Positions 1-64,000 of a stretch of DNA of 64,000 bases are shown here, in pieces (position 1 is the first letter of the stretch; each line of letters starts with the position of its first letter). This DNA comes from Neoroseomonas alkaliterrae (lineage in GTDB: Bacteria; Pseudomonadota; Alphaproteobacteria; Acetobacterales; Acetobacteraceae), in NCBI RefSeq assembly GCF_014199195.1, contig NZ_JACIJE010000001.1:372001-436000 (forward strand). Direction: 5' to 3'. The notes under the pieces are model-generated. The model was given only the letters and a program-made list of their open reading frames with translations, was not told where the DNA came from and did not search any database. A program made the translations under genes and the position numbers.

Positions 1-250
1 CGATGCCGGCATGGGTGCCGTCGCTGGTGGTCAGCCGCCCCGTCTCGTAGGCCCACCAGATGCCCACGCCATAGACGCAGGCGAAGCCGATGTAGAAGGT
101 CGAGAGCCAGAGGCTCTGCGCGATCCCGAGCTCGCGGTTCTTGCGGTTCAGCACGCCGAGGTCGAAGGCGAGCAGCACCAGCACGACCGACAGGAAGCCC
201 GTCCACATCCAGACGGGCTTGCCGATCCATTCGGCAAACAGGAATTCCAT
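1..250 (-). CDS. TerC/Alx-family integral membrane protein (partial, C-terminus off the left edge)
   Basis: Reading the minus strand from an ATG at 250, the first 83 codons give MEFLFAEWIGKPVWMWTGFL and continue through a hydrophobic segment into FDLGVLNRKNRELGI. The pattern of a first membrane helix followed by a D-L-G-V-L-(N/H)-R-K element and a second helix is typical of TerC/Alx proteins, polytopic inner-membrane proteins linked to manganese or metal export and tellurium resistance. The reading frame is open to the window edge, so the rest lies outside. It is divergent from tatA, with a 298-base gap in which I see no gene and no recognisable yybP-ykoY riboswitch. The family call is fairly safe; the substrate is not visible. 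Confidence 0.75.
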   Translation of the reverse strand, partial: MEFLFAEWIGKPVWMWTGFLSVVLVLLAFDLGVLNRKNRELGIAQSLWLSTFYIGFACVYGVGIWWAYETGRLTTSDGTHAGI

Positions 251-548
251 CCCCTATGATCTCCGCTCCGGCACGAACACGACGCGCCGCAGGGGGCCGT
301 GATCGCGCGACTTCCCACGCGATCCGACATCGCGGACGCCGCGCCGGGAGCGCGCGCGGCCGCCAGAGGGGCCCGGATCAGCCCTGGAGATGGATTCCCC
401 TCCCGCCCGCGTCAAGACCGGTTGCGGCGAAGGCCGCGATGGCCCATGTGGATTTGCATGGGCGCCGCCGGGCCACTAGGTTGCGCCCCGCTCATACGCA
501 GGAGGGCCGCCCCGCCGGGGGCGCCCGCAACGGGATCGAGGCGCCGCC

Positions 549-815
549 ATGGGTACGTTCAGCATCTGGCACTGGCTTGTCGTGCTGCTGGTCATCCTGC
601 TGCTGTTCGGCAGCGGCAAGATCAGCGGCCTGATGGGCGACCTGGCCAAGGGCATCAAGTCCTTCAAGCAGAACATCAAGGAGGACGAGAAGGACGCCTC
701 CATGGAGGCGCAGGCCGCCCCGCAGGCGCCGGCCGGCACCATCCCCGGCCCGCAGCAGGGCCAGGCCGCGGCCACCGAGGCCCAGCCCCAGGCCGGCAAC
801 CGCCCCGCCGCCTGA
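549..815 (+). CDS. tatA: Sec-independent protein translocase subunit TatA
   Basis: This 88-residue protein has the standard TatA layout: a short N-terminus, one membrane helix at about residues 6-22, the conserved Phe-Gly hinge at 20-21, an amphipathic helix ([20 protein letters not shown]) and a polar, Gln/Ala/Pro-rich tail. TatA multimers form the pore through which folded twin-arginine proteins cross the inner membrane; the Tat-exported superoxide dismutase at 21.2 kb is one likely client. Most Alphaproteobacteria carry tatA directly before tatB and tatC. Neither follows here: the next gene, after 146 bases, is a TRAP permease. Either the operon is split or this is a second tatA copy. Confidence 0.93.
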
Positions 816-961
816 TCCCCGCATCCCCATCCGGCCGTTCCCGCGGGACCGATTGTGGTCTAAGGGACGGCCGGGAGACGTGAGCCGGCGCCAAGCGCCG
901 GCCAGCGCGCCGACCCTGGCTGACAGGGCCGGCGCATTGGCTTTGGGGAGAGCGGAACAGC

Positions 962-2944
962 ATGGCTGAGACCGAGACAAGCGCGCGCGCCGCGGCCGCG
1001 GCCGCCGAGGAGGCGGAGTTCGGCTCCCTCCGCCGCGACCTCGAGGGCTGGCACGGCCATCTCTGGCGCGCGCTGGCGGCGATCTTCGTGCTCTGGCACC
1101 TCTGGATCCTGCTGGTCGCCCCGCTCGACCCGACCGTCTCGCGCGCCGTTCACGTCTTCGTCGGCGCCGCGCTCGGCTTCGCCGCCTTCGCCGCCACGCC
1201 GCGCGCCGCGCGCCGCCGCATCGGCATCCTCGACCTCGTGCTGATCGCCGCCAGCCTCGCCATCCCGCTGCACTACATCACGGATGCCGAGGGGATCGAG
1301 ATGCGGACCTTCATGGGCCCGAACCAGGCCGACGTGATCGCGGCCGGCGTCGGCATCCTGCTCGTGCTCGAATTCGCCCGCCGGACGGCCGGGCTCGCGA
1401 TGCCGATCATCGCCGGCGTGTTCATCGCCTACGTCTTCGTCGGGCCCTGGATGCCGGGCATCCTGTTCCACCGCGGCGTGCCGCTCGAACAGGCGGTCTC
1501 CGAACTGTTCAACAACAACGGGGTGCTCGGCACGATCGTGCAGGTCTCGGCGACCTTCATCATCATGTTCGTCACCTTCGCCGCCTTCCTGCAGGCCAGC
1601 CGCGCGGGGGACTACTTCAACGAACTGGCCATGGGCCTGGTCGGCTGGGCGCGCGGGGGGCAGGCCAAGGTGGCCGTCGTCTCCTCCTTCATGTTCGGCA
1701 CCGTCTCGGGCTCCTCGGTGGCCAATGTCGTGGCCTCGGGCACCTTCACCATCCCGATGATGCGGCGCGGCGGCTACGACCGCGAGACGGCCGGCGCGGT
1801 CGAGGCCACCGCCTCCACCGGCGGGCAGCTCGCGCCGCCGGTGATGGGCGCGGGCGCCTTCATCATGGCCGAGGTGCTGGGCGTGCCCTACACCGAGATC
1901 GCGCTGGCCGGCATCATTCCCGCCCTGCTCTTCTACTTCGCGGTCTACATGCATTGCGACCTGCATGCGCGGAAGGCGGGGCTGCACGGGCTGCCGCGCT
2001 CGGAACTGCCGCGCCTCGTGGACCTCGCGCGGCGCTTCTACCTGCTGAGCCCGCTCGTGATCCTGATCGTCATGCTGCTCTCGGGCTTCTCGCCCTTCCG
2101 GGCGGCGGCCTGGGGCATCGCGCTCGCCATCGTCATCATGGCGGTGACGGCGCTGCTGCACCGCGTCCTGATCCAGGGCCAGAACCCCGTCGCCGCCCTG
2201 CCGGCCGCGGTGGTGGAGACGATCCGCGCCTGCTACGGCGCGCTGCACGGCTCGGTGCGGGAGGTGCTGCAGCTCATCGCGGTCTGCGCCGCGGCGGGCA
2301 TCGTCGCGGGCGTGATCGGGCTGACCGGCATCGGCGGCCGCTTCGCCTCCCTGCTGCTCGAGATCGCCTCGGGCCTGCCGATCGCGGCGCTGATGTTCGC
2401 CATGCTGGTGGCGATCATCCTCGGCATGGGCGTGCCGACCACCGCCGCCTATGCCATCGCCGCCGCCGTGGTCGCGCCGGGCCTGACGCGCATGGGCATC
2501 GAGCCGCTGGCCGCGCACATGTTCATCTTCTACTTCGCGGTGCTCTCGGCCATCACGCCGCCGGTCGCCCTGGCCTCCTTCGCGGCGGCCGGCATGGCCG
2601 GGGGCGACCTGTGGAAGACATCCATGACCGCGGTGCGCTTCGGCCTCGCGACCTTCATCGTGCCCTACATGTTCTGGATGTCGCCGGCCCTGCTCGGCCA
2701 CGGCACCACGATGGAGGTGGTCCAGGCGGTCGCCACCGCGCTGCTCGGGGTCTGGCTGCTCGCCTCCTCGACCGAAGGGTGGATGCTGCGCGGGCCGCTC
2801 GCCTGGCCGTTGCGCATCGTCGCCGCCGTCACCGCCATGGCGCTGATGGTGCCCGAGAGGGCCACTGACCTGATCGGCCTCGCCGCCGCGGTGCTCATCA
2901 TCGCCTGGCAGGCGCGCGCCCATCGGGGCGCTGCGCGCGCATGA
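962..2944 (+). CDS. TRAP transporter, fused small and large permease (DctQM type)
   Basis: This 660-residue, highly hydrophobic protein fits the fused 4TM plus 12TM permease of TRAP transporters that work with TAXI-type periplasmic binding proteins. The N-terminal part (about residues 35-135) is DctQ-like. The remainder carries DctM-like features such as FGTVSGSSVANVVASGTFTIPMM and EATASTGGQLAPPVMGAGAF. Such transporters import organic acids or similar solutes using a sodium gradient. Its TGA stop overlaps the mtnB start (ATGA, 4 bases), so it is probably co-translated with mtnB-mtnD-mtnC. No TAXI binding protein is present in this window. The link to sulfur metabolism is inferred from context only. 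Confidence 0.9.
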   Translation: MAETETSARAAAAAAEEAEFGSLRRDLEGWHGHLWRALAAIFVLWHLWILLVAPLDPTVSRAVHVFVGAALGFAAFAATPRAARRRIGILDLVLIAASLAIPLHYITDAEGIEMRTFMGPNQADVIAAGVGILLVLEFARRTAGLAMPIIAGVFIAYVFVGPWMPGILFHRGVPLEQAVSELFNNNGVLGTIVQVSATFIIMFVTFAAFLQASRAGDYFNELAMGLVGWARGGQAKVAVVSSFMFGTVSGSSVANVVASGTFTIPMMRRGGYDRETAGAVEATASTGGQLAPPVMGAGAFIMAEVLGVPYTEIALAGIIPALLFYFAVYMHCDLHARKAGLHGLPRSELPRLVDLARRFYLLSPLVILIVMLLSGFSPFRAAAWGIALAIVIMAVTALLHRVLIQGQNPVAALPAAVVETIRACYGALHGSVREVLQLIAVCAAAGIVAGVIGLTGIGGRFASLLLEIASGLPIAALMFAMLVAIILGMGVPTTAAYAIAAAVVAPGLTRMGIEPLAAHMFIFYFAVLSAITPPVALASFAAAGMAGGDLWKTSMTAVRFGLATFIVPYMFWMSPALLGHGTTMEVVQAVATALLGVWLLASSTEGWMLRGPLAWPLRIVAAVTAMALMVPERATDLIGLAAAVLIIAWQARAHRGAARA

Positions 2945-3555
2945 GCATCCCGGCGGAGGCCGCCGCGGCGATCGTCGCGGCGGGGCGGCGCATGGACGCC
3001 CTGGGCTGGGTGCCGGCGACGGCGGGCAACATCTCCGTCCGGCTCGGGCCGGACCGCATCGCCATCACGCGGTCGGGCCGGCACAAGGGAATGCTGGAGG
3101 CGGGCGACGTGATGGCGGTGGACGCCGCCGGCGCGGCGATCGAGCCGGGCGCGCGCCCCTCCTACGAGACGCTGCTCCATTGCGGCATCTACCGCCGCTT
3201 CCCCGGCGCGGGGGCGGTGCTGCACGGGCATTCGGTCGCCAATACCGTGCTCTCGCGGCGGGCGGGGGATGCGATCCGCCTCGCGGGCTACGAACTGCTG
3301 AAGGTCTTTCCCGGCGGGCCGACGCACGAGACGGCGGTGGACCTGCCCGTGCTCGACAACGACCAGGACATCGCCCGCCTGCAGGCCGCGCTCGATGCGC
3401 TGTGGGACGCCACGCCCGAGCCCCCTCCGGGCTATTTGATCCGCGGCCACGGGGTCTATGTATGGGGCCCCGGCATGGACGCGGCGATGGCCCGGCTCGA
3501 GGCGCTCGAGTTCATGCTGCTCTGTCACCTCGAGGAAGGGAGGCCCATGCGATGA
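2941..3555 (+). CDS. mtnB: Methylthioribulose-1-phosphate dehydratase
   Basis: MtnB is a class II aldolase-fold enzyme that dehydrates 5-methylthioribulose 1-phosphate in the methionine salvage pathway, in the cytoplasm. The 204-residue product has the expected length. It shows the family elements TAGNISVR (27-34), Glu76 in SYETLLH, the zinc-binding pair H95/H97 in HGHSVANT, and H170 in RGHGVYVWGP. The start overlaps the TRAP permease stop and its own stop overlaps mtnD by 4 bases, indicating a tightly coupled operon. The neighbouring mtnD and mtnC distinguish it from other class II aldolases such as L-fuculose-phosphate aldolase. Confidence 0.93.
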   Translation: MSIPAEAAAAIVAAGRRMDALGWVPATAGNISVRLGPDRIAITRSGRHKGMLEAGDVMAVDAAGAAIEPGARPSYETLLHCGIYRRFPGAGAVLHGHSVANTVLSRRAGDAIRLAGYELLKVFPGGPTHETAVDLPVLDNDQDIARLQAALDALWDATPEPPPGYLIRGHGVYVWGPGMDAAMARLEALEFMLLCHLEEGRPMR

Positions 3556-4091
3556 GCCTGCTCACCATCCGCGACGCCGCCACCGGCGCCGAGATCCTCA
3601 AGACCGACGACGCGGCGAAGATCGCCGAGGCGCTCGCGCCCATCGGCGTGCGCTTCGAGCGCTGGCCGGTCGCCGACCTGCCCGCCGGCGCCGAGCCGGA
3701 TGCGGTGCTCGAAGCCTATCGCCCGCATCTCGACGCCTTCCTGAAGGAGACGAAGGCCGGCACCGCCGACGTCATCCGCCTGACCGCGGACCACCCGCAG
3801 AAGGACGCGATCCGCGCGAAGTTCCTCTCCGAGCACATCCACACCGAGGACGAGGTCCGCTTCTTCCACGAGGGCGCGGGCAACTTCGTCATGCATGTGG
3901 ACGGGAAGATCTACGACGCGCACTGCACCCGCGGCGACCTGATCAGCGTGCCCGCCAACACCAGGCACTGGTTCGACGCGGGCGAGGTGCCGCACGTCAC
4001 CGCGCTGCGCGTCTTCACCGACACCTCGGGCTGGACGCCGCACTACACCGGCTCGGACATCGCCTCCCGCATCCCGGTCACGGTGGGCTGA
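3552..4091 (+). CDS. mtnD: Acireductone dioxygenase
   Basis: MtnD is a cupin-fold metalloenzyme that oxidises the acireductone 1,2-dihydroxy-3-keto-5-methylthiopentene with O2, giving the 2-keto precursor of methionine and formate (or the off-pathway products, depending on the metal). The 179-residue product carries the H-x-H-x3-E metal motif at H95, H97 and E101 (HIHTEDEVRFF) and the fourth ligand H139 (NTRHWF). I chose the ATG at 3552 because it overlaps the mtnB stop (ATGA) and gives the normal family length; an upstream in-frame extension lies wholly inside mtnB. Confidence 0.95.
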   Translation: MSLLTIRDAATGAEILKTDDAAKIAEALAPIGVRFERWPVADLPAGAEPDAVLEAYRPHLDAFLKETKAGTADVIRLTADHPQKDAIRAKFLSEHIHTEDEVRFFHEGAGNFVMHVDGKIYDAHCTRGDLISVPANTRHWFDAGEVPHVTALRVFTDTSGWTPHYTGSDIASRIPVTVG

Positions 4092-4095
4092 GCGC

Positions 4096-4788
4096 GTGGC
4101 GGCGCCCGCCTGCGTCCTGATGGACATCGAGGGCACGACCAGCGCCATCGCCTTCGTGAAGGAGACGCTCTTCCCCTTCGCCGAGGCCGAGCTGGACGCC
4201 TTCCTCGACGCCCATGGCCGGGAGCCGGAGGTCGCCGCCATCCTCGAGGAGGTGCGCGCGACCGCACCGGGCGAGGAGCCGCGCGCCGCGCTGCGCCGCT
4301 GGATGGCGGAGGACGCGAAGGTCACGCCGCTCAAGACGCTGCAGGGGCTGATCTGGCGCGCGGGCTTCGAGGACGGGCGGCTCAAGGGCCATCTCTGGCC
4401 CGATGTCGCGCCCTGCCTGCGCGCCTGGCATGCGGCGGGCGTGCGGCTCGCCATCTATTCCTCTGGCTCGGTCGCGGCGCAGCGGCTGCTGTTCGGCCAT
4501 TCCGTCGCGGGCGACCTGACGCCGCTGCTCTCGGGCTTCTTCGACACCAGGGTCGGGGGCAAGCGGGAGGCGGCCTCCTATGCCGCGATCACCGCCGCGC
4601 TCGGCCTTGATGCGGGCGCGGTCCTGTTCCTCTCCGACGTGGCGGAGGAGCTGGACGCGGCGCGCGAGGCGGGCCTCATGACCTGCCAGCTCGTGCGCGC
4701 GGCGGACGGCACGCGCGCCTCGGGCCGGCATGCGGAAGCGGCGGACTTCCCCGCCGTCGCGCGCCTGCATGGCCTGCCCGCGGCGTGA
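4096..4788 (+). CDS. mtnC: Enolase-phosphatase E1 (acireductone synthase)
   Basis: MtnC is a HAD-superfamily enzyme that enolises and then dephosphorylates 2,3-diketo-5-methylthiopentyl 1-phosphate, supplying the substrate of MtnD. The HAD motifs are present: D10-I-E-G-T-T, the Ser pair at 122-123 (YSSGS), K156 and D181 in FLSDVAEELDAA. It is 230 residues, normal for the family. The start is a GTG at 4096, four bases after the mtnD stop. The gene order mtnB-mtnD-mtnC means this operon covers the lower half of methionine salvage; mtnA, mtnK and mtnP are not in the window. Confidence 0.94.
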   Translation: MAAPACVLMDIEGTTSAIAFVKETLFPFAEAELDAFLDAHGREPEVAAILEEVRATAPGEEPRAALRRWMAEDAKVTPLKTLQGLIWRAGFEDGRLKGHLWPDVAPCLRAWHAAGVRLAIYSSGSVAAQRLLFGHSVAGDLTPLLSGFFDTRVGGKREAASYAAITAALGLDAGAVLFLSDVAEELDAAREAGLMTCQLVRAADGTRASGRHAEAADFPAVARLHGLPAA

Positions 4789-4881
4789 TGCCCGCGAGGC
4801 GCGCGGGGCCGATACCGCCCGCGCGCGATCTGCTCTAGAACCCGCCCAGCACCCCGCAACCCGAACCGCAGGAGGCCCGCC

Positions 4882-5928
4882 ATGCTGACGACCTGGTCGG
4901 TCGAGGACGGGGCCTGCCGCGTGCGCGACGGCGCCATCTCGGCCGTGACCGCCGCCCTGCCCGCGCCCGAGGCGCGCGCCGCCGCCGCCGCCGTGGCGGA
5001 CCCGGAGGCGCTGCGCCGCGCGGTCTGGATAGACCTGCTCAACCCGACGGCCGAGGAGGTCCGCGCCGTCGAGGCCGCTCTCGCCATCGAGATGCCGACG
5101 CGCGAGGAGATGCAGGAGATCGAGAGCTCCTCCCGCCTCTACCGCGAGGGCGACGCGCTGTTCCTGACCGCGAACTTCCTGCACGGGGTCGAGCAGGGGG
5201 AATACGCCTCCACGCCGATCTCCTTCGTGCTGACCAACACCTCCCTGATCACGGTGCGCCACGCCACGCCCAAGGCCTTCTCGGTCTTCGGCGCGCGGGC
5301 GCAGCGCCAGCCGGCGCAGCTCCTCGGCTCGGCCGATGCGGTGATGCTGCACCTGTTCGAGCAGATCGTGGACCGCCTCGCCGACGTGCTCGAGAAGATC
5401 GGCGCCGACATGGACCGCGCCTCCCAGCGCACCTTCCGCACCGCGCGCGCCAACCTCAAGGCCAACCGCAAGGACGACCAGCTCAAGATGACGCTGGTCA
5501 CGCTCGGCCAGGTCGGGGAGATGACGATGCGGGCCTCGGACACGCTGCTCGGCCTGACGCGGATCCTCACCTTCGTCGGCGCCGAGAAGGCGAGCGCGAT
5601 CCGCAAGGAGAACCAGCACATCCTCAAGACGCTGGTGCGCGACGTGCGCTCGCTCGTGGACCACGCAAACGTGCTGAACAGCAAGGCGCAGTTCCTGCTC
5701 GATGCGGTGCTCGGCCTGATCAACGCCGAGCAGTCGAACATCATCAAGACCTTCACCGTGGCGTCCGTCGCGCTGATGCCGCCGACGCTGATCGCGAGCA
5801 TCTACGGCATGAACTTCGAGCTGATGCCCGAGCTGAAATGGGACTACGGCTATCCGCTCGCCGTCGTCATGATGATCGTCAGCGCGATCCTTCCCATCGT
5901 CTATTTCCGCCGCAAGGGCTGGCTGTAG
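4882..5928 (+). CDS. corA: Magnesium/cobalt transporter CorA
   Basis: CorA is a pentameric inner-membrane channel for Mg2+ (also Co2+ and Ni2+). The 348-residue protein has a large N-terminal cytoplasmic domain, a long helix leading to the first membrane segment, and the diagnostic Gly-Met-Asn motif at 309-311 (IYGMNFELMPE), followed by the second membrane helix and a short basic tail. A good Shine-Dalgarno, AGGAGG, lies 7 bases ahead of the ATG. The gene stands alone, 93 bases after mtnC. No Mg2+ riboswitch is evident in that gap. Confidence 0.95.
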   Translation: MLTTWSVEDGACRVRDGAISAVTAALPAPEARAAAAAVADPEALRRAVWIDLLNPTAEEVRAVEAALAIEMPTREEMQEIESSSRLYREGDALFLTANFLHGVEQGEYASTPISFVLTNTSLITVRHATPKAFSVFGARAQRQPAQLLGSADAVMLHLFEQIVDRLADVLEKIGADMDRASQRTFRTARANLKANRKDDQLKMTLVTLGQVGEMTMRASDTLLGLTRILTFVGAEKASAIRKENQHILKTLVRDVRSLVDHANVLNSKAQFLLDAVLGLINAEQSNIIKTFTVASVALMPPTLIASIYGMNFELMPELKWDYGYPLAVVMMIVSAILPIVYFRRKGWL

Positions 5929-5941
5929 GACACCGAAGCAC

Positions 5942-6913
5942 ATGGCCGAACCGACCCGCGTCCCCGCCTCCGTCGCCACCTGCCGCTGGGGCGCCTTCGA
6001 CGCCTCCTTCCCGCCGGTCGCCTCGATCGACCCGGGCGAGGTCGTCATCCTCGAATGCCTCTCGGGCGGGCCGGAGGTGATGCCGCCGCAGGAGAAGATG
6101 ATGGCGGTGCCCGAGGCGTTGCGGGAGATCCATGCGAAGCTCCCGCGCCTCGGCGCGCACATCATCACCGGCCCGGTGGAGGTGCGCGGTGCGGAACCCG
6201 GCGACGCGCTGCGCGTGGACATCGAGAGGATCGAGCTCGGCGCCGACTGGGGCTTCTGCGGCTTCCGCCCGCTCTTCGGCACGCTGCCGGAGGACTTCCC
6301 CTATCGCCGCACGCTGCACATCCCGGTTGACCGGCAGGCCATGACCTGCCGCCTGCCCTTCGGCCCGAAGGAGGGCGGGATGGACCTGCCGCTCGCCCCC
6401 TTCTTCGGCGTGATGGGCGTGGCCCCGCCGCGCGAATGGGGGATGATCAACACCAAGGAGCCGCGCGCCATCGGCGGCAACCTCGACAACAAGGAACTGA
6501 CCGAGGGCGCCACGCTCTACCTGCCGGTCTTCAACGAGGGCGCGCTGTTCTCGGCCGGCGACGGCCACGGCGTGCAGGGCGACGGCGAGGTCTGCATCAA
6601 CGCGCTCGAGATGTGCCTGACCGGGCATTTCCGCCTCTCGCTCGTCAAGGGCGGCGGGCCGCGGGACCCGGTGCTGAAGTGGCCGCGCGCGGAGACGAAG
6701 ACCCACTACATCACCATGGGCATGCACGAGGATCTCGACCTCGCGATGAAGCAGGCGCTGCGCGAGATGATCGCCTTCATCTGCTCGCGCACCAACCTCT
6801 CGGACGCCGATGCCTACCAGTTCTGCTCGCTGGCGGTGGATTTCCGCGTCACCCAGACGGTGAACGGGGAGAAGGGCGTGCACGGGATGCTGCGCAAGGG
6901 CCTGCTGTTCTGA
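5942..6913 (+). CDS. Acetamidase/formamidase family protein (FmdA/AmdA)
   Basis: This 323-residue protein belongs to the FmdA_AmdA family, metal-dependent amidases that release ammonia from formamide, acetamide or related short amides. The diagnostic segments are GGNLDNKELTEGATLYLPV and AGDGHGVQGDGEVCINALEM, which hold the His/Asp residues of the active site. The start is 13 bases after corA, so the two may be co-transcribed although no functional link is known. Substrate cannot be told from sequence; many family members in Alphaproteobacteria are uncharacterised. Confidence 0.88.
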   Translation: MAEPTRVPASVATCRWGAFDASFPPVASIDPGEVVILECLSGGPEVMPPQEKMMAVPEALREIHAKLPRLGAHIITGPVEVRGAEPGDALRVDIERIELGADWGFCGFRPLFGTLPEDFPYRRTLHIPVDRQAMTCRLPFGPKEGGMDLPLAPFFGVMGVAPPREWGMINTKEPRAIGGNLDNKELTEGATLYLPVFNEGALFSAGDGHGVQGDGEVCINALEMCLTGHFRLSLVKGGGPRDPVLKWPRAETKTHYITMGMHEDLDLAMKQALREMIAFICSRTNLSDADAYQFCSLAVDFRVTQTVNGEKGVHGMLRKGLLF

Positions 6914-6929
6914 TCCGCCGCGCGGGGTT

Positions 6930-7241
6930 TCAGTGCCGCGGCCTCGGCCCAGGCGCCACCCAGATGCCGGCGGGCGGCATCCAGCCCGGCGGCTGCACGA
7001 CGTTCTGCTCCGGCGGGCAGAGCGGCCTGAGCGCGCCGCAATCCCAGGCGAAGCGGTCGCCCCGGCCGGTGAGCTGCCCACCGCGCTCGAATCGGCAGAG
7101 GCAGAGCTTGCCGGCGAGGCAGGCGGTCTGCCCCTCGCGTTCCGGGCCGCAGGCGGGTGCCTCCTGCGCGAAGGCGGGAAGGGCGGCGAGCGCAAGCAGG
7201 GCCAGCAAGGGGCGCACCGCGCCAGCATGGGCGAAAAGCAT
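6930..7241 (-). CDS. Small secreted cysteine-containing protein, function unknown
   Basis: The 103-residue product has a clear signal peptide with a hydrophobic core (PLLALLALAALPAFA) and probable cleavage after AFA at about residue 25. The mature part carries six cysteines, consistent with disulfide bonds in the periplasm, and ends in a Pro/Trp-rich stretch (PPGWMPPAGIW). I do not recognise the family. It is convergent with the amidase gene, 16 bases apart. Coding status rests on the signal peptide and the cysteine pattern. Confidence 0.6.
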   Translation of the reverse strand: MLFAHAGAVRPLLALLALAALPAFAQEAPACGPEREGQTACLAGKLCLCRFERGGQLTGRGDRFAWDCGALRPLCPPEQNVVQPPGWMPPAGIWVAPGPRPRH

Positions 7242-7435
7242 TGACGCGCGGTTGCCGCGCCCGCGGCGCTTGACGCGCCCCCGGGCCGGCGGGCTAGGAA
7301 GGGGCGACCGGCGGCAAGACCGGGCCCGTCATCGGCCGCAGCCGCGGCCCGGCCGATCGGGGGTGGGCTAGGCAAACCTTGGTGTTCCGCGCGCCTGCGC
7401 GCCGCGGGGACCGCAACGTGTTCGAAGGTTGCGCC

Positions 7436-8635
7436 ATGCCGTTCACCGATGCTGAGCCCGCCGCCTCCGTCCCCGCCGCCTTCGTCCGCCTCGTGGGCAG
7501 CCGCGCGTGGTCCCGCCGCCTCGCCGACATCGCCCGCCGCACCCAGGCCGGGCCGCTCTCGGGCCGCGCGGCGCAGCAGCGTCATGCCCTCGAACTCGCG
7601 ATCGGGCGCGCCGCGGACCAGGCGGCGCTCGCCAAGGCGAGCCCGGCGGAGCGCCGCGTGCTCGCCTTCGCGGCCGAGGCCGTGCGCCTCGCGCGCAGCC
7701 TGCCCGAGGGGCCCCGCGCGCGCCTGCGCTCCCTGCTGCAGGAGGGGCTGACGGGCGAGGCGACGCTGATGCCGCTGTTCCACCTGCTGCGCAGCGCCGC
7801 GCTGTATCGCGCGCGCGGCTTTGCGGTGGAGTTCGCGGGCCTCGCGGAGGAGGCGCCCTTCGACCTGCGCATCACGCGCGACGGGACGGTGGCGGAAGTG
7901 GCCTGCGAGACCGTCTCGGCCGAGGAAGGCCGCCCCGTGCATCGCGGCGACTGGTGCGCGCTGGTGGACCGCGTGCATCCCGGGCTGCAGACCTGGCTCG
8001 CCGCCCATCCCGGCCGCTACCTGCTGAAGATGACGCTGCCCGAGGGGCTGGACGGGCCCGGCAAGGCGCTCGCGCTGCAGGAGCGGATCATGGCCCTGCT
8101 CGCCGCGCAGAAGCGGCAGGACAGCAGCGCGGACGCGGTGCTGAAGCTCGACCCGCTCGTGCTGGCCGGCGCGCAGGCCGGCGCGGCGCTGCCGCAGAGC
8201 CTGCGCGCGCAGTTCGGGCCGGAGGCGCATCTCGCCGTCACCACCGACCCCAAGGGCGGCAGCGTCTTCGTCATGGCCGCGCGGGCGGGGCGCGAGAACG
8301 CGGTGGCCGAGGCCGTGACCGCGCGCATGCGCCTCGCGGCCGAGACGCGGCTGAGCGGCGCGGCGCCGGGCATCCTCTCGGTCTTCGTGGACGACCTCGA
8401 CCGCGCCGAATGGCGCTCGCTGCGCGAGACCCTGGAACTGGAAGGCGCGGTGCGCCGCTTCCTCACCGAGCCGGCGGGCCGGCGCGTGGTCGCCGCCGCC
8501 TGCGCCTCGCGCATGGAAATGTTCGGCATGGCCCCGCCCGACGCGGCGCCGGAGGGCGAGCTGCGCTTCCGCAACCCCTCGCACCCGGCCTGCCGCCTCG
8601 CCGCGCTGGCGCCGGCGGTGACCTCCTCCGACTGA
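7436..8635 (+). CDS. Conserved-looking protein of unknown function, possible nuclease-like fold
   Basis: This 399-residue soluble protein has strong coding character but no family I can name. The N-terminal third is helical and Ala/Arg/Leu-rich. A segment at about 128-160 reads GFAVEFAGLAEEAPFDLRIT and then AEVACETVSAEE. The spacing of D143 and E154 near a beta-strand resembles the PD-(D/E)xK restriction-endonuclease fold, which is only a suggestion because the catalytic Lys is replaced by Cys157. The ATG at 7436 is preferred to an upstream in-frame TTG. It stands alone, divergent from the small secreted gene. Confidence 0.7.
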   Translation: MPFTDAEPAASVPAAFVRLVGSRAWSRRLADIARRTQAGPLSGRAAQQRHALELAIGRAADQAALAKASPAERRVLAFAAEAVRLARSLPEGPRARLRSLLQEGLTGEATLMPLFHLLRSAALYRARGFAVEFAGLAEEAPFDLRITRDGTVAEVACETVSAEEGRPVHRGDWCALVDRVHPGLQTWLAAHPGRYLLKMTLPEGLDGPGKALALQERIMALLAAQKRQDSSADAVLKLDPLVLAGAQAGAALPQSLRAQFGPEAHLAVTTDPKGGSVFVMAARAGRENAVAEAVTARMRLAAETRLSGAAPGILSVFVDDLDRAEWRSLRETLELEGAVRRFLTEPAGRRVVAAACASRMEMFGMAPPDAAPEGELRFRNPSHPACRLAALAPAVTSSD

Positions 8636-8861
8636 CACGGGCGGGAGGCAGCCGCGCCCGCTTGCGGGCATCCGCACCACAAGGCGGCGCCGTCGTGCTG
8701 GACATCGCGGCCTGTCCCGACTACGCCCGGGGTGCCGGGGCTGCTCCCGTCCGACCGCGCGCGCGGCGGCGGCTCCGGCCGGTTGTTTCCACGAGCGTCG
8801 TCGCCCGGTCCGGCGCTTCCGCCTGACCGGCCTCCGCCCCAGGCGATCCGAAGTGCCGCCC

Positions 8862-9506
8862 ATGCCCGAAGCCCCCGCCGACATCCGCTACGTCGCGAAG
8901 AACATGCGCCTCGATCTCCGCCTGATCGCGGAGATGATCCCGCACGGGGCGAAGGTGCTCGACATCGGCTGCGGCGACGGCGCGCTGATCGAGCACCTGG
9001 CGCGCGAGAAGGGCGCGGATGCGCGCGGCATCGAGATCGACATGGCCGAGGTGACGAGGGCCGTCTCCTCCGGCCTTGCGGTCATCCACGGCGATGCCGA
9101 CCACGACCTCGCCTTCTATCCCGATGGCGGCTTCGACTACGTGGTGCTCTCGCGCACGCTGCAGGCGGTGGAGAAGCCGCGCGAGGTGCTGCGCCAGATG
9201 CTGCGCATCGGCGCGCATGCCATCGTCTCCTTCCCCAATTTCGGCCACTGGCAGATGCGCTGGCGCCTGCTCGTCAGCGGCCGCATGCCGGACACCGAGA
9301 CCTGGAACCGCCCCTGGTACGAGACGCCGAACATCCACCCCTGCACCATCCTCGACTTCATGGCGCTGTGCGAGATGGAGGGCTACCGCGTGGAGAAATG
9401 GCTCGCGGTGGACGAGCGCGGGCTCAAGGCGCCGTGGCGGCGCTCGGTGCGCCTCGCCAACCTGTTCGGCGAACAGGCCCTGTTCCAGCTGCGCCGCGCG
9501 GGCTGA
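8862..9506 (+). CDS. metW: Methionine biosynthesis protein MetW
   Basis: MetW is a small class I methyltransferase-like protein that acts with homoserine acetyltransferase MetX in methionine synthesis. The product (214 residues from the ATG at 8862; a GTG at 8853 would add three) has the AdoMet-binding motif VLDIGCGDGALIEHL at about 29-43 and the MetW-type segments SFPNFGHWQMRW and NRPWYETPNIHPCTILDF. In most Alphaproteobacteria metX lies immediately upstream. Here the upstream gene is an unrelated hypothetical, and the 226 bases before the start hold no gene. MetX must be elsewhere or absent. Confidence 0.9.
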   Translation: MPEAPADIRYVAKNMRLDLRLIAEMIPHGAKVLDIGCGDGALIEHLAREKGADARGIEIDMAEVTRAVSSGLAVIHGDADHDLAFYPDGGFDYVVLSRTLQAVEKPREVLRQMLRIGAHAIVSFPNFGHWQMRWRLLVSGRMPDTETWNRPWYETPNIHPCTILDFMALCEMEGYRVEKWLAVDERGLKAPWRRSVRLANLFGEQALFQLRRAG

Positions 9507-9528
9507 CCACCGCGCGGCGAGGCGCGCC

Positions 9529-9918
9529 TCAATGCAGCGGCGCGGCCGGGCGGTCGGCGACCGGCGGGGCGAGATGCGCCCGGCCCCCGCCCGTCTCCTG
9601 CGGCGCGAGCAGGCTTATCGCCTCGAGCACATGGCGCGCGGGCATCTCTTCCCCGAGCCGGCGGCATTCCGCGGCGACATAGACGAGCATCGGCAGCATC
9701 GCGCAGCGCGCCACGCGCCTGCCGCCGGCCGCGGAGCGGAGCTGCGCGCCCGAGGAACCGGGCAGCGGCAGCAGGAACATGGCGCTGGCGAGGTGGCTGG
9801 CGGCCTCGGCCTCGCCAAGCCGGCGGCACTCCGCCTCGATCTCCGCGAGGATCGCCACCATGGCGTCCCTGTCGGCGCTTTCGCCCGCCAATCTGGTCCA
9901 TGAATCGTCGGTCGTCAT
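9529..9918 (-). CDS. Small protein with an internal helical repeat, function unknown
   Basis: From the ATG at 9918 the product is 129 residues, soluble and helical. It contains two copies of one motif, AECRRLGEAEAASHLASAMF at 29-48 and AECRRLGEEMPARHVLEAIS at 83-102, 54 residues apart, indicating an internal duplication. I do not recognise the family. An upstream in-frame start would extend it by 34 residues into sequence that looks non-coding. It ends 22 bases from metW, convergently. The repeat argues that it is a real gene. Confidence 0.55.
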   Translation of the reverse strand: MTTDDSWTRLAGESADRDAMVAILAEIEAECRRLGEAEAASHLASAMFLLPLPGSSGAQLRSAAGGRRVARCAMLPMLVYVAAECRRLGEEMPARHVLEAISLLAPQETGGGRAHLAPPVADRPAAPLH

Positions 9919-10473
9919 GCGCGTCTCTCGATGCCCCTTCCCACCGGTCAGCGAACAGAGGTGTGAGGTGGGTGATACTTCCTTTAACGCTGCGCTGGCG
10001 GCAGGCGACAGGGCCATCACGGGCGATCCACGCGCATTGACGGCGTTTTAACGGGGCTCTCGCGATCGCTCGCGCGAGGGGCGAAATGATGCGCGCGCGC
10101 TGTCGCTCCGCGGCATTCGCGTCGCAGGCAGGGCGCCTGTCGACCACGTCGCCCGCGGACTTCGGCGCGGCCTGAAAGGCCACGCCGAGCGGGGCGTTCA
10201 TGCCAGCAGTCGAAAGAAAAGAATGGACCCAGTCGCCGCCGGCGATGCGCGCGGCGCTGATCGGGCGGCCGCGCATCACGCCCAGTCCTCGCGCCCGGCG
10301 AGCAAGGGTGATGATCTGTCCGCCGGGTATCGAACCAATGCCGCATGGCGCGGCCGTGCGTTCCGTCGGTTCCCCGCGCCGCCGGGATTGCGCGCATCGC
10401 AACCGAGGGCGCGGCCATCGCTCTCGTTGCGCCGTGCGCGCGCACGCGGCGTGGCCGCTGGTCGGCCGGCCGG
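9919..10473. other. 555-base stretch without a recognised gene
   Basis: This gap lies upstream of the 129-residue repeat protein and downstream of the DUF2125 gene. Base composition is visibly less GC-rich than the surroundings, with A/T runs such as TTCCTTTAACG and CGTTTTAACGG near 9980-10050 and GAAAGAAAAGAATG near 10210. Frames through it have no recognisable protein similarity. It presumably holds the promoter of the minus-strand gene ending at 9529. I see no tRNA or confident hairpin. Confidence 0.5.
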
Positions 10474-11553
10474 TCAGCGCGTGGGGGGCGCCGCGCCGGG
10501 CCAGGCGAGCGGCGGGAGGCGCAGCAGCGGGATCCTCGCAGCGGCGATGGCGCCATTCGCCACGCTCACCGGCACCTCGACGCGCGGCGCGCCGCCGCCC
10601 GCGGGCGCGCGCGCCGTCAGCGCGAGCACGGCCTGCAGCGTGCCCGCCTCGCGCCTCGGCACCAACCCGCCCTCGACCAGCGCGGCCAGCGCCTCCTGCG
10701 GCCGCTCGACGGCGAGCCGTCCCTCGCCCGCCGGCTGCAGCGCGGCGTCGAGGCGCAGCACGCCGTTCAGCTCCGCCGCCAGCGGCCCCCAGCGCAGCGC
10801 GAGGCCGCCGAGCTCGATCGCGCCGCCGGCATCGCGCCAGGCCGCGGCGGCGCGCGCCGGCGGCCCGGGCGGCGGCATCGGCCCGGTCATCGCCGCCTCC
10901 AGCCGGGCCTGCGCGATGCGCGGGCCGAAGGCGGCGGCGGCAGGCACCGGCGGCACCAGCACATCCTCGGCACGCGCCGAGAGCGCGAGCGCGCCATCTA
11001 GCGGCCGCGGGGCCGCCACGGCGGCGATCCGCGCCGCGGCCAGCGGCCCCTCGGGCAGCATCGCGACCAGCCCCTCGGCAAGGATCTCGCCGCTGCCGGC
11101 CGGCGCGGCGGGGTCGAGCGGCACCCGCGCCCGCAGCGCATGGGCCGTGAAGGGCACCACCGCCGCATCCAGGCGCAGCCGCTGCGCGCCCGTCGCGGAG
11201 ATCGCCAGCGCGTCGAGCCGCGGCGGCGCGACGGCAAGCGCGACGCGCGCCGCCTCCCAGGTGAAGCCGCGGGGCAGGGCGGGCGCGGTGCCGGAGACCG
11301 TGACCGCCGCCAGCTCGATCCGCGCCTCGAAGGGCCAGCCGGCGCGCGCCGGCGGGCCGTGCTCGACCGTCCAGCCCATCGCGCGCTGCCGCGCCGTCCA
11401 GTCGGCCAGCCCGGCGGCGATGGCATCCGTCGTCCAGCGCCAGGCGAGCGCATGCGCGCCGGCCGCCAGCGCCAGCAGCACCAGCAGGGTCAGCGCCGCG
11501 CCGCGCAGCGGCCGGCGTCGGGAGGGGCGTCGCGTCTCGGCCTTGGCGCTCAT
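10474..11553 (-). CDS. DUF2125 domain-containing protein
   Basis: The 359-residue protein has an N-terminal membrane anchor or signal (residues about 18-38, RGAALTLLVLLALAAGAHAL) followed by WRWTTDAIAAGLADW and a long, beta-rich extracytoplasmic region. This matches the alphaproteobacterial DUF2125 family, exported proteins of unknown function. The position next to a gamma-glutamylcyclotransferase gene and the plsC-ydcF-ftsX-ftsE block is the family's conserved neighbourhood, which supports the call. A role in the envelope is inference from location alone. Confidence 0.85.
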   Translation of the reverse strand: MSAKAETRRPSRRRPLRGAALTLLVLLALAAGAHALAWRWTTDAIAAGLADWTARQRAMGWTVEHGPPARAGWPFEARIELAAVTVSGTAPALPRGFTWEAARVALAVAPPRLDALAISATGAQRLRLDAAVVPFTAHALRARVPLDPAAPAGSGEILAEGLVAMLPEGPLAAARIAAVAAPRPLDGALALSARAEDVLVPPVPAAAAFGPRIAQARLEAAMTGPMPPPGPPARAAAAWRDAGGAIELGGLALRWGPLAAELNGVLRLDAALQPAGEGRLAVERPQEALAALVEGGLVPRREAGTLQAVLALTARAPAGGGAPRVEVPVSVANGAIAAARIPLLRLPPLAWPGAAPPTR

Positions 11554-11621
11554 GGCGGCGGGCGGTATAGCGCCGCGCCCGCGGCGGCGCGACGCCCGCG
11601 CGGCTTCCTGCGGAACCTGCC

Positions 11622-12197
11622 ATGCGCCACGACGATCACGCGATCGGCGATTGCCTCGATGCGGACGGGCATCTCTACATCTTCGCCTACGGCTCGCTGA
11701 TCTGGCGGCCGGGCTTCGCCCATGCGGCGGCGCATCCGGCGCTGCTGCGCGGCTTCCATCGCCGCTTCTGCCTGTGGTCGCACCGCTATCGCGGCACGCC
11801 CGAGCGCCCGGGCCTCGTGCTCGGGCTCGACCGCGGCGGCGCCTGCCGAGGCCTCGCCTACCGGGTGGCGGGGCGCGAGGCGGCGGCGGTCCTCGCCTAT
11901 CTCGACGACCGCGAACTGCCGGACGGGGCGGAGCAGGTCTATCACCGGCGCATGCTGCCGCTGCGGCTGCTCGATTCCGGGCGGATGGTGCGGGCCGTGG
12001 CCTATGTCGCGAACCGCGGCTGCCGTCTTTACGTGGGGCGGCTCTCGCCCGAGCGCGCGGCGGCGGCGATCGCCGCCGGCCACGGCCAGATGGGCCCCAA
12101 CCGCGAGTACCTGCTGAACACGCTGCGCCACCTGCGCGAGATGGGGGTGCGCGATGCCGGGCTCGATCGCATCGCCGGGCTGCTGCCGGCGGGGTGA
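11622..12197 (+). CDS. chaC: ChaC-type gamma-glutamylcyclotransferase
   Basis: ChaC enzymes cleave glutathione to 5-oxoproline and Cys-Gly in the cytoplasm. The 191-residue protein has the family's Y-G-S-L substrate-binding loop (FAYGSLIWRPGF, about 21-32), the paired Arg/His region RGFHRRFCLWSHRYRGT, the catalytic Glu candidate in YLDDRELPDGAEQVY, and GQMGPNREYLLNTL near the C-terminus. It is divergent from the DUF2125 gene. Annotation as a cation-transport regulator in older databases refers to the same family. Confidence 0.9.
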   Translation: MRHDDHAIGDCLDADGHLYIFAYGSLIWRPGFAHAAAHPALLRGFHRRFCLWSHRYRGTPERPGLVLGLDRGGACRGLAYRVAGREAAAVLAYLDDRELPDGAEQVYHRRMLPLRLLDSGRMVRAVAYVANRGCRLYVGRLSPERAAAAIAAGHGQMGPNREYLLNTLRHLREMGVRDAGLDRIAGLLPAG

Positions 12198-12245
12198 GCG
12201 CCGTTCATCCACACGGGCCGTGCGCCGAAGCAAAACGGCGTGTTT

Positions 12246-13031
12246 TCAGATGGTTGATGGGCCCCGCTCCCGGTCGGAATGAGGAATGACAGGCCCGCTT
12301 TCCCCAGAGTTTTCCACAGCCTGGCCAGGCCCGCAGAGCCGGTCCGTCTCGGCCTCGATCGCCTCTTCGAGGGCCGCCATCAGCGCAGGGCGGGGCAGGC
12401 CCGGCGGCAGCGGCGGCAGCACCGCGACATGGATGGTCCCCGGCCGCTTGAGGAAGGCCCTGCGCCCCCAGAGGATGCCGCTGTCGGTGGCCACCGGCAC
12501 CACCGGCACGCGCGCCGCCGCGGCCAGCGCCGCAACGCCCGGCTGGTAGGGCCGCCGCTGGCCGGGCGCGGTGCGGGTGCCCTCGGGGAAGATCACCACC
12601 GGCCGGCCCTCGGCGAGCCTCGCCACCGCTTCGCGCACCATGCGCCGCAGCGCCGCCCCGCCGCCCGCGCGGTCCACCCCGACATGCCCGCAGCGCCGCG
12701 CGAACCAGCCCCAGACCGGCACCGCCAGCAGTTCCTTCTTCAACACGTAGACCGGTGCGGGCAGCAGCGCGAGCCAGACCACCGTGTCGAAGGCCGACTG
12801 GTGCTTGGCGGCGATGATGGCGCCGCCCGGCGGGATGCGCTCGAGCCCCGTCACCTCGACGCGGATGCGGCAGATCACCCGCAGCATCCCGATCACGAGC
12901 CGCGACCAGGCGCGCACATAGCCGATCGCCACCCATGTCGGGGCCAGCAGCAGCGGCAGCGCCGCCACCGCCGCGGCCGCCGAGCCGCCCAGGAACAGCA
13001 GATTGAACAGCGCCGAGCGCAGAATGGTCAT
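12246..13031 (-). CDS. plsC: 1-acyl-sn-glycerol-3-phosphate acyltransferase
   Basis: PlsC transfers an acyl chain to lysophosphatidic acid at the inner membrane in phospholipid synthesis. The 261-residue protein has an N-terminal membrane region, the H-x4-D catalytic motif (KHQSAFDTVVW), the FPEGTR motif and the VPVVPVATDSG block, all in family order. The start overlaps the end of ydcF by 4 bases, so it is the last gene of an ftsE-ftsX-ydcF-plsC operon. The C-terminal tail after residue about 245 is polar and atypical, possibly a lineage extension. Confidence 0.92.
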   Translation of the reverse strand: MTILRSALFNLLFLGGSAAAAVAALPLLLAPTWVAIGYVRAWSRLVIGMLRVICRIRVEVTGLERIPPGGAIIAAKHQSAFDTVVWLALLPAPVYVLKKELLAVPVWGWFARRCGHVGVDRAGGGAALRRMVREAVARLAEGRPVVIFPEGTRTAPGQRRPYQPGVAALAAAARVPVVPVATDSGILWGRRAFLKRPGTIHVAVLPPLPPGLPRPALMAALEEAIEAETDRLCGPGQAVENSGESGPVIPHSDRERGPSTI

Positions 13032-13648
13032 CCCTCCCGCGCCTCCCGCCGCGGCGGCGCCAGGGCGGAGAGCCCGGCGCGGGCCAGCAGGTAGCGCCCG
13101 TATTCGCCGGACAGAAGGCCCCAGATGCGCGGCCGCCACAGCGCGCCCGGCGCGCGCAGCGCCGCCGAGGGCACCGGATGCGGCAGCAGTTCCACCCCCG
13201 GCAGCGCCCGGCGCAGCTCCAGCATCGCCCGCGGCATGTGGTAGCCGGCGGTGACCACGCGCAGCGAGCGCGCCGGCTCGGCCCGCAGCCAGGCGGCGGT
13301 CTCGGCGGCATTGCCGCGGGTGGTCGCCGCCGCATGGCCGATGGTCACACGGCCGGCGAAGGGCGCGGGGTCGAGCCCGGCGGCCGCGGCGATCTCGGCG
13401 AGGCCCGCCTCGGGATGCGCGCCCGAGATCAGCATCCTGTCCGCGCGGCCCTCGGCGAGCAGGCGGAAGCCCATGGCCACGCGCTCGCTGCCGCCGGTCA
13501 GCACCACGATCGCCTCGCTGCGCCCGCCCGGCGGCGGCGGCGGATCGAGCGCGCGCGCGACGAAGGCGACGAAGCCCGCGAGCAGCAGCAGCAGCGGCAC
13601 CAGCGGCAGCAGCAGCCACCGCAACCGGCGGCCCGGCGCCGCCGCCAT
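13028..13648 (-). CDS. YdcF-family (DUF218/ElyC/SanA-like) protein
   Basis: This 206-residue protein has one N-terminal membrane helix (LRWLLLPLVPLLLLLAGFVA) followed by a DUF218 domain with IVVLTGGSERV, the MLISGAHPEAG segment, TRGNAAETAAWL and VVTAGYHMPRAMLEL. DUF218 proteins are membrane-anchored and several affect envelope integrity or peptidoglycan precursor recycling; the exact reaction is unknown. I chose the ATG at 13648; a GTG at 13657 is possible. It sits between ftsX and plsC, as in other Alphaproteobacteria. Confidence 0.85.
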   Translation of the reverse strand: MAAAPGRRLRWLLLPLVPLLLLLAGFVAFVARALDPPPPPGGRSEAIVVLTGGSERVAMGFRLLAEGRADRMLISGAHPEAGLAEIAAAAGLDPAPFAGRVTIGHAAATTRGNAAETAAWLRAEPARSLRVVTAGYHMPRAMLELRRALPGVELLPHPVPSAALRAPGALWRPRIWGLLSGEYGRYLLARAGLSALAPPRREAREG

Positions 13649-13673
13649 CTCGCTCACGGCAGCCGCCTCCGGC

Positions 13674-14531
13674 TCACGGCAGCCGCCGCAGCCAGCGGCG
13701 CACCGTCGCCTGGGTGGACAGCCAGGCCACACCGGCCGCCATCAGCGGCACGAGCGCGAGGTCGAGCCAAGGCAGCCCGTGCCAGGACAGGCCCTCGGCG
13801 AGCGGCCCGGCGAGGCTGGTCAGCGCCGCCAGCGCCGGCAGCGCGAGCAGCGTGCCCCCCGCCGCGCCCATCCCGGCGAGGAAGGCCGCGCGGCGGGCGA
13901 AGCGGCCGGCGACATCGGCATCGGTCGCGCCGAGCCCGTGCAGAACCAGCACCGCATCCCGCCGCGCCGAGAGCCCCGCGCGCACCGCCACGCCGACCAC
14001 CGCCGCCGCCACCCCCGCCACCAGCGCGAGCACGGCGAAGGCAAGGCCCTCCAGCGCGCGGGCCAGGGCCGCGAGGTGGCCGACCCAGACGCCATGCGCC
14101 TCGGTCACCGCGCCGGGCACCTCGGCGGCCACCGCATCGCCCAGCAGCACCGTGTCCGCCGAGAGGTCGGCCAGCCGGATCTCGATCACGCCGGGCACCG
14201 GCAGGCCCTCCGCGCCGCCGAGCCAGGGGCGCAGCAGCTCGGCCATGCGGGCGGGGTCCACCGCGGTGGCCTCGGCGACCGCGGGCTGGCGGCGCAGCAC
14301 GGCGAGCGCGCGCTCCATCCGTTCGGGGCTCGGCTGGGGCACCTGCACGGTGACGGCGGCGGCCGCGCCCTCGCGCCAGCGCTGGGCCAGGCGGTCGGCG
14401 CCCGAGCGCCCGGCCAGCGCGAGCGCGGCGAGCAGCGCCATCGCCGCGACCAGGCCGATCAGCAGCCGGTCGGCCAGCGCCCGGCGCAGGCCGAGCGGGT
14501 CGCGGGCGAGCCGGCGGCGGCGCTCAGCCAT
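13674..14531 (-). CDS. ftsX: Cell division protein FtsX (ABC permease-like)
   Basis: FtsX is the four-helix membrane partner of FtsE; together they link septal ring assembly to activation of periplasmic peptidoglycan hydrolases. The 285-residue protein has a first helix at about 20-40, a periplasmic domain to about 160, and three C-terminal helices with the MacB/FtsX-like segment DAVLVLHGLGATDADVAGRF. Its start overlaps the ftsE stop by 8 bases, which fixes the start and implies translational coupling. Confidence 0.9.
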   Translation of the reverse strand: MAERRRRLARDPLGLRRALADRLLIGLVAAMALLAALALAGRSGADRLAQRWREGAAAAVTVQVPQPSPERMERALAVLRRQPAVAEATAVDPARMAELLRPWLGGAEGLPVPGVIEIRLADLSADTVLLGDAVAAEVPGAVTEAHGVWVGHLAALARALEGLAFAVLALVAGVAAAVVGVAVRAGLSARRDAVLVLHGLGATDADVAGRFARRAAFLAGMGAAGGTLLALPALAALTSLAGPLAEGLSWHGLPWLDLALVPLMAAGVAWLSTQATVRRWLRRLP

Positions 14532-15198
14532 CGGCCACCAGCCGCCCGCCCTCGAGCGCGATCATGCGGGCGGGATGGCGCTCGGGCAGGTCCTCGGAAT
14601 GGGTCGCGACCACGACGGTGGTGCCCATCCGGTTCATCTCGGTCAGCAGGGCGAGGACGCGGCGCGCCTGCCTCGCGTCGAGCTCGGAGGTCGGCTCGTC
14701 GGCCACCAGCAGCGCCGGCCGCGTGACCACGGCGCGGGCGATGGTCAGGCGCTGCTGCTCGCCGCCCGAGAGTTCCTCGGGGCGGCGGTCCTCCTTGCCG
14801 GTGAGGCCGATCCAGTCGAGCAGCTCGGCGACATCCTCGCGCACCGTGCTCTCCGGGATGGCGGCGAGGCGCAGCGGCAGCGCCACATTGTCCCAGGCCG
14901 AGAGGTGGGAGAGCAGGCGGAACTCCTGGTGCACGGTGCCAATGCGCCGGCGCAGCGGCGGCAGATCCCGCCGCCGCGCGCGCGAGAGCGGGATGCCGAG
15001 CAGCTCGACCTCCCCCGCCGTCGGGCGCAGCGCCGCCTGCATCAGCCGCAGCACCGAGGTCTTGCCCGCGCCGGAAGGCCCGAGGATCCAGGTGAAGGAG
15101 CCTTCACCGAGCGTGAAGGAGAGGTCGCGCAGAACCTCCGGACCGGGGCGGCCGCGTGCGTCGGGATAGGCGAGGGCCACGCGGGAGAAGCGCACCAT
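14524..15198 (-). CDS. ftsE: Cell division ATP-binding protein FtsE
   Basis: FtsE is the cytoplasmic ABC ATPase that powers FtsX at the divisome. The 224-residue protein has a Walker A (GPSGAGKTS, 40-48), an ABC signature (LSGGEQQR, 143-150), a Walker B with D167-E168-P-T-S-E-L-D, and a switch His in VATHSED. The ATG at 15198 gives the usual family length. It is the first gene of the ftsE-ftsX-ydcF-plsC operon and is divergent from a zinc-ribbon protein, with 77 bases between for both promoters. Confidence 0.93.
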   Translation of the reverse strand: MVRFSRVALAYPDARGRPGPEVLRDLSFTLGEGSFTWILGPSGAGKTSVLRLMQAALRPTAGEVELLGIPLSRARRRDLPPLRRRIGTVHQEFRLLSHLSAWDNVALPLRLAAIPESTVREDVAELLDWIGLTGKEDRRPEELSGGEQQRLTIARAVVTRPALLVADEPTSELDARQARRVLALLTEMNRMGTTVVVATHSEDLPERHPARMIALEGGRLVADG

Positions 15199-15275
15199 GG
15201 GGATGTTGTGCCTGCACGCGCGCCCGCCCTCAACCACCGCTTGCCGCCGGGCCGCGGGAGGAGGATAGGAAGGCC

Positions 15276-15758
15276 ATGCGCATCGCCTGCCCCGCCTGCG
15301 CGGCCGCCTACGAGGTGCCGGACCGGCTGCTCGCCGGGGCGCCGCGCCTGCTGCGCTGCGCGCGCTGCGGGGCGAGCTTCTCCCTGCCCGCGCAGGCCGC
15401 GCCGGCCCCGGCCGAGCCGCCCGCGCAACCCGAGCCCGCCGCCCCGCCATCCCCGCCGCCGCAGCCTGACAGCACGGCCGGCGCCCCACCCGAACCGCTT
15501 CCGCCGGAGCCCGCCGCGCCTGAGCATACGGCCCCGCCCGCCGTGCCGGCCACGACCCCGGCGCCCGAGGAGCCCGCGCCGCAGCCCCTCGCCCGCCGCG
15601 TGGAGGAGGCCCCGCCGCCCGACGCCCTGGCCTGGGCCTGGGCGGCCTCGGTGGCCGTGGTGGTGCTCGGCGCCCTGGCGCTGGTGGTCTTCCGGGCGCG
15701 GGTCATGGAGGCCTGGCCGCCAAGCACGCGGCTGTTCGCGGCGCTTGGCCTGTCCTGA
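15276..15758 (+). CDS. MJ0042-type zinc-ribbon membrane protein
   Basis: The 160-residue protein begins with a zinc ribbon (C5-x2-C8, C28-x2-C31; MRIACPACAAAYEVPDRLL) of the MJ0042 type. A long Pro/Ala/Glu-rich linker (about 38-125) follows, then one membrane helix (about 131-150) and a short tail. Proteins of this design are common beside ftsE in Alphaproteobacteria. Function is unknown; a cytoplasmic metal-binding head tethered to the inner membrane is what the layout shows. An AGGAAGG ribosome-binding site precedes the ATG. Confidence 0.8.
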   Translation: MRIACPACAAAYEVPDRLLAGAPRLLRCARCGASFSLPAQAAPAPAEPPAQPEPAAPPSPPPQPDSTAGAPPEPLPPEPAAPEHTAPPAVPATTPAPEEPAPQPLARRVEEAPPPDALAWAWAASVAVVVLGALALVVFRARVMEAWPPSTRLFAALGLS

Positions 15759-15861
15759 CCGCGCCGCCCCGGCGGTCAGGGTGTCGGGATTCCTTACACT
15801 CGCCGCCCGCTCACGCTGACGCGATACCGGAATGGCTGATTTTTCAAAGGTCTGTCCGCGC

Positions 15862-15875
15862 GGCATGCGAGTTGC
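15862..15875 (+). promoter_or_regulatory. Possible sigma-54-type promoter element
   Basis: The sequence GGCATGCGAGTTGC keeps the invariant GG, ten-base spacing and GC of a -24/-12 promoter, with two departures from the TGGCAC-N5-TTGC consensus. It lies about 130 bases ahead of the PEP-CTERM-like gene, a class that is sigma-54 controlled in several proteobacteria. Such short matches also occur by chance in GC-rich DNA, so this is only a candidate. Confidence 0.25.
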
Positions 15876-16003
15876 CTATTGGTCGGCAGTGCGCAATCGG
15901 GAGTTGTGGCCGCCTGGTCCCGAGGCGGTCGTCGCGGCGGCCAGGAAGCCGGGCGGCCCGGAGGATTTCCCGGCGGCGGCAGAGGGATTCGCAGGAGACG
16001 GTG

Positions 16004-16621
16004 ATGCGGCGTCTGTTCCTCGTTCTGGCCCTGGTCGGCGGCATGGCGGCGGCGCCGCAGGCCCGCGCGGCCGTGCTCTTCCAGTCCATCCCGGACCTCA
16101 CGGTGGAGCCCGTGCAGAACGCCTGGTGCTCCTCCTGCTTCGGCGATTTCCGGATCTTCGACCTTTTCACCCTGGGCGAGGATGCGGTGGTGCAGGGCAT
16201 CACCTTCGCCGTGCTGTCCAATTACTACTTCCCCACCGACGTCACGGTGAGCATCCACGGGGTCGAGGACGGGCGGCCGGACGCGGCGCTGTTCTCCCAG
16301 GTCTTCGCGGCTGCCGAGCTGATCACGCAGGACACGCCCTTCGACACCACGCTGGTCAGCGTGGCGCCGGCCGGCGGTTGGGCGCTCGGGGCCGGGACCT
16401 ACTTCATCAGCTTCTACAACCCGGAGAACCTCGGCGTGCCCGGCTACGCCAATCCGGGGCGGTCGCTGTATCAGGAGGGGAACCGCTTCCACGAGGACCA
16501 GTCGGCCGCCTTCCGCCTCGAGGGCGAGCGCGGCACGCCGGTGCCCGCACCCATGTCGCTCGCGCTGTTCGGCCCGGGGCTGATCGGCCTCGCCGCCGCG
16601 CGGCGCCGCGCGCGGGGCTGA
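16004..16621 (+). CDS. Secreted protein with PEP-CTERM-like sorting signal
   Basis: The 205-residue product has a signal peptide (MRRLFLVLALVGGMAAAPQA), a beta-rich middle, and a C-terminal tail of VPAPMSLALFGPGLIGLAAA followed by RRRARG. A V-P-x-P motif, a hydrophobic helix and an Arg-rich end are the PEP-CTERM arrangement, recognised by exosortase for surface or exopolysaccharide-associated sorting. No exosortase gene is in the window. The body resembles no family I can name. The ATG at 16004 follows AGGAGA and gives a proper signal peptide; longer starts do not. Confidence 0.72.
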   Translation: MRRLFLVLALVGGMAAAPQARAAVLFQSIPDLTVEPVQNAWCSSCFGDFRIFDLFTLGEDAVVQGITFAVLSNYYFPTDVTVSIHGVEDGRPDAALFSQVFAAAELITQDTPFDTTLVSVAPAGGWALGAGTYFISFYNPENLGVPGYANPGRSLYQEGNRFHEDQSAAFRLEGERGTPVPAPMSLALFGPGLIGLAAARRRARG

Positions 16622-16629
16622 TCCCCGGC

Positions 16630-17415
16630 TCAGCCCCCGCCGCGCCGCGCCCCGCGCGCCTGCAGCCAGGCGACCACCAGCAGCAGCAGCACCGAGGCCA
16701 GCACCAGCAGCCCCGCCGCCGCCGCGGTGGTCAGGCTGATCTGGTCGTTCAGCCCGGCGAACATCTGCCGCGGCAGGGTGCGCTGCGCCGGCCCGGCGAT
16801 GAACAGCGCCACCACCACCTCGTCCAGCGAGGTCGCGAAGGCGAAGACGGCGCCGGCCGCCACGCCCGGCGCGATCTGCGGCAGGCAGACGCGGAAGAAG
16901 GCCCGCAGCGGCCCCGCCCCGCAGGCCGCCGCCGCGCGCAACTGCACCGGGTCGAAGCCCTCCAGGGACGCCAGCACCGTCACCACCACGAAGGGCACGC
17001 CGAGCGCGGCATGGGCGATGATCAGCCCGGCATGCGTCGCCACCAGCCCGAGCGGCCCGAAGGCCAGCAGCAGCGCCACCGCCACCACGATGACCGGCAC
17101 CACCATCGGCGCCAGCACGACGCCGAGCGCCACCGCGCGGAAGGCGCCCTTCATGCGCCACAGCCCGAAGGCGGCCGGCGTGCCGAGCAGCGTCGCCAGC
17201 GCCGCCGCCGCCAGCCCGATCACCAGCGAGTTCCACAGCGCCGGCAGCCAGAAGTCGGAGGCGAAGAAATCCGCATACCAGCGCAGCGACAGCCCCGGCA
17301 GCGGGTAGAACAGGAAGGACCCGGCCGAGAAGGACAGCGGCAGGATGGCGAGGATCGGCGCCAGCAGGAACAGCGCCACCAGCACGCCTGCCGCCCACAG
17401 CGCCGCGCGCGCCAT
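16630..17415 (-). CDS. ABC transporter permease, PotC-like
   Basis: This 261-residue inner-membrane protein has about six helices and the binding-protein-dependent permease signature: the EAA-loop region reads LRAAAACGAGPLRAFFRVCL. It matches the PotC/YdcV type that pairs with a PotB-like permease to import polyamines or related small solutes. Its start overlaps the stop of the PotB-like gene (ATGA). No ATPase and no periplasmic binding protein are adjacent, so the complete importer must use components encoded elsewhere. Confidence 0.87.
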   Translation of the reverse strand: MARAALWAAGVLVALFLLAPILAILPLSFSAGSFLFYPLPGLSLRWYADFFASDFWLPALWNSLVIGLAAAALATLLGTPAAFGLWRMKGAFRAVALGVVLAPMVVPVIVVAVALLLAFGPLGLVATHAGLIIAHAALGVPFVVVTVLASLEGFDPVQLRAAAACGAGPLRAFFRVCLPQIAPGVAAGAVFAFATSLDEVVVALFIAGPAQRTLPRQMFAGLNDQISLTTAAAAGLLVLASVLLLLVVAWLQARGARRGGG

Positions 17416-18587
17416 CACGCCGCCCCCGGCCGGCGGAAGCCGGCCAGCCTGCCGTAGAGCGCCACGCACAGCCCGACCGCGACCAGCAGCAGGATCGAGA
17501 GCGCGGCGGCGAGCCCCCAGTTCACGCTGCGCGTCGCATAGAAGCCGACGAACCAGGCGAGCATCTGGTCGTTCGGCCCGCCGAGCAGCGCCGGCGTGAC
17601 GTAGAAGCCGAGCGCCTGGATGAACACCAGCAGGCAGCCCGCGCCGAGCCCCGGCAGGGCGAGCGGCAGCGTCACGCGCAGGAACACCCGCCACGGCGCC
17701 GCGCCGAGCGAGGCCGCCGCGCGCGGCAGGCGCGGGTCGAGCGCGCGGAAGGCCGCGACCAGCGGCAGCACCATGAAGGGCAGCAGGATATGGACCATGC
17801 CGAGCACCACGGCGAAGCGGTTCATCATCAGCGGCAGCGGCCCGATCCCGAAGGCCCCGAGCGCGGCATTGACGACGCCCTCGCGCTGCAGCAGCACCAT
17901 CCAGGCCGCGGTGCGCACCACGAGCGAGATCCAGAAGGGCAGCATCACCGCCGCCAGCAGCGCCGTCGCGACCCAGCCGCGGGCGGTCGCGATCAGCCAG
18001 GCGAGCGGCCAGCCGAGCGCGAGGCAGCAGGCCGTCACCAGCAGCGCGATCCAGAGGCTGCGCGCGAGCACGGCGCGGAAGATGCGGCTCTCCTCCGGCG
18101 CCTGCACCAGCGCCCCGGCGGCGTCGCGGCGCAGGTCGAGCGCGGCGAGCAGATGGAAGGCGGAAAGCGGCCCGCCGGCGCGCCGGATGGCGCCCCAGGT
18201 CTCGGGCTGCGCCCAGTCCTCGCTGACCGCGAGCACGGCCTCGTGCGCCGGGCCGTCGAAGGGGGCGGCAAGGCGGCGGGCGGTCATGGGCAGCAGGCCG
18301 CGCAGGCCGGGCTGGTCGGCGTTCAGCCGCGTCGCGGCGCGGGCGAGGCCGGCGGCATTGCCCGCGCGCGCCTCGCGCAGATCCGCGACGAGGGCGGCGA
18401 AGGCCTCCTCGCCCGGCAGGCCGGCGCCGTCCCATTGCGCGAGCGCGGCGACGGTGCGCGGCAGCACCGGGCGCACCTCGGCATCCGAGACGCCGCGCCA
18501 GAGGAAGGCCATGATCGGCGCGACGAAGGCGAGCAGCAGGAAGATCAGCAGCGGCGCGGTGAGCAGCGCGGCGGTGGAGCGTTTCAT
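17415..18587 (-). CDS. ABC transporter permease, PotB-like, with large periplasmic loop
   Basis: The 390-residue protein has a first helix at about residues 7-30, then an unusually long loop of roughly 130 residues, then a conventional permease core starting at about 168, including an EAA-loop region (RLPRAAASLGAAPWRVFLRV). Standard PotB is about 280 residues; the longer form with an extended first loop is seen in some alphaproteobacterial polyamine/opine-type importers. It forms a two-gene unit with the PotC-like gene and begins 57 bases after cmk. Confidence 0.87.
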   Translation of the reverse strand: MKRSTAALLTAPLLIFLLLAFVAPIMAFLWRGVSDAEVRPVLPRTVAALAQWDGAGLPGEEAFAALVADLREARAGNAAGLARAATRLNADQPGLRGLLPMTARRLAAPFDGPAHEAVLAVSEDWAQPETWGAIRRAGGPLSAFHLLAALDLRRDAAGALVQAPEESRIFRAVLARSLWIALLVTACCLALGWPLAWLIATARGWVATALLAAVMLPFWISLVVRTAAWMVLLQREGVVNAALGAFGIGPLPLMMNRFAVVLGMVHILLPFMVLPLVAAFRALDPRLPRAAASLGAAPWRVFLRVTLPLALPGLGAGCLLVFIQALGFYVTPALLGGPNDQMLAWFVGFYATRSVNWGLAAALSILLLVAVGLCVALYGRLAGFRRPGAA

Positions 18588-18644
18588 GCCGGTGCGGCGG
18601 TCCCGTTGGGGCCCCGGGCTTATACCGCGGCGCGCCGCAGCGCG

Positions 18645-19292
18645 TCAGGCCCGGCCCGCGTCCAGCCTCTCGCGCACCAGCGCCAGCGCCTTGGCGAAGG
18701 CCGCCTCGGCATCGAGCGCGGTGGTGTCGAGGATCACCGCATCCTCCGCCGGGCGCAGCGGCGCCACCGGGCGGTTCGCGTCCTGCGCGTCGCGGTCGCG
18801 GATCTCGGCCTCCACCTGCGCGGGGTCGGCGGCCACGCCGCGGCCGCGCAGTTCCAGGAAGCGGCGGCGGGCGCGTTCCTCCACGCTGGCGGTGACGAAC
18901 AGCTTCACCCGCGCATCGGGGAAGACGACGGTGCCGATGTCCCGCCCGTCCAGCACCGCGCCGCGCGCGCGGCCGAAGGCGCGCTGGAAGTCAAGCAGCG
19001 CGGCGCGCACCGCCGGGATGGCGGCCACCGCGCTCGCCGCCATGTCGGCCATCGGGCCGCGCAGGTCGGTCCGTTCGAGGTCGGCCGGCGTCAGCGCGCG
19101 GGCGGCGGCCTCGGCAATGGCGGCGTCGCGCGGGTCGGCCCCGGCATCGAGCACGCGCCGCCCGACGGCGCGGTAGAGCAGCCCGGTGTCGAGGAAGGGC
19201 AGGCCCAGCGCCTCGGCGAGGCGGCGGGCCAGCGTGCCCTTGCCCGCCGCCGCGGGCCCGTCCACCGCGATGACGGTCGCGCCCTGCGTCAT
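18645..19292 (-). CDS. cmk: Cytidylate kinase
   Basis: Cmk phosphorylates CMP and dCMP with ATP in pyrimidine nucleotide recycling. The 215-residue protein has the P-loop GPAAAGKGT (12-20), [10 protein letters not shown], the [13 protein letters not shown] substrate-binding segment and the lid region [12 protein letters not shown]. It lies 36 bases downstream of aroA, the classical aroA-cmk pairing. The expected next gene, rpsA, is missing here; the ABC permease pair occupies that place. Confidence 0.95.
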
Positions 19293-19328
19293 GGCGCGCG
19301 CGCGGCCCCGGCGGATCGTGGCATCGCC

Positions 19329-20675
19329 TCAGGCCGGCCCGATCGCCGCGCCGCCGGCCAGGCCGTTCATCAGCGCCGCGAAACCGGGGAAGGAGGTGTC
19401 GATGAAGGCCGCATCGTCCACCGCGACCGGGGCGCGGGCGGCAAGGCCCATCACCAGCGCGGCCATCGCGATGCGGTGGTCCATGTGCGTCTCGACCGTG
19501 CCGCCGCCGGGGATGGCCCCGCCCGTGCCGTGCACGATCAGGTCGTCGCCCTCGATCTCGGCGCGCACGCCGTTGGCCGCCAGCAGGGCGGCGGTGGCGG
19601 AGAGGCGGTCGCTCTCCTTCACCCGCAGTTCCGCGAGGCCGCGCATGCGCGTCACCCCGCGCGCCGCGGCGGCGGCCACGGCCAGCACCGGGTATTCGTC
19701 GATCATCGAGGGCGCGCGGCCGGGCGGCACCTCGACGCCGCGCAGCTCGGCATGTTCGGCGACGATGTCGCCCACCGGCTCGCCGCCGGCGATGCGCGCA
19801 TTCTCGATGCTGAGCGCCGCGCCCATCTCGCGCAGCGTGGTGAAGAGGCCGGTGCGCAGCGGATTGAGCCCGACATTCTCCACCACCACGCGCGAGCCCG
19901 GGACCAGCAGCGCCGCGACGATGGGGAAGGCGGCGGAGGAGGGATCGCCCGGCACCAGCACCGGTGCGGCGGCCAGTTCCGGCTGGCCCTCCAGCGTGAC
20001 GACGCGGCCCTCGGGCGTGTCCTCGACCGCGACGGTCGCGCCGAAATGGCGCAGCATGTTCTCGGTGTGGTCGCGGGTCGGCTCGCGCTCGACCACTCGG
20101 GTGGTGCCCGGCGCGCAGAGGCCGGCGAGCAGGCAGGCGCTCTTCACCTGGGCCGAGGCCACCGGCAGCACGTAGTCGATCGGCAGCGGGTCGGCCGCGC
20201 CGCGCACCGCGAGCGGCAGGCGCCCGCCCTCGCGCGTCCAGAACTGCGCGCCGGTGGCCGAGAGCGGGTCGGTCACGCGCTTCATCGGGCGGCGGCGCAG
20301 GGAGGCATCCCCGGTCATCACGGCGAACAGCGGGTGGCCCGAGAGCAGCCCCAGCAGCAGCCGCGCCGCGGTGCCGGAATTGCCCATGTCGAGCACATCG
20401 GCCGGCTCCACCAGCCCGCCCGCGCCTCGCCCGGCCACGCGCCAGGCGCCGGGGCCGGTGCGCTCGACCTCCGCGCCGAGCGCGCGCATGGCCGCGGCGG
20501 TGCGCAGCACGTCCTCGCCCTCCAGCAGGCCCGCGATCTCGGTGGTGCCGACGGCGATGGCGCCGAACATCAGGGCGCGGTGGCTGATGGACTTGTCGCC
20601 GGGCACGCCGAGCCTGCCGGCCAGCGGGGCGGACGGCGCGGCGGCCCGGAAGGGGCGGGGTTCGGAATGAGCCAT
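19329..20675 (-). CDS. aroA: 3-phosphoshikimate 1-carboxyvinyltransferase (EPSP synthase)
   Basis: AroA joins shikimate 3-phosphate and phosphoenolpyruvate in aromatic amino acid synthesis. From the ATG at 20675 the protein is 448 residues, normal length. It shows [32 protein letters not shown], the [12 protein letters not shown] segment, [15 protein letters not shown] and the [18 protein letters not shown] region. The alanine in the first loop ([17 protein letters not shown]) and overall pattern suggest a class II-like enzyme, but I cannot confirm the class. It is divergent from the TIGR02300 gene, a standard alphaproteobacterial arrangement. Confidence 0.95.
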
Positions 20676-20796
20676 GGGCGGCGTTTGACATGGCCCGGCA
20701 TCGCGTGGCAATGCGCCGCACCCGTTTCGGACCGGTCCGCGCGAAGCCGCCACGCCAGGCCTGCGCGCGGGCAGGTCGCCCATTGAGGTCTGCCGG

Positions 20797-21123
20797 ATGG
20801 CCAAGCCCGAACTCGGTCTCAAGCGTACCTGCGTCGCCTGTGGCACGCGCTTCTACGACCTCGCCCGCACGCCCGCCGTCTGCCCGAAATGCGGCACCGA
20901 GCAGCCGGCCGAGCAGCCCCGCCTGCGCCGCGCCGCGGCCACCGCCGCCCCGGACGAGAAGCTGAAGAAGCGCGCCGCCGCGGGGGATGTGGAGGCCGAC
21001 GACATCGAGGTGGAGGACGTCGAGGGCGACGAGGCGATCGAGGACGCCGAGGAGCTCGAGGACGACGCCGAGGGCATCGGCGAGGACATCGAGGTCGAGG
21101 CCGACCGCGACGAGGAGAACTGA
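20797..21123 (+). CDS. TIGR02300-family zinc-ribbon/acidic protein
   Basis: The 108-residue protein starts with a two-knuckle zinc motif (C12-x2-C15 and C29-x2-C32; [20 protein letters not shown]) and ends in a long Glu/Asp-rich tail (residues about 65-108). This matches TIGR02300, a family confined largely to Alphaproteobacteria and found divergent from aroA, as here. Function is unknown; the acidic tail and metal head suggest a small cytoplasmic binding protein. Start chosen at the ATG matching the family N-terminus. Confidence 0.88.
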
Positions 21124-21131
21124 TCCCCGGC

Positions 21132-21154
21132 GGACGAAGGCCCGGCCTTCGTCC
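21132..21154 (+). terminator. Perfect hairpin after the TIGR02300 gene
   Basis: GGACGAAGGCC and its exact complement GGCCTTCGTCC flank a single C, eight bases after the stop codon; in practice about nine pairs with a five-base loop. There is no run of T after it, so an intrinsic terminator is plausible but not certain. Confidence 0.5.
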
Positions 21155-21238
21155 ACGGGGCACAGGCCGGCGGCCCGTTGCGCCGGCCGGTCCGGCCGCC
21201 CACCTCTCCCCCGCCATCCGGCACGAAGGGGAGATGCC

Positions 21239-21961
21239 ATGAACCAGACCAGCCGCCGCGGCCTCATGCTCGGGGCCGCCGGGCTCGCCGCCCTTGCCGC
21301 GGCGCGCCGCCCGGCCCTCGCCCAGGCGCCCGCGGGCCCGCACACGCTCGCCCCGCTGCCCTATCCGGCGAACGCCAACGAGGCGGCGATCGACGCCCTG
21401 ACGATGGAGATCCATCACGGGCGCCACCACGCGGCCTATGTGAACAACCTCAATGCCGCGCTGCGCGAGCATTCCGCGCTGGCGCAGATGCCGCTCGACG
21501 ACCTGCTGATGCGGCTCTCGCAGGTGCCGGACACGGTGCGCACCGCCATCCGCAACAATGGCGGCGGGCACGCCAACCACGCCATGTTCTGGGAGATCAT
21601 GGGCGGCCAGGGCGGGGAGCCCTCGGGCGAGCTCAAGGCCGCGATCGATCGCGACCTCGGCGGCATGGAGAAGTTCCGCGCGGACTTCAACGCCGCGGGC
21701 ATGCGCGTCTTCGGCTCGGGCTGGGTGTTCGTCGCGGTCACGCCGGCGGGCGGGCTGTCCATCGTGACGCGGCCCAACCAGGACACGCCGCTGATGGAAG
21801 GCGGGCGCGTTCTCATGGGCAACGACGTGTGGGAGCACGCCTACTACCTGCGCTACCAGAACCGCCGGGCGGACTACCTCGCCGCATGGTGGAACGTGCT
21901 GAACTGGGAGAGGATCGCGGCGCGCTACGAGGCGGCGCGGAACGGCACGCTCCGGATTTGA
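21239..21961 (+). CDS. Superoxide dismutase (Mn/Fe type) with twin-arginine signal
   Basis: The enzyme dismutates superoxide. The 240-residue precursor begins MNQTSRRGLMLGAAGLAALA, a twin-arginine signal with R6-R7, a hydrophobic stretch and likely cleavage near residue 28, so the product should be exported folded to the periplasm. Metal ligands are H59, H114, D196 and H200 (DVWEHAYYLRYQNRR). GGGHANHAMFW and NQDTPL are features of manganese-type enzymes, so Mn or cambialistic is more likely than strictly Fe. Most bacterial Mn/Fe enzymes are cytoplasmic, so the export signal is notable. The gene appears monocistronic. Confidence 0.92.
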   Translation: MNQTSRRGLMLGAAGLAALAAARRPALAQAPAGPHTLAPLPYPANANEAAIDALTMEIHHGRHHAAYVNNLNAALREHSALAQMPLDDLLMRLSQVPDTVRTAIRNNGGGHANHAMFWEIMGGQGGEPSGELKAAIDRDLGGMEKFRADFNAAGMRVFGSGWVFVAVTPAGGLSIVTRPNQDTPLMEGGRVLMGNDVWEHAYYLRYQNRRADYLAAWWNVLNWERIAARYEAARNGTLRI

Positions 21962-22030
21962 CGAATGGCCGGGCGGGGAGACCTCTCCGGCGCCCGCAGC
22001 CCCGTTCAAAAGGAGGTTGAGGGCGGCTCC

Positions 22031-22056
22031 GGGGGGAGACGTTCCATTCTCCCCCC
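22031..22056 (+). terminator. Strong G/C hairpin between sod and argG
   Basis: GGGGGGAGA pairs exactly with TCTCCCCCC around an eight-base loop, 70 bases after the superoxide dismutase stop and 64 bases before argG. No T-run follows, so it could end the upstream transcript or act as a structured argG leader. Confidence 0.45.
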
Positions 22057-22119
22057 GCCTTGCGTCCTTCGTTCCCCGGCGTCATACCGCCCCGGTTTTC
22101 CGAGACCTGGGAGCGCCCG

Positions 22120-23355
<1,236 letters not shown>

Positions 23356-23360
23356 CGCGC

Positions 23361-23392
23361 GGGCCGGGGGAGAGGCCGCGCTTCCCCGGCCC
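23361..23392 (+). terminator. Probable argG terminator hairpin
   Basis: GGGCCGGGG pairs with CCCCGGCCC around a 14-base loop, starting five bases after the argG stop, and is followed by TCCCTTCCC. The stem is perfect; the T content after it is modest. Confidence 0.5.
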
Positions 23393-23562
23393 TCCCTTCC
23401 CGGGCCATCCGGCACCCTTTCCGGCGGGCGAGGGGGTCCGGACCTTCTCCACCGGCATCCGGCTTCGCGCCGGCCAGCGCCCGGGCCCGTTCCGCCCCGC
23501 GGTTCCCACCCCGCGCCCCTCTCCTCTAGGCTGCGGTCAACGCCGCCCGACGGGGAGACCCC

Positions 23563-24120
23563 ATGCGCGCCACTGTCCTGCGTCCGATCCTCCTCGCCGC
23601 CCTGCTTGCCACCGCCACGCCGGCCCTCGCGCAATCCGTCTGCCCGGGGCGCCTGTCCGCCAACGCCTTCGCCCCGGTGCCTCGCAACGCCGCCATCGCG
23701 GTGCCCGACCGCGCCCAGACCGAGAACGAGCGCCGCCTGCGCGCCGCCGTGCTCGACGCGCTCGCCAATGCCGGCCGGCGGGTGGATGCGAACGCGCCCT
23801 ACATCCTGTCCTGGCGCGGCGGCATCTCGGCCGAGGGTGACAATTTCGGCGGCTTCGGCGACACCATGCAGGGCCGCGCCTTCCGCGAGGGCGACGACCT
23901 CTCCTGGACGCACGACCTGCCGCGCATGGGCGGCCGCCGCATCCCGACGCTGCGCGTCTCCGGCATCGTGGACCTGCGGGAGCGCGCCTCGGGCCGCGTG
24001 GTCTGGACCGCCATGCTGAGCTGCGAACGCCACGGCACGGACGACGCGGCGCTGTTCGCGCATCTCGCCAATGCCGTCGCGCCGTGGATCGGCCAGTCGC
24101 TGGCCGGGCGGCCGTTCTGA
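23563..24120 (+). CDS. Exported protein of unknown function
   Basis: The 185-residue product has a clear signal peptide (LRPILLAALLATATPALAQS, cleavage near residue 24). The mature domain has alternating strands and a helix pattern (ENERRLRAAVLDALANAGRR, YILSWRGGISAEGDNFGG) and two cysteines, C27 and one at about 151 (LSCERHG), which could form a disulfide. I do not recognise the family with confidence; the layout is loosely like small DUF4136-type envelope proteins. It is preceded by a GGGGAGA ribosome-binding site and lies between argG and addA. Confidence 0.65.
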   Translation: MRATVLRPILLAALLATATPALAQSVCPGRLSANAFAPVPRNAAIAVPDRAQTENERRLRAAVLDALANAGRRVDANAPYILSWRGGISAEGDNFGGFGDTMQGRAFREGDDLSWTHDLPRMGGRRIPTLRVSGIVDLRERASGRVVWTAMLSCERHGTDDAALFAHLANAVAPWIGQSLAGRPF

Positions 24121-24229
24121 CCCGCGCCGCCGGACCCTTGTCCGCCAGGCAGCCACCCCTACTTCCGCGCGCAGCGGCCCTGCGCGCCGGCATGAGGGCC
24201 CGCCGCAACCTGGGACGGCAGCCGACGGC

Positions 24230-27200
24230 ATGAGCGCGGCCACGCCCCGCGCGCGCGCCGAGGCCGCGCAGGCGCGCGCCTCGGACCCGGCCGCCTCCGC
24301 CTGGGTGGAGGCCTCGGCCGGCTCGGGCAAGACCAAGCTGCTGACCGACCGCGTGCTGCGCCTGCTGCTGGCGGGCGTGGAGCCCGGGCGCATCCTGTGC
24401 CTGACCTTCACCAAGGCGGCGGCGGCGGAGATGGCGACGCGCCTCGCCCGCGCCCTCGGCGCCTGGGCCACGGCGGATGGGCAGGCGCTCTCCGCCACGC
24501 TCGCCGCGCTGACCGGCCGCGTGCCGGGGCCCGAGGAGATCGCCGCCGCCCGCGCCCTCTTCGCCCGCGTGCTGGAGCAGCCGGGCGGGATGCGGATCTC
24601 CACCATCCACGCCTTCGCGCAATCCCTGCTGCGAGCCTTCCCGCTGGAAGCGGGCCTCGCCCCGCATTTCGCCGTGGTCGAGGAGCGGGAGGCGCGCGCG
24701 ATGCTGGCGCGCGAGCGCGAGGCGGTGCTGGCCGCCGCCCCGGATGGTGCGGCACTCGCGCATCTCGCGCGGCTGGTGCCGCCCAGCCGCTTCGCCGAGG
24801 TGCTCGGCACGCTGGCGCAGGAGCGCGGCCGGCTGCTGCGCGCGGTGGAGGGGCGGCAGGGGCTGGCCGGGCTCGCCCCCGCGCTCGGCCGCGCCCTCGG
24901 CCTCGCGCCGGGCCAGACGAGCGAGGAGGCGGTGCTGCGCGCCGCCTGCGCGACCGATGACGGGCCGCTCGCCCGCGCGGGCGCGCTGCTCCGCCTGTCC
25001 GGCAACGCCAATGACCGCGCACGCGGGGAGGCGATCGCCGCCTGGCTCGCCCGCGACCTTGCCGGCCGCGCCACGCATTGGGAGGACTGGCGCGGCCTGC
25101 TGCTGACCAACGCCAACACCCCGCGCAAGCAGTTCGCGACCAGGCAGGCGGGGGCCGAGCAGGGCTGCATCCAGGAGATCCTGGCCGCCGAGGCCGCGCG
25201 CGTGGCCGAGGCCGAGGAGGCCCGCGCCGCCACGCGCCTGCTCGCCGCCACCATGGCGCTGCTGGCCATCGGCGCGCCCGTGCTGCGCCGCTACGACGAT
25301 GCGAAGCGCCGCGCCGGGATGCTCGACTACGACGACCTGATCCGCGGCGCCGAGCGGCTGCTGGAGGACCCCGGCAGCGCCTGGGTGCTGTTCAAGCTCG
25401 ATGGCGGGCTCGACCACGTGCTGCTGGACGAGGCGCAGGATTCCAACCCTGACCAGTGGGGCATCGTGCGCGCGCTGACCGGCGAGTTCTTCGCCGGGAC
25501 CGGCGCGCGCGAGGCCGGGCGCACCATCTTCGCCGTGGGCGACGAGAAGCAGTCCATCTACCGCTTCCAGGGCGCGGACCCGGACGGCTTCGCGCGGGAG
25601 CGCAGCCACTACGCCGCCGCCGTGCCCGCCGCCGGGCAGGAGTTCCGCGCGGTCACGCTCGACGTCTCCTTCCGCTCGACCGCGCCGGTGCTCGCGCTGG
25701 TGGATGCGGTCTTCGCCGAGGGCGCGGCGCGCGAGGGCGTGGTCGCGCCGGGGGCGAGCCTGCGCCACTACGCCGACCGCGCCGGCCATGCCGGGGCGGT
25801 CGAGATCTGGCCGCTGCTCGCGGCCGAGGACGCCGCCGAGCCGCCGCCCTGGGCGCCGCCCGCGCGCCCCGAGGCCGCGACCGGCGCGCCGCAGCGCCTC
25901 GCCGCCCTGCTCGCCGCGCGCATCCGCCACATGCTCGACCACGAGACGCTGCCCGCCCGCGTCGAGAAGGGGCGCGAGGCCGAGCAGCCCGCCGGCCGGC
26001 GCGTGCGGCCGGGCGACATCCTCGTGCTGGTGCGCGCCCGCGCGCGCGGCGGCTTCATGGCCGCCCTGGTGCGCGAGCTGAAGGACCGCGACGTGCCGGT
26101 GGGCGGCGTGGACCGCATGGTGCTGGCCGAGCAGATCGCGGTGCAGGACATGCTCGCGCTCGCCGAGGTGCTGCTGCTGCCCGAGGACGACCTCGCCCTC
26201 GCCGCGCTGCTGAAGTCGCCGCTCATCGGGCTCGACGACGACGACCTGATCGCGCTCGCGCCGCCCCGGGCGGGCCCGCTCTGGGCCGCCCTCGCCGCGC
26301 ATCGCGGGGCGGATTCCCGCTTCGGGCGCGTGGCGGACTGGCTCGCGGCGCGGATGGAGCTCGCCGACCGCGTGAGCCCGCATGCCCTCTTCGCGGCCGT
26401 GCTGGGCGGGCCGGGGCCGCTCGATGCGCGGGCGGGGCGGGCGAGGATGCTCGCCCGGCTCGGCCCCGACGCGGCCGATCCGCTGGACGAGTTCCTCGAG
26501 GCCGCGCTCGCGCATGAACGCGCCCATCCGCCCTCCCTGCAGGGCTTCGTGCATGCCCTGCGCCAGGGTGAGGCGGAGGTGAAGCGCGAATCCGAAGGGG
26601 CGGGGGATGCCGTGCGCATCATGACGGTGCATGGCGCGAAGGGGCTGCAGGCGCCCATCGTCATCCTGCCCGACACCACCGCCGAGCCGCCCGACCGGAC
26701 CGCGCTGCGCTGGCTGGCAGAGGACATCCCCGCCTGGGCGCCGCGGCAGGAGGGCTTCGCCGCCAGCGCCTTCACCGCCCGCCGCGCGGCGGACCAGGAG
26801 GCGGACGCAAAGGAGCGCCACCGCCTGCTCTATGTCGCGCTGACCCGCGCCGAGGACCGGCTGATCGTCTGCGGCTGGAAGGGCGCGAAGGAGGTGCCGG
26901 ACGGCGCCTGGTACCGCCTGGTCGAGGCCGGCTTCGGCCGCCTCCCGGGCGTGGAGGAGGCGCCCTTCGACCCCGCCGCCTTCGGCGCGCCCGCCGATGG
27001 CGTGCCGGCCGGGGGGGTGCTGCGCCGCCTCGCCTGCCCGCAGCAGGTGCCGCCCCGTGGCGAGGATCCGCCCCGCGCCCGCGCCGGCGCCGCCGCCCTG
27101 CCCGGCTGGGCGCGCCGCCCCGCCCCGCCCGAGGCGCCCGCCGGCGCCGTCGCGCCCTCCGCCCTGCCAGGGGAGGAGGAGACGCCCGCCGCCCCGCCGC

Positions 27201-27718
27201 GTCCCTCGGACGACCCGCGCGGGCTGCGCTTCCGCCGCGGCCGGCTGGTCCATGCGCTGCTGCAGCACCTGCCCGAGCACCCGCCCGCGCAGCGCGAGGC
27301 GATGGCCCGCCGCTTCCTCGCCCGCCCGGGGCACGGGCTGGAGGAGGCGGAACAGGCGGAGGTGCTGGCCGAGGTGATGGCGCTGCTGGCCGAGCCGCTG
27401 CTCGCCGCCGCCCTCGGCCCGGGCAGCCTCGCGGAAGCGCCGCTCGCAGGCCGGGTGGGTGGCAGGCTGATCGCGGGGCAGGTGGACCGGCTGCTGGTCG
27501 CGCCCGACCGCGTGCTGGTGCTGGACTACAAGACCAACCGCCCGCCGCCGCGCGAGCCCGGGGCGGTCGCGCCGCTCTACCTGCGGCAGATGGCGGCCTA
27601 TCGCGCCCTGCTGCGCGCCGCCTTCCCCGGCCGCCCGGTCGCATGCGCGCTGGTCTGGACCCATGGGGCGCGGGTGATGGCGCTGCCCGACGCGCTGCTC
27701 GACGCCCACGCGCCGTAG
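24230..27718 (+). CDS. addA: Double-strand break repair helicase/nuclease AddA
   Basis: AddA is the UvrD-like helicase and nuclease subunit of AddAB, which processes DNA double-strand breaks for RecA loading. The 1162-residue protein has Walker A (ASAGSGKTK, 29-37), the Q-less motif Ia region FTKAAAAEMATRL, Walker B (LLDEAQDSNPDQW), GDEKQSIYRFQGADP, SFRST, MTVHGAKGLQAP and LYVALTRAEDRL. The C-terminal nuclease has LVLDYKTNRPPP with D1099 and K1101. Alphaproteobacterial addA normally follows addB directly; addB is not next to it here. The ATG at 24230 places the P-loop at the usual distance from the N-terminus. Confidence 0.93.
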   Translation: MSAATPRARAEAAQARASDPAASAWVEASAGSGKTKLLTDRVLRLLLAGVEPGRILCLTFTKAAAAEMATRLARALGAWATADGQALSATLAALTGRVPGPEEIAAARALFARVLEQPGGMRISTIHAFAQSLLRAFPLEAGLAPHFAVVEEREARAMLAREREAVLAAAPDGAALAHLARLVPPSRFAEVLGTLAQERGRLLRAVEGRQGLAGLAPALGRALGLAPGQTSEEAVLRAACATDDGPLARAGALLRLSGNANDRARGEAIAAWLARDLAGRATHWEDWRGLLLTNANTPRKQFATRQAGAEQGCIQEILAAEAARVAEAEEARAATRLLAATMALLAIGAPVLRRYDDAKRRAGMLDYDDLIRGAERLLEDPGSAWVLFKLDGGLDHVLLDEAQDSNPDQWGIVRALTGEFFAGTGAREAGRTIFAVGDEKQSIYRFQGADPDGFARERSHYAAAVPAAGQEFRAVTLDVSFRSTAPVLALVDAVFAEGAAREGVVAPGASLRHYADRAGHAGAVEIWPLLAAEDAAEPPPWAPPARPEAATGAPQRLAALLAARIRHMLDHETLPARVEKGREAEQPAGRRVRPGDILVLVRARARGGFMAALVRELKDRDVPVGGVDRMVLAEQIAVQDMLALAEVLLLPEDDLALAALLKSPLIGLDDDDLIALAPPRAGPLWAALAAHRGADSRFGRVADWLAARMELADRVSPHALFAAVLGGPGPLDARAGRARMLARLGPDAADPLDEFLEAALAHERAHPPSLQGFVHALRQGEAEVKRESEGAGDAVRIMTVHGAKGLQAPIVILPDTTAEPPDRTALRWLAEDIPAWAPRQEGFAASAFTARRAADQEADAKERHRLLYVALTRAEDRLIVCGWKGAKEVPDGAWYRLVEAGFGRLPGVEEAPFDPAAFGAPADGVPAGGVLRRLACPQQVPPRGEDPPRARAGAAALPGWARRPAPPEAPAGAVAPSALPGEEETPAAPPRPSDDPRGLRFRRGRLVHALLQHLPEHPPAQREAMARRFLARPGHGLEEAEQAEVLAEVMALLAEPLLAAALGPGSLAEAPLAGRVGGRLIAGQVDRLLVAPDRVLVLDYKTNRPPPREPGAVAPLYLRQMAAYRALLRAAFPGRPVACALVWTHGARVMALPDALLDAHAP

Positions 27719-27772
27719 CGGCGCGGCGGGCGGGGTGCGAGACTGGCGCGACCGGGATTCGGGGGAAGGGGA

Positions 27773-29263
27773 ATGGCGCCGGAAGGCCTTGCGATCCTTG
27801 GCGCGCTCGCGCTCGTCGCCGTGCTGCAACTCGCGCTGCTGCTGCGCCGCCCGCCGACCGACCCGGTGCTGGCCCAGCGCCTGACCGACCTGCAGGCGGC
27901 ACTCGACCGCCAGGGGGAGCGCGTCGCCGCCCTGCCCGCGGAGTTCGAGCGCGGCCTCGCGCGCGAGGCGCAGGCGATCGGCGAGCGCGTGGCCGCCGGG
28001 GCGCTCGACCAGACCCGGGCGCTGGGCGAGGGCATCGGCCGCATCGCCGACCGCATCGCCGCCCTCGAGGCCGCGCTGACCGACCGGCTCGCCGCCGACG
28101 CGAAGGCCGGGCGCGAGGCGCTGGCCGAGCAGCGCGCGGCGGTGGTCAAGGCGCTCTCCGAGCACAAGGACGACACCGCCCTGCTGCGCCGCGACGTGAC
28201 GCAGGGCATCGGGGAGATCCGCCTCGCGCTGACCGAGGGCCTCGCGCGGCTGCAGGAGACGCTCACCGCCGAGAACGCCCGCGGCCGCGACCTGATGGAC
28301 GCGAAGCTGCGCGAGCTGCGCGAGGGCAACGAGGCGAAACTCGGCGAGATCCAGAAGACGGTGAACGAGCAGCTCCGCAGCGCGGTCGAGAAGCAGATGA
28401 ACGAGAGCTTCGCGCGCGTCTCCGACCAGTTCGCGCAGGTGCTGAAGGCGATGACGGACGTGCAGGTGGTCGCGGCCGGCATCGGCGACGTGAAGCGGCT
28501 CTTCTCCAACGTCAAGACGCGCGGCGGCTGGGGCGAGGCGCAGGTGCGCGCGCTGCTCGATGACATCCTGCCGCCCGGCTCCTACGAGACGAACAAGAAG
28601 CTCTCCGAGGACACGGCCGAGGCGGTGGAATTCGCCATCCGCATGCCGAACGAGCGCGGGCGCGAGGTGTTCCTCGCCGTGGACGCGAAGTTCCCGACCG
28701 AGGACTGGGACCGCCTCGTCATCGCCTCCGAGGCCGGCGATGTCGAGGCGGAGCGCGCCGCCCGCCGCGCCCTGGAACAGCGCGTCCGCGCCGAGGCGGC
28801 GAAGATCGCCGCCAAATACATCCGCCCGCCGCTGACGGTGGAGTTCGCCGTGCTCTACCTGCCGACCGAGGGGCTCTATGCCGAGATCGCGCGCATCCCC
28901 GGCGCGATCGAGGAGATCGGCCGGGTGAACCGGGTGATGGTGCTCGGCCCCTCGCTGCTGCCGGCCATGCTGCGCACCATCCAGATGGGGCATGTCACCA
29001 TCGCGCTCGGCGAGAAGGCTGATCTCGTGCGCGAACTCCTCGGCGCCACCAAGGCCGAGATGGCGAAGATGGACGAGGTGCTGGCGCGGCTGCGCAAGCA
29101 GGTGACGGCGGTGGGCAACACCCTCGATGCGGCGCAGGTCCGCACCCGCGCCGTGGCGCGCAAGCTGCGCGGCGTGGACGCGCTGGACGGCCCGCGCGCC
29201 GCCGCGCTGCTGGAGATCGAGGCCGAGGCGGAGGAGAGCCTCGGCGAAGGCGACGAATCGTGA
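27773..29263 (+). CDS. rmuC: DNA recombination protein RmuC
   Basis: RmuC proteins limit inversions between short repeats and are predicted nucleases. The 496-residue protein has an N-terminal membrane helix (ILGALALVAVLQLALLL), a long coiled coil (about 30-230), and the RmuC domain with SNVKTRGGWGEAQVRALLDD, FLAVDAKFPTEDWDRL and AKYIRPPLTVEFAVLYLPTE. VDAKFP is the PD-(D/E)xK-like core. It begins 54 bases after addA, so two DNA-repair genes are adjacent. Its stop overlaps the next start (GTGA). Confidence 0.93.
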   Translation: MAPEGLAILGALALVAVLQLALLLRRPPTDPVLAQRLTDLQAALDRQGERVAALPAEFERGLAREAQAIGERVAAGALDQTRALGEGIGRIADRIAALEAALTDRLAADAKAGREALAEQRAAVVKALSEHKDDTALLRRDVTQGIGEIRLALTEGLARLQETLTAENARGRDLMDAKLRELREGNEAKLGEIQKTVNEQLRSAVEKQMNESFARVSDQFAQVLKAMTDVQVVAAGIGDVKRLFSNVKTRGGWGEAQVRALLDDILPPGSYETNKKLSEDTAEAVEFAIRMPNERGREVFLAVDAKFPTEDWDRLVIASEAGDVEAERAARRALEQRVRAEAAKIAAKYIRPPLTVEFAVLYLPTEGLYAEIARIPGAIEEIGRVNRVMVLGPSLLPAMLRTIQMGHVTIALGEKADLVRELLGATKAEMAKMDEVLARLRKQVTAVGNTLDAAQVRTRAVARKLRGVDALDGPRAAALLEIEAEAEESLGEGDES

Positions 29264-30510
29264 GCGCGCTGCAGCTGCAATCCGCCGCCGGCTTGCTGCT
29301 GCTGCCCGCGCTGGCCTGGGCGCTCGGCGGCTTCCGGCGCGGCGTCGCGCCGCGCGTGATCGCCACCGCGCTGGCGTTGCAACTGGGGCTGGCCGCGGCG
29401 CTGCTCAACATCCCGCCGCTGCGCGCCGCCTTCGCGCTGATCGGCGACGGCGTCAACGCGCTCGCCACCGCGACCAAGGCCGGCACCGCGCTCGTCTTCG
29501 GCTATCTCGGCGGCGCGCCGCTGCCGTTCGAGGAGCCCTTCCCCGGCGCCTCCTTCATCCTGTTCTTCCAGGCGCTGCCGCTGGTCCTCGTGGTCGGCGC
29601 GCTCTCGGCCGTGCTCTACCACTGGGGCGTGCTGCCGGCGATCGTGCGCGGCATGGCGCGGCTGCTGCGCGCGCTGCTCGGCCTCGGCGGCGCGACGGGC
29701 TTCGGCGTGGCGGCGAATGTCTTCGTCGGCATGGTCGAGGCGCCGCTGATGATCCGCGCCTGGCTCGCGCGGCTGACGCGATCGGAGCTGTTCGTGGTGA
29801 TGACGGCGGGGCTCGCGACCATCTCCGGCAACACGCTCGTGGTCTACGCGCTGGTCATCGCCCCGGTGGTGCCGGATGCGGCGGGGCAGCTGCTGACGGC
29901 CTCCCTGGTCTCGGCGCCGGCGGCGATCCTCGCGGCGCTGCTGATGATCCCGCCCGCGCCCGGCGAGGCCGCGACCGAGGGCGAGGAGGGCATCCCGACC
30001 GGCCTCTACGATTCCTCGATGGACGCGCTGGTGCGCGGCACGCAGGACGGGCTCGGCCTGCTGCTCGGCATCATGGCCTCGCTGATCGTCTTCGTCGCCA
30101 TCGTCGCGCTGGTGAACCTCGCGCTGGAGCCGCTGACCGGCCTCACTCTCCAGAAGGTCATGGGCTGGGCCTTGTGGCCGGTGGCCTGGGCGATGGGCGT
30201 GCCGGCGGCCGAGGCCGCGACGGTTGGCGCCTCGCTCGGCGTGAAGATGGTGGTGAACGAGTTCGTCTCCTATCTCGACCTCGCGCGCTCGGGCGGGGCG
30301 GGGCTGTCGGACCGCTCGCGCCTGATCCTCACCTATGCGCTGTGCGGCTTCACCAATCTCGGCTCGGTCGGGATCATGGTGGGCGGCATGACGGCGATGT
30401 GCCCGGAGCGGCGGCACGACATCGTGCGGCTCGGCCTGCCGGCACTGGTCTCGGGCACCATCGCCTGCTGCATGACGGGCGCGGTGGTGGGGGTGCTGAC
30501 GCCGCCCTGA
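29260..30510 (+). CDS. Concentrative nucleoside transporter (NupC/CNT family)
   Basis: The 416-residue membrane protein shows the CNT arrangement of gate, transport and core domains: an N-terminal helix set, FGYLGGAPLPFEEP, ATGFGVAANVFVGMVEAPLM and VVMTAGLATISGNTLVVYAL, and a C-terminal region GVKMVVNEFVSYLDLA followed by YALCGFTNLGSVGIMVGG. These are the nucleoside- and ion-binding hairpins of the family. It would import nucleosides with H+ or Na+. It starts at a GTG overlapping the rmuC stop by 4 bases, so it is co-translated with rmuC, an unusual pairing. Confidence 0.88.
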   Translation: MSALQLQSAAGLLLLPALAWALGGFRRGVAPRVIATALALQLGLAAALLNIPPLRAAFALIGDGVNALATATKAGTALVFGYLGGAPLPFEEPFPGASFILFFQALPLVLVVGALSAVLYHWGVLPAIVRGMARLLRALLGLGGATGFGVAANVFVGMVEAPLMIRAWLARLTRSELFVVMTAGLATISGNTLVVYALVIAPVVPDAAGQLLTASLVSAPAAILAALLMIPPAPGEAATEGEEGIPTGLYDSSMDALVRGTQDGLGLLLGIMASLIVFVAIVALVNLALEPLTGLTLQKVMGWALWPVAWAMGVPAAEAATVGASLGVKMVVNEFVSYLDLARSGGAGLSDRSRLILTYALCGFTNLGSVGIMVGGMTAMCPERRHDIVRLGLPALVSGTIACCMTGAVVGVLTPP

Positions 30511-30546
30511 AGCCGGGGCAGGATGGCGGGGCGAAGGAGCCGTCCC

Positions 30547-31878
30547 ATGACCCACATCGTCCACCGCAACCTGCGCGAAGCGCCACCCGTCGCCGCCTCC
30601 GGGCGGGGGATCTGGCTGCGCGACGCCTCGGGGCATGAGGTGATCGACGGCTCGGGCGGCGCGGCGGTGGCCTGCCTCGGCCACGGCCACCCGCATGTGG
30701 TCGCGGCGATGAAGGCGCAGATCGAGCGGCTCTGCTACGCCCATACCGCGCTGTTCACCGCCGAGAGCGCCGAGCGCCTCGCCGACATGCTGGTCGGCCA
30801 CGCGCCGGGCGGGCTGACGCACGCCTATTTCGTCTCCTCCGGTTCCGAAGGGATGGAGGCCGCGCTGAAGATCGCCCGGCAATGGGCGATCGAGAGCGGC
30901 CAGCCGCAGCGGACGAAGTTCATCGCGCGGCGGCAGTCCTACCACGGCAACACGCTCGGCGCGCTGGCCGCCGGCGGCAATGCCATGCGCCGCGCGCCCT
31001 ATGCGCCGATCCTCTCGGACGCCTTCAGTCATGTCTCGCCCTGCTACGCCTATCGCGACCGGCGCGATGGGGAGAGCGACGCCGACTACGTCGCGCGCCT
31101 CGCCGCGGAGCTCGAGGCCGAGTTCCAGCGCCTCGGGCCCGGCAATGTCATCGCCTTCTGCGCCGAGACGATCGTCGGCGCCACGCTCGGCTGCGTCACG
31201 GCCGTGCCGGGCTATTTCCGCGCGGTGCGCGAGATCTGCGACCGCCACGGCGCGCTGCTGATCCTGGACGAGGTGATGTCCGGCATGGGCCGCTCCGGCA
31301 CGCTGCACGCCTGGGAGCAGGAGGGCATCAGCCCCGACATCCAGGTGATCGCCAAGGGCCTCGGCGGCGGCTACCAGCCGATCGGCGGCATCCTCGTCCA
31401 TGGCCGCGTGATCGAGGCGCTGACCAGGGGCTCGGGCACCTTCAAGCACGGCCACACCTACCAGGCGCATCCCGTCGCCTGCGCCGCGGCGCTCGCGGTG
31501 CAGGAGGTGATCCGCGACGAGAAGCTTCTCGACAACGTGAAGGCCATGGGCGCGCTGCTGGAGCAGGGGCTGCACGAGCGCCTGGGCAACCACGCGCATG
31601 TGGGCGACATCCGCGGCCGCGGCCTTTTCTGGGCGGTGGAACTGGTGAAGGACCGCGCCTCCAAGGCCACCTTCGACCCCGCGCTCGCGGTGAACGAGCG
31701 GGTGAAGAAGGAGGCCTTCGCGCGCGGCCTCGCCTGCTACCCGATGGGCGGGACGATCGACGGCAGGCATGGCGACCACGTCATCCTCGCGCCCCCCTAT
31801 GTCTGCACCGCGGAGGAGATCGCCATGATCGTCGAGCGCTTCGGCGCGGCGGTGGAGGCGGCGGTATCCGGCGCGTGA
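30547..31878 (+). CDS. Class III (PLP-dependent) aminotransferase
   Basis: The 443-residue enzyme belongs to the omega-amino-acid/aspartate aminotransferase family. It has YFVSSGSEGMEAALKIAR (phosphate-binding cup), the YHGNTLGALA segment, D241-E242-V-M-S-G-M-G-R and the PLP lysine K270 in VIAKGLGGGYQPIGG. GRGLFWAVELV is typical of members acting on beta-alanine, gamma-aminobutyrate or taurine-like amines with pyruvate or 2-oxoglutarate. The substrate cannot be fixed from sequence. It is followed, 102 bases on, by an M20 amidohydrolase. Confidence 0.9.
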   Translation: MTHIVHRNLREAPPVAASGRGIWLRDASGHEVIDGSGGAAVACLGHGHPHVVAAMKAQIERLCYAHTALFTAESAERLADMLVGHAPGGLTHAYFVSSGSEGMEAALKIARQWAIESGQPQRTKFIARRQSYHGNTLGALAAGGNAMRRAPYAPILSDAFSHVSPCYAYRDRRDGESDADYVARLAAELEAEFQRLGPGNVIAFCAETIVGATLGCVTAVPGYFRAVREICDRHGALLILDEVMSGMGRSGTLHAWEQEGISPDIQVIAKGLGGGYQPIGGILVHGRVIEALTRGSGTFKHGHTYQAHPVACAAALAVQEVIRDEKLLDNVKAMGALLEQGLHERLGNHAHVGDIRGRGLFWAVELVKDRASKATFDPALAVNERVKKEAFARGLACYPMGGTIDGRHGDHVILAPPYVCTAEEIAMIVERFGAAVEAAVSGA

Positions 31879-31980
31879 CCCCGATCACGCCATAATCGGT
31901 ATCCATCCTGCGCCCATGGACCCATGCCGCGCGCGGCGCCAAGGTCCGCGCCGCCCGCAACCGCCCGAGGGAAGAACGCC

Positions 31981-33153
31981 TTGCCCATCCTGAACCGCAT
32001 CGCCGAGTTCCATGGCGAGCTGACCGCCACGCGCCGCGACATCCACGCCCATCCGGAACTCGGCTTCGAGGAGCACCGCACCTCGGAGCTGGTGGCGCGG
32101 ATGCTCGAATCCTGGGGCATCGAGGTCCATCGCGGAATCGCCGGCACCGGCGTGGTCGGCGTGCTGCGCAACGGCACTTCCGGGCGCTCCATCGGCTTCC
32201 GCGCCGACATGGACTGCCTGCCGATGACCGAGACCTCGGACGTGCCGCACCGCTCCACCACGCCGGGCAAGATGCACGCCTGCGGGCATGACGGGCACAC
32301 CACCATGCTGCTCGGCGCGGCGCGCCACCTCGCCGAGACGCGCAACTTCGACGGCACGGTGAACTTCATCTTCCAGCCCGCCGAGGAGGGTGGCGGCGGC
32401 GGCCGCGTGATGGTCGAGGAGGGCCTCTTCGACCGCTTCCCCTGCGATGCCGTGTACGGGATGCACAACTCGCCCGAACTGCCGCTGGGCGAGGCGCGCA
32501 TCTTCGCCGGCCCCGCCCTCGCCGCCGCCGACCGCATCACCATCACGGTGCATGGCAAGGGCGGCCATGCCTCCCGCCCGCAGCAATGCGTGGACCCGGT
32601 CCTCGTCGGCGCGCATATCGTCGTCGCGGCGCAATCCATCGTCTCGCGCTCGATGGACCCGATCGACACCGCCGTGGTCAGCATCTGCCAGTTCCACGCG
32701 GGGGAAGCCTCCAACGTCATCCCCGAAACCGCGGAGCTGCGCGGCACCGTCCGCACCTTCCGCCCCGAGGTGCAGGACATGATCGAGCGCCGCCTGCACG
32801 AGGTGGTGCGCGCCACCGCCGAGGCGCATGGCGCGCAGGCGGAACTCTCCTACCAGCGCGGCTACCCGCCCACGGTGAACCATGCGGAACAGACCGAGCG
32901 CGCCGCGCTCGCGGCGGCGGCGGTGCTGGGCGAGGCGAAGGTGCACCGCAAGCCGGTGCCGCGCATGGGGGCGGAGGATTTCTCCTACATGCTGCTCGCG
33001 CGGCCCGGCTGCTTCATCAGCATCGGCCAGGGCGACGGCGGGCGGCATTCCGTCTCGCTGCACAACCCGCGCTACGACTTCAACGACGACCTGATCCCGC
33101 TCGGCGCCTCGCTCTTCGCGCGGCTGGCGGAACAGGAACTGCCGCGCGGCTGA
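31981..33153 (+). CDS. M20-family amidohydrolase (hippurate hydrolase-like)
   Basis: The 390-residue enzyme is a zinc-dependent aminoacylase/carboxypeptidase of the M20D type, which removes acyl groups from amino acids. It has RRDIHAHPELGFEEHRTSEL, RADMDCLPM, the metal motif C101-G-H103-D-G-H, the PAEEGGGGG acidic loop (E135-E136) and H162 in MHNSPELPLG. I chose a TTG start at 31981, giving MPILNRIAEFHGEL, because it aligns with the family N-terminus and has GAGGGA eight bases upstream; an ATG at 31924 would add 19 unlikely residues. Confidence 0.9.
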   Translation: MPILNRIAEFHGELTATRRDIHAHPELGFEEHRTSELVARMLESWGIEVHRGIAGTGVVGVLRNGTSGRSIGFRADMDCLPMTETSDVPHRSTTPGKMHACGHDGHTTMLLGAARHLAETRNFDGTVNFIFQPAEEGGGGGRVMVEEGLFDRFPCDAVYGMHNSPELPLGEARIFAGPALAAADRITITVHGKGGHASRPQQCVDPVLVGAHIVVAAQSIVSRSMDPIDTAVVSICQFHAGEASNVIPETAELRGTVRTFRPEVQDMIERRLHEVVRATAEAHGAQAELSYQRGYPPTVNHAEQTERAALAAAAVLGEAKVHRKPVPRMGAEDFSYMLLARPGCFISIGQGDGGRHSVSLHNPRYDFNDDLIPLGASLFARLAEQELPRG

Positions 33154-33165
33154 GCGCGCGGGGCG

Positions 33166-34095
33166 TCAGGCGCTGCGCAGCGCCGGCGCCCCGGGTTCCA
33201 TCACCGCCGCCGCCCGCGCGCCGAGGCGCGCGCGGATGCGGTCGAGCAGCGCGCCTTCGCGCAGCACGGGCAGGCAGCCCCGCGCGCGGGGCGCATCGGC
33301 CTGCGGCGTGCCGAAATCCTTCACCATGGCGGTGACCGGGTGGTTGTCGAAATGGTGGCGGTTGCCGTTGTCGAGATAGGATTCGGTCACCGCGCCGTCG
33401 GAGACGACCAGCCCGTGCGCGGGCAGTTCCACGTGCCAGTAGGTGACTTCCGGGCACCAGGTCTCCTGCACGATGGTGCTGCCGTTCACGAGCAGCCCGG
33501 CCGGCACGAGATGCCCGTCGAGCAGGATGCCGTGGTCGGGGGAGACGCGCAGGTCGCGCGCCGGCACGCCCTCGGCCAGCGCGCCCGCGCGGATGCGCAC
33601 CGGCGCCACGCGCTCGGGCCGCGGATGGCGGGAGATGTCCACGCGGCTGTGCCCGAGCCAGATGACGGGCTGCAACGCCGCGCCGCCATGGCGCGCCACC
33701 ACCAGGTCGCCCACGCGCAGGGACTCCACCGGCACCTCGCCGCGCGCGGTCGCGATCATGGTGCCGGCGGCGAAGCAGATCACCTCCACCGGGCCGACGA
33801 CGTTGACGCTGGTCACGCCGTTGATCGGGTCGAGAGCCGAGAAGTTGTAGTCGAGGTTGGGGTCGAGGTCGGACGTGTCGAGGTTGATCACGCGCGTGTA
33901 GGTCACGTTGCCACTGGACTGGCTGACGGTGACCTCGCCCACCACCACCGGCGTGCCGCCGCCCACCGGCGTGGCGAGGATCTGGATGGTCGCGGTGTAG
34001 TTCCCGGTGATGGTGAAGGTCACGGTCGCCTGACCGCCGGGAATCTCCAGCGGTTGCGGCGTGACGCTGTTCATCGTGATGACCTGGGTGGGCAT
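33166..34095 (-). CDS. Hint-domain (Hint_2-like) protein
   Basis: The 309-residue protein has two parts. Residues 1-105 are a Thr/Val-rich, immunoglobulin-like beta region with no signal peptide. From residue 107 a Hedgehog/intein (Hint) domain begins: CFAAGTMIATARGEVPVESL, GDLVVARHG, VSPDHGILLDGHLVPAGLLV (H188) and a C-terminal HHFDNHPVTAMV. C107 is in the position of the self-splicing or autocleavage nucleophile. Hint_2 proteins are common in Rhodobacterales and Acetobacteraceae and often lie at the C-terminus of secreted proteins; the reaction here is unproven. It is convergent with the amidohydrolase, 12 bases apart. Confidence 0.85.
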   Translation of the reverse strand: MPTQVITMNSVTPQPLEIPGGQATVTFTITGNYTATIQILATPVGGGTPVVVGEVTVSQSSGNVTYTRVINLDTSDLDPNLDYNFSALDPINGVTSVNVVGPVEVICFAAGTMIATARGEVPVESLRVGDLVVARHGGAALQPVIWLGHSRVDISRHPRPERVAPVRIRAGALAEGVPARDLRVSPDHGILLDGHLVPAGLLVNGSTIVQETWCPEVTYWHVELPAHGLVVSDGAVTESYLDNGNRHHFDNHPVTAMVKDFGTPQADAPRARGCLPVLREGALLDRIRARLGARAAAVMEPGAPALRSA

Positions 34096-34489
34096 GGGTC
34101 CGGTCGTCTCCTGGTGAAGCGCCTGTCAATGCATGTCGCCGCAGCGGGCCGGATCTGGCGGCCGTGAGGTAGCCCAGCCGGACGATGCGCAGGGTGTCAC
34201 CCCTGTCTTGCCCCGCCGTGAATGCCATTCCCGTTCGCGGCGGGCCAGTCTCTTTTTCGTAGTTCCGCGGCTCGCCGAATCAGGTTGCAGCAGGCCTTGC
34301 GGCTGCAATCCGACGGATGGGGCAGTCGCCCCGGCACCCTCTCCCCCGCGGCGAATCGCGCATCCGCGCAGGCCGTGCGGGATGGGCGCGCGCCGGAATC
34401 CGGGCTCCAAGGCCAGGCAGACAGGCATCCTTCGCCCGGCGCGGAGCCCCAACCGGTGGCGTATTGCTACCCTCGGTTGCACGATGCCG
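34096..34489. other. 394-base intergenic region upstream of the Hint gene
   Basis: No supportable gene lies here. The minus strand near the Hint start has AGGAG as a ribosome-binding site and a TTGACA-like box around 34126-34131. TTGCAGC (34285-34291) and GCTGCAA (34302-34308) form a 7-bp inverted repeat with a ten-base loop. The composition is somewhat less GC-rich than the neighbouring genes (for example CTCTTTTTCGTAG near 34230). Confidence 0.45.
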
Positions 34490-36043
34490 TCACGTCCCGG
34501 CGTTCGCGCCCCGCCGCCGCATCATGCGCAGCACCTCCCGCGGGTCGAAGGCGCGCAGCGCCATCGCCGCGGCGAAATACCCCGCCGCACCCGCCGCGAT
34601 CAGCCCCGCGGCGAGCGCGGCGCGCGCCCCCGTTCCCTCCGCCGCGGGCGCCAGCGCGCCGAGCGCGGCCACGCCCAGCCCCATGGCGAGGCTCGCCGCC
34701 ACCAGCCGCGGCAGCACGCGCCGTGTCCGCCGGTCCGCCACGAACAGCCGCCGCCGCGCCAGCAGCCATGCCAGCAGCCCCGCATTCGCCCAGGCCGCGA
34801 GCGAGGTGGACAGCGCGATGCCCACATGCCCGAGCGGCCCCATCAGCATCAGGTTCAGCGCGAGGTTCAGCGCCACCGTCGCGATGCCGATCTTGACCGG
34901 CGTGCGCGTGTCCCCGCGCGCGAAGAAGCCGGGCGCGAAGACCTTCACGAGGATGAAGGCCGGCAGCCCGAAGGCATAGGCGATGAGCGCGGCCGTGCTC
35001 GCCGCCGCCGCCGCCTCGCCGAAGGCGCCGCGCTGGAACAGGGCGGCGATGATCGGCCCGGCCGCCGCCGCCAGCCCCGCCGCGCAGGGCAGGGCGAGCA
35101 GCAGCGCGAGTTCCAGCCCGCGGTTCATGCTGCGATGGGCCGAGAGGCTCTGCCCCCCGCGCAACTGGCGGGAGAGCAGCGGCAGCAGCGCCGTCCCGAG
35201 CGCCGCGCCGACCACGCCGAGCGGCAACTGCGCCACGCGGTCCGCGTAGTAGAGGAAGGACACCGCGCCCGAGGGCAGCAGCGAGGCGATGATCACGTCC
35301 ACCGCCAGGTTGAGCTGCGTCACGCCCGCCCCGAGCACGCCCGGGCCCATGCGCCGCAGCACGGTCCGCACCTCCGGAGTCAGCGCCGGCGGGCGCAGGA
35401 GGTTCAGCGCCATCCCCGCCTGCCGGGCCGCGACCCAGACCATCGCGAGCTGCACGAAGCCCGAGGCCAGCACGCCCCAGGCCAGCGCATGGCCAGGTGT
35501 CGCGACGTAGGGCGCGAGGCCCACAAGTGCTGCCATCAGCAGCAGGTTGAAGAAGACCGGCGCGGCGGCGGCGGCGGCGAATCGGTCGAGCCCGTTCAGC
35601 ACGCCCGAGACCAGCGCCGTCAGGCAGATCAGCGGCAGGTAGCCGAAGGTGATGCGCGTCAGCTCCACCGCCAGCGCGAATTTTCCCGCATCCGCGCGGA
35701 AGCCCGGCGCGAGCAGGCCCAGCACCTGCGGCATGAACACCATGCCCGCGATGGTCAGCACCGCCAGCCACAGGCCAAGCAGCGCACCCATGCGTTCCGC
35801 GAGGTCCTGCGCCGCGGCGCGCCCCTCCTTCGCCAGCGCGCCGGCGAAGGCGGGCACGAAGGCGCTGTTGAAGGCGCCCTCCCCGAACAGGCGGCGGAAC
35901 AGGTTGGGCAGTTTCAGCGCGACGAAGAAGGCATCCGCGACCGGCCCGGCGCCGAGCCGCGCGGCGATCAGCATGTCGCGCGCGAAGCCGAGGATCCGGC
36001 TCGCCATGGTCCAACCGCCGACGGTCAGCACGGATCGCAGCAT
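34490..36043 (-). CDS. murJ: Lipid II flippase MurJ
   Basis: MurJ moves the peptidoglycan precursor lipid II across the inner membrane. The 517-residue, polytopic protein has the family start MLRSVLTVGGWTMASRILGF with RDMLIAARLGAGPVADAFFV, LFGEGAFNSAFVPAF, SFLYYADRVAQLPLGVVG and APGFFARGDTRTPVKIGI, which hold conserved Arg/Asp residues of the central cavity. About 14 helices are expected. The ATG at 36043 matches the conserved N-terminus. It appears to be transcribed alone. Confidence 0.95.
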   Translation of the reverse strand: MLRSVLTVGGWTMASRILGFARDMLIAARLGAGPVADAFFVALKLPNLFRRLFGEGAFNSAFVPAFAGALAKEGRAAAQDLAERMGALLGLWLAVLTIAGMVFMPQVLGLLAPGFRADAGKFALAVELTRITFGYLPLICLTALVSGVLNGLDRFAAAAAAPVFFNLLLMAALVGLAPYVATPGHALAWGVLASGFVQLAMVWVAARQAGMALNLLRPPALTPEVRTVLRRMGPGVLGAGVTQLNLAVDVIIASLLPSGAVSFLYYADRVAQLPLGVVGAALGTALLPLLSRQLRGGQSLSAHRSMNRGLELALLLALPCAAGLAAAAGPIIAALFQRGAFGEAAAAASTAALIAYAFGLPAFILVKVFAPGFFARGDTRTPVKIGIATVALNLALNLMLMGPLGHVGIALSTSLAAWANAGLLAWLLARRRLFVADRRTRRVLPRLVAASLAMGLGVAALGALAPAAEGTGARAALAAGLIAAGAAGYFAAAMALRAFDPREVLRMMRRRGANAGT

Positions 36044-36185
36044 GGCCTGCCCTGTGCCCCCGCTTCGGGGCGGAAGCAAGGCGGCCGGCGCCCGCCGCGC
36101 GGGTGGCATGCAACGCGCGGTCGCTGGCGGAGCCCCGGCATCCCGCGCTATAGGCTCGCCGTTCGTCTCCTGGGGTCATCGCCAC

Positions 36186-37148
36186 ATGCCGGGGATCGCG
36201 CGCCGGGTGGTCCTCGCCGTCGCCCTCGCCCTGCCCGCCCTCCCGCGCCGCGCGCGCGCGGCCTCGCCGCTGCCGGGGCCGGTGACGCTCATCCTCCCCT
36301 ATGCCGCGGGCGGGCGCATTGACGAGGTGATCGGGCTGCTCGCCGCCGAGGCGGCCCGTCGCCTCGGCCAGCCGATCAGGGTCGAGAACAAGCCGGGCCG
36401 CCGCGGCGTGCGCGCCATCGCCGGGCTGGTCGCCGCGCCGCCCGACGGGCGGCTGATCGCGCTGCTGCCGGCGGCGGCCATCCGCACCGCCCTGCTCGAG
36501 AACCTGCCCTTCGACGCCGCGCGCGACACCACGCCCATCATCGGCCTTGCCGGCAGCGCCTTCGGCTGCATCGCCAAGGCCGGCCGCTTCCCCGGCGGCT
36601 GGGCCGGCTTCCTGGCCGAGGCGCGGGAGAGGCCGGGCGCGCTCTCCTACGGCTCGGCGGGGCAGAACTCGAACGGGCACCTGACCATGGCGCGGCTGCT
36701 GCTGCGCGAGGGCGTGCAGGCCGTCCATGTCCCCTTCCGCGGCGCGACGCATGGGGTGAACGCCCTGCTCGCCGGCGACATCGACCTGATGGCCGGCCCC
36801 GCCGTGATCGGGGAGGCCGTCACCGCGGGGGAGGCCGTCTGGATGCATGTCTGGACGGCCCAGCGCCTTGCCCGCTGGCCCGATGCGCCGACTCTGCGCG
36901 AGCTCGGCTACCGCCTGGTCGTCACCGCGCCCTTCGGCATCGTCGGCCCGCCGGGCATGGCGGGCGGGATCGTCGCGACGCTGCACGACGCCTTCCTCAC
37001 CGCGCTGCGCAGCGATGCCGTGCGCGCGCTGATGCTGCGCTTCGACATGGCCGAGGACCACCGCGACAGCGCGGCCTATGCCGCCTTCCTCGCGGAATCC
37101 ACGCGCATGGAGGAGATGCTGATCGGCCGGCTCGGCCTGCTGCCATGA
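36186..37148 (+). CDS. Bug-type tripartite tricarboxylate transporter binding protein
   Basis: The 320-residue protein has a signal peptide ([20 protein letters not shown]) and the extracytoplasmic Bug/TctC fold: VTLILPYAAGGRIDEVIGLL, VENKPGRRGV, LSYGSAGQNSNGHLTMARLL and HVPFRGATHGVNALLAGDID. Such periplasmic proteins bind carboxylates or nicotinate-like compounds and deliver them to TctA/TctB permeases. No tctAB genes are adjacent; large families of orphan Bug proteins are known. Its stop overlaps the following GNAT gene (ATGA). Confidence 0.87.
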   Translation: MPGIARRVVLAVALALPALPRRARAASPLPGPVTLILPYAAGGRIDEVIGLLAAEAARRLGQPIRVENKPGRRGVRAIAGLVAAPPDGRLIALLPAAAIRTALLENLPFDAARDTTPIIGLAGSAFGCIAKAGRFPGGWAGFLAEARERPGALSYGSAGQNSNGHLTMARLLLREGVQAVHVPFRGATHGVNALLAGDIDLMAGPAVIGEAVTAGEAVWMHVWTAQRLARWPDAPTLRELGYRLVVTAPFGIVGPPGMAGGIVATLHDAFLTALRSDAVRALMLRFDMAEDHRDSAAYAAFLAESTRMEEMLIGRLGLLP

Positions 37149-37915
37149 AGCCGGATGTGGCCTCGTTGGAACGCGCGGCGCTGACCGCCGTGCCGGCGTC
37201 GCGCATCGCCTTCGACGGGCCCTTCGTGCTGCGCGCCTTCGCCGGCGGCACGGGCCGCGCCAATGCCGCCTCCTCGCTCGATCCCGCGCCGGATCCTGCC
37301 CTTGCCGAACGCGTGGCGCGCATCGAGGCGCATTACGCCGCGCTCGGCCTGCCGCCGCGCTTCCGGCTGACGCCGCTCGACCCGCCGGGGCTTGCCGGGC
37401 TGCTCGGCGCGCGCGGCTATGTGCCGAAGGACGAGACGGCGGTGCTGCTCGCCCCCGTCGCCCGCCTCGCCCGTCCCGATCCGGCGGCCGAGGTCCTGGG
37501 CGCCCCGGACCCGGACTGGATGGCCGTGATCGCCACCGCCGAGCACCAGGGCCCCGCCCGGCGGCAGGAGAAGCAGGGCACCCCTTCGCTCCTCGCCGTG
37601 CCCGGCGCGTGGATCACGCTGCGCGAGGGGGCCGAGGCCGTGGCCGTGGTCTCGGTCGTCGCCGCCGGGCCGGTCGCGGGCTATTTCGACCTCGTGGTGC
37701 GGCCGGAGCAACGGCGGCGGGGGCTTGCGGCCCGCGCCATCGGGGCCGCGGCCGCCTGGGCGCAGGCGCGGGGGGCGGAATGGCTCTTCTGCCAGGTGGC
37801 GGTCGCCAACGGCCCCTCCCGGACGCTGAATGCGCGCCTCGGCATGGAGGAGGCGTATCGCTACGCCTACCGCGTGCGCCCGCAGGACGGGATCGCGCCG
37901 CTGCGCTTCGGCTGA
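37145..37915 (+). CDS. GNAT-family N-acetyltransferase
   Basis: The 256-residue protein has a C-terminal GNAT domain. Motif A reads YFDLVVRPEQRRRGLAARAI (about 179-198), the acetyl-CoA pyrophosphate loop, followed by FCQVAVANGPSRTLNARLGM, the usual motif B. The N-terminal half is a degenerate GNAT-like repeat, as in many two-domain members. The acceptor substrate is unknown. It overlaps the Bug-protein gene by 4 bases, so they are co-translated. Confidence 0.85.
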   Translation: MKPDVASLERAALTAVPASRIAFDGPFVLRAFAGGTGRANAASSLDPAPDPALAERVARIEAHYAALGLPPRFRLTPLDPPGLAGLLGARGYVPKDETAVLLAPVARLARPDPAAEVLGAPDPDWMAVIATAEHQGPARRQEKQGTPSLLAVPGAWITLREGAEAVAVVSVVAAGPVAGYFDLVVRPEQRRRGLAARAIGAAAAWAQARGAEWLFCQVAVANGPSRTLNARLGMEEAYRYAYRVRPQDGIAPLRFG

Positions 37916-38022
37916 ACCCGCCTTGCCTTGGCCGCGCCGCCGGGGCTTGCTGCGCGCATGATGGCGTCGCTACCGATCTTCCTCCCGCATCCCGCAGCCT
38001 GGTGCCGCGCGGGGCTGCCGGC

Positions 38023-38862
38023 ATGAGGCTGCTCAGCGGCCATGCGCGCCTCGCCGGGGTGCTCGGCTGGCCCGTCTCGCATTCGCGCTCGCCGCGGCTG
38101 CACGGCTATTGGCTCGAAACCCTCGGCCTCGACGGCGCCTATCTCCCGCTGCCGGTCCATCCCGACCGCTTCGCCGGCGCCGTGCGGGCGCTGGCCGATC
38201 TCGGCTTCCGCGGCGCCAATGTGACCATCCCGCACAAGCAGGCGGCCTTCGCCGTGTGCGACGCGGTGGACGCCACGGCGCGCCGGGCAGGCGCGGTGAA
38301 CACCCTCGTCTTCCGCGACGGCCGCATCGAGGGCTCGAACACCGACGGCTTCGGCTTCCTGGAAAGCGTGCGCGAGCAGGCGTCGGGCTGGCGGCCCGGG
38401 GCGGGCCCGGCGGTGGTGCTCGGCGCCGGCGGCGCGGCGCGGGCCATCGCCGCGGCGCTGCTCGATGCCGGCTGCCCGCGCGTGACGCTGGTCAACCGCT
38501 CGCGCGACCGCGCCGAGGCGCTGGCGCGGGAGCTCGGCGGGCCCATCGCCGTGGCCGACGCCCCGCCGATGCGCGATGCCGCGCTGCTGGTGAACACCAC
38601 CTCCCTCGGCATGCAGGGCCAGCCGCCGCTGGTGCTGGACCTCGCGCCGCTTCCGGCCGGCGCCGTGGTGGCTGACATCGTCTATGTGCCGCTGGAGACG
38701 CCGCTCCTTGCCGCCGCGCGCGCGCGCGGCCTCGCCGCGGTGGATGGGTTCGGCATGCTGCTCCACCAGGCGCGCCCGGGCTTCGAGGCCTGGTTCGGCG
38801 CGGCGCCGCGGGTGGATGAGGCGCTGCGCGCCGTGGTCGCCGCGGACATCCCGCCGCGATGA
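38023..38862 (+). CDS. aroE: Shikimate dehydrogenase
   Basis: AroE reduces 3-dehydroshikimate with NADPH in aromatic amino acid synthesis. The 279-residue protein has the substrate motif SHSRSPRLH (S21, S23), NVTIPHK with the catalytic K72, the partner D108 in SNTDGFGF, the NADPH loop LGAGGAARAIAAALL and NRSRDRAEALA, and a C-terminal GFGMLLHQARPGFEAW. It heads an aroE-coaE-dnaQ cluster; its stop overlaps coaE by 4 bases. Confidence 0.94.
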   Translation: MRLLSGHARLAGVLGWPVSHSRSPRLHGYWLETLGLDGAYLPLPVHPDRFAGAVRALADLGFRGANVTIPHKQAAFAVCDAVDATARRAGAVNTLVFRDGRIEGSNTDGFGFLESVREQASGWRPGAGPAVVLGAGGAARAIAAALLDAGCPRVTLVNRSRDRAEALARELGGPIAVADAPPMRDAALLVNTTSLGMQGQPPLVLDLAPLPAGAVVADIVYVPLETPLLAAARARGLAAVDGFGMLLHQARPGFEAWFGAAPRVDEALRAVVAADIPPR

Positions 38863-39467
38863 TCGTGCTCGGCCTCACCGGCGGGATCGGCATGGGCAAG
38901 TCCACCGCGACGGCGAGCCTCAGGCGCATGCGCATCCCGGTCTTCGATGCCGATGCCGCGGTGCACCGGCTGCAGGCCCGCGGCGGCCGCGCCGTGGGGC
39001 CGATCGGCGCGGCCTTTCCCGGCACGCTGCGCGACGGCCGGGTGGACCGCGAGGCGCTGCGCCGCGCCGTGCTGGGCGATCCGGCGGCGCTGAAACGCCT
39101 CGAGGCCATCGTGCATCCGCTGGTCCGCGACGAGGAGCGGCGCTTCCTCGCCCGTGCCCGGCGCGCCGGCGCGCGCATCGCGGTGCTGGACGTGCCGCTG
39201 CTGCTCGAGACGGGCGGGCAGGCGCGGGTGGACCGCGTCGTCGTCGTTTCGGCGCCCGTCGCGGTGCAGCGCCTGCGCGTGCTGCGCCGGCCGGGCATGA
39301 CGGAGGAGCGGCTCGCCTCCATCCGCGCCCGCCAGATGCCCGATGCGCGCAAGCGCCGCCTCGCGGACTTCGTGATCCCGACCGGGCTCAGCCGCCACTT
39401 CGCCCAGGCCGCGATCCGCCGGCTGGTCAGCCGCCTGCGGGATGGACCCCCGGGCCGGGGCGGGTAG
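38859..39467 (+). CDS. coaE: Dephospho-CoA kinase
   Basis: CoaE phosphorylates the 3'-hydroxyl of dephospho-CoA, the last step of coenzyme A synthesis. The 202-residue protein has the P-loop GGIGMGKST (8-16), FDADAAVHRL, VLDVPLLLETG and the Arg pair region RLASIRARQMPDARKRRLAD. It starts within the aroE stop codon and ends ten bases ahead of dnaQ, an arrangement conserved in Alphaproteobacteria. Confidence 0.94.
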   Translation: MIVLGLTGGIGMGKSTATASLRRMRIPVFDADAAVHRLQARGGRAVGPIGAAFPGTLRDGRVDREALRRAVLGDPAALKRLEAIVHPLVRDEERRFLARARRAGARIAVLDVPLLLETGGQARVDRVVVVSAPVAVQRLRVLRRPGMTEERLASIRARQMPDARKRRLADFVIPTGLSRHFAQAAIRRLVSRLRDGPPGRGG

Positions 39468-39476
39468 AGTCGGCGC

Positions 39477-40178
39477 ATGCGCCAGATCGTCCTGGATACG
39501 GAGACCACCGGCCTCGACCCCTTGCAGGGGGACCGCATCATCGAGGTCGCGGCGGTCGAGCTCGTGAACCTGCTGCCGACGGGGGCGACCTTCCACCGGC
39601 TGGTGCATCCTGAGCGCGACATCCCGGCCGAGGCGACGCGGGTGCACGGCTTCACCAATGCCGACCTCGAAGGCAAGCCGCGCTTCGCGGAGATCGTGCA
39701 GGACCTGCTCGCCTTCCTCGGCGACGCACCGATCATCGCGCACAACGCGCCCTTCGATTTCGGCTTCCTGGACGCGGAGCTGCTGCGCTGCGGCCTGCCA
39801 CCGCTCGACCGCGCGCGGATGGTGGACAGCCTCGCGCTCGCGAAGCAGCGCTACCCGGGCATGCCGAACAGCCTCGATGCGCTGTGCCGGCGGCTCGGCG
39901 TGGACAACTCCATGCGGACCGCGCACAACGCCATTCTCGACTGCCGGCTGCTCGCGCAGGTCTATCTCGAACTGATGGGCGGCAAGCAGCCGGGCTTCGA
40001 ACTCGCCGCCACGCTGGCCGCCGGCGGCGCGGCGGTCGCGGCGGGCGAGGCGGTCGAATGGACGCCGCTTCCCATCCCGGTGCCCGAGGAGAGCGCCGCC
40101 GCGCACCGCGCCTTCCTCGCCGCCAAGGTCAAGGACGCGCTGTGGCTGAAGCCGCCCTTCGCGGAAGGACAGGGGTGA
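39477..40178 (+). CDS. dnaQ: DNA polymerase III epsilon subunit (proofreading exonuclease)
   Basis: The 233-residue DEDDh exonuclease has D7 and E9 (LDTETTGLDP), D94 (HNAPFDFGFLD), and H150 and D155 (HNAILDCRLL), the complete active site. The C-terminal tail after about residue 190 is the likely alpha-subunit tether. It ends exactly where the hemE stop codon begins on the other strand, with no base between them; the two genes converge. Confidence 0.94.
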   Translation: MRQIVLDTETTGLDPLQGDRIIEVAAVELVNLLPTGATFHRLVHPERDIPAEATRVHGFTNADLEGKPRFAEIVQDLLAFLGDAPIIAHNAPFDFGFLDAELLRCGLPPLDRARMVDSLALAKQRYPGMPNSLDALCRRLGVDNSMRTAHNAILDCRLLAQVYLELMGGKQPGFELAATLAAGGAAVAAGEAVEWTPLPIPVPEESAAAHRAFLAAKVKDALWLKPPFAEGQG

Positions 40179-41237
40179 TCAGGCGCTGCGCAGGATGCGC
40201 ATCAGCGCCGTGACATGCTCGGGCGGGGTCTGGGGCACGATCCCGTGGCCGAGGTTGAACACGTAGGGCCGCCCGCGCATCGCCGCGAGGATGGAGCGCG
40301 TCTCCGCCTCCAGCGCCGCGCCGCCGGCCACCAGCGCCAGCGGATCGAGATTGCCCTGCAGCGCCATGCCTGCCGGCACCGCCTGCGCGGCCCAGCGCGG
40401 GTCCATCCCGGTGTCCATCGCGGTCGCGTCCACGCCTGCGCGTGCGGCGTAGTCGGCCAGCAGCGGGCCCGCGAGGCGCGGGAAGCCGATCAGCGGCACG
40501 CCGGGGCAGCGGCGCCGGAGCGCGCGCGTGATGGAAGCGGTGGGCTCGATCACCCAGCGCCGGAACTGCCCGGGGGAGAGCATGCCGGCCCAGGAATCGA
40601 AGATCATCAGCGCCTCGGCCCCGGCCTCGACCTGCGCGACCAGGTATTCGACCGTCGCTTCCTGCAGCGTGCGGATGAGGCGGCCGAACAGCGCCGGGTC
40701 GGCATAGGCGAGGCCGCGCGCCGCCGCGAACTCCTTCGAGCCGCGCCCTTCGAGCATGTAGCAGGCGACGGTGAAGCACCCGCCGGCGAAGCCGATCAGC
40801 GTGGTGCGCGGCGCCTCGGCCGCAAGCCCCGCGCGCACCCGCGCGACCGTCTCCATGATCGGCGCCGCGCGCGCCGCGACCACGGCGGGGTCGAGTGCCG
40901 CGATCGCCTCGGCATCGCGCAACGGCTCGAGCAGCGGCCCCTCGCCTTCCGCGAAGCGGAGCGGCTGGCCGAGCGCCCAGGGCACCATCAGGATGTCGGA
41001 GAACAGGATCGCCGCCTCCATCCCGTAGCGGCGGATCGGCTGCAGCGTGACCTCTGCGGCGAGTGCGGGCGTGATGCAGAGGGTGACGAAATCGCCCGCC
41101 TGGGCGCGCAGTTCCCGGTATTCGGGCAGGTAGCGTCCTGCCTGGCGCATCAGCCATGCGGGCGGCGGCCACACGGCCTCTCCCGAAAGGGCGCGCAGCA
41201 GCGGCTTGGCCGGCGCCGCGGGTCGTTCGCTGTCCAT
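40179..41237 (-). CDS. hemE: Uroporphyrinogen decarboxylase
   Basis: HemE removes four carboxyl groups from uroporphyrinogen III in haem synthesis. The 352-residue protein has the signature RQAGRYLPEYR, FSDILMVPWALGQ with the essential Asp, GFAGGCFTVACYMLEG, and GNLDPLALVAGG with NLGHGIVPQTPPEHV at the C-terminus. The ATG at 41237 gives the normal length. It is read away from the candidate replication origin, as hemE is in Caulobacter. Confidence 0.95.
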   Translation of the reverse strand: MDSERPAAPAKPLLRALSGEAVWPPPAWLMRQAGRYLPEYRELRAQAGDFVTLCITPALAAEVTLQPIRRYGMEAAILFSDILMVPWALGQPLRFAEGEGPLLEPLRDAEAIAALDPAVVAARAAPIMETVARVRAGLAAEAPRTTLIGFAGGCFTVACYMLEGRGSKEFAAARGLAYADPALFGRLIRTLQEATVEYLVAQVEAGAEALMIFDSWAGMLSPGQFRRWVIEPTASITRALRRRCPGVPLIGFPRLAGPLLADYAARAGVDATAMDTGMDPRWAAQAVPAGMALQGNLDPLALVAGGAALEAETRSILAAMRGRPYVFNLGHGIVPQTPPEHVTALMRILRSA

Positions 41238-41291
41238 GCACCAAACTACGCAGATAAAGGGGATTGAAGAAAGGCAGGGATGGTGATGGGT

Positions 41292-41338
41292 GGCTGTGGA
41301 TGACGGGGACGCAGCCCGTCCCGCAGCCATCCACAGCC
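41292..41338. repeat. 11-bp inverted repeat carrying two DnaA-box-like sites
   Basis: GGCTGTGGATG (41292-41302) and its exact complement CATCCACAGCC (41328-41338) are separated by 25 bases, which contain a smaller inverted pair, GACGGG and CCCGTC. Each outer arm includes a DnaA-box-like core. Because the region lies between divergent genes, a transcription terminator is unlikely, so paired protein binding is the better reading. Confidence 0.65.
41295..41303 (-). promoter_or_regulatory. DnaA-box-like site, one mismatch
   Basis: TGTGGATGA on the plus strand reads TCATCCACA on the minus strand, one base from the consensus TTATCCACA. It forms the left arm of an 11-bp inverted repeat. Confidence 0.6.
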
Positions 41339-41503
41339 CTGTCCACCGCATTCCCCGGCCGCGGCGCGAGGCAGGCTGCGGGCTCCGCGCGGATTTCCGC
41401 ATCCGGGGCACGGAGGCCGCCGGTCGCATCCACGGAGGCGCGCGGCCCCGGGCTTGTCCACGGCCTGCACGGAGGCCGGCGGCGAGGCGCGATTCCATCC
41501 ACG

Positions 41504-41512
41504 TCATCCACA
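41504..41512 (+). promoter_or_regulatory. DnaA-box-like site, one mismatch
   Basis: TCATCCACA differs from TTATCCACA by one base. Weaker copies CCATCCACG and GGATCCACG abut it on either side with about 9-10-base spacing, a tandem arrangement suited to cooperative DnaA binding. It ends 24 bases before the ppsR start codon. Confidence 0.6.
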
Positions 41513-41536
41513 AGGATCCACGCTATTCTCCCGCCG

Positions 41537-42436
41537 ATGCCCGCGCGACAGATCAACCTCCACCTCGTCTCCGACTCCACGGGGGAGACGCTGAACTCCA
41601 TCGCCCGCGCCACGCTCGCGCGCTTCGACGACCAGCATGTCGTCCATCACCGCTGGTCGCTGGTCCGCTCCCGCCTGCAGCTCGACCGCGTGCTGGAAGG
41701 CATCGAGCACGAGCCCGGCCCGGTGCTCTACACCGTGGCGGATTCCAGCCTGCGCCTGGCGCTCGAGGAGGCCTGCGGCCGGCTCGGCCTGCCCTGCCTC
41801 TCCCCGCTCGACCCGGTGATGGAGCTGCTGCAGGGCACGCTCGGCGCGCGCGCGAAGGAGAAGCGCGCCGCGCAGCATGTGATGGACGCCGACTATTTCC
41901 GCCGTATCGACGCGATGCACTATGTGCTCTCGCACGATGACGGGCAGGGCACCGCGGGCATCCGCAATGCCGATGTCGTGCTGGTCGGCGTCTCGCGCAG
42001 CAGCAAGACGCCGACCTGCTTCTACCTAGCGAACCGGGGCATCAAGGCGGCCAATGTGCCGATCGTGCCGGGCGCGCCGCTGCCCGCCGCGCTGGAGGAA
42101 CCGCCCTGCCCGGTGGTGGGGCTGCATATCGAGGTGAATGCGCTGATCGAGATCCGCCGCCACCGCCTGCGCATCATCGGCGCCGGCGGTGTGCGGCAGG
42201 ACGCGACGGACTACATCGACCCCGAGGCGGTGAAGGCGGAGATCATCGCCGCGCGGCGGCTCTGCACATCGCGCGGCTGGCCGGTGATCGACGTGACTCG
42301 CCGCAGCATCGAGGAGACGGCGGCGACCGTGCTGCAGCTCATGGAGGCCTGGCACGCGCGCCGCAAGGACGGCGCGGTGGCGACCGCCCCGGAGGACCCA
42401 GCCGCCGCGGTGCTCGGCCGGCCGGAGGGCGCGTGA
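41537..42436 (+). CDS. ppsR: PpsR-type kinase/pyrophosphorylase (DUF299)
   Basis: DUF299 proteins are bifunctional regulators that phosphorylate and dephosphorylate pyruvate phosphate dikinase or PEP synthase with ADP/Pi. The 299-residue protein has [20 protein letters not shown] and the P-loop-like GVSRSSKTP (151-159). Which of the two target enzymes it controls is not visible. The ATG at 41537 gives the conserved N-terminus; an upstream frame would run through the candidate origin. Its stop overlaps maf by 4 bases. Confidence 0.9.
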
Positions 42437-43044
42437 TCCAGGCCGCGACGCCGCGGCTGGTGCTGGCCTCGGCCTCCGCGACGCGCCGCGCCCTGCTCGC
42501 ATCCGCCGGCCTGCGCTTCGAGGCGCAGGCCGCGGCGGTGGACGAGGCGGCGATCAAGGAAGCGGCCCAGGCGGAGGGCATCGTACCCGCCGATGCCGCC
42601 ATCATGCTCGCCGAGGCCAAGGCGGAGCGCATCGCGCGGCGCGACCCGGATGCGCTGGTGATCGGCTGCGACCAGCTCCTGGTCTGCGAGGGGCGCTGGT
42701 TCGACAAGCCGGCCGACCTCGCGGCGGCGCGCGCGCAACTCCTCGCGCTGCGCGGGCGGCGGCACGAGCTGGTCACGGCGGTGGTCTGCCATCGCCAGGG
42801 CGGGCGGATCTGGCAGCATGTGGCGGTGCCGCGCCTCGTGATGCGCGATTTCTCAGACGCGTTCCTCGACGCCTACCTGGCCGCCGAGGGCGAACGCGTG
42901 ACCGCCTCGGTCGGCGCCTACCGGCTGGAGGGGCCTGGCGTGCAGCTCTTCGCCTCGGTGCAGGGGGAGCATGCGGCGATCCTGGGCCTGCCGCTGCTGC
43001 CGCTGCTCGGCTTCCTGCGCCAGCACGGGGTGCTGGGGGGCTGA
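42433..43044 (+). CDS. maf: Maf-family nucleoside triphosphate pyrophosphatase
   Basis: Maf proteins hydrolyse non-canonical or house-keeping nucleoside triphosphates and have been tied to division arrest. The 203-residue protein has [19 protein letters not shown] near the start, the [10 protein letters not shown] catalytic-base region, and [20 protein letters not shown] near the C-terminus. It is the second gene of a ppsR-maf unit directly downstream of the candidate origin. Confidence 0.92.
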
Positions 43045-43073
43045 GGGCGGGCGCGTCCGTCGTTGCCGGGCGG

Positions 43074-43397
43074 TCAGGCGAGCAGCGCCCGCACCAGCAG
43101 CATCGCCGCCAGCCCGGCCAGCAGCGCGGGCAGCATGCGCCGGCCGAAGCCGAGGCACACGGCCACCCCCAGGCCGAGCCCCGCCAGCCTCGCCGCCAGG
43201 GGCACCTCCGCGAGCGCACCGGCCGGCGCGACGATCGCCAGGGTGACGAAGGCGGCGAGCGTGGCCTGCGCCACGGCGGTCGCCCAGGCGATCGCCGGAT
43301 GCTCGGTGGAAAGCCCGCCGGCCAGCCAGACGCCCGCGAGCCGCAGGGCGAGACAGGCAAGCGCCGTGGCCGCAAGCGCGAGGTCAGCCGGCGCCAC
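43074..43397 (-). CDS. azlD: AzlD-family branched-chain amino acid export subunit
   Basis: The 107-residue, very hydrophobic protein (LALAATALACLALRLAGVWL at the start, about four helices) fits AzlD, the small subunit of the AzlCD exporter for branched-chain amino acids. The start is a GTG at 43397, overlapping the end of azlC by 14 bases. Sequence conservation in AzlD is low, so the call leans on size, topology and the adjacent azlC. Confidence 0.8.
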   Translation of the reverse strand: MAPADLALAATALACLALRLAGVWLAGGLSTEHPAIAWATAVAQATLAAFVTLAIVAPAGALAEVPLAARLAGLGLGVAVCLGFGRRMLPALLAGLAAMLLVRALLA

Positions 43398-44079
43398 GGC
43401 GCCGCCCCAGCAGGAAGGCCAGCGTCCCGCCGACCAGCCCCGCCGCCAGCAGGGCCGTCGCCGCGGGCAGCAGCAGGGCGAGCGAGGCCGCCGCCGCCCC
43501 GCACAGCACCGCGCGCCGCGGCGCCGGCCGGTCGAGATCGGCCGCGAGCAGCAGGGCGTAGTAGAGCGGGTTGACGAAGAGCAGCGCCGCCCGCGCCTCC
43601 GCCCCCATGGCGCCGGCCAGGTGGTAGCCCGACAGCGCCGCAAGCCCTGCCACCACCCAGGAGGTCAGCCCGAAGCCGAGGAACCAGGACACGCGCTCGG
43701 GCCGCGCCACCGCGGGCAGGGCGCGCATCGCCGCCGCCCAGGGCGTGACGGCGATGAAGGGCACGGCGGGCAGGAGCCGCCAGCGGCTGTTCGCGCCGAG
43801 GACCGGCGTGATGGAGACCGCCATCGGCAGGAACCGGGCATTGACCGCGACCGCGCCCATCACCGCCGCGCCGACGCCACCCGCCCAGCCTGTGGCGGCC
43901 GCCTGCACCAGCACGAGCTGGCCCGGCATGCCGTAGATCCCCCAGCAGGCGAGAAGCGCCCAGCCGGGGGAGAGCCCGGCCTCCTGCACGGCCGCGCCGA
44001 AGGCGAGGAAGGTCGCGGCCATGGCGACGCCCGGGGCGCCGAGCGCCTCGCGCAGGCCGGGGAGGAAGGCTGAAGGCAC
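43384..44079 (-). CDS. azlC: AzlC-family branched-chain amino acid export permease
   Basis: The 231-residue membrane protein has the AzlC N-terminus (SAFLPGLREALGAPG, LAFGAAVQEAGLSPGWALLA) followed by YGMPGQLVLVQAA and NARFLPMAVSITPVLGANSR, which are the conserved family blocks. It would form, with AzlD, an exporter of leucine, isoleucine, valine or analogues. I chose a GTG at 44079, the only plausible start. It lies 55 bases downstream of an AraC-family regulator on the same strand, suggesting local control. Confidence 0.85.
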   Translation of the reverse strand: MPSAFLPGLREALGAPGVAMAATFLAFGAAVQEAGLSPGWALLACWGIYGMPGQLVLVQAAATGWAGGVGAAVMGAVAVNARFLPMAVSITPVLGANSRWRLLPAVPFIAVTPWAAAMRALPAVARPERVSWFLGFGLTSWVVAGLAALSGYHLAGAMGAEARAALLFVNPLYYALLLAADLDRPAPRRAVLCGAAAASLALLLPAATALLAAGLVGGTLAFLLGRRRGAG

Positions 44080-44134
44080 GGCGCCATGGTGCGGCGCTTC
44101 ACGCACGGCGGGAAGCCGTCGGCCGCATCCCCGC

Positions 44135-44968
44135 TCACGCGGCGGGGGAGCGTCCGCCGCCGGCGATCCGCTCGGCCCCGGGCGTGGTGCCGAAGGCGGC
44201 GCGGAAGGCGGCGCCGAAGGCCGGGGCGCTCGCATAGCCGACGGCGGCGGCGGCGCGGGCGGGCGGCGCGCCGCTGGCGAGCAGCGCCGCGGCCTCGGCA
44301 AGGCGCAGCGCCTGCCGCCAGCGGGCGAAGCCCATCCCGGTCTCCGCCTGGAACAGCCGGCGCAGCGTGCGGGCGCTGGCGCCGCTGCGCGCCGCCCAGT
44401 CCTCGAGCGTCAGCGGGCTGGCGGGATCGGCGGCCAGCGCGGCGGCGAGGCGCGCGAGCCGCGGGTCGCGCGGCTGCGGCACGGCGAGCGGCAGGCGCGG
44501 CGCGCGGGCGATCTCCTCGAGGATCAGCGCCGCGATGTGGCCGCCGCGGCCGTGCTCGTCCCATTCGAGCGGCTCCTCGCAGGCGGCGAGGATGAGTTCG
44601 CGCAGGAGCGGCGAGACGGAGAGCACCGCCGGGTGCGAGGGCAGGTCCTTCGCCGCGTCGGCGCGCAGGAACAGCGCCCGCATGGCGAGGCCGCGCGGCA
44701 TGGCGACGGCATGCGGCATGCCGGCCGGCATCCAGAGCGCGCGCGCGGGCGGCACGGTGAAGCGTTCGGCGTCGGTCGCGATGCGCATGATGCCGGCGGT
44801 GGCGTAGAGGAGCTGCGCGCGCTCGTGCGAATGGCGCGGCACCGCCTCGCCTTCCGGGTAGTCCCGCGCGAAGGCGGCGAGCGGCCGGTTGACCCGGTCC
44901 GCCGGGATGTCGCGGCGGGGCGCGCCGCTTTGTCCGTCCGCCGACAGGGATTGGCCTGACGTCGCCAT
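44135..44968 (-). CDS. AraC-family transcriptional regulator
   Basis: The 277-residue protein has an N-terminal cupin-like sensor domain (AVPRHSHERAQLLYATAGIM, VPPARALWMPAGMPHAVAMP) and a C-terminal AraC helix-turn-helix pair: LTLEDWAARSGASARTLRRL then FRAAFGTTPGAERI. Cupin-type AraC regulators often control the next operon or transporter. Here azlC-azlD lie downstream on the same strand and an MFS transporter is divergent, 58 bases away, so either could be the target. The effector is unknown. Confidence 0.9.
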   Translation of the reverse strand: MATSGQSLSADGQSGAPRRDIPADRVNRPLAAFARDYPEGEAVPRHSHERAQLLYATAGIMRIATDAERFTVPPARALWMPAGMPHAVAMPRGLAMRALFLRADAAKDLPSHPAVLSVSPLLRELILAACEEPLEWDEHGRGGHIAALILEEIARAPRLPLAVPQPRDPRLARLAAALAADPASPLTLEDWAARSGASARTLRRLFQAETGMGFARWRQALRLAEAAALLASGAPPARAAAAVGYASAPAFGAAFRAAFGTTPGAERIAGGGRSPAA

Positions 44969-45026
44969 GCGGACGAGGCTAGCCTGACGGCACGGCGCGG
45001 CGGAAGCCCGCGCGAGAGGACCTGCC

Positions 45027-46277
45027 ATGACACCGGCGACCCGCCAGGTGGTGTTCATCAACGCCGCCCATACCTTCACCCACTACTGCCTGCTGATCCT
45101 GGCGACCGCCGTGCTGGCCATGGTCACGCAGGAGCGCGAGCGCTTCGGGGCCGATTACGGGCCGATCCTGGCCCTCGGGACCGGCATGTTCGTCACCTAC
45201 GGTCTGGGCGCGCTGCCGATGGGATGGCTCGCGGACCGGCTGGGCCGGCGGGCGCTGATGGTGGCCTTCTTCCTCGGCACGGGCTTCTTCATGGCGGCGG
45301 CGGGGTTCATGGACAGCCCCTTCGGCATCGGCATCGCGCTCGGGCTGATGGGCTGCTTCGCGGCGATCTACCACCCGATCGGCACGGCCGTGCTGGTCGA
45401 GGCGGCGGGCGAGAGGGTTGGCCGCGCCATGGGGATCAACGGCGTCTTCGGCAATATCGGGGTGGCGACGGCGCCGGTCGTCACCGCCTTCATCGCCGCG
45501 AGCCTGGGCTGGCGCTGGGCCTTCATCATCCCCGGCGTGGCCTGCTTCCTGACCGGACTGCTCTATGCGCGCGAGCCGGATTTCGACGCGGTGAAGGCGG
45601 GCGGCGGCGCGCGGCCCTTCCCGGAGATCCCGCGCGCGCTGGTGCGGCGGGCGGTGTTCATCCTCCTCTCGATCGCCGCCGTCTCGGGGCTCGTGTTCAA
45701 CGCCTACACGCTGCTGATCCCGAAGCTGATGGAGGAGCGGCTGGCCGGGAGCCCGGACCTGCTGCCGGTGGTCGGGCTGCTGGCCTTCCTGGCGACGATC
45801 TGCGGCGGGGCGACGCAGTACACGGTGGGGCGGATGATCGATTCCCGCACCCTGAAGCGCGTCTTCATGCCGCTCGGCATCGCGGTGGTGCCGGGGATGC
45901 TCGCGCTCTCCTTCCTCGATGGCTGGCTGGTGCTGCCGGTGGCGGGGCTGGTCGCGGCCTGCGTCTTCGGCCAGGTGACGGTGAACGAGACGATGACGGC
46001 GCGCTACGTCGCGCCGGCGCTGCGGGCCAAGCTCTATTCGATCCGCTTCACGGTGGGCTTCCTGGGGGCGGCGATCGCCTCCCCGCTCATCGCCTTCCTG
46101 CACGAGGCGACGGGCTCGCTCGCGGTCGCGATGGTGGTGCTGGCGGGGGTGGCGATGGTGACGCTGGTCTGCGCATTCGCCTTCCCCGACCGCGAGGAGG
46201 AGCTGAAGCCCGAACTCTGGGCCCGCGCGCCGGAATTCGCGCGCGAGCGGGCGGGGCTGGCGCAGCCGGCGGAGTGA
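45027..46277 (+). CDS. Major facilitator superfamily transporter
   Basis: The 416-residue protein has about 12 membrane helices. The loop 2-3 motif is GWLADRLGRRALM and a second acidic/Gly block reads GINGVFGNIGVATAPVVTAF, typical of MFS efflux or metabolite carriers. The substrate is unknown. It shares a 58-base intergenic region with the divergent AraC regulator, which may control it. A GAGAGGA ribosome-binding site precedes the ATG. Confidence 0.88.
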   Translation: MTPATRQVVFINAAHTFTHYCLLILATAVLAMVTQERERFGADYGPILALGTGMFVTYGLGALPMGWLADRLGRRALMVAFFLGTGFFMAAAGFMDSPFGIGIALGLMGCFAAIYHPIGTAVLVEAAGERVGRAMGINGVFGNIGVATAPVVTAFIAASLGWRWAFIIPGVACFLTGLLYAREPDFDAVKAGGGARPFPEIPRALVRRAVFILLSIAAVSGLVFNAYTLLIPKLMEERLAGSPDLLPVVGLLAFLATICGGATQYTVGRMIDSRTLKRVFMPLGIAVVPGMLALSFLDGWLVLPVAGLVAACVFGQVTVNETMTARYVAPALRAKLYSIRFTVGFLGAAIASPLIAFLHEATGSLAVAMVVLAGVAMVTLVCAFAFPDREEELKPELWARAPEFARERAGLAQPAE

Positions 46278-46341
46278 TGCCCTGCGCCCCGGTCGCAAGC
46301 ACGGCGGCTTCGGCCGGTCGTGATGCGGCGGGGCTGCGCCC

Positions 46342-47316
46342 TCAGGGCAGAAGGACCGTGCTGCCGGTGGTCTTGCGCGCCTCGAGCGCGCGGTGCGCCT
46401 CCGCCGCGTCCTTCAGCGCGAAGGTCTGGTTCACGCGGATCTTGACCGCGCCGGAGGCGACCACCTCGAAGAGGTCGTTGGCGCGGGCGATCAGGTCCTC
46501 GCGCTTGGCGGTGTATGTCGCGAGGGTGGGGCGCGTGACGTAGAGCGAGCCCTTGGCGGCGAGGATGCCGAGATCCGGAATGGCGACCGGCCCCGAGGCA
46601 TTGCCGTAGGAGACCATCATCCCGAAGGGCGCGAGGCAGTCGAGGGAGAGGTTGAAGGTGTCGCGGCCGACGCTGTCGAAGACCACGGGCAGCATGGCGC
46701 CGCCGGTGATCTCCTTGACGCGGGCGGGGATGTCCTCGCTGGTGAGCAGCACATGGGCGGCGCCGTGCTCGCGGGCGAGGGCGGCCTTCGCCTCGGTGCT
46801 CACCACGCCGATGACCGTCACGCCGAGGTGCTTCAGCCACTGGCACATGATGAGCCCGACGCCGCCGGCGGCGGCGTGGACCAGCACGGTCTGGCCCGCC
46901 TGGACGGGATAGCATTTGCGGATGAGGAAGGCGGCGGTCATGCCCTGGAGCATCATCGCCGCGCCCTGCTCGAAGCTGATGGCCTCGGGCAGCTTCACCA
47001 GGCGGTCGGCCTTGATGCAGCGGGCCTCGGCATAGGCGCCGATGGGGGCGGTGGCATAGGCGACACGGTCCCCGGGCGCGACCTCGGTGACGCCCTCGCC
47101 CACGGCCTCGACCACGCCGGCGCCTTCCATGCCGATGATCGCGGGAAGGGAGGGGGCCTTGTAGAGGCCGGTGCGGAAATAGACGTCGATGAAGTTCAGG
47201 CCGACCGCCTTGTGGCGCACCAGCGCCTCGCCGGGCTTGGGCGCGGGGAGGGGGATCTCCTCCCACACCAGTTTCTCGGGGCCGCCGGTTTCGTGGATGC
47301 GGATGGCATGGGTCAT
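46342..47316 (-). CDS. qor: Quinone oxidoreductase (NADPH, zinc-independent MDR family)
   Basis: The 324-residue protein is a medium-chain dehydrogenase/reductase of the quinone-reductase branch: GLNFIDVYFRTGLYKAPSLP, PAIIGMEGAGVVEAVG, VHAAAGGVGLIMCQWLKHLG (NADPH-binding loop) and a C-terminal AEAHRALEARKTTGSTVLLP. Structural zinc cysteines of alcohol dehydrogenases are absent. It reduces quinones or enones in the cytoplasm. Its start overlaps the ogt stop by 4 bases, so the two are co-translated. Confidence 0.93.
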   Translation of the reverse strand: MTHAIRIHETGGPEKLVWEEIPLPAPKPGEALVRHKAVGLNFIDVYFRTGLYKAPSLPAIIGMEGAGVVEAVGEGVTEVAPGDRVAYATAPIGAYAEARCIKADRLVKLPEAISFEQGAAMMLQGMTAAFLIRKCYPVQAGQTVLVHAAAGGVGLIMCQWLKHLGVTVIGVVSTEAKAALAREHGAAHVLLTSEDIPARVKEITGGAMLPVVFDSVGRDTFNLSLDCLAPFGMMVSYGNASGPVAIPDLGILAAKGSLYVTRPTLATYTAKREDLIARANDLFEVVASGAVKIRVNQTFALKDAAEAHRALEARKTTGSTVLLP

Positions 47317-47825
47317 CTGGCGCGGTTCCGTGGCTGGGCCCCCGGCAGGGCGGCCGTGAACAGGGTTGGGACCGCGGGCGCGGTGCGCTCGTGGTCCAGG
47401 AGGAAGCGCTTGGTAGCCTCTCCCTCGCCGCCCGAATAGCCGCCGAGCGAGCCGTCGGCCGCGACGACCCTGTGGCAGGGGATCAGGATCGGGATGGGGT
47501 TGGCGCCATTCGCCTGGCCGATGGCGCGGGCCGCGCGGCAGCCGACGGCGCGGGCGACCTCGGCATAGGAGCGGGTCTCGCCGTGGGGGATGGCGCGCAG
47601 CGCCTCCCACACGCGGCGCTGGAAGGGCGTGCCGTGCGGAGCAAGGGGCAGGTCGAAGGCGGTGCGGGTGCCGTCGAAATAATCCTGCAGCTGGTCGCGG
47701 GCGCGGCGCAGCAGCGTCGTCTCGGTCTGGTCGCGGCCGCGGCCCCAGTCGAGCGCGACGATGGCGCCGTCCTCCTCCGAGACGGTGATCTCGCCGAGCG
47801 GCGTCAGGAGGGAGAGCTGGGGCAT
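47313..47825 (-). CDS. ogt: Methylated-DNA-[protein]-cysteine S-methyltransferase
   Basis: The protein repairs O6-alkylguanine by suicidal transfer to its own cysteine. The 170-residue product has the DNA-binding helix SYAEVARAVGCRAARAIGQA with the Arg finger, and the active-site motif PIPILIPCHRVV with C117, followed by GGYSGGEGEATKRFLLDHE. Its length fits Ogt rather than the two-domain Ada. Its stop overlaps the qor start, making an ogt-qor operon. Confidence 0.94.
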   Translation of the reverse strand: MPQLSLLTPLGEITVSEEDGAIVALDWGRGRDQTETTLLRRARDQLQDYFDGTRTAFDLPLAPHGTPFQRRVWEALRAIPHGETRSYAEVARAVGCRAARAIGQANGANPIPILIPCHRVVAADGSLGGYSGGEGEATKRFLLDHERTAPAVPTLFTAALPGAQPRNRAR

Positions 47826-47947
47826 GGGTCCTCGCGGCGGGCAGTGAGACCCCGGGCGGGGCGGCCGTCAAGCGTGGCGGGCCGGCGCGGCTTGGAGCGG
47901 GCAGGCGGGAGGGCTACATCGGCGCCACATCCCCGGAGGCCGAAAGC

Positions 47948-48301
47948 GTGACGCATCAGGACCCGCCGCTCTTCTACACGGCGCATCTCTTCGTCTGCAC
48001 CAACCGCCGCCCGGATGACCACCGGCGCGGCTCCTGCGCGGCGCGCGGGTCGGAGCGCCTGCGCGACTACATGAAGGCGCGGGCCAAGGAACTCGGCATC
48101 CCGAACATTCGCGTCAATGCGGCCGGCTGCCTCGACCGCTGCGAGTTCGGCCCGGCGCTCGTGATCTATCCCGAGGGCGTGTGGTACCGGCCGACCAGCG
48201 TCGAGGATGTGGAGGAGATCCTCCAGGTCCATGTGATCGGCGGCGGGCGCGTCGCGCGGCTGATGCTGACGGAGAAGGACGTGCCCCCGCCGAAGGGGTG
48301 A
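47948..48301 (+). CDS. Thioredoxin-like [2Fe-2S] ferredoxin-domain protein
   Basis: The 117-residue protein has four cysteines in the thioredoxin-like 2Fe-2S pattern: C17 (LFVCTNRR), C30 (GSCAARGS), and C61 and C65 (AAGCLDRCEFGP). Similar stand-alone domains occur as electron carriers and in NuoE-like subunits. The partner is unknown. The start is a GTG at 47948; the stop is followed at once by a parS-like site and mnmE. Confidence 0.87.
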   Translation: MTHQDPPLFYTAHLFVCTNRRPDDHRRGSCAARGSERLRDYMKARAKELGIPNIRVNAAGCLDRCEFGPALVIYPEGVWYRPTSVEDVEEILQVHVIGGGRVARLMLTEKDVPPPKG

Positions 48302-48317
48302 TGTTCCACGTGAAACA
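48302..48317. other. parS-like centromere site (copy 1)
   Basis: TGTTCCACGTGAAACA differs at one base from the perfect palindrome TGTTTCACGTGAAACA bound by chromosomal ParB. It begins one base after the end of the ferredoxin-domain gene, 15 bases ahead of mnmE, about 4.7 kb before parB and about 7 kb from the candidate origin. Confidence 0.85.
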
Positions 48318-48332
48318 CCCGCGGGTGGGCTG

Positions 48333-49649
48333 ATGGCGGCAACCGACACCATCTTCGCCCTGGCGAGCGGGGCCGGCCGGGCGGCGGTCGCGGTGATGCG
48401 GCTGAGCGGGCCTGCTTCCGGACCGATCCTGGCCGGGATCGCGGGCGGGCTGCCGCCCCCGCGACGCGCAAGCCTGCGCCGCCTGCGCGATGCGGAGGGC
48501 GCAACCCTCGACCGGGCGCTGGTGCTCTGGTTTCCCGGCCCCGGCTCCTACACCGGGGAGGACGGCGCCGAACTGCATCTGCACGGCGGCCCGGCCGTGG
48601 TGGCTGCTGTGGCCAGTGCGCTGGCCGCGCTCGGCGCCCGGCCCGCCGAGCCCGGGGAGTTCACCCGCCGCGCCTTCCTCAATGGCCAGCTGGACCTGAC
48701 GGCGGCGGAGGGCATCGCCGACCTCATCGCGGCGGAGACCGAGGCGCAGCGGCGCCAGGCGCTGCGCCAGGCGGATGGGGCGCTCGCGCGGCTGCACGAC
48801 GAATGGGCCGGGCGTCTGGCCCGCCTGCTGGCCCATCAGGAGGCCGCGATCGAGTTCGCCGAGGACGGCCTGCCGACCGATCTCGACGCCCGGGCACGGG
48901 CGGGGGCCGCAGCGCTGCGCAGCGAGATCACGGCGCATCTCGCCGACGGGCGCAAAGGGGAGCGGCTCCGCGAGGGGCTCCTGGTCGCCATCCTGGGCGC
49001 GCCGAATGCCGGCAAGTCCTCCCTGCTCAATGCCCTTGCGGGACGGGAGGCGGCGATCGTCTCCGCCCGCGCCGGCACGACCCGGGATGTTGTGGAGGTG
49101 CGCCTGGTGCTGGGCGGCGTGCCGGTGACGCTCGCGGACACGGCCGGCCTGCGCGAGGCCGCCGACGAGATCGAGCAGGAGGGGATCCGCCGCGCGCGCC
49201 GCCGGGCGGAGGAGGCGGATCTGGTGCTCGCCGTCTTCGCCGCGGATGTGGCGCCCGATGCCGTGACGCTGGACTGGGTGGCGCGCGGGGCGGTGCCGGT
49301 GGCGAGCAAGGTCGATCTGGCACCTGCGCCCGCGGCCATCGGCGGCACCGCGCCCTTGCCCGTCTCCGCGCTGACCGGGGCGGGGCTCGACGCGTTGCGC
49401 GCGCGCCTCGCCGAGGAGGCCGCGCGCCTTGCCGGCAGCGGCGATGCCGCCCTGCTGACCCGCCCGCGCCACCGCGCCGCCTTGTCCGAAACGGTCGCCT
49501 GGCTCGAGGAGGCCGAAAGCGCCCCCCTGCCGGAACTGGCCTCCGAGGCCCTGCGCGCCGCCCTGCGCGCCCTGGGCCGCCTGACCGGGCGCGTGGGCGT
49601 GGAGGATCTGCTGGACATCGTCTTCCGCGACTTCTGCATCGGCAAATAG
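48333..49649 (+). CDS. mnmE: tRNA uridine-5-carboxymethylaminomethyl GTPase MnmE (TrmE)
   Basis: MnmE with MnmG modifies the wobble uridine of certain tRNAs. The 438-residue protein has the N-terminal formyl-THF-binding region (GPGSYTGEDGAELHLHGGP, about 69-87), the G domain with P-loop GAPNAGKS (222-229) and DTAGLREAADEIEQ, and the C-terminal FCIGK whose Cys is needed for catalysis. It is shorter than the E. coli protein (454) but in normal range. It begins a mnmE-mnmG-rsmG-parA-parB run. Confidence 0.95.
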   Translation: MAATDTIFALASGAGRAAVAVMRLSGPASGPILAGIAGGLPPPRRASLRRLRDAEGATLDRALVLWFPGPGSYTGEDGAELHLHGGPAVVAAVASALAALGARPAEPGEFTRRAFLNGQLDLTAAEGIADLIAAETEAQRRQALRQADGALARLHDEWAGRLARLLAHQEAAIEFAEDGLPTDLDARARAGAAALRSEITAHLADGRKGERLREGLLVAILGAPNAGKSSLLNALAGREAAIVSARAGTTRDVVEVRLVLGGVPVTLADTAGLREAADEIEQEGIRRARRRAEEADLVLAVFAADVAPDAVTLDWVARGAVPVASKVDLAPAPAAIGGTAPLPVSALTGAGLDALRARLAEEAARLAGSGDAALLTRPRHRAALSETVAWLEEAESAPLPELASEALRAALRALGRLTGRVGVEDLLDIVFRDFCIGK

Positions 49650-49696
49650 GCCCCGGCCTCGGTCAAGGGCGCAAGGCCGAAGAAGAGAGGGGGAAC

Positions 49697-49717
49697 GGGG
49701 GAGGTGAACCTCCCCCG
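49697..49717. terminator. Hairpin between mnmE and mnmG
   Basis: GGGGGAGG, a TGAA loop and CCTCCCCC form an eight-pair stem about 50 bases after mnmE and about 30 bases before mnmG. Without a T-run it may be an attenuating or transcript-processing structure; position is accurate to about one base. Confidence 0.4.
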
Positions 49718-49745
49718 CGCAACCCTGCTGACGTATATGCGGCCC

Positions 49746-51614
49746 ATGACCGGAAGCTTCGATGTGATCGTGATCGGCGGCGGCCATGCCGGCTGCGAGG
49801 CGGCGGCCGCGGCGGCGCGCTGCGGCGCGCGCACGCTGCTGCTGACCCAGCGGATCGAGACGATCGGCGAGATGTCCTGCAACCCGGCGATCGGCGGCGT
49901 CGGCAAGGGCCATCTGGTGCGCGAGGTGGATGCGCTGGACGGCATCATGGCCCGCGCGGCGGATGCCGCGGCGATCCATGTGAAGGTGCTCAACCGCTCG
50001 AAGGGGCCGGCGGTGCGGGGGCCGCGGGCGCAGGCCGATCGCCGCCTCTACCGTGCCGCGGTGCAGGGCCTGTTGCGGGCGCAGCCGGGGCTCACGATCC
50101 TTGCCGGGACGGCCGAGGACATCGAGATCGGCCCGGACGGCGCCGTGGCTGCGGTGCGGACCGGGGATGGGCGGCGCCTCGCCTGCGGCGCGGCAGTCGT
50201 CACGACCGGCACCTTCCTGCGCGGGGAGATCCATGTCGGGCGCCGCAGGATTCCTGCCGGGCGGGTGGGCGACGAGCCCGCCATCGGCCTCGCCCAGGCC
50301 TTCGAGCGCCTGGGCCTTCCGCTCGCGCGGCTGAAGACCGGCACGCCGCCGCGCCTTGACGGGCGGACCATCGACTGGGATGCCGTCGAGCACCAGCCCG
50401 GCGACGACCCGCCGGAGCCCTTGTCCTGGCTCACGGACCGCATCGCCAACCGCCAGGTGGTCTGCGGGATCACCGCGACCACGCCGGCGACCCATGCCCT
50501 GATCCGGGAGAATCTCTCGGAGAGCGCCGTCTATGGCGGGCGCATCCAGGGTGCTGGGCCACGCTACTGCCCCTCGATCGAGGACAAGGTGGTGCGTTTC
50601 GCCGAGCGGGAACGCCACCAGGTGTTCCTCGAACCCGAGGGCCTCGACGACGACACGGTCTATCCGAACGGCGTCTCCACCAGCCTGCCGGAGGCGGTCC
50701 AGGCGGCGATGATCGCCTCGATCCCGGGCCTCGAGCGCGCGCGCATCCTCCGCCCCGGCTACGCGATCGAATACGACCATGTGGACCCGCGGGCGCTCGG
50801 CCCCTCGCTCGAGGTCCGGTCCGTGCCGCGGCTGTTCCTCGCCGGGCAGATCAACGGGACGACCGGATACGAGGAGGCCGCGGCCCAGGGCCTCATGGCG
50901 GGGCTGAATGCGGCGCAGCGCGCCTCGGGCGGGCACCCCGACCGGGTGCTGACGCGGGGCGAGGCCTATATCGGCGTCCTGGTGGACGATCTGGTGCTGC
51001 AGGGCGTCACCGAGCCCTACCGGATGCTGACCGCGCGGGCCGAGCACCGGCTTCTGCTGCGCGCCGACAATGCCGGCCTGCGGCTGACGGAGCGCGGCAT
51101 GGCCTGGGGCTGCGTCGGTGCGGAGCGCGCGGCGCGGCACCGGACCTTCGCCTCCGCGCTGGCCGACGCCCTGGCCCGGGCGCGCGCCGAGGGCGCGACG
51201 CCGGCGGCGCTCGCGGCCTCGGGCATTGCGGTGAACCAGGACGGGCGGCGGCGAAGCCTGCTCGAGGTTCTCGCGCTTCCTGGCGTCAGGGCCGCCCAGG
51301 TGGATGCGGCCTTCCCCTGGCTGCGCGACCTCTCGCCCGGGCTGCGGACCCAGCTCGAGGCCGAGGCGCTCTACGCGCCCTATCTGCGGCGCCAGGAGGC
51401 GGAGATGCGCCTGCTCGAGCGGGAGGAGCGGACGCGCATTCCCGACGGGATGGACTTCTCGGGTGTGCCGGGGCTCTCCACGGAGATGCGCCAGCGCCTC
51501 GCCGCCGCCCGTCCGGCGACGCTCGGCGCAGCGGGGCGGCTGCCGGGTGTGACGCCCGCGGCCGTTGCGGCCCTGGCCGTGGCGCTCCGGCGGGCGGGCG
51601 CGTGTTCCACGTGA
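49746..51614 (+). CDS. mnmG: tRNA uridine-5-carboxymethylaminomethyl modification FAD enzyme MnmG (GidA)
   Basis: MnmG is the FAD-dependent partner of MnmE. From the ATG at 49746 it is 622 residues, the usual size, with the dinucleotide motif [10 protein letters not shown] (11-20), [48 protein letters not shown], the [14 protein letters not shown] block and [15 protein letters not shown]. An ATG nine bases earlier is also possible. Its last codons overlap rsmG by 13 bases, and this overlap contains a parS-like site. Confidence 0.95.
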
Positions 51615-52219
51615 AACAGCCCATCCCGGCGCTGCCTCCCGACCCCGCGCGGGAGGCGCGGCTCGCAGCCTATCGGGACCTGCTGCTGCGCTGGAACGCG
51701 ACGATCAACCTTGTCGCCGCGCGAACCGTCGCCGAGCTCGAACGCCGCCACATCGCCGATTGCCTGCAACTGGTGCCCCTGGTCCCGGGCGCCGGGGCTA
51801 TTGCCGATCTCGGGTCCGGCGCGGGCCTGCCTGGCCTCGTCATCGCCGCCGCGCTCCCCGACCGGGCGGTGCATTTGGTGGAATCGGACCGCCGCAAGGC
51901 GGCCTTCCTCGTCGAGGCGGCGGCGACGCTCGGGCTCCGCCAGGTCACGGTGCATCCGCAGCGGATCGAGCGGGCGGCGCTGCCCCCCTGCGCGGCCATC
52001 ACGGCCCGGGCGCTGGCGCCGCTCGATCGCCTGCTCGCCTATGCCGCGCCGCATCTCGCGCCGGGGGGCGTCTGCCTGCTGCTCAAGGGCCGCGGCGCCG
52101 AGGAGGAGTTGACGATCGCCGCCGCACACTGGCACTTCACGGCGGAGCGGTTCACGAGCCGCACGGACACCGAGGCCACCATCCTTCGCCTGAGCGAGAT
52201 CCGCCGTGCCGGCCCATGA
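51602..52219 (+). CDS. rsmG: 16S rRNA (guanine-N7) methyltransferase RsmG (GidB)
   Basis: RsmG methylates N7 of G527 in 16S rRNA using AdoMet. The 205-residue protein has [20 protein letters not shown], the AdoMet-binding motif [29 protein letters not shown] and [15 protein letters not shown]. The GTG at 51602 places the usual N-terminus and lies one base before a parS-like site. Its end overlaps parA by 14 bases. Loss of this gene in other bacteria gives low-level streptomycin resistance. Confidence 0.94.
51603..51618. other. parS-like centromere site (copy 2), inside the mnmG/rsmG overlap
   Basis: TGTTCCACGTGAAACA is identical to copy 1. It covers the mnmG stop codon and codons 1-6 of rsmG, where it encodes the start of MFHVKQ. 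It is about 600 bases before parA and 1.4 kb before parB. Confidence 0.88.
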
Positions 52220-53018
52220 GCGCCCGTCCCTCCGCATCATCGCCCTGGCCAACCAGAAGGGCGGCGTCGGCAAGACCACGACCGCGATCAACCTCGGCAC
52301 CGCGCTGGCGGCGAAGCGCAAGGTGCTGCTTATCGACCTGGATCCGCAGGGCAATGCCTCGACCGGCCTCGGTCTGTCGCGCCAGGACCGCGGGGCGGGC
52401 TCCTATGCGCTGCTGACGGGCGAGAAGCCGCTCGCCGAACTTCTGCGGCCGACCCGCATCCCGGGCCTGACGCTGCTGCCCGCCGACCCGGACCTCGCCG
52501 GCGCCGAGATCGAGCTCGTCGGCCTCGAGAACCGCGAACGCCGCCTGCGCGACGCGCTCGATGCGCAATCGGCGGCGCTGGCCGGGACGGATGTCATCCT
52601 GATCGACTGCCCGCCCTCGCTCGGGCTGCTCACGCTCAACGCGCTGGTCGCGTCGCATTCGGTGCTGGTGCCGCTGCAGACCGAGTTCTTCGCCCTCGAG
52701 GGCGTCTCCCAGATCACGCGCACGGTGGACAGGGTGAAGCGCGCCCTCAACCCCACGCTCGAACTCGAAGGCATCGTGCTGACGATGTTCGACAAGCGCA
52801 ACAACCTCTCCGAACTCGTCGCTGCCGATGTGCGGGCCTTCTTCGGCGACAAGGTCTTCACCACCGTCATCCCGCGCAATGTCCGCATCAGCGAGGCGCC
52901 GTCGCATGGCCTGCCGGTCATCCTCTACGACCATCGCTCGGCCGGCGCGCAGGCCTATGTGGAACTCGCGGCCGAGGTGCTGAAGCGCGAACGCAAGGCG
53001 AGGAAATCGGCCGCATGA
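52206..53018 (+). CDS. parA: Chromosome partitioning ATPase ParA
   Basis: ParA is a deviant-Walker ATPase that moves ParB-parS complexes during chromosome segregation. The 270-residue protein has KGGVGKTTTAINLG (from 18) with the signature first Lys, LLIDLDPQGNASTGLG, ILIDCPPSLGLLTLNAL and VPLQTEFFALEG. A GTG start at 52206 is used because it precedes the conserved block by the usual short leader. The stop overlaps parB by 4 bases. Confidence 0.95.
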   Translation: MPAHERPSLRIIALANQKGGVGKTTTAINLGTALAAKRKVLLIDLDPQGNASTGLGLSRQDRGAGSYALLTGEKPLAELLRPTRIPGLTLLPADPDLAGAEIELVGLENRERRLRDALDAQSAALAGTDVILIDCPPSLGLLTLNALVASHSVLVPLQTEFFALEGVSQITRTVDRVKRALNPTLELEGIVLTMFDKRNNLSELVAADVRAFFGDKVFTTVIPRNVRISEAPSHGLPVILYDHRSAGAQAYVELAAEVLKRERKARKSAA

Positions 53019-53872
53019 AGAAGCCCGCGCGCCTTGGCATGGGGCTCTCCGCCCTGATGGGCGACAGCGCCGCGCCCGCCCCGACGCCCTCCGGCGCCCC
53101 GCGCAGCCTGCCCATCGAGGCGCTGGAGCCGAGCCCCTTCCAGGCGCGCAGCGCGCCGGACCCGGCCGCGCTCGCCGAGCTCGCGGCCTCGATCCAGGAA
53201 CACGGCATCCTGCAGCCCATCCTGGTGCGCCCCAAGCCCGGCGCGGCGGGGAGGTTCCAGATCCTCGGCGGCGAGCGCCGCTGGCGCGCGGCCCAGCAGG
53301 CGAGGCTGCACGAGGTGCCGGTCGTCATCCGCGACCTCGACGACCGCGCCGCCATGGCCGCCGGCCTGGTCGAGAACCTGCAGCGCGAGGACCTCAACGC
53401 GCTCGAGGAGGCCGAAGGCTATGCGCGCCTGATCAGCGAGTTCGGGCTCAAGCAGGACAGCCTCGGCCAGGTCGTCGGCAAGTCGCGCAGCCATGTCGCG
53501 AACACGCTGCGCCTGTTGAACCTGCCGCCGCGCGTGCGGGAGATGCTGCGCGGCGGCGCGCTCTCCGCCGGCCATGCCCGGGCGCTGCTCGGCGCGCAGG
53601 ATCCGGAGCGGCTGGCCGGGCTGGTCGTCGTGCGCGGGCTTTCGGTCCGCCAGACCGAGGCGCTGGCCGCGGCCGCCCCGCGCGACCCCGCCGCGCGCCG
53701 CGGCGCGAAGCGCGACGCCGACACCGCCGCGCTCGAGCGGCGGCTGACCGAACGGCTCGGGCTGAAGGTGGCCATCAAGGCGAGCGGCAAGGGCGGGCAG
53801 GTGACGATCACCTATCGCGACCTCGACCAGCTCGACGGCGTGCTGCGGCTGCTCGACCCGGACATGGCATAG
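53015..53872 (+). CDS. parB: Chromosome partitioning protein ParB
   Basis: ParB binds parS and spreads as a CTP-dependent clamp. The 285-residue protein opens with RLGMGLSALMGD, a ParA-stimulating leader, followed by SPFQARSAPDPAALAELAAS, the CTP-binding GERRWRAAQ (86-94) and ENLQREDLNALEEAEGY. The helix-turn-helix reads GQVVGKSRSHVANTLRLLNL and the rest is a C-terminal dimer domain. Both parS-like sites in the window lie upstream within 5 kb. Confidence 0.95.
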   Translation: MKKPARLGMGLSALMGDSAAPAPTPSGAPRSLPIEALEPSPFQARSAPDPAALAELAASIQEHGILQPILVRPKPGAAGRFQILGGERRWRAAQQARLHEVPVVIRDLDDRAAMAAGLVENLQREDLNALEEAEGYARLISEFGLKQDSLGQVVGKSRSHVANTLRLLNLPPRVREMLRGGALSAGHARALLGAQDPERLAGLVVVRGLSVRQTEALAAAAPRDPAARRGAKRDADTAALERRLTERLGLKVAIKASGKGGQVTITYRDLDQLDGVLRLLDPDMA

Positions 53873-54412
53873 CGGGCGGCGGAACCCGCCCTTGGCGTCG
53901 TGCCGGAGGCGCCATTCGCGGCCCGGCCCGTAAGGCCGCGGCTTTCCGATCCTCGGACCGAATCAGGCAGGCAATCTGACGAAATCGTCTGAGCGTCTGA
54001 CGAGATGCGCCGCGTTCGGCGAGCTCCTCGCCTTCCGATTGGCCCTGCGGCCATGCAGCGCCCGGCCTCGGCAAGAATGGCGCCCACCCGCACACGGGCA
54101 TGAGCCAGGACATGACGGCTGCCCACCCAAGCGGATCCAGGCGGCCGGGCGCTCGCCCGAAGTCGCGGCGTTCTGTCCCGCAGGCAGGCAACCCCCGCCA
54201 TGGCGTGCTGGCCGCCGGACCCGTTCCGCCAACCGGCCGCCCGCTCGGCCTTCCGGCCCGTAGCAGACCCCGCGGCTTGCCGGGCGAGGGGCGGCCGGCG
54301 CTCGCCACGCGGTCCGTACCTGGCCTTTCATCCGGCCGTTCCGCAGGCCCCGCGCGTGATGCGCGCAGGCCAGGCCCCCGTTCACCGCTTGCCGGCACGA
54401 TGCCCAGCCCGG
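53873..54412. other. 540-base convergent gap between parB and holA
   Basis: Both flanking genes end here. Frames on either strand show no recognisable protein and look like shadows of the base composition. TCTGACGA occurs twice, at 53975-53982 and 53996-54003, with a related TCTGAGCG between. Composition near 53940-54060 is less GC-rich than the flanking genes. I see no tRNA, parS or mobile-element remnant. Confidence 0.5.
53874..53891 (+). terminator. Hairpin after parB
   Basis: GGGCGG and CCGCCC pair around a six-base loop starting two bases after the parB stop. It is short and not followed by a T-run, so it is a modest terminator candidate. Confidence 0.4.
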
Positions 54413-55438
54413 TCAGCCGCGCCTTGCCCGCACCGCCTCGCGCGCCAGGCCGAGCACCGCCGCCCGCGCCACCGCCTCCGCCGGCATGCCGGTCGTCTTG
54501 ATCGCGCGCTCCGCCTCCAGCAGCGCCGCGCCGGCGGCTGAGAGCGTATCCGGCCGCCACAGGCGCAGGGCCCGCTCGAAGGCGGGACGGGACTTGAAGA
54601 AGACCGGCGGGCGCAGCCCCTCGACCGCATCGCGCGCCGAGCTGCCCTTCGCCACGGCCAGCGCCGCCGCTTCCAGCCGCTGCACATGGCGCAGCGCGCC
54701 GCGCACCACCTGCACCGCCGCCGCCCCTTCGGCGAAGGCGGCATCGAGCGCGCGGTCGGCCCGCGCCGCATCCCCCTCGGTCGCCGCGAGCAGCGCCGCA
54801 TCGAGGTCGAGCGCCGAGCCCTCGGCGAGCGAGGCCAGCGCATCCTCCTCCGTCACCCGCCCGCCGGCGCCGACATAGAGGGCGAGCTTCTCGCATTCGC
54901 GCCGCATCACCGCCCGGTCCTCGCCGAGGCGCTGCGCCATCCAGGCGAGCGCCGGCGGGTCCGCGGCGACGCCGAACTCGCGCAGCAGCGCCGCGATCGA
55001 GGCCTCCAGCGCCGCGCCCGTCTCGGCATAGCAGGCGATCACCGCCGCCTCGGGCCCGGCCTTCTCGAGCGCGGCGCGCAAGCCCTTGCGGCCATCGAGC
55101 GCGCCCGCCTCCAGCAGCACCACGCCCGGCCCGCCGCCGGCCAGCGCCGCCTTCGCCGCATTCGCGAGGGCATCCGTCGCGTCCCGCACCCGCACCAGCC
55201 GGCGCCCGCCCGTCAGCGCGGGCGTCGCGGCCTCGGCGGCGAGCAGCCCCGCATCCCTGGCTGCCGCCTCGCGCGGAATCTCGACCAGCCGGAAGGGATC
55301 CTCGCCGGCGACCGCCCGCGCCAGCGCATCGGCGCGTTCGCGCACGAGGCCGCCATCCTCGCCGAAGATCAGGACCACGCGCGCCGCACCCGGATCGGCG
55401 AGGAAGCCCGCGATCCGCCGCGCGTCGAGCTTCGCCAC
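54413..55438 (-). CDS. holA: DNA polymerase III delta subunit
   Basis: The delta subunit opens the beta clamp during loading. The 341-residue protein has the expected three-domain layout: an N-terminal AAA-like domain (ARVVLIFGEDGGLVRERADA), the PALTGGRRLVRVRDA segment, LAWMAQRLGEDRAVMRRECE and a helical C-terminal domain. The start is a GTG at 55438. It lies three bases after lptE in a leuS-lptE-holA operon, conserved in Alphaproteobacteria. Confidence 0.92.
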   Translation of the reverse strand: MAKLDARRIAGFLADPGAARVVLIFGEDGGLVRERADALARAVAGEDPFRLVEIPREAAARDAGLLAAEAATPALTGGRRLVRVRDATDALANAAKAALAGGGPGVVLLEAGALDGRKGLRAALEKAGPEAAVIACYAETGAALEASIAALLREFGVAADPPALAWMAQRLGEDRAVMRRECEKLALYVGAGGRVTEEDALASLAEGSALDLDAALLAATEGDAARADRALDAAFAEGAAAVQVVRGALRHVQRLEAAALAVAKGSSARDAVEGLRPPVFFKSRPAFERALRLWRPDTLSAAGAALLEAERAIKTTGMPAEAVARAAVLGLAREAVRARRG

Positions 55439-55441
55439 GGC

Positions 55442-55966
55442 TCAGCGCGCTGCCGTCGCCGCCGCTTCGAGCCGGATCGCGAGGCGCCGCACGATGTCCT
55501 CGGCGAGCTGCTCGACCAGCCGGCGCTCCGTCGCATCGCGCGCGGTGTCGGCTGCGAAGAACTGGTTCTCCGGGATGTTGTAGGCGTCGAAGGCGCGCTC
55601 GGTGCCGTTGGCGACAAGGCGCGGCGGCACATTCAGGTCGTAGAGGAACCAGTTGGCCGTCGCGGTGATCCGCACGCGGGAGGGCGTGCCGTCCCGCGCG
55701 AAGCCCTGCAATTCGACGCCATAGGCGAGGCCGACCCTGAGGTCGTAGCGCGCCGCACCGCCGTCGCGGCTGCCCAGGCGGGCTTCCAGCTCGCGCCGCA
55801 GCAACTGCCCGTTGCGTTCGGGGATGAGGCCGACCCGCACCGCATCGAGTCCCGGCGCCGCCGCGCCTTCCGGCCGCGGCCCGTGCAGCGGGCGGAAGCC
55901 GCAGCCCGGGACCAGAAGCAGCAGACCGAGCAGCGCCCGGCGCTGCCCGCTCAGCGCCTCGCGCAT
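55442..55966 (-). CDS. lptE: LPS assembly lipoprotein LptE
   Basis: LptE plugs the LptD barrel and helps place lipopolysaccharide in the outer membrane. The 174-residue protein has a lipoprotein signal (ALLGLLLLVPGC with the lipidated Cys at 22) followed by GFRPLHGP, the classic LptE beginning. The rest is mixed alpha/beta, ending in AEDIVRRLAIRLEAAATAAR. I chose the ATG at 55966, four bases after leuS; an ATG five codons earlier overlaps leuS. Confidence 0.88.
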   Translation of the reverse strand: MREALSGQRRALLGLLLLVPGCGFRPLHGPRPEGAAAPGLDAVRVGLIPERNGQLLRRELEARLGSRDGGAARYDLRVGLAYGVELQGFARDGTPSRVRITATANWFLYDLNVPPRLVANGTERAFDAYNIPENQFFAADTARDATERRLVEQLAEDIVRRLAIRLEAAATAAR

Positions 55967-55970
55967 GGGC

Positions 55971-58577
<2,607 letters not shown>

Positions 58578-58711
58578 TGCGCGCGCGCGTCTCGTGCCAT
58601 GCAGGAGCGGAAGGGAGAGCGATGCATAAGCCCCGCCGCGCCGGATTCCTAGGGTTGGCGGCAAGGCGCGCGCGCAGGCGGCCGGAAGGACGCCGGTCCG
58701 CAGCAGGGAAG

Positions 58712-58732
58712 CCGCCCGGGGAAGCCGGGCGG
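58712..58732 (-). terminator. Hairpin downstream of the DUF3576 gene
   Basis: CCGCCCGG and CCGGGCGG pair perfectly around a five-base loop, 43 bases beyond the DUF3576 stop in the direction of transcription. The following bases on that strand (CTTCCCTGC) are only weakly T-rich. Confidence 0.5.
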
Positions 58733-58774
58733 GGATCTCGTGCAGGACCGGGATGAAGGGGTGGCCGCGCCGGC

Positions 58775-59332
58775 TCAGCGGCTGGCGGTCTGGCTCCGCA
58801 ACTCGCGGGCGCGGGCGAGCACCCGGTCCTCGAGCTCCGAGGCGGTGGCCGGCGTCACCGCCGCATCCACCCAGCCCGCGCCGCTGCGCACCTGCCGGAA
58901 CACCGCGATGCGCACGCCGTCCGAGCGCAACTGGCGGCCCATGACATAGGCGGTGGCCTTGAAGCGCTCGTTGGTCGCGCCGGGCGGGGAATACCAGTCG
59001 GTGATGATGACCCCGCCGAAGGGGTCCGCCGAGGCGAGCGGCATGAAGGCGAGCGTGTCGAGCGTCGCGCGCCACAGGAAGGCGTTGACCCCGAGCCCCG
59101 CGCCGCCGCCGGCATCGGCCTGCCGGTTGCGCGAGGTGCCGACCAGGATGATGCCGTCATCCGCGCCGGTCAGGCGGCCGGGCACGAGGTCGCGCCGGGA
59201 GCCGGTGTTGTACTCGTCCCGCCCGACGTCGCGGATATTGGCCGAGGAGCAGCCGGCCAGCAGCGCGAGCGCGCCGAGGCAGCATGAGACAACCGGCAGG
59301 CGGCGGGTGGATCGAGGCATGGCACGCGTCAT
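58775..59332 (-). CDS. DUF3576 domain-containing lipoprotein
   Basis: The 185-residue protein has a lipoprotein signal with lipobox LLAGC (Cys28) and a DUF3576 domain: [40 protein letters not shown] and [20 protein letters not shown]. The family is widespread in Alphaproteobacteria, outer-membrane associated and of unknown function, and is commonly found beside leuS, as here. An ATG at 59320 would shorten it by four residues and is equally possible. Confidence 0.87.
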
Positions 59333-59375
59333 GAGCGGGCTTTTAGCGCCGGATCGGCCATGCTGCAAAGGCGAA

Positions 59376-59401
59376 GGGCGGCGGGATTGCTCCCGCCGCC
59401 C
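59376..59401 (-). terminator. Strong intrinsic terminator of the porin gene
   Basis: GGGCGGCGGGA and its exact complement TCCCGCCGCCC enclose a TTGC loop, 27 bases past the porin stop. On the minus strand the stem is followed by TTCGCCTTT. An 11-bp stem with a T-rich tail is the clearest terminator in the window. Confidence 0.8.
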
Positions 59402-59428
59402 CTCTGGAGGCGCAACCGTCAGGCCTGA

Positions 59429-60817
59429 TCAGAAGGCCATGCGGATGCCGACGGCCACCACGTTGATGGTGCGGGTGTTGCCGCCGTTGAACTGCGCGAG
59501 GGTGGTGCCCGTCGCCGCGCCGGCCACGTAGCGGCCGTCGGACGGCGCCACGCCGGGCACGTTCTTGTCGTTCACGTTGTTGTAGTAGCCGTAGAGGATC
59601 AGGCCCGGAGCGAGGTTGTAGGCCGCGCCGATGCCCCAGATGGTGTGGCGGCGATCCTCGACCTGGCGGAGCGAGGTGATCGCGCCCGCCGCGTTGCGGG
59701 TCACAGCCACGCCGTTGTCCTGGAAGGCCTGGCCGAACACGCCGCCGAACACCACCGGGCCGATCGTGTAGGTCGCGCCGAGCAGGTAGTGGTAGCTGTC
59801 GTCCAGACCCGGCGCGAGGGCGTTGCGGCCCACCGTGCCGTTGTAGGAGCCCCAGGTGAACTCGCCGCCGATCGCGAAGCCATAGGCGCGGATCGCCGCA
59901 CCCGTGGTGTAGGCGACGATCTGCTGGCCGCGCAGGTTGGCCGGGATGATCGCGCCATCGGCCGTCAGCTTGGGCGAGTCGGCGCCCATCGCGCCGAAGC
60001 CGACCGCGACGCCGACCGGGCCGAAGGTGCCGCGGTAGCGGACGGCCGCCGACCACTCGTTCTCGTTCGTCGTGCGGTCGCGCTGCGTGTCGGTGCGGCG
60101 GCCCTCGCCCTGGTTCGCGCCGTAGGAGAGCGCGAAGTCGAAGCCGGCGAACTGCGGCGAGAGGTAGATCACCTTCGTCGCGTCGTTGCCGTCGTTGATG
60201 CCCGAGGTCAGGTACATGTTCGACGAGGTGGGCAGGCCCGTGTTGTTCACGAAGCGCCACCACTCGCCGTCGCCGCCGAGCGCGTTGGAGGCCGGGCCGC
60301 GAACCTGCAGCAGGCTCGCCGCGTTGTCTTCCTGGCCGAAGCGCAGCTCGCCGAGGTTCGGGAAGCGCAGGAAGCCGTAGGCCTCGTCGAGGTCCACCGT
60401 CGAGCCGGAGCCCGAGATGTTGTCCATCTGGAACTCGATCACGGCGCCGTACTGCATGCCGTTGGCGGCGCGGCCGTCAACGAACACGTGCAGCTCGAGG
60501 TCGTTGCGCATGTCGGTGCGCTGGCGGCCGGCGCGGTTGTTCGCCGCGGGCGCCACCGTGTTGCGGCTGCGGCCCTGATCCCAGTCGTCCTGGATCATGC
60601 CGTACTGGAAGTCGAAGAAGCCGCCGAGGCGGACGCTCACGCCGCCGGCGCCGGCCAGCGCGGGCGTCGGCGCCGCGGCGACCGGGGTGCTGGGCGCCGA
60701 GCCCGGAGCGAGGCTGGGCGACTGCGTGCCCGCCGGGCGCGGCGTCTGGGCGAAGGCGCCGGGCGCGATGAGCGCGGCGCCGACGACGGCCGTCGTCCCC
60801 AAGAGAATCTTTCGCAT
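59429..60817 (-). CDS. Outer-membrane porin
   Basis: The 462-residue protein has a signal peptide (KILLGTTAVVGAALIAPGAFA, cleavage after about 23), a Pro/Ala/Ser linker, and a general-diffusion porin barrel: VSVRLGGFFDFQYGMIQDDW, DLDEAYGFLRFPNLGELRFG, and a terminal strand INVVAVGIRMAF ending in Phe, the Bam recognition signal. Alternating aromatic strands and large loops are visible throughout. A perfect AGGAGG lies six bases before the ATG, and a strong terminator follows, consistent with high expression. Confidence 0.92.
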   Translation of the reverse strand: MRKILLGTTAVVGAALIAPGAFAQTPRPAGTQSPSLAPGSAPSTPVAAAPTPALAGAGGVSVRLGGFFDFQYGMIQDDWDQGRSRNTVAPAANNRAGRQRTDMRNDLELHVFVDGRAANGMQYGAVIEFQMDNISGSGSTVDLDEAYGFLRFPNLGELRFGQEDNAASLLQVRGPASNALGGDGEWWRFVNNTGLPTSSNMYLTSGINDGNDATKVIYLSPQFAGFDFALSYGANQGEGRRTDTQRDRTTNENEWSAAVRYRGTFGPVGVAVGFGAMGADSPKLTADGAIIPANLRGQQIVAYTTGAAIRAYGFAIGGEFTWGSYNGTVGRNALAPGLDDSYHYLLGATYTIGPVVFGGVFGQAFQDNGVAVTRNAAGAITSLRQVEDRRHTIWGIGAAYNLAPGLILYGYYNNVNDKNVPGVAPSDGRYVAGAATGTTLAQFNGGNTRTINVVAVGIRMAF

Positions 60818-60993
60818 TCTAGTCCTCCTCATGGCCGGCGAGCCGGCAGTTCCCACGGCCGCCCTGCCCCCCCGGACAAGGTGCGCCGCCGCTTTCCCTC
60901 CCGCGACAGGACGGAAGGACGGCGTCGTGGCCTGGGCGGACTATGTCCCCAGCCCGCCGCGCCGGGCAACCGCGCAGGCAGGGGCTTCGCGAC

Positions 60994-61650
60994 TTACCTG
61001 AGACACTGTGGCGTCGCCGCCACAGGCCCCGTGGCGAGGCCGCCGATCGCCGCCACCCCCGCCGCCCGCCCCGGCACCCGCCGCAGCCGCGCCGCCGCCA
61101 CCCCGCCAAGCGCCGCCGCCGGCGCCCCCGCCCGCCGCGCCGCCGCCTGCCAGCGCAGCGGCCCGAGCGCCAGCGCGCCGGGATGGCTCGCGGTCGGGAA
61201 CAGAGGGGAGAGGAACACGAGGTCCGGCCGCAGCCGACGCGCCCGCGCCGCCCCGCGCGCCCCGCCATGCGCGGCGAGGCTGAGCGCGGCGAAGGGCGCC
61301 CCGGCCCGCCGCGCCGCCAGGAAGGGCAGCAGCCCCGCCGCGCCGCGGCGCTCGGGCAGGTGCAGCCCGGCCCGGAGGGCGAGCGCGGCGCGCCCCTCGC
61401 CCGCCACGAGCAGCACGAGCCCCCGCCGCCGCGCCAGCGACGCGAGGGCGCGCAGCACGGAGGGGGCGGCGCCGCGCGCCACCACGCCCGCCCCGCGCGG
61501 CAGCCGCGCCGCCGCCGCCAGCGGGTCCGGCAGGCGCTGCGGGTCGGAGAAGAGCCAGAGCGCCGGCAGCGGCCGCCCGCGCCGCAAGGCGGGGCGGAAG
61601 CGGCGCGCGCGGCCGCCGGGCAGGACGATCAGGCGCGTCCGCTCACCCAC
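60994..61650 (-). CDS. Thiamine phosphate synthase/TenI-like protein
   Basis: The 218-residue protein has the TIM-barrel end of thiamine phosphate synthases: LVFLSPLFPTASHPGALALG (pyrophosphate/phosphate loop), AGAPAAALGGVAAARLRRV and GVAAIGGL. The N-terminal half (LWLFSDPQRLPDPLAAAARL) is also in register. Some catalytic Lys/Asp residues of true ThiE are not clear here, so it may be a TenI-like or diverged alphaproteobacterial paralogue. It begins inside the end of the TPR/ATP-grasp gene (8-base overlap), implying co-translation. Confidence 0.75.
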   Translation of the reverse strand: MGERTRLIVLPGGRARRFRPALRRGRPLPALWLFSDPQRLPDPLAAAARLPRGAGVVARGAAPSVLRALASLARRRGLVLLVAGEGRAALALRAGLHLPERRGAAGLLPFLAARRAGAPFAALSLAAHGGARGAARARRLRPDLVFLSPLFPTASHPGALALGPLRWQAAARRAGAPAAALGGVAAARLRRVPGRAAGVAAIGGLATGPVAATPQCLR

Positions 61651-63682
61651 GCTTCGCCTTCTGCAGCACGAGGTCGCAGAAGGCCTCCGAGATGCGGCCG
61701 ATGCGCGGCAGCAGGTATTCGAAGCCCTCGCGCGCCTCGGCGAACATCGCGCGCATCGAGGGGTTGGCCTCGAAGACCAGCAGCCGGTCCCCGGGCAGAA
61801 GCGCGGCGTCTATGCCGAAGAAGTCGAGGCCGAGGCGGTCCGTCATCTCCCCCACCGCGATCAGCCGCGCGAGGCCGAAGCGCTGCTGGAAGTTGTCGAG
61901 ATAGTCCTGCTCGCGCGCCTGCTCCTCCGGGTGCTGCGCCATGTAGGCGCGGGAGTTGCGGTGGTGGATGTTCCAGTCGTCCGCCGCCGCCCAGTGCTCG
62001 GGCAGCACGCGCCCGCCGATGCAGAGCAGTCGCGTCTTGCGCCACACGCCGTCGGGGTCGCGGAACTCCACGTACTCGGTGACGAAAATCTCGGTCTGCG
62101 CCGGCAGCGCGGCGAGGCCCGCCGGATCGCGCAGCAGCGTCATGCCCTGCCCGGTATGCGTGCCGGCCGGGCGCGCGATGACGGGAAAGCCGAGCCCGGC
62201 CGCCGCCATCGCCTCGCGCACCGCCGCCGCGGTGTCCGCCGCCGCCGGCACGCGCAGCACCCGCGGCACGACGAGGCCCTCGATCCCCTCGAACAGCGCG
62301 GGCGCGAGGTCGCGCGCCGCCTGCCCGATGCGGCCGGGCGGGTTGATCACCGGCAGGCCGAGCCGCGCGACCGCCCGTTCCGCCAGCGCGAGGCTGCTTC
62401 GCATCCCGTCGGGCTCGGTGATGGCGTTGTAGATGACGTCGCAGCGCGGCAGGCGGTCGAGCAGGTCGGGATCCTGTTCCAGCGCGTCCACGAAGAGCTC
62501 CACCCGCGCGAAGCGCGCCGGGTCGAGATGCTCGACCGCGTTGTTGTGCCCCTCGGGCAGTTTCACGCCGCCCGGCGCGGGCGCGAAATGCCCCTCGCCC
62601 AGGGCCTGCAGCACCAGCACCGTCGCCTCGGCCGCGCCGCGGGCGGGGATGTGGACGAAGGGGCGCAGCCGCACCGCCTCGCGCGAATCCGCCCGCGCCG
62701 CCGCGAGGTCCCCGCGCGCGGCGGCGGCCACGGCGCTCGCCATGCGCGCGCGCTCGTCGGCCGGGGCGAGTGCGACGGCCCGCGCCGCCGCCGCGCTCGC
62801 CGCCTTGTCGTCGCCGAGCCAGGCCAGCAGCAGGGCGAGGTTCGCCTGCGCCTCGGCCAGCCCCGGCTCGGCGGCGATGGCGCTGCGGAAGGCGGTGATC
62901 GCCTCCTTCAACTGGCCGCGGGCGCGCAGCACGAGGCCGAGGCTGTTCCACGCCCCCGCCGCCTTCGGCTCCTGCGCGACCACCTGGCGCAGCGCGGCCT
63001 CGGCCTCCTCGGTGCGGCCGAGGCCGAGCAGCAGATCCCCCAGCCGGTGCCGCGCCAGGACCAGGGCCGGGTTGAGCGAGAGGGCGCGGCGCAGCGCCGC
63101 CTCGGCCTCCGCCGCCTGGCCGAGCTCGGCCAGCGCCCCGCCCAGATTGGCGTGCGCCTCGGCGAAGTCGGGACGGGCGGCGATCGCCTCCCGCCAGGCG
63201 ACGACGGCGCCGAGGGCATCGCCCGCCTGGCTGCGGGCATTGCCGAGGGCGAGCAGCGCGCCCGGATGGCCGGGCCGGGCGGCGAGCGAGGCCTCGAGCG
63301 CGCGCTCGGCCTCCGCGAAGGCGCCGCGGCCGGTCAGCAGGATGCCGAGATTGAGCAGCAGGACCGCGTTCTGCGGCTCGCGCGCGAGGCCGCGGCGGAA
63401 ACTGGCCTCCGCCTCCTCCGCCCGCCCGGCCATCATCTGCGCGTTGCCCAGGGCGGTGATCCAGGCGAGCGGCGCATCCTCCCGCGCGGCGGCGCGGCCG
63501 AGCGGGCGCAGGGCATCGGCGACCCGGCCGAGGCGCAGCAGCGCCATGCCGCCCATGTGCTGCACGGCGGGGTCGTCCGGGGCGGCGGCCAGGGCGGCGC
63601 GGGCGGCCGTCTCGGCCTCGGCCGGGCGGCCGGCGCGGAAGGCGGCATCGACGGCGCGCAGATGGTCGGCGGGCGTGTTCAC
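61643..63682 (-). CDS. TPR-repeat protein fused to an ATP-grasp-like domain
   Basis: The 679-residue protein has about nine tetratricopeptide repeats at residues 1-310 ([40 protein letters not shown]) and a second part at about 345-679 that reads as an ATP-grasp fold. That part has a pre-ATP-grasp strand ([14 protein letters not shown]), the nucleotide-binding [16 protein letters not shown] (499-514), ATP-grasp-like [11 protein letters not shown], and metal-site [10 protein letters not shown] and LVFEANPSM (636-643). ATP-grasp enzymes ligate a carboxylate to an amine or thiol. The substrate is unknown. The start is an ATG at 63682; the end overlaps the thiamine-synthase-like gene. Confidence 0.8.
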
Positions 63683-63804
63683 CGGGCAGGGTCCTGGGTG
63701 TGGCGTGCGGCGGGGGGTGTAGAGCAGATCGGCCGGGACGGGAATCGGCGCCGGCGCGGCGGGGCGGTTCCAGCCCCGCGCGAGGTGATCTAGGGTCCGC
63801 CGCC

Positions 63805-64000
63805 ATGGCCGACCTGCCCGACATCGCCGCCAACCTCGCCGCCATCCGCGCCCGCATCGCCGAGGCCTGCCGCCGCGCCGGCCGCGATGCCGCCGCGGTC
63901 ACGCTCGTCGCCGTCTCCAAGACCCATCCGGCCGAGGCGGTGCTGGCCGCGCTCGCCGCCGGGCAGACGGTGTTCGGGGAGAACCGCGTGCAGGAGGCGG
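63805..64000 (+). CDS. YggS-family PLP-binding protein (partial, C-terminus off the right edge)
   Basis: The first 65 codons encode [20 protein letters not shown], then [13 protein letters not shown] with the PLP-binding Lys, and FGENRVQEA. These are the conserved N-terminal blocks of the YggS/PROSC family, cytoplasmic proteins that hold pyridoxal phosphate and affect vitamin B6 and amino-acid homeostasis. It is divergent from the TPR/ATP-grasp gene, with 122 bases between. The frame is open to the edge of the window. Confidence 0.9.

Follow-up and report, generated by a model that had tools for sequence, protein, structure and literature searches.

The 299-base region between hemE and ppsR in the 64,000 nucleotides of Neoroseomonas alkaliterrae DNA analysed here (hereafter the window) is, with a probability that we put at about 0.93, the chromosomal replication origin (oriC), of the alphaproteobacterial kind flanked by hemE and a COG1806 gene. 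Our results show a set of DnaA-box-like sites that exceeds chance expectation, is conserved among relatives and is linked to parS. This kind of oriC is already described in print, and the assignment is well supported but ordinary; its value lies in giving a precise, testable origin to a Roseomonas-like genome that is very GC-rich and has too weak a skew to reveal one.

The region, its flanking genes and its DnaA boxes

The original prediction had placed a non-coding stretch of 299 bases at 41238-41536 between hemE and ppsR, and these coordinates are exact, with the ATG codons of the two genes at 41237 (minus strand) and 41537 (plus strand). It had also put mnmEG-rsmG-parAB within 12.5 kb, and this order of genes was found: mnmE, mnmG, rsmG, a ParA-like ATPase gene and parB lie downstream in that order and end at 53872, 12.3 kb from the region. 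In the NCBIfam comparison mnmE, mnmG, rsmG and parB each had a match above cut-off and ParA alone stayed below, while ppsR scored under the cut-off of the narrower model NF049928. The region, which occupies positions 413,238-413,536 of its contig (C1, 692,816 bases), thus sits between divergent hemE and COG1806 (ppsR) genes and close to both parAB and parS. The features are as follows, in window coordinates, with mismatches of the DnaA sites counted against TTATCCACA.

40179..41237, minus strand: hemE, uroporphyrinogen decarboxylase, left flank (TIGR01464, 375 bits, above cut-off; ATG at 41237)
41238..41536: candidate origin region, 299 bases, non-coding, between hemE and ppsR
41238..41290: A/T-richer segment beside hemE, from GC composition; probable unwinding element
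41295..41303, minus strand: DnaA box, one mismatch, TCATCCACA, conserved in the 29-region alignment
41304..41313, plus strand: conserved block of the 29-region alignment, GGGGACGCA here, adjoining the left box
41327..41335, plus strand: DnaA-box-like, two mismatches, conserved in many alignment rows
41339..41347, plus strand: DnaA-box-like, three mismatches
41426..41434, plus strand: DnaA-box-like, three mismatches
41454..41462, plus strand: DnaA-box-like, two mismatches
41491..41495: the single GANTC site of the region (CcrM-type motif)
41495..41503, plus strand: DnaA-box-like, three mismatches, first of the triple
41504..41512, plus strand: DnaA box, one mismatch, second of the triple; several relatives have exact TTATCCACA at the corresponding alignment position
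41514..41522, plus strand: DnaA-box-like, three mismatches, third of the triple
41537..42436, plus strand: ppsR (COG1806/DUF299 kinase-pyrophosphorylase), right flank (NF003742, 298.6 bits, above cut-off; ATG at 41537)
48302..48317: parS-like site, one mismatch, 6.8 kb from the region
51603..51618: parS-like site, one mismatch, 10.1 kb from the region
52206..53018, plus strand: ParA-like ATPase (NF041546, 97.7 bits, below its cut-off of 180)
53015..53872, plus strand: parB (TIGR00180, 176 bits, above cut-off)

The eight DnaA-box-like sites that had been claimed correspond to eight TCCAC cores, six of them ATCCACR, and the two sites said to differ from TTATCCACA at one position are those at 41295 (minus strand) and 41504 (plus strand); the exact sequence is absent from 41238-41536. 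Allowing up to one, two and three mismatches gives 2, 4 and 10 sites, respectively. Dinucleotide shuffling of the region, repeated 5,000 times, attained the one-mismatch count twice and the two-mismatch, three-mismatch and core counts never. For ATCCACR the region ranks first among the 300-base windows of the contig (6, the runner-up having 2); it also leads at up to two mismatches (4 against 3) and, narrowly, at up to three (10 against 9). Three ATCCACR cores with gaps of at most 30 bases occur a single time in the 4.24-Mb draft genome of 50 contigs, and a reversed control of this pattern had no match in the whole draft. Both the shuffles and the triple-site search therefore place the cluster beyond chance.

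Other concentrations of such sites were seen on the same contig. Two one-mismatch boxes lie within 115 bases at 12205-12318 of the window (C1:384.0 kb), the contig's only other one-mismatch pair inside a 300-base window and a tie with the candidate region. Four looser ATCCAC cores fall within 300 bases at about 56930-57230 (C1:428.9 kb), second on the contig to the candidate, and a weaker TCCACR cluster (4 in 300 bases) is found at about 24.2-24.6 kb of the contig (G000:C1), where C1:24.3 kb ties the candidate region for TCCACA with 3 each.

An A/T-richer segment in very GC-rich DNA had likewise been described, and it is present: the first 40 bases beside hemE are 45-50% GC and the next 20 are 60%, while the region as a whole has 70% GC and the window 74%, so that the A/T content of the region exceeds that of its surroundings. 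DnaA binding, the place of opening and the firing of the origin at this region are our inference from these features. DnaA, whose gene lies 280 kb away, would first bind the better boxes at the two ends, 41295 and 41504, and then fill the weaker sites between them. The resulting complex may open the 40-60 A/T-richer bases that lie between hemE and the inverted left box, an end of the region suggested by base composition together with box orientation. The helicase would be loaded at the opened segment for bidirectional replication, and ParB on the two nearby parS sites would segregate the duplicated origins.

The CtrA protein has the consensus TTAA-N7-TTAA and IHF the consensus WATCAAN4TTR. We do not class the region as a CtrA-controlled origin of the Caulobacter Cori type, since it contains no TTAA and hence no consensus CtrA site; among the 80 family regions described below the CtrA consensus is present in one, which is not that of the window, and matches to the IHF consensus were found in none of the 80, the window's included (consensus sites only). 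Caulobacter-like control by CtrA is therefore not supported. A scan of 41100-41700 gave no consensus sigma-70 promoter or terminator, and the window from 40500 to 42500 had no Rfam match at gathering scores. Just before the ppsR start codon, at 41519-41536, a conserved CACGCTATTCTCCC resembles a -10 element placed for a leaderless transcript.

Conservation among relatives and across the class

A search with ppsR gave 417 relatives in the genome collection, of which the best 80 were used; most of these are titled Roseomonas, Neoroseomonas, Falsiroseomonas, Belnapia and kin, and some only as Rhodospirillales or Alphaproteobacteria bins. In a separate count the search found no ppsR in 50 of 248 family genomes. 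The divergent layout of hemE, region and ppsR is present in 79 of the 80 best-matching loci, the exception (L050) being cut by a contig end before hemE. With that locus left out, the 79 relatives and the window make up 80 family regions, whose lengths are approximate, as their ends were extrapolated from tblastn matches to the hemE and ppsR starts of the window; they run from 277 to 471 bases, plus one of 862, with 58 of the 80 (window included) at 290-320.

Over these 80 regions ATCCACR was observed 160 times against 8.15 expected from each locus's own density. At least two TCCACR were present in 78 of the 80, and, once the set was thinned to 53 clusters at 75% identity, in 51 of these; 31 of the 80 regions contain exact TTATCCACA. 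Four family regions had no ATCCACR (L056, L081, L107 and L111), and L107 had no TCCACR either. An alignment of 29 of the 80 regions, picked by hand, shows three conserved parts, namely the A/T-richer stretch by hemE, the left inverted box with the GGGGACGCA block, and the right-hand box shortly before ppsR, the middle being variable among the aligned relatives. In the first 60 bases mean GC over the 80 regions is 47-57%. The GGGGACGCA block is 75-92% conserved per column, bar one variable position, in 76 anchored rows; these counts leave out the four regions without a left-box anchor, and several further rows are anchored on a neighbouring TGTGG rather than on the conserved box.

The published DnaA-trio rule asks for a box with up to two mismatches, a spacer of 0-16 bases and at least three trios with a middle A (PMC8287927). 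No instance of the basal unwinding system was found by this rule in the window's region, which resembles that system in having a box that points into the A/T-richer flank and differs from it in having fewer than three trios within 16 bases. By the same rule 24 of the 80 family regions were positive against 8 of 80 in a wrong-side control, and 11 of 24 class regions against 10 of 24. A shortened trio element is nevertheless possible, because a TAG lies within 12 bases on the A/T-richer side of the left box in 44 of the 65 family regions with TGTGGA[TC], where about 6% would be expected from mean density; the rows of this tally are related, hence not independent.

Across the class, a ppsR match was obtained in 37 of the 57 genomes searched and none was found in the other 20. 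Loci could be drawn from 25 of the 37, and 24 of these have the divergent hemE-ppsR pair, no hemE being found in the remaining one (L249); the 24 regions are approximately 297-869 bases long. ATCCACR occurs at least once in 17 of the 24 and is lacking in 7, which, beside a layout kept in 24 of 25 loci, indicates a widespread arrangement in the class with a drifting box sequence.

Placement by parS, dnaA and GC skew

That the origin stays with hemE is supported most strongly by parS, which lies near hemE while dnaA can be distant. In the draft genome of the window only two parS matches were found at up to two mismatches, those at 48302 and 51603, and the only dnaA match is 280 kb from the candidate region on the same contig. 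Among ten relatives examined, nine had parS, the nearest site being 8-76 kb from hemE or ppsR and in all nine closer to these genes than to dnaA; G038 had no parS match. The nearest parS is 13 kb from ppsR in G001 and 25 kb in G171, with the best dnaA match 1.7 and 0.9 Mb away, respectively; in G206 parS is 76 kb from ppsR, and dnaA lies 0.14 Mb from ppsR in the opposite direction, which puts it 0.22 Mb from parS. G080 has three parS sites 8-12 kb from ppsR and two more at 36 and 248 kb, with dnaA 0.18 Mb from ppsR. Five single-contig family genomes lacking a ppsR match (G012, G022, G025, G039 and G100) have their nearest parS 8-76 kb from hemE (76 kb in G012; farther-off sites in G025 are at 76 and 118 kb). 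In these five genomes parS and dnaA are about 0.8-1.3 Mb apart, a distance that assumes circular contigs of rounded lengths, and box density within the 4-kb hemE locus peaks in a 400-base window immediately upstream of hemE.

These positions bear on the possibility that the sites form a DnaA-responsive promoter or a DnaA-titrating site for hemE and ppsR, with replication starting elsewhere, for example near dnaA. By layout the region is indeed a divergent promoter region, the strand-corrected skew of the contig (see below) breaks nearer dnaA, and two Acetobacter genome papers predict oriC near dnaA in silico (PMC3751514, PMC13209655). However, parS tracks hemE and ppsR in nine of the nine relatives that have it, with one further match in G080, that at 248 kb, nearer dnaA; no other 300-base window of the dnaA-bearing contig exceeds two ATCCACR; and the equivalent place in Caulobacter is the mapped origin (PMC1914354). 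The finding that parS keeps near hemE while dnaA wanders in the relatives examined argues against an untested dnaA-adjacent placement in this family, for which the Acetobacter predictions look doubtful given parS, although the five genomes may not be Acetobacter. We regard a promoter or titration role with replication starting elsewhere as quite improbable. It is reported that in Rhodospirillales dnaA is not conserved near ori, and that almost all genomes have parAB near ori, some exceptions being found in Rhodospirillales too (PMC8116508); hemE is among the indicator genes of Ori-Finder (PMC3794950).

Cumulative GC skew had been proposed as a check on the placement, with a minimum expected at the candidate and a minimum by dnaA taken as counting against it, and on the weak skew of this contig the outcome was divided. 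The raw cumulative minimum falls at C1:413,814, 0.3 kb from the region and not by dnaA, and a detrended trough of such depth arose in 1 of 2,000 block permutations; the trough is broad, with minima within about 4% of its depth at C1:446, 500 and 399 kb. Strand-corrected third-position skew, on the other hand, shows a gradual change that is best broken at about 116 kb, closer to dnaA; of the ppsR place and dnaA, the former fits slightly better (residuals of 1294.8 and 1308.0, against 1269.9 for the best position). A two-segment change-point of the raw skew at C1:631 kb was not adopted as the origin, and it counts against a sharp switch at the candidate. Resolution on the contig is no better than tens of kilobases.

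Skew in four relatives with large contigs was read from 20 sampled stretches of 20 kb each (40 for G206). With raw skew, the ppsR place is equalled or surpassed by 20-32% of positions. With corrected skew, which explains at most about 2% of the variance in these relatives, the ppsR place is best in G001 and in the top 7% in G206; the corrected skew is uninformative in G038, where it favours ppsR over dnaA, and in G171, where dnaA fits slightly better than ppsR. We therefore rejected skew as the decider of the origin's place, as too noisy on the contig and in the four relatives; being weak and noisy, it is compatible with an origin between hemE and ppsR and does not carry that reading.

An origin in some other intergenic region within tens of kilobases, with the hemE/ppsR cluster as an accessory DnaA site, would agree with the coarse skew resolution and with a nearest parS 76 kb off in G206 and G012, but we give it a very slim chance, as the other 300-base windows of the contig have two ATCCACR at most (C1:428.9 kb has four looser ATCCAC) and the cluster with its A/T-richer flank is conserved exactly at hemE/ppsR. 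The original prediction had drawn origin function from the sites and the layout, together with the known hemE-linked origin of Caulobacter and the common oriC-parAB linkage, and the comparative tests support the hemE/ppsR region in that role, from which we infer the firing itself.

GANTC sites in the family and comparison with known origins

GANTC, the CcrM motif, occurs 362 times over the 80 family regions; locus density would predict 28.8, and dinucleotide shuffles gave 119. Of the 80 regions, 25 exceed all of their own 100 shuffles. Among the 69 loci of at least 10 kb (shorter ones were dropped) the region is the strictly densest GANTC window in 51. Seven other motifs of the same make-up reached a top ratio of 3.3, compared with 12.7 for GANTC. 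Ten of the 80 regions hold 9-12 sites, including four titled Belnapia as well as those titled Roseomonas mucosa (L103), Roseomonas pecuniae and Paracraurococcus ruber; two sites were counted in L091, a bin that likewise bears the title R. mucosa, and none in three of the regions. GANTC-dense hemE-ppsR regions are spread among L034-L113 (for example L103, L082, L092 and L111) and reach 12 sites within 300 bases. Few sites are present in the lineage to which the window belongs, in contrast with the clusters of up to 12 in sister genera, and a GANTC-rich origin was rejected as a property of the window itself, which has one site in the region and denser GANTC windows elsewhere on the contig.

The genome encodes a protein with a RAMA domain, which we take to be the C-terminal domain of CcrM and which, among 14 control genomes, was found in Caulobacter alone. 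In E. coli, Dam and SeqA sequester the hemimethylated origin, and by this model the hemE-linked origins of the family could have a CcrM-based brake, acting once per cycle in place of CtrA sites, in which GANTC left hemimethylated after firing would block DnaA or recruit a sequestering protein. We consider such a brake unlikely. The Caulobacter origin also has GANTC sites, and the reported effect of ccrM loss there was to leave initiation control unchanged (PMC3973325), which lowers the odds; in Agrobacterium the level of CcrM had no clear effect on ori1 (PMC11514494). Among the papers listed by literature searches no title concerned GANTC at origins of the Roseomonas-like family, and the GANTC-rich versions in sister genera are the one fresh lead. 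If these clusters do time replication, they would represent a new control mode for alphaproteobacterial origins.

One of the closest described counterparts of the window's region is found in Caulobacter crescentus, whose origin was placed by independent methods between hemE and COG1806/DUF299 (PMC1914354). The original prediction had pointed to hemE as the neighbour shared with Caulobacter, and this holds for the ppsR flank (COG1806/DUF299) as well (PMC1914354). Like the window's region, Cori combines hemE and COG1806 flanks with DnaA boxes and an A/T-richer segment, and it is of similar size (404 bp against 299 bases); it differs in carrying five CtrA sites and one IHF site, to neither of which the window's region has a consensus match (PMC1914354). 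The same flanks, hemE and COG1806, border the Rickettsia origin, and in Rickettsia prowazekii the predicted origin shares them at 82.55% AT, compared with 70% GC here, whereas Wolbachia, Ehrlichia and Anaplasma keep hemE with a different second flank; the hemE/COG1806 pair has been proposed as ancestral (PMC1914354). Hyphomonas neptunium offers a parallel, as skew and dnaA gave no clear origin answer there either, and a marker-frequency peak was found close to hemE, with parAB about 7 kb from hemE and two parS sites upstream of parAB (PMC6650430).
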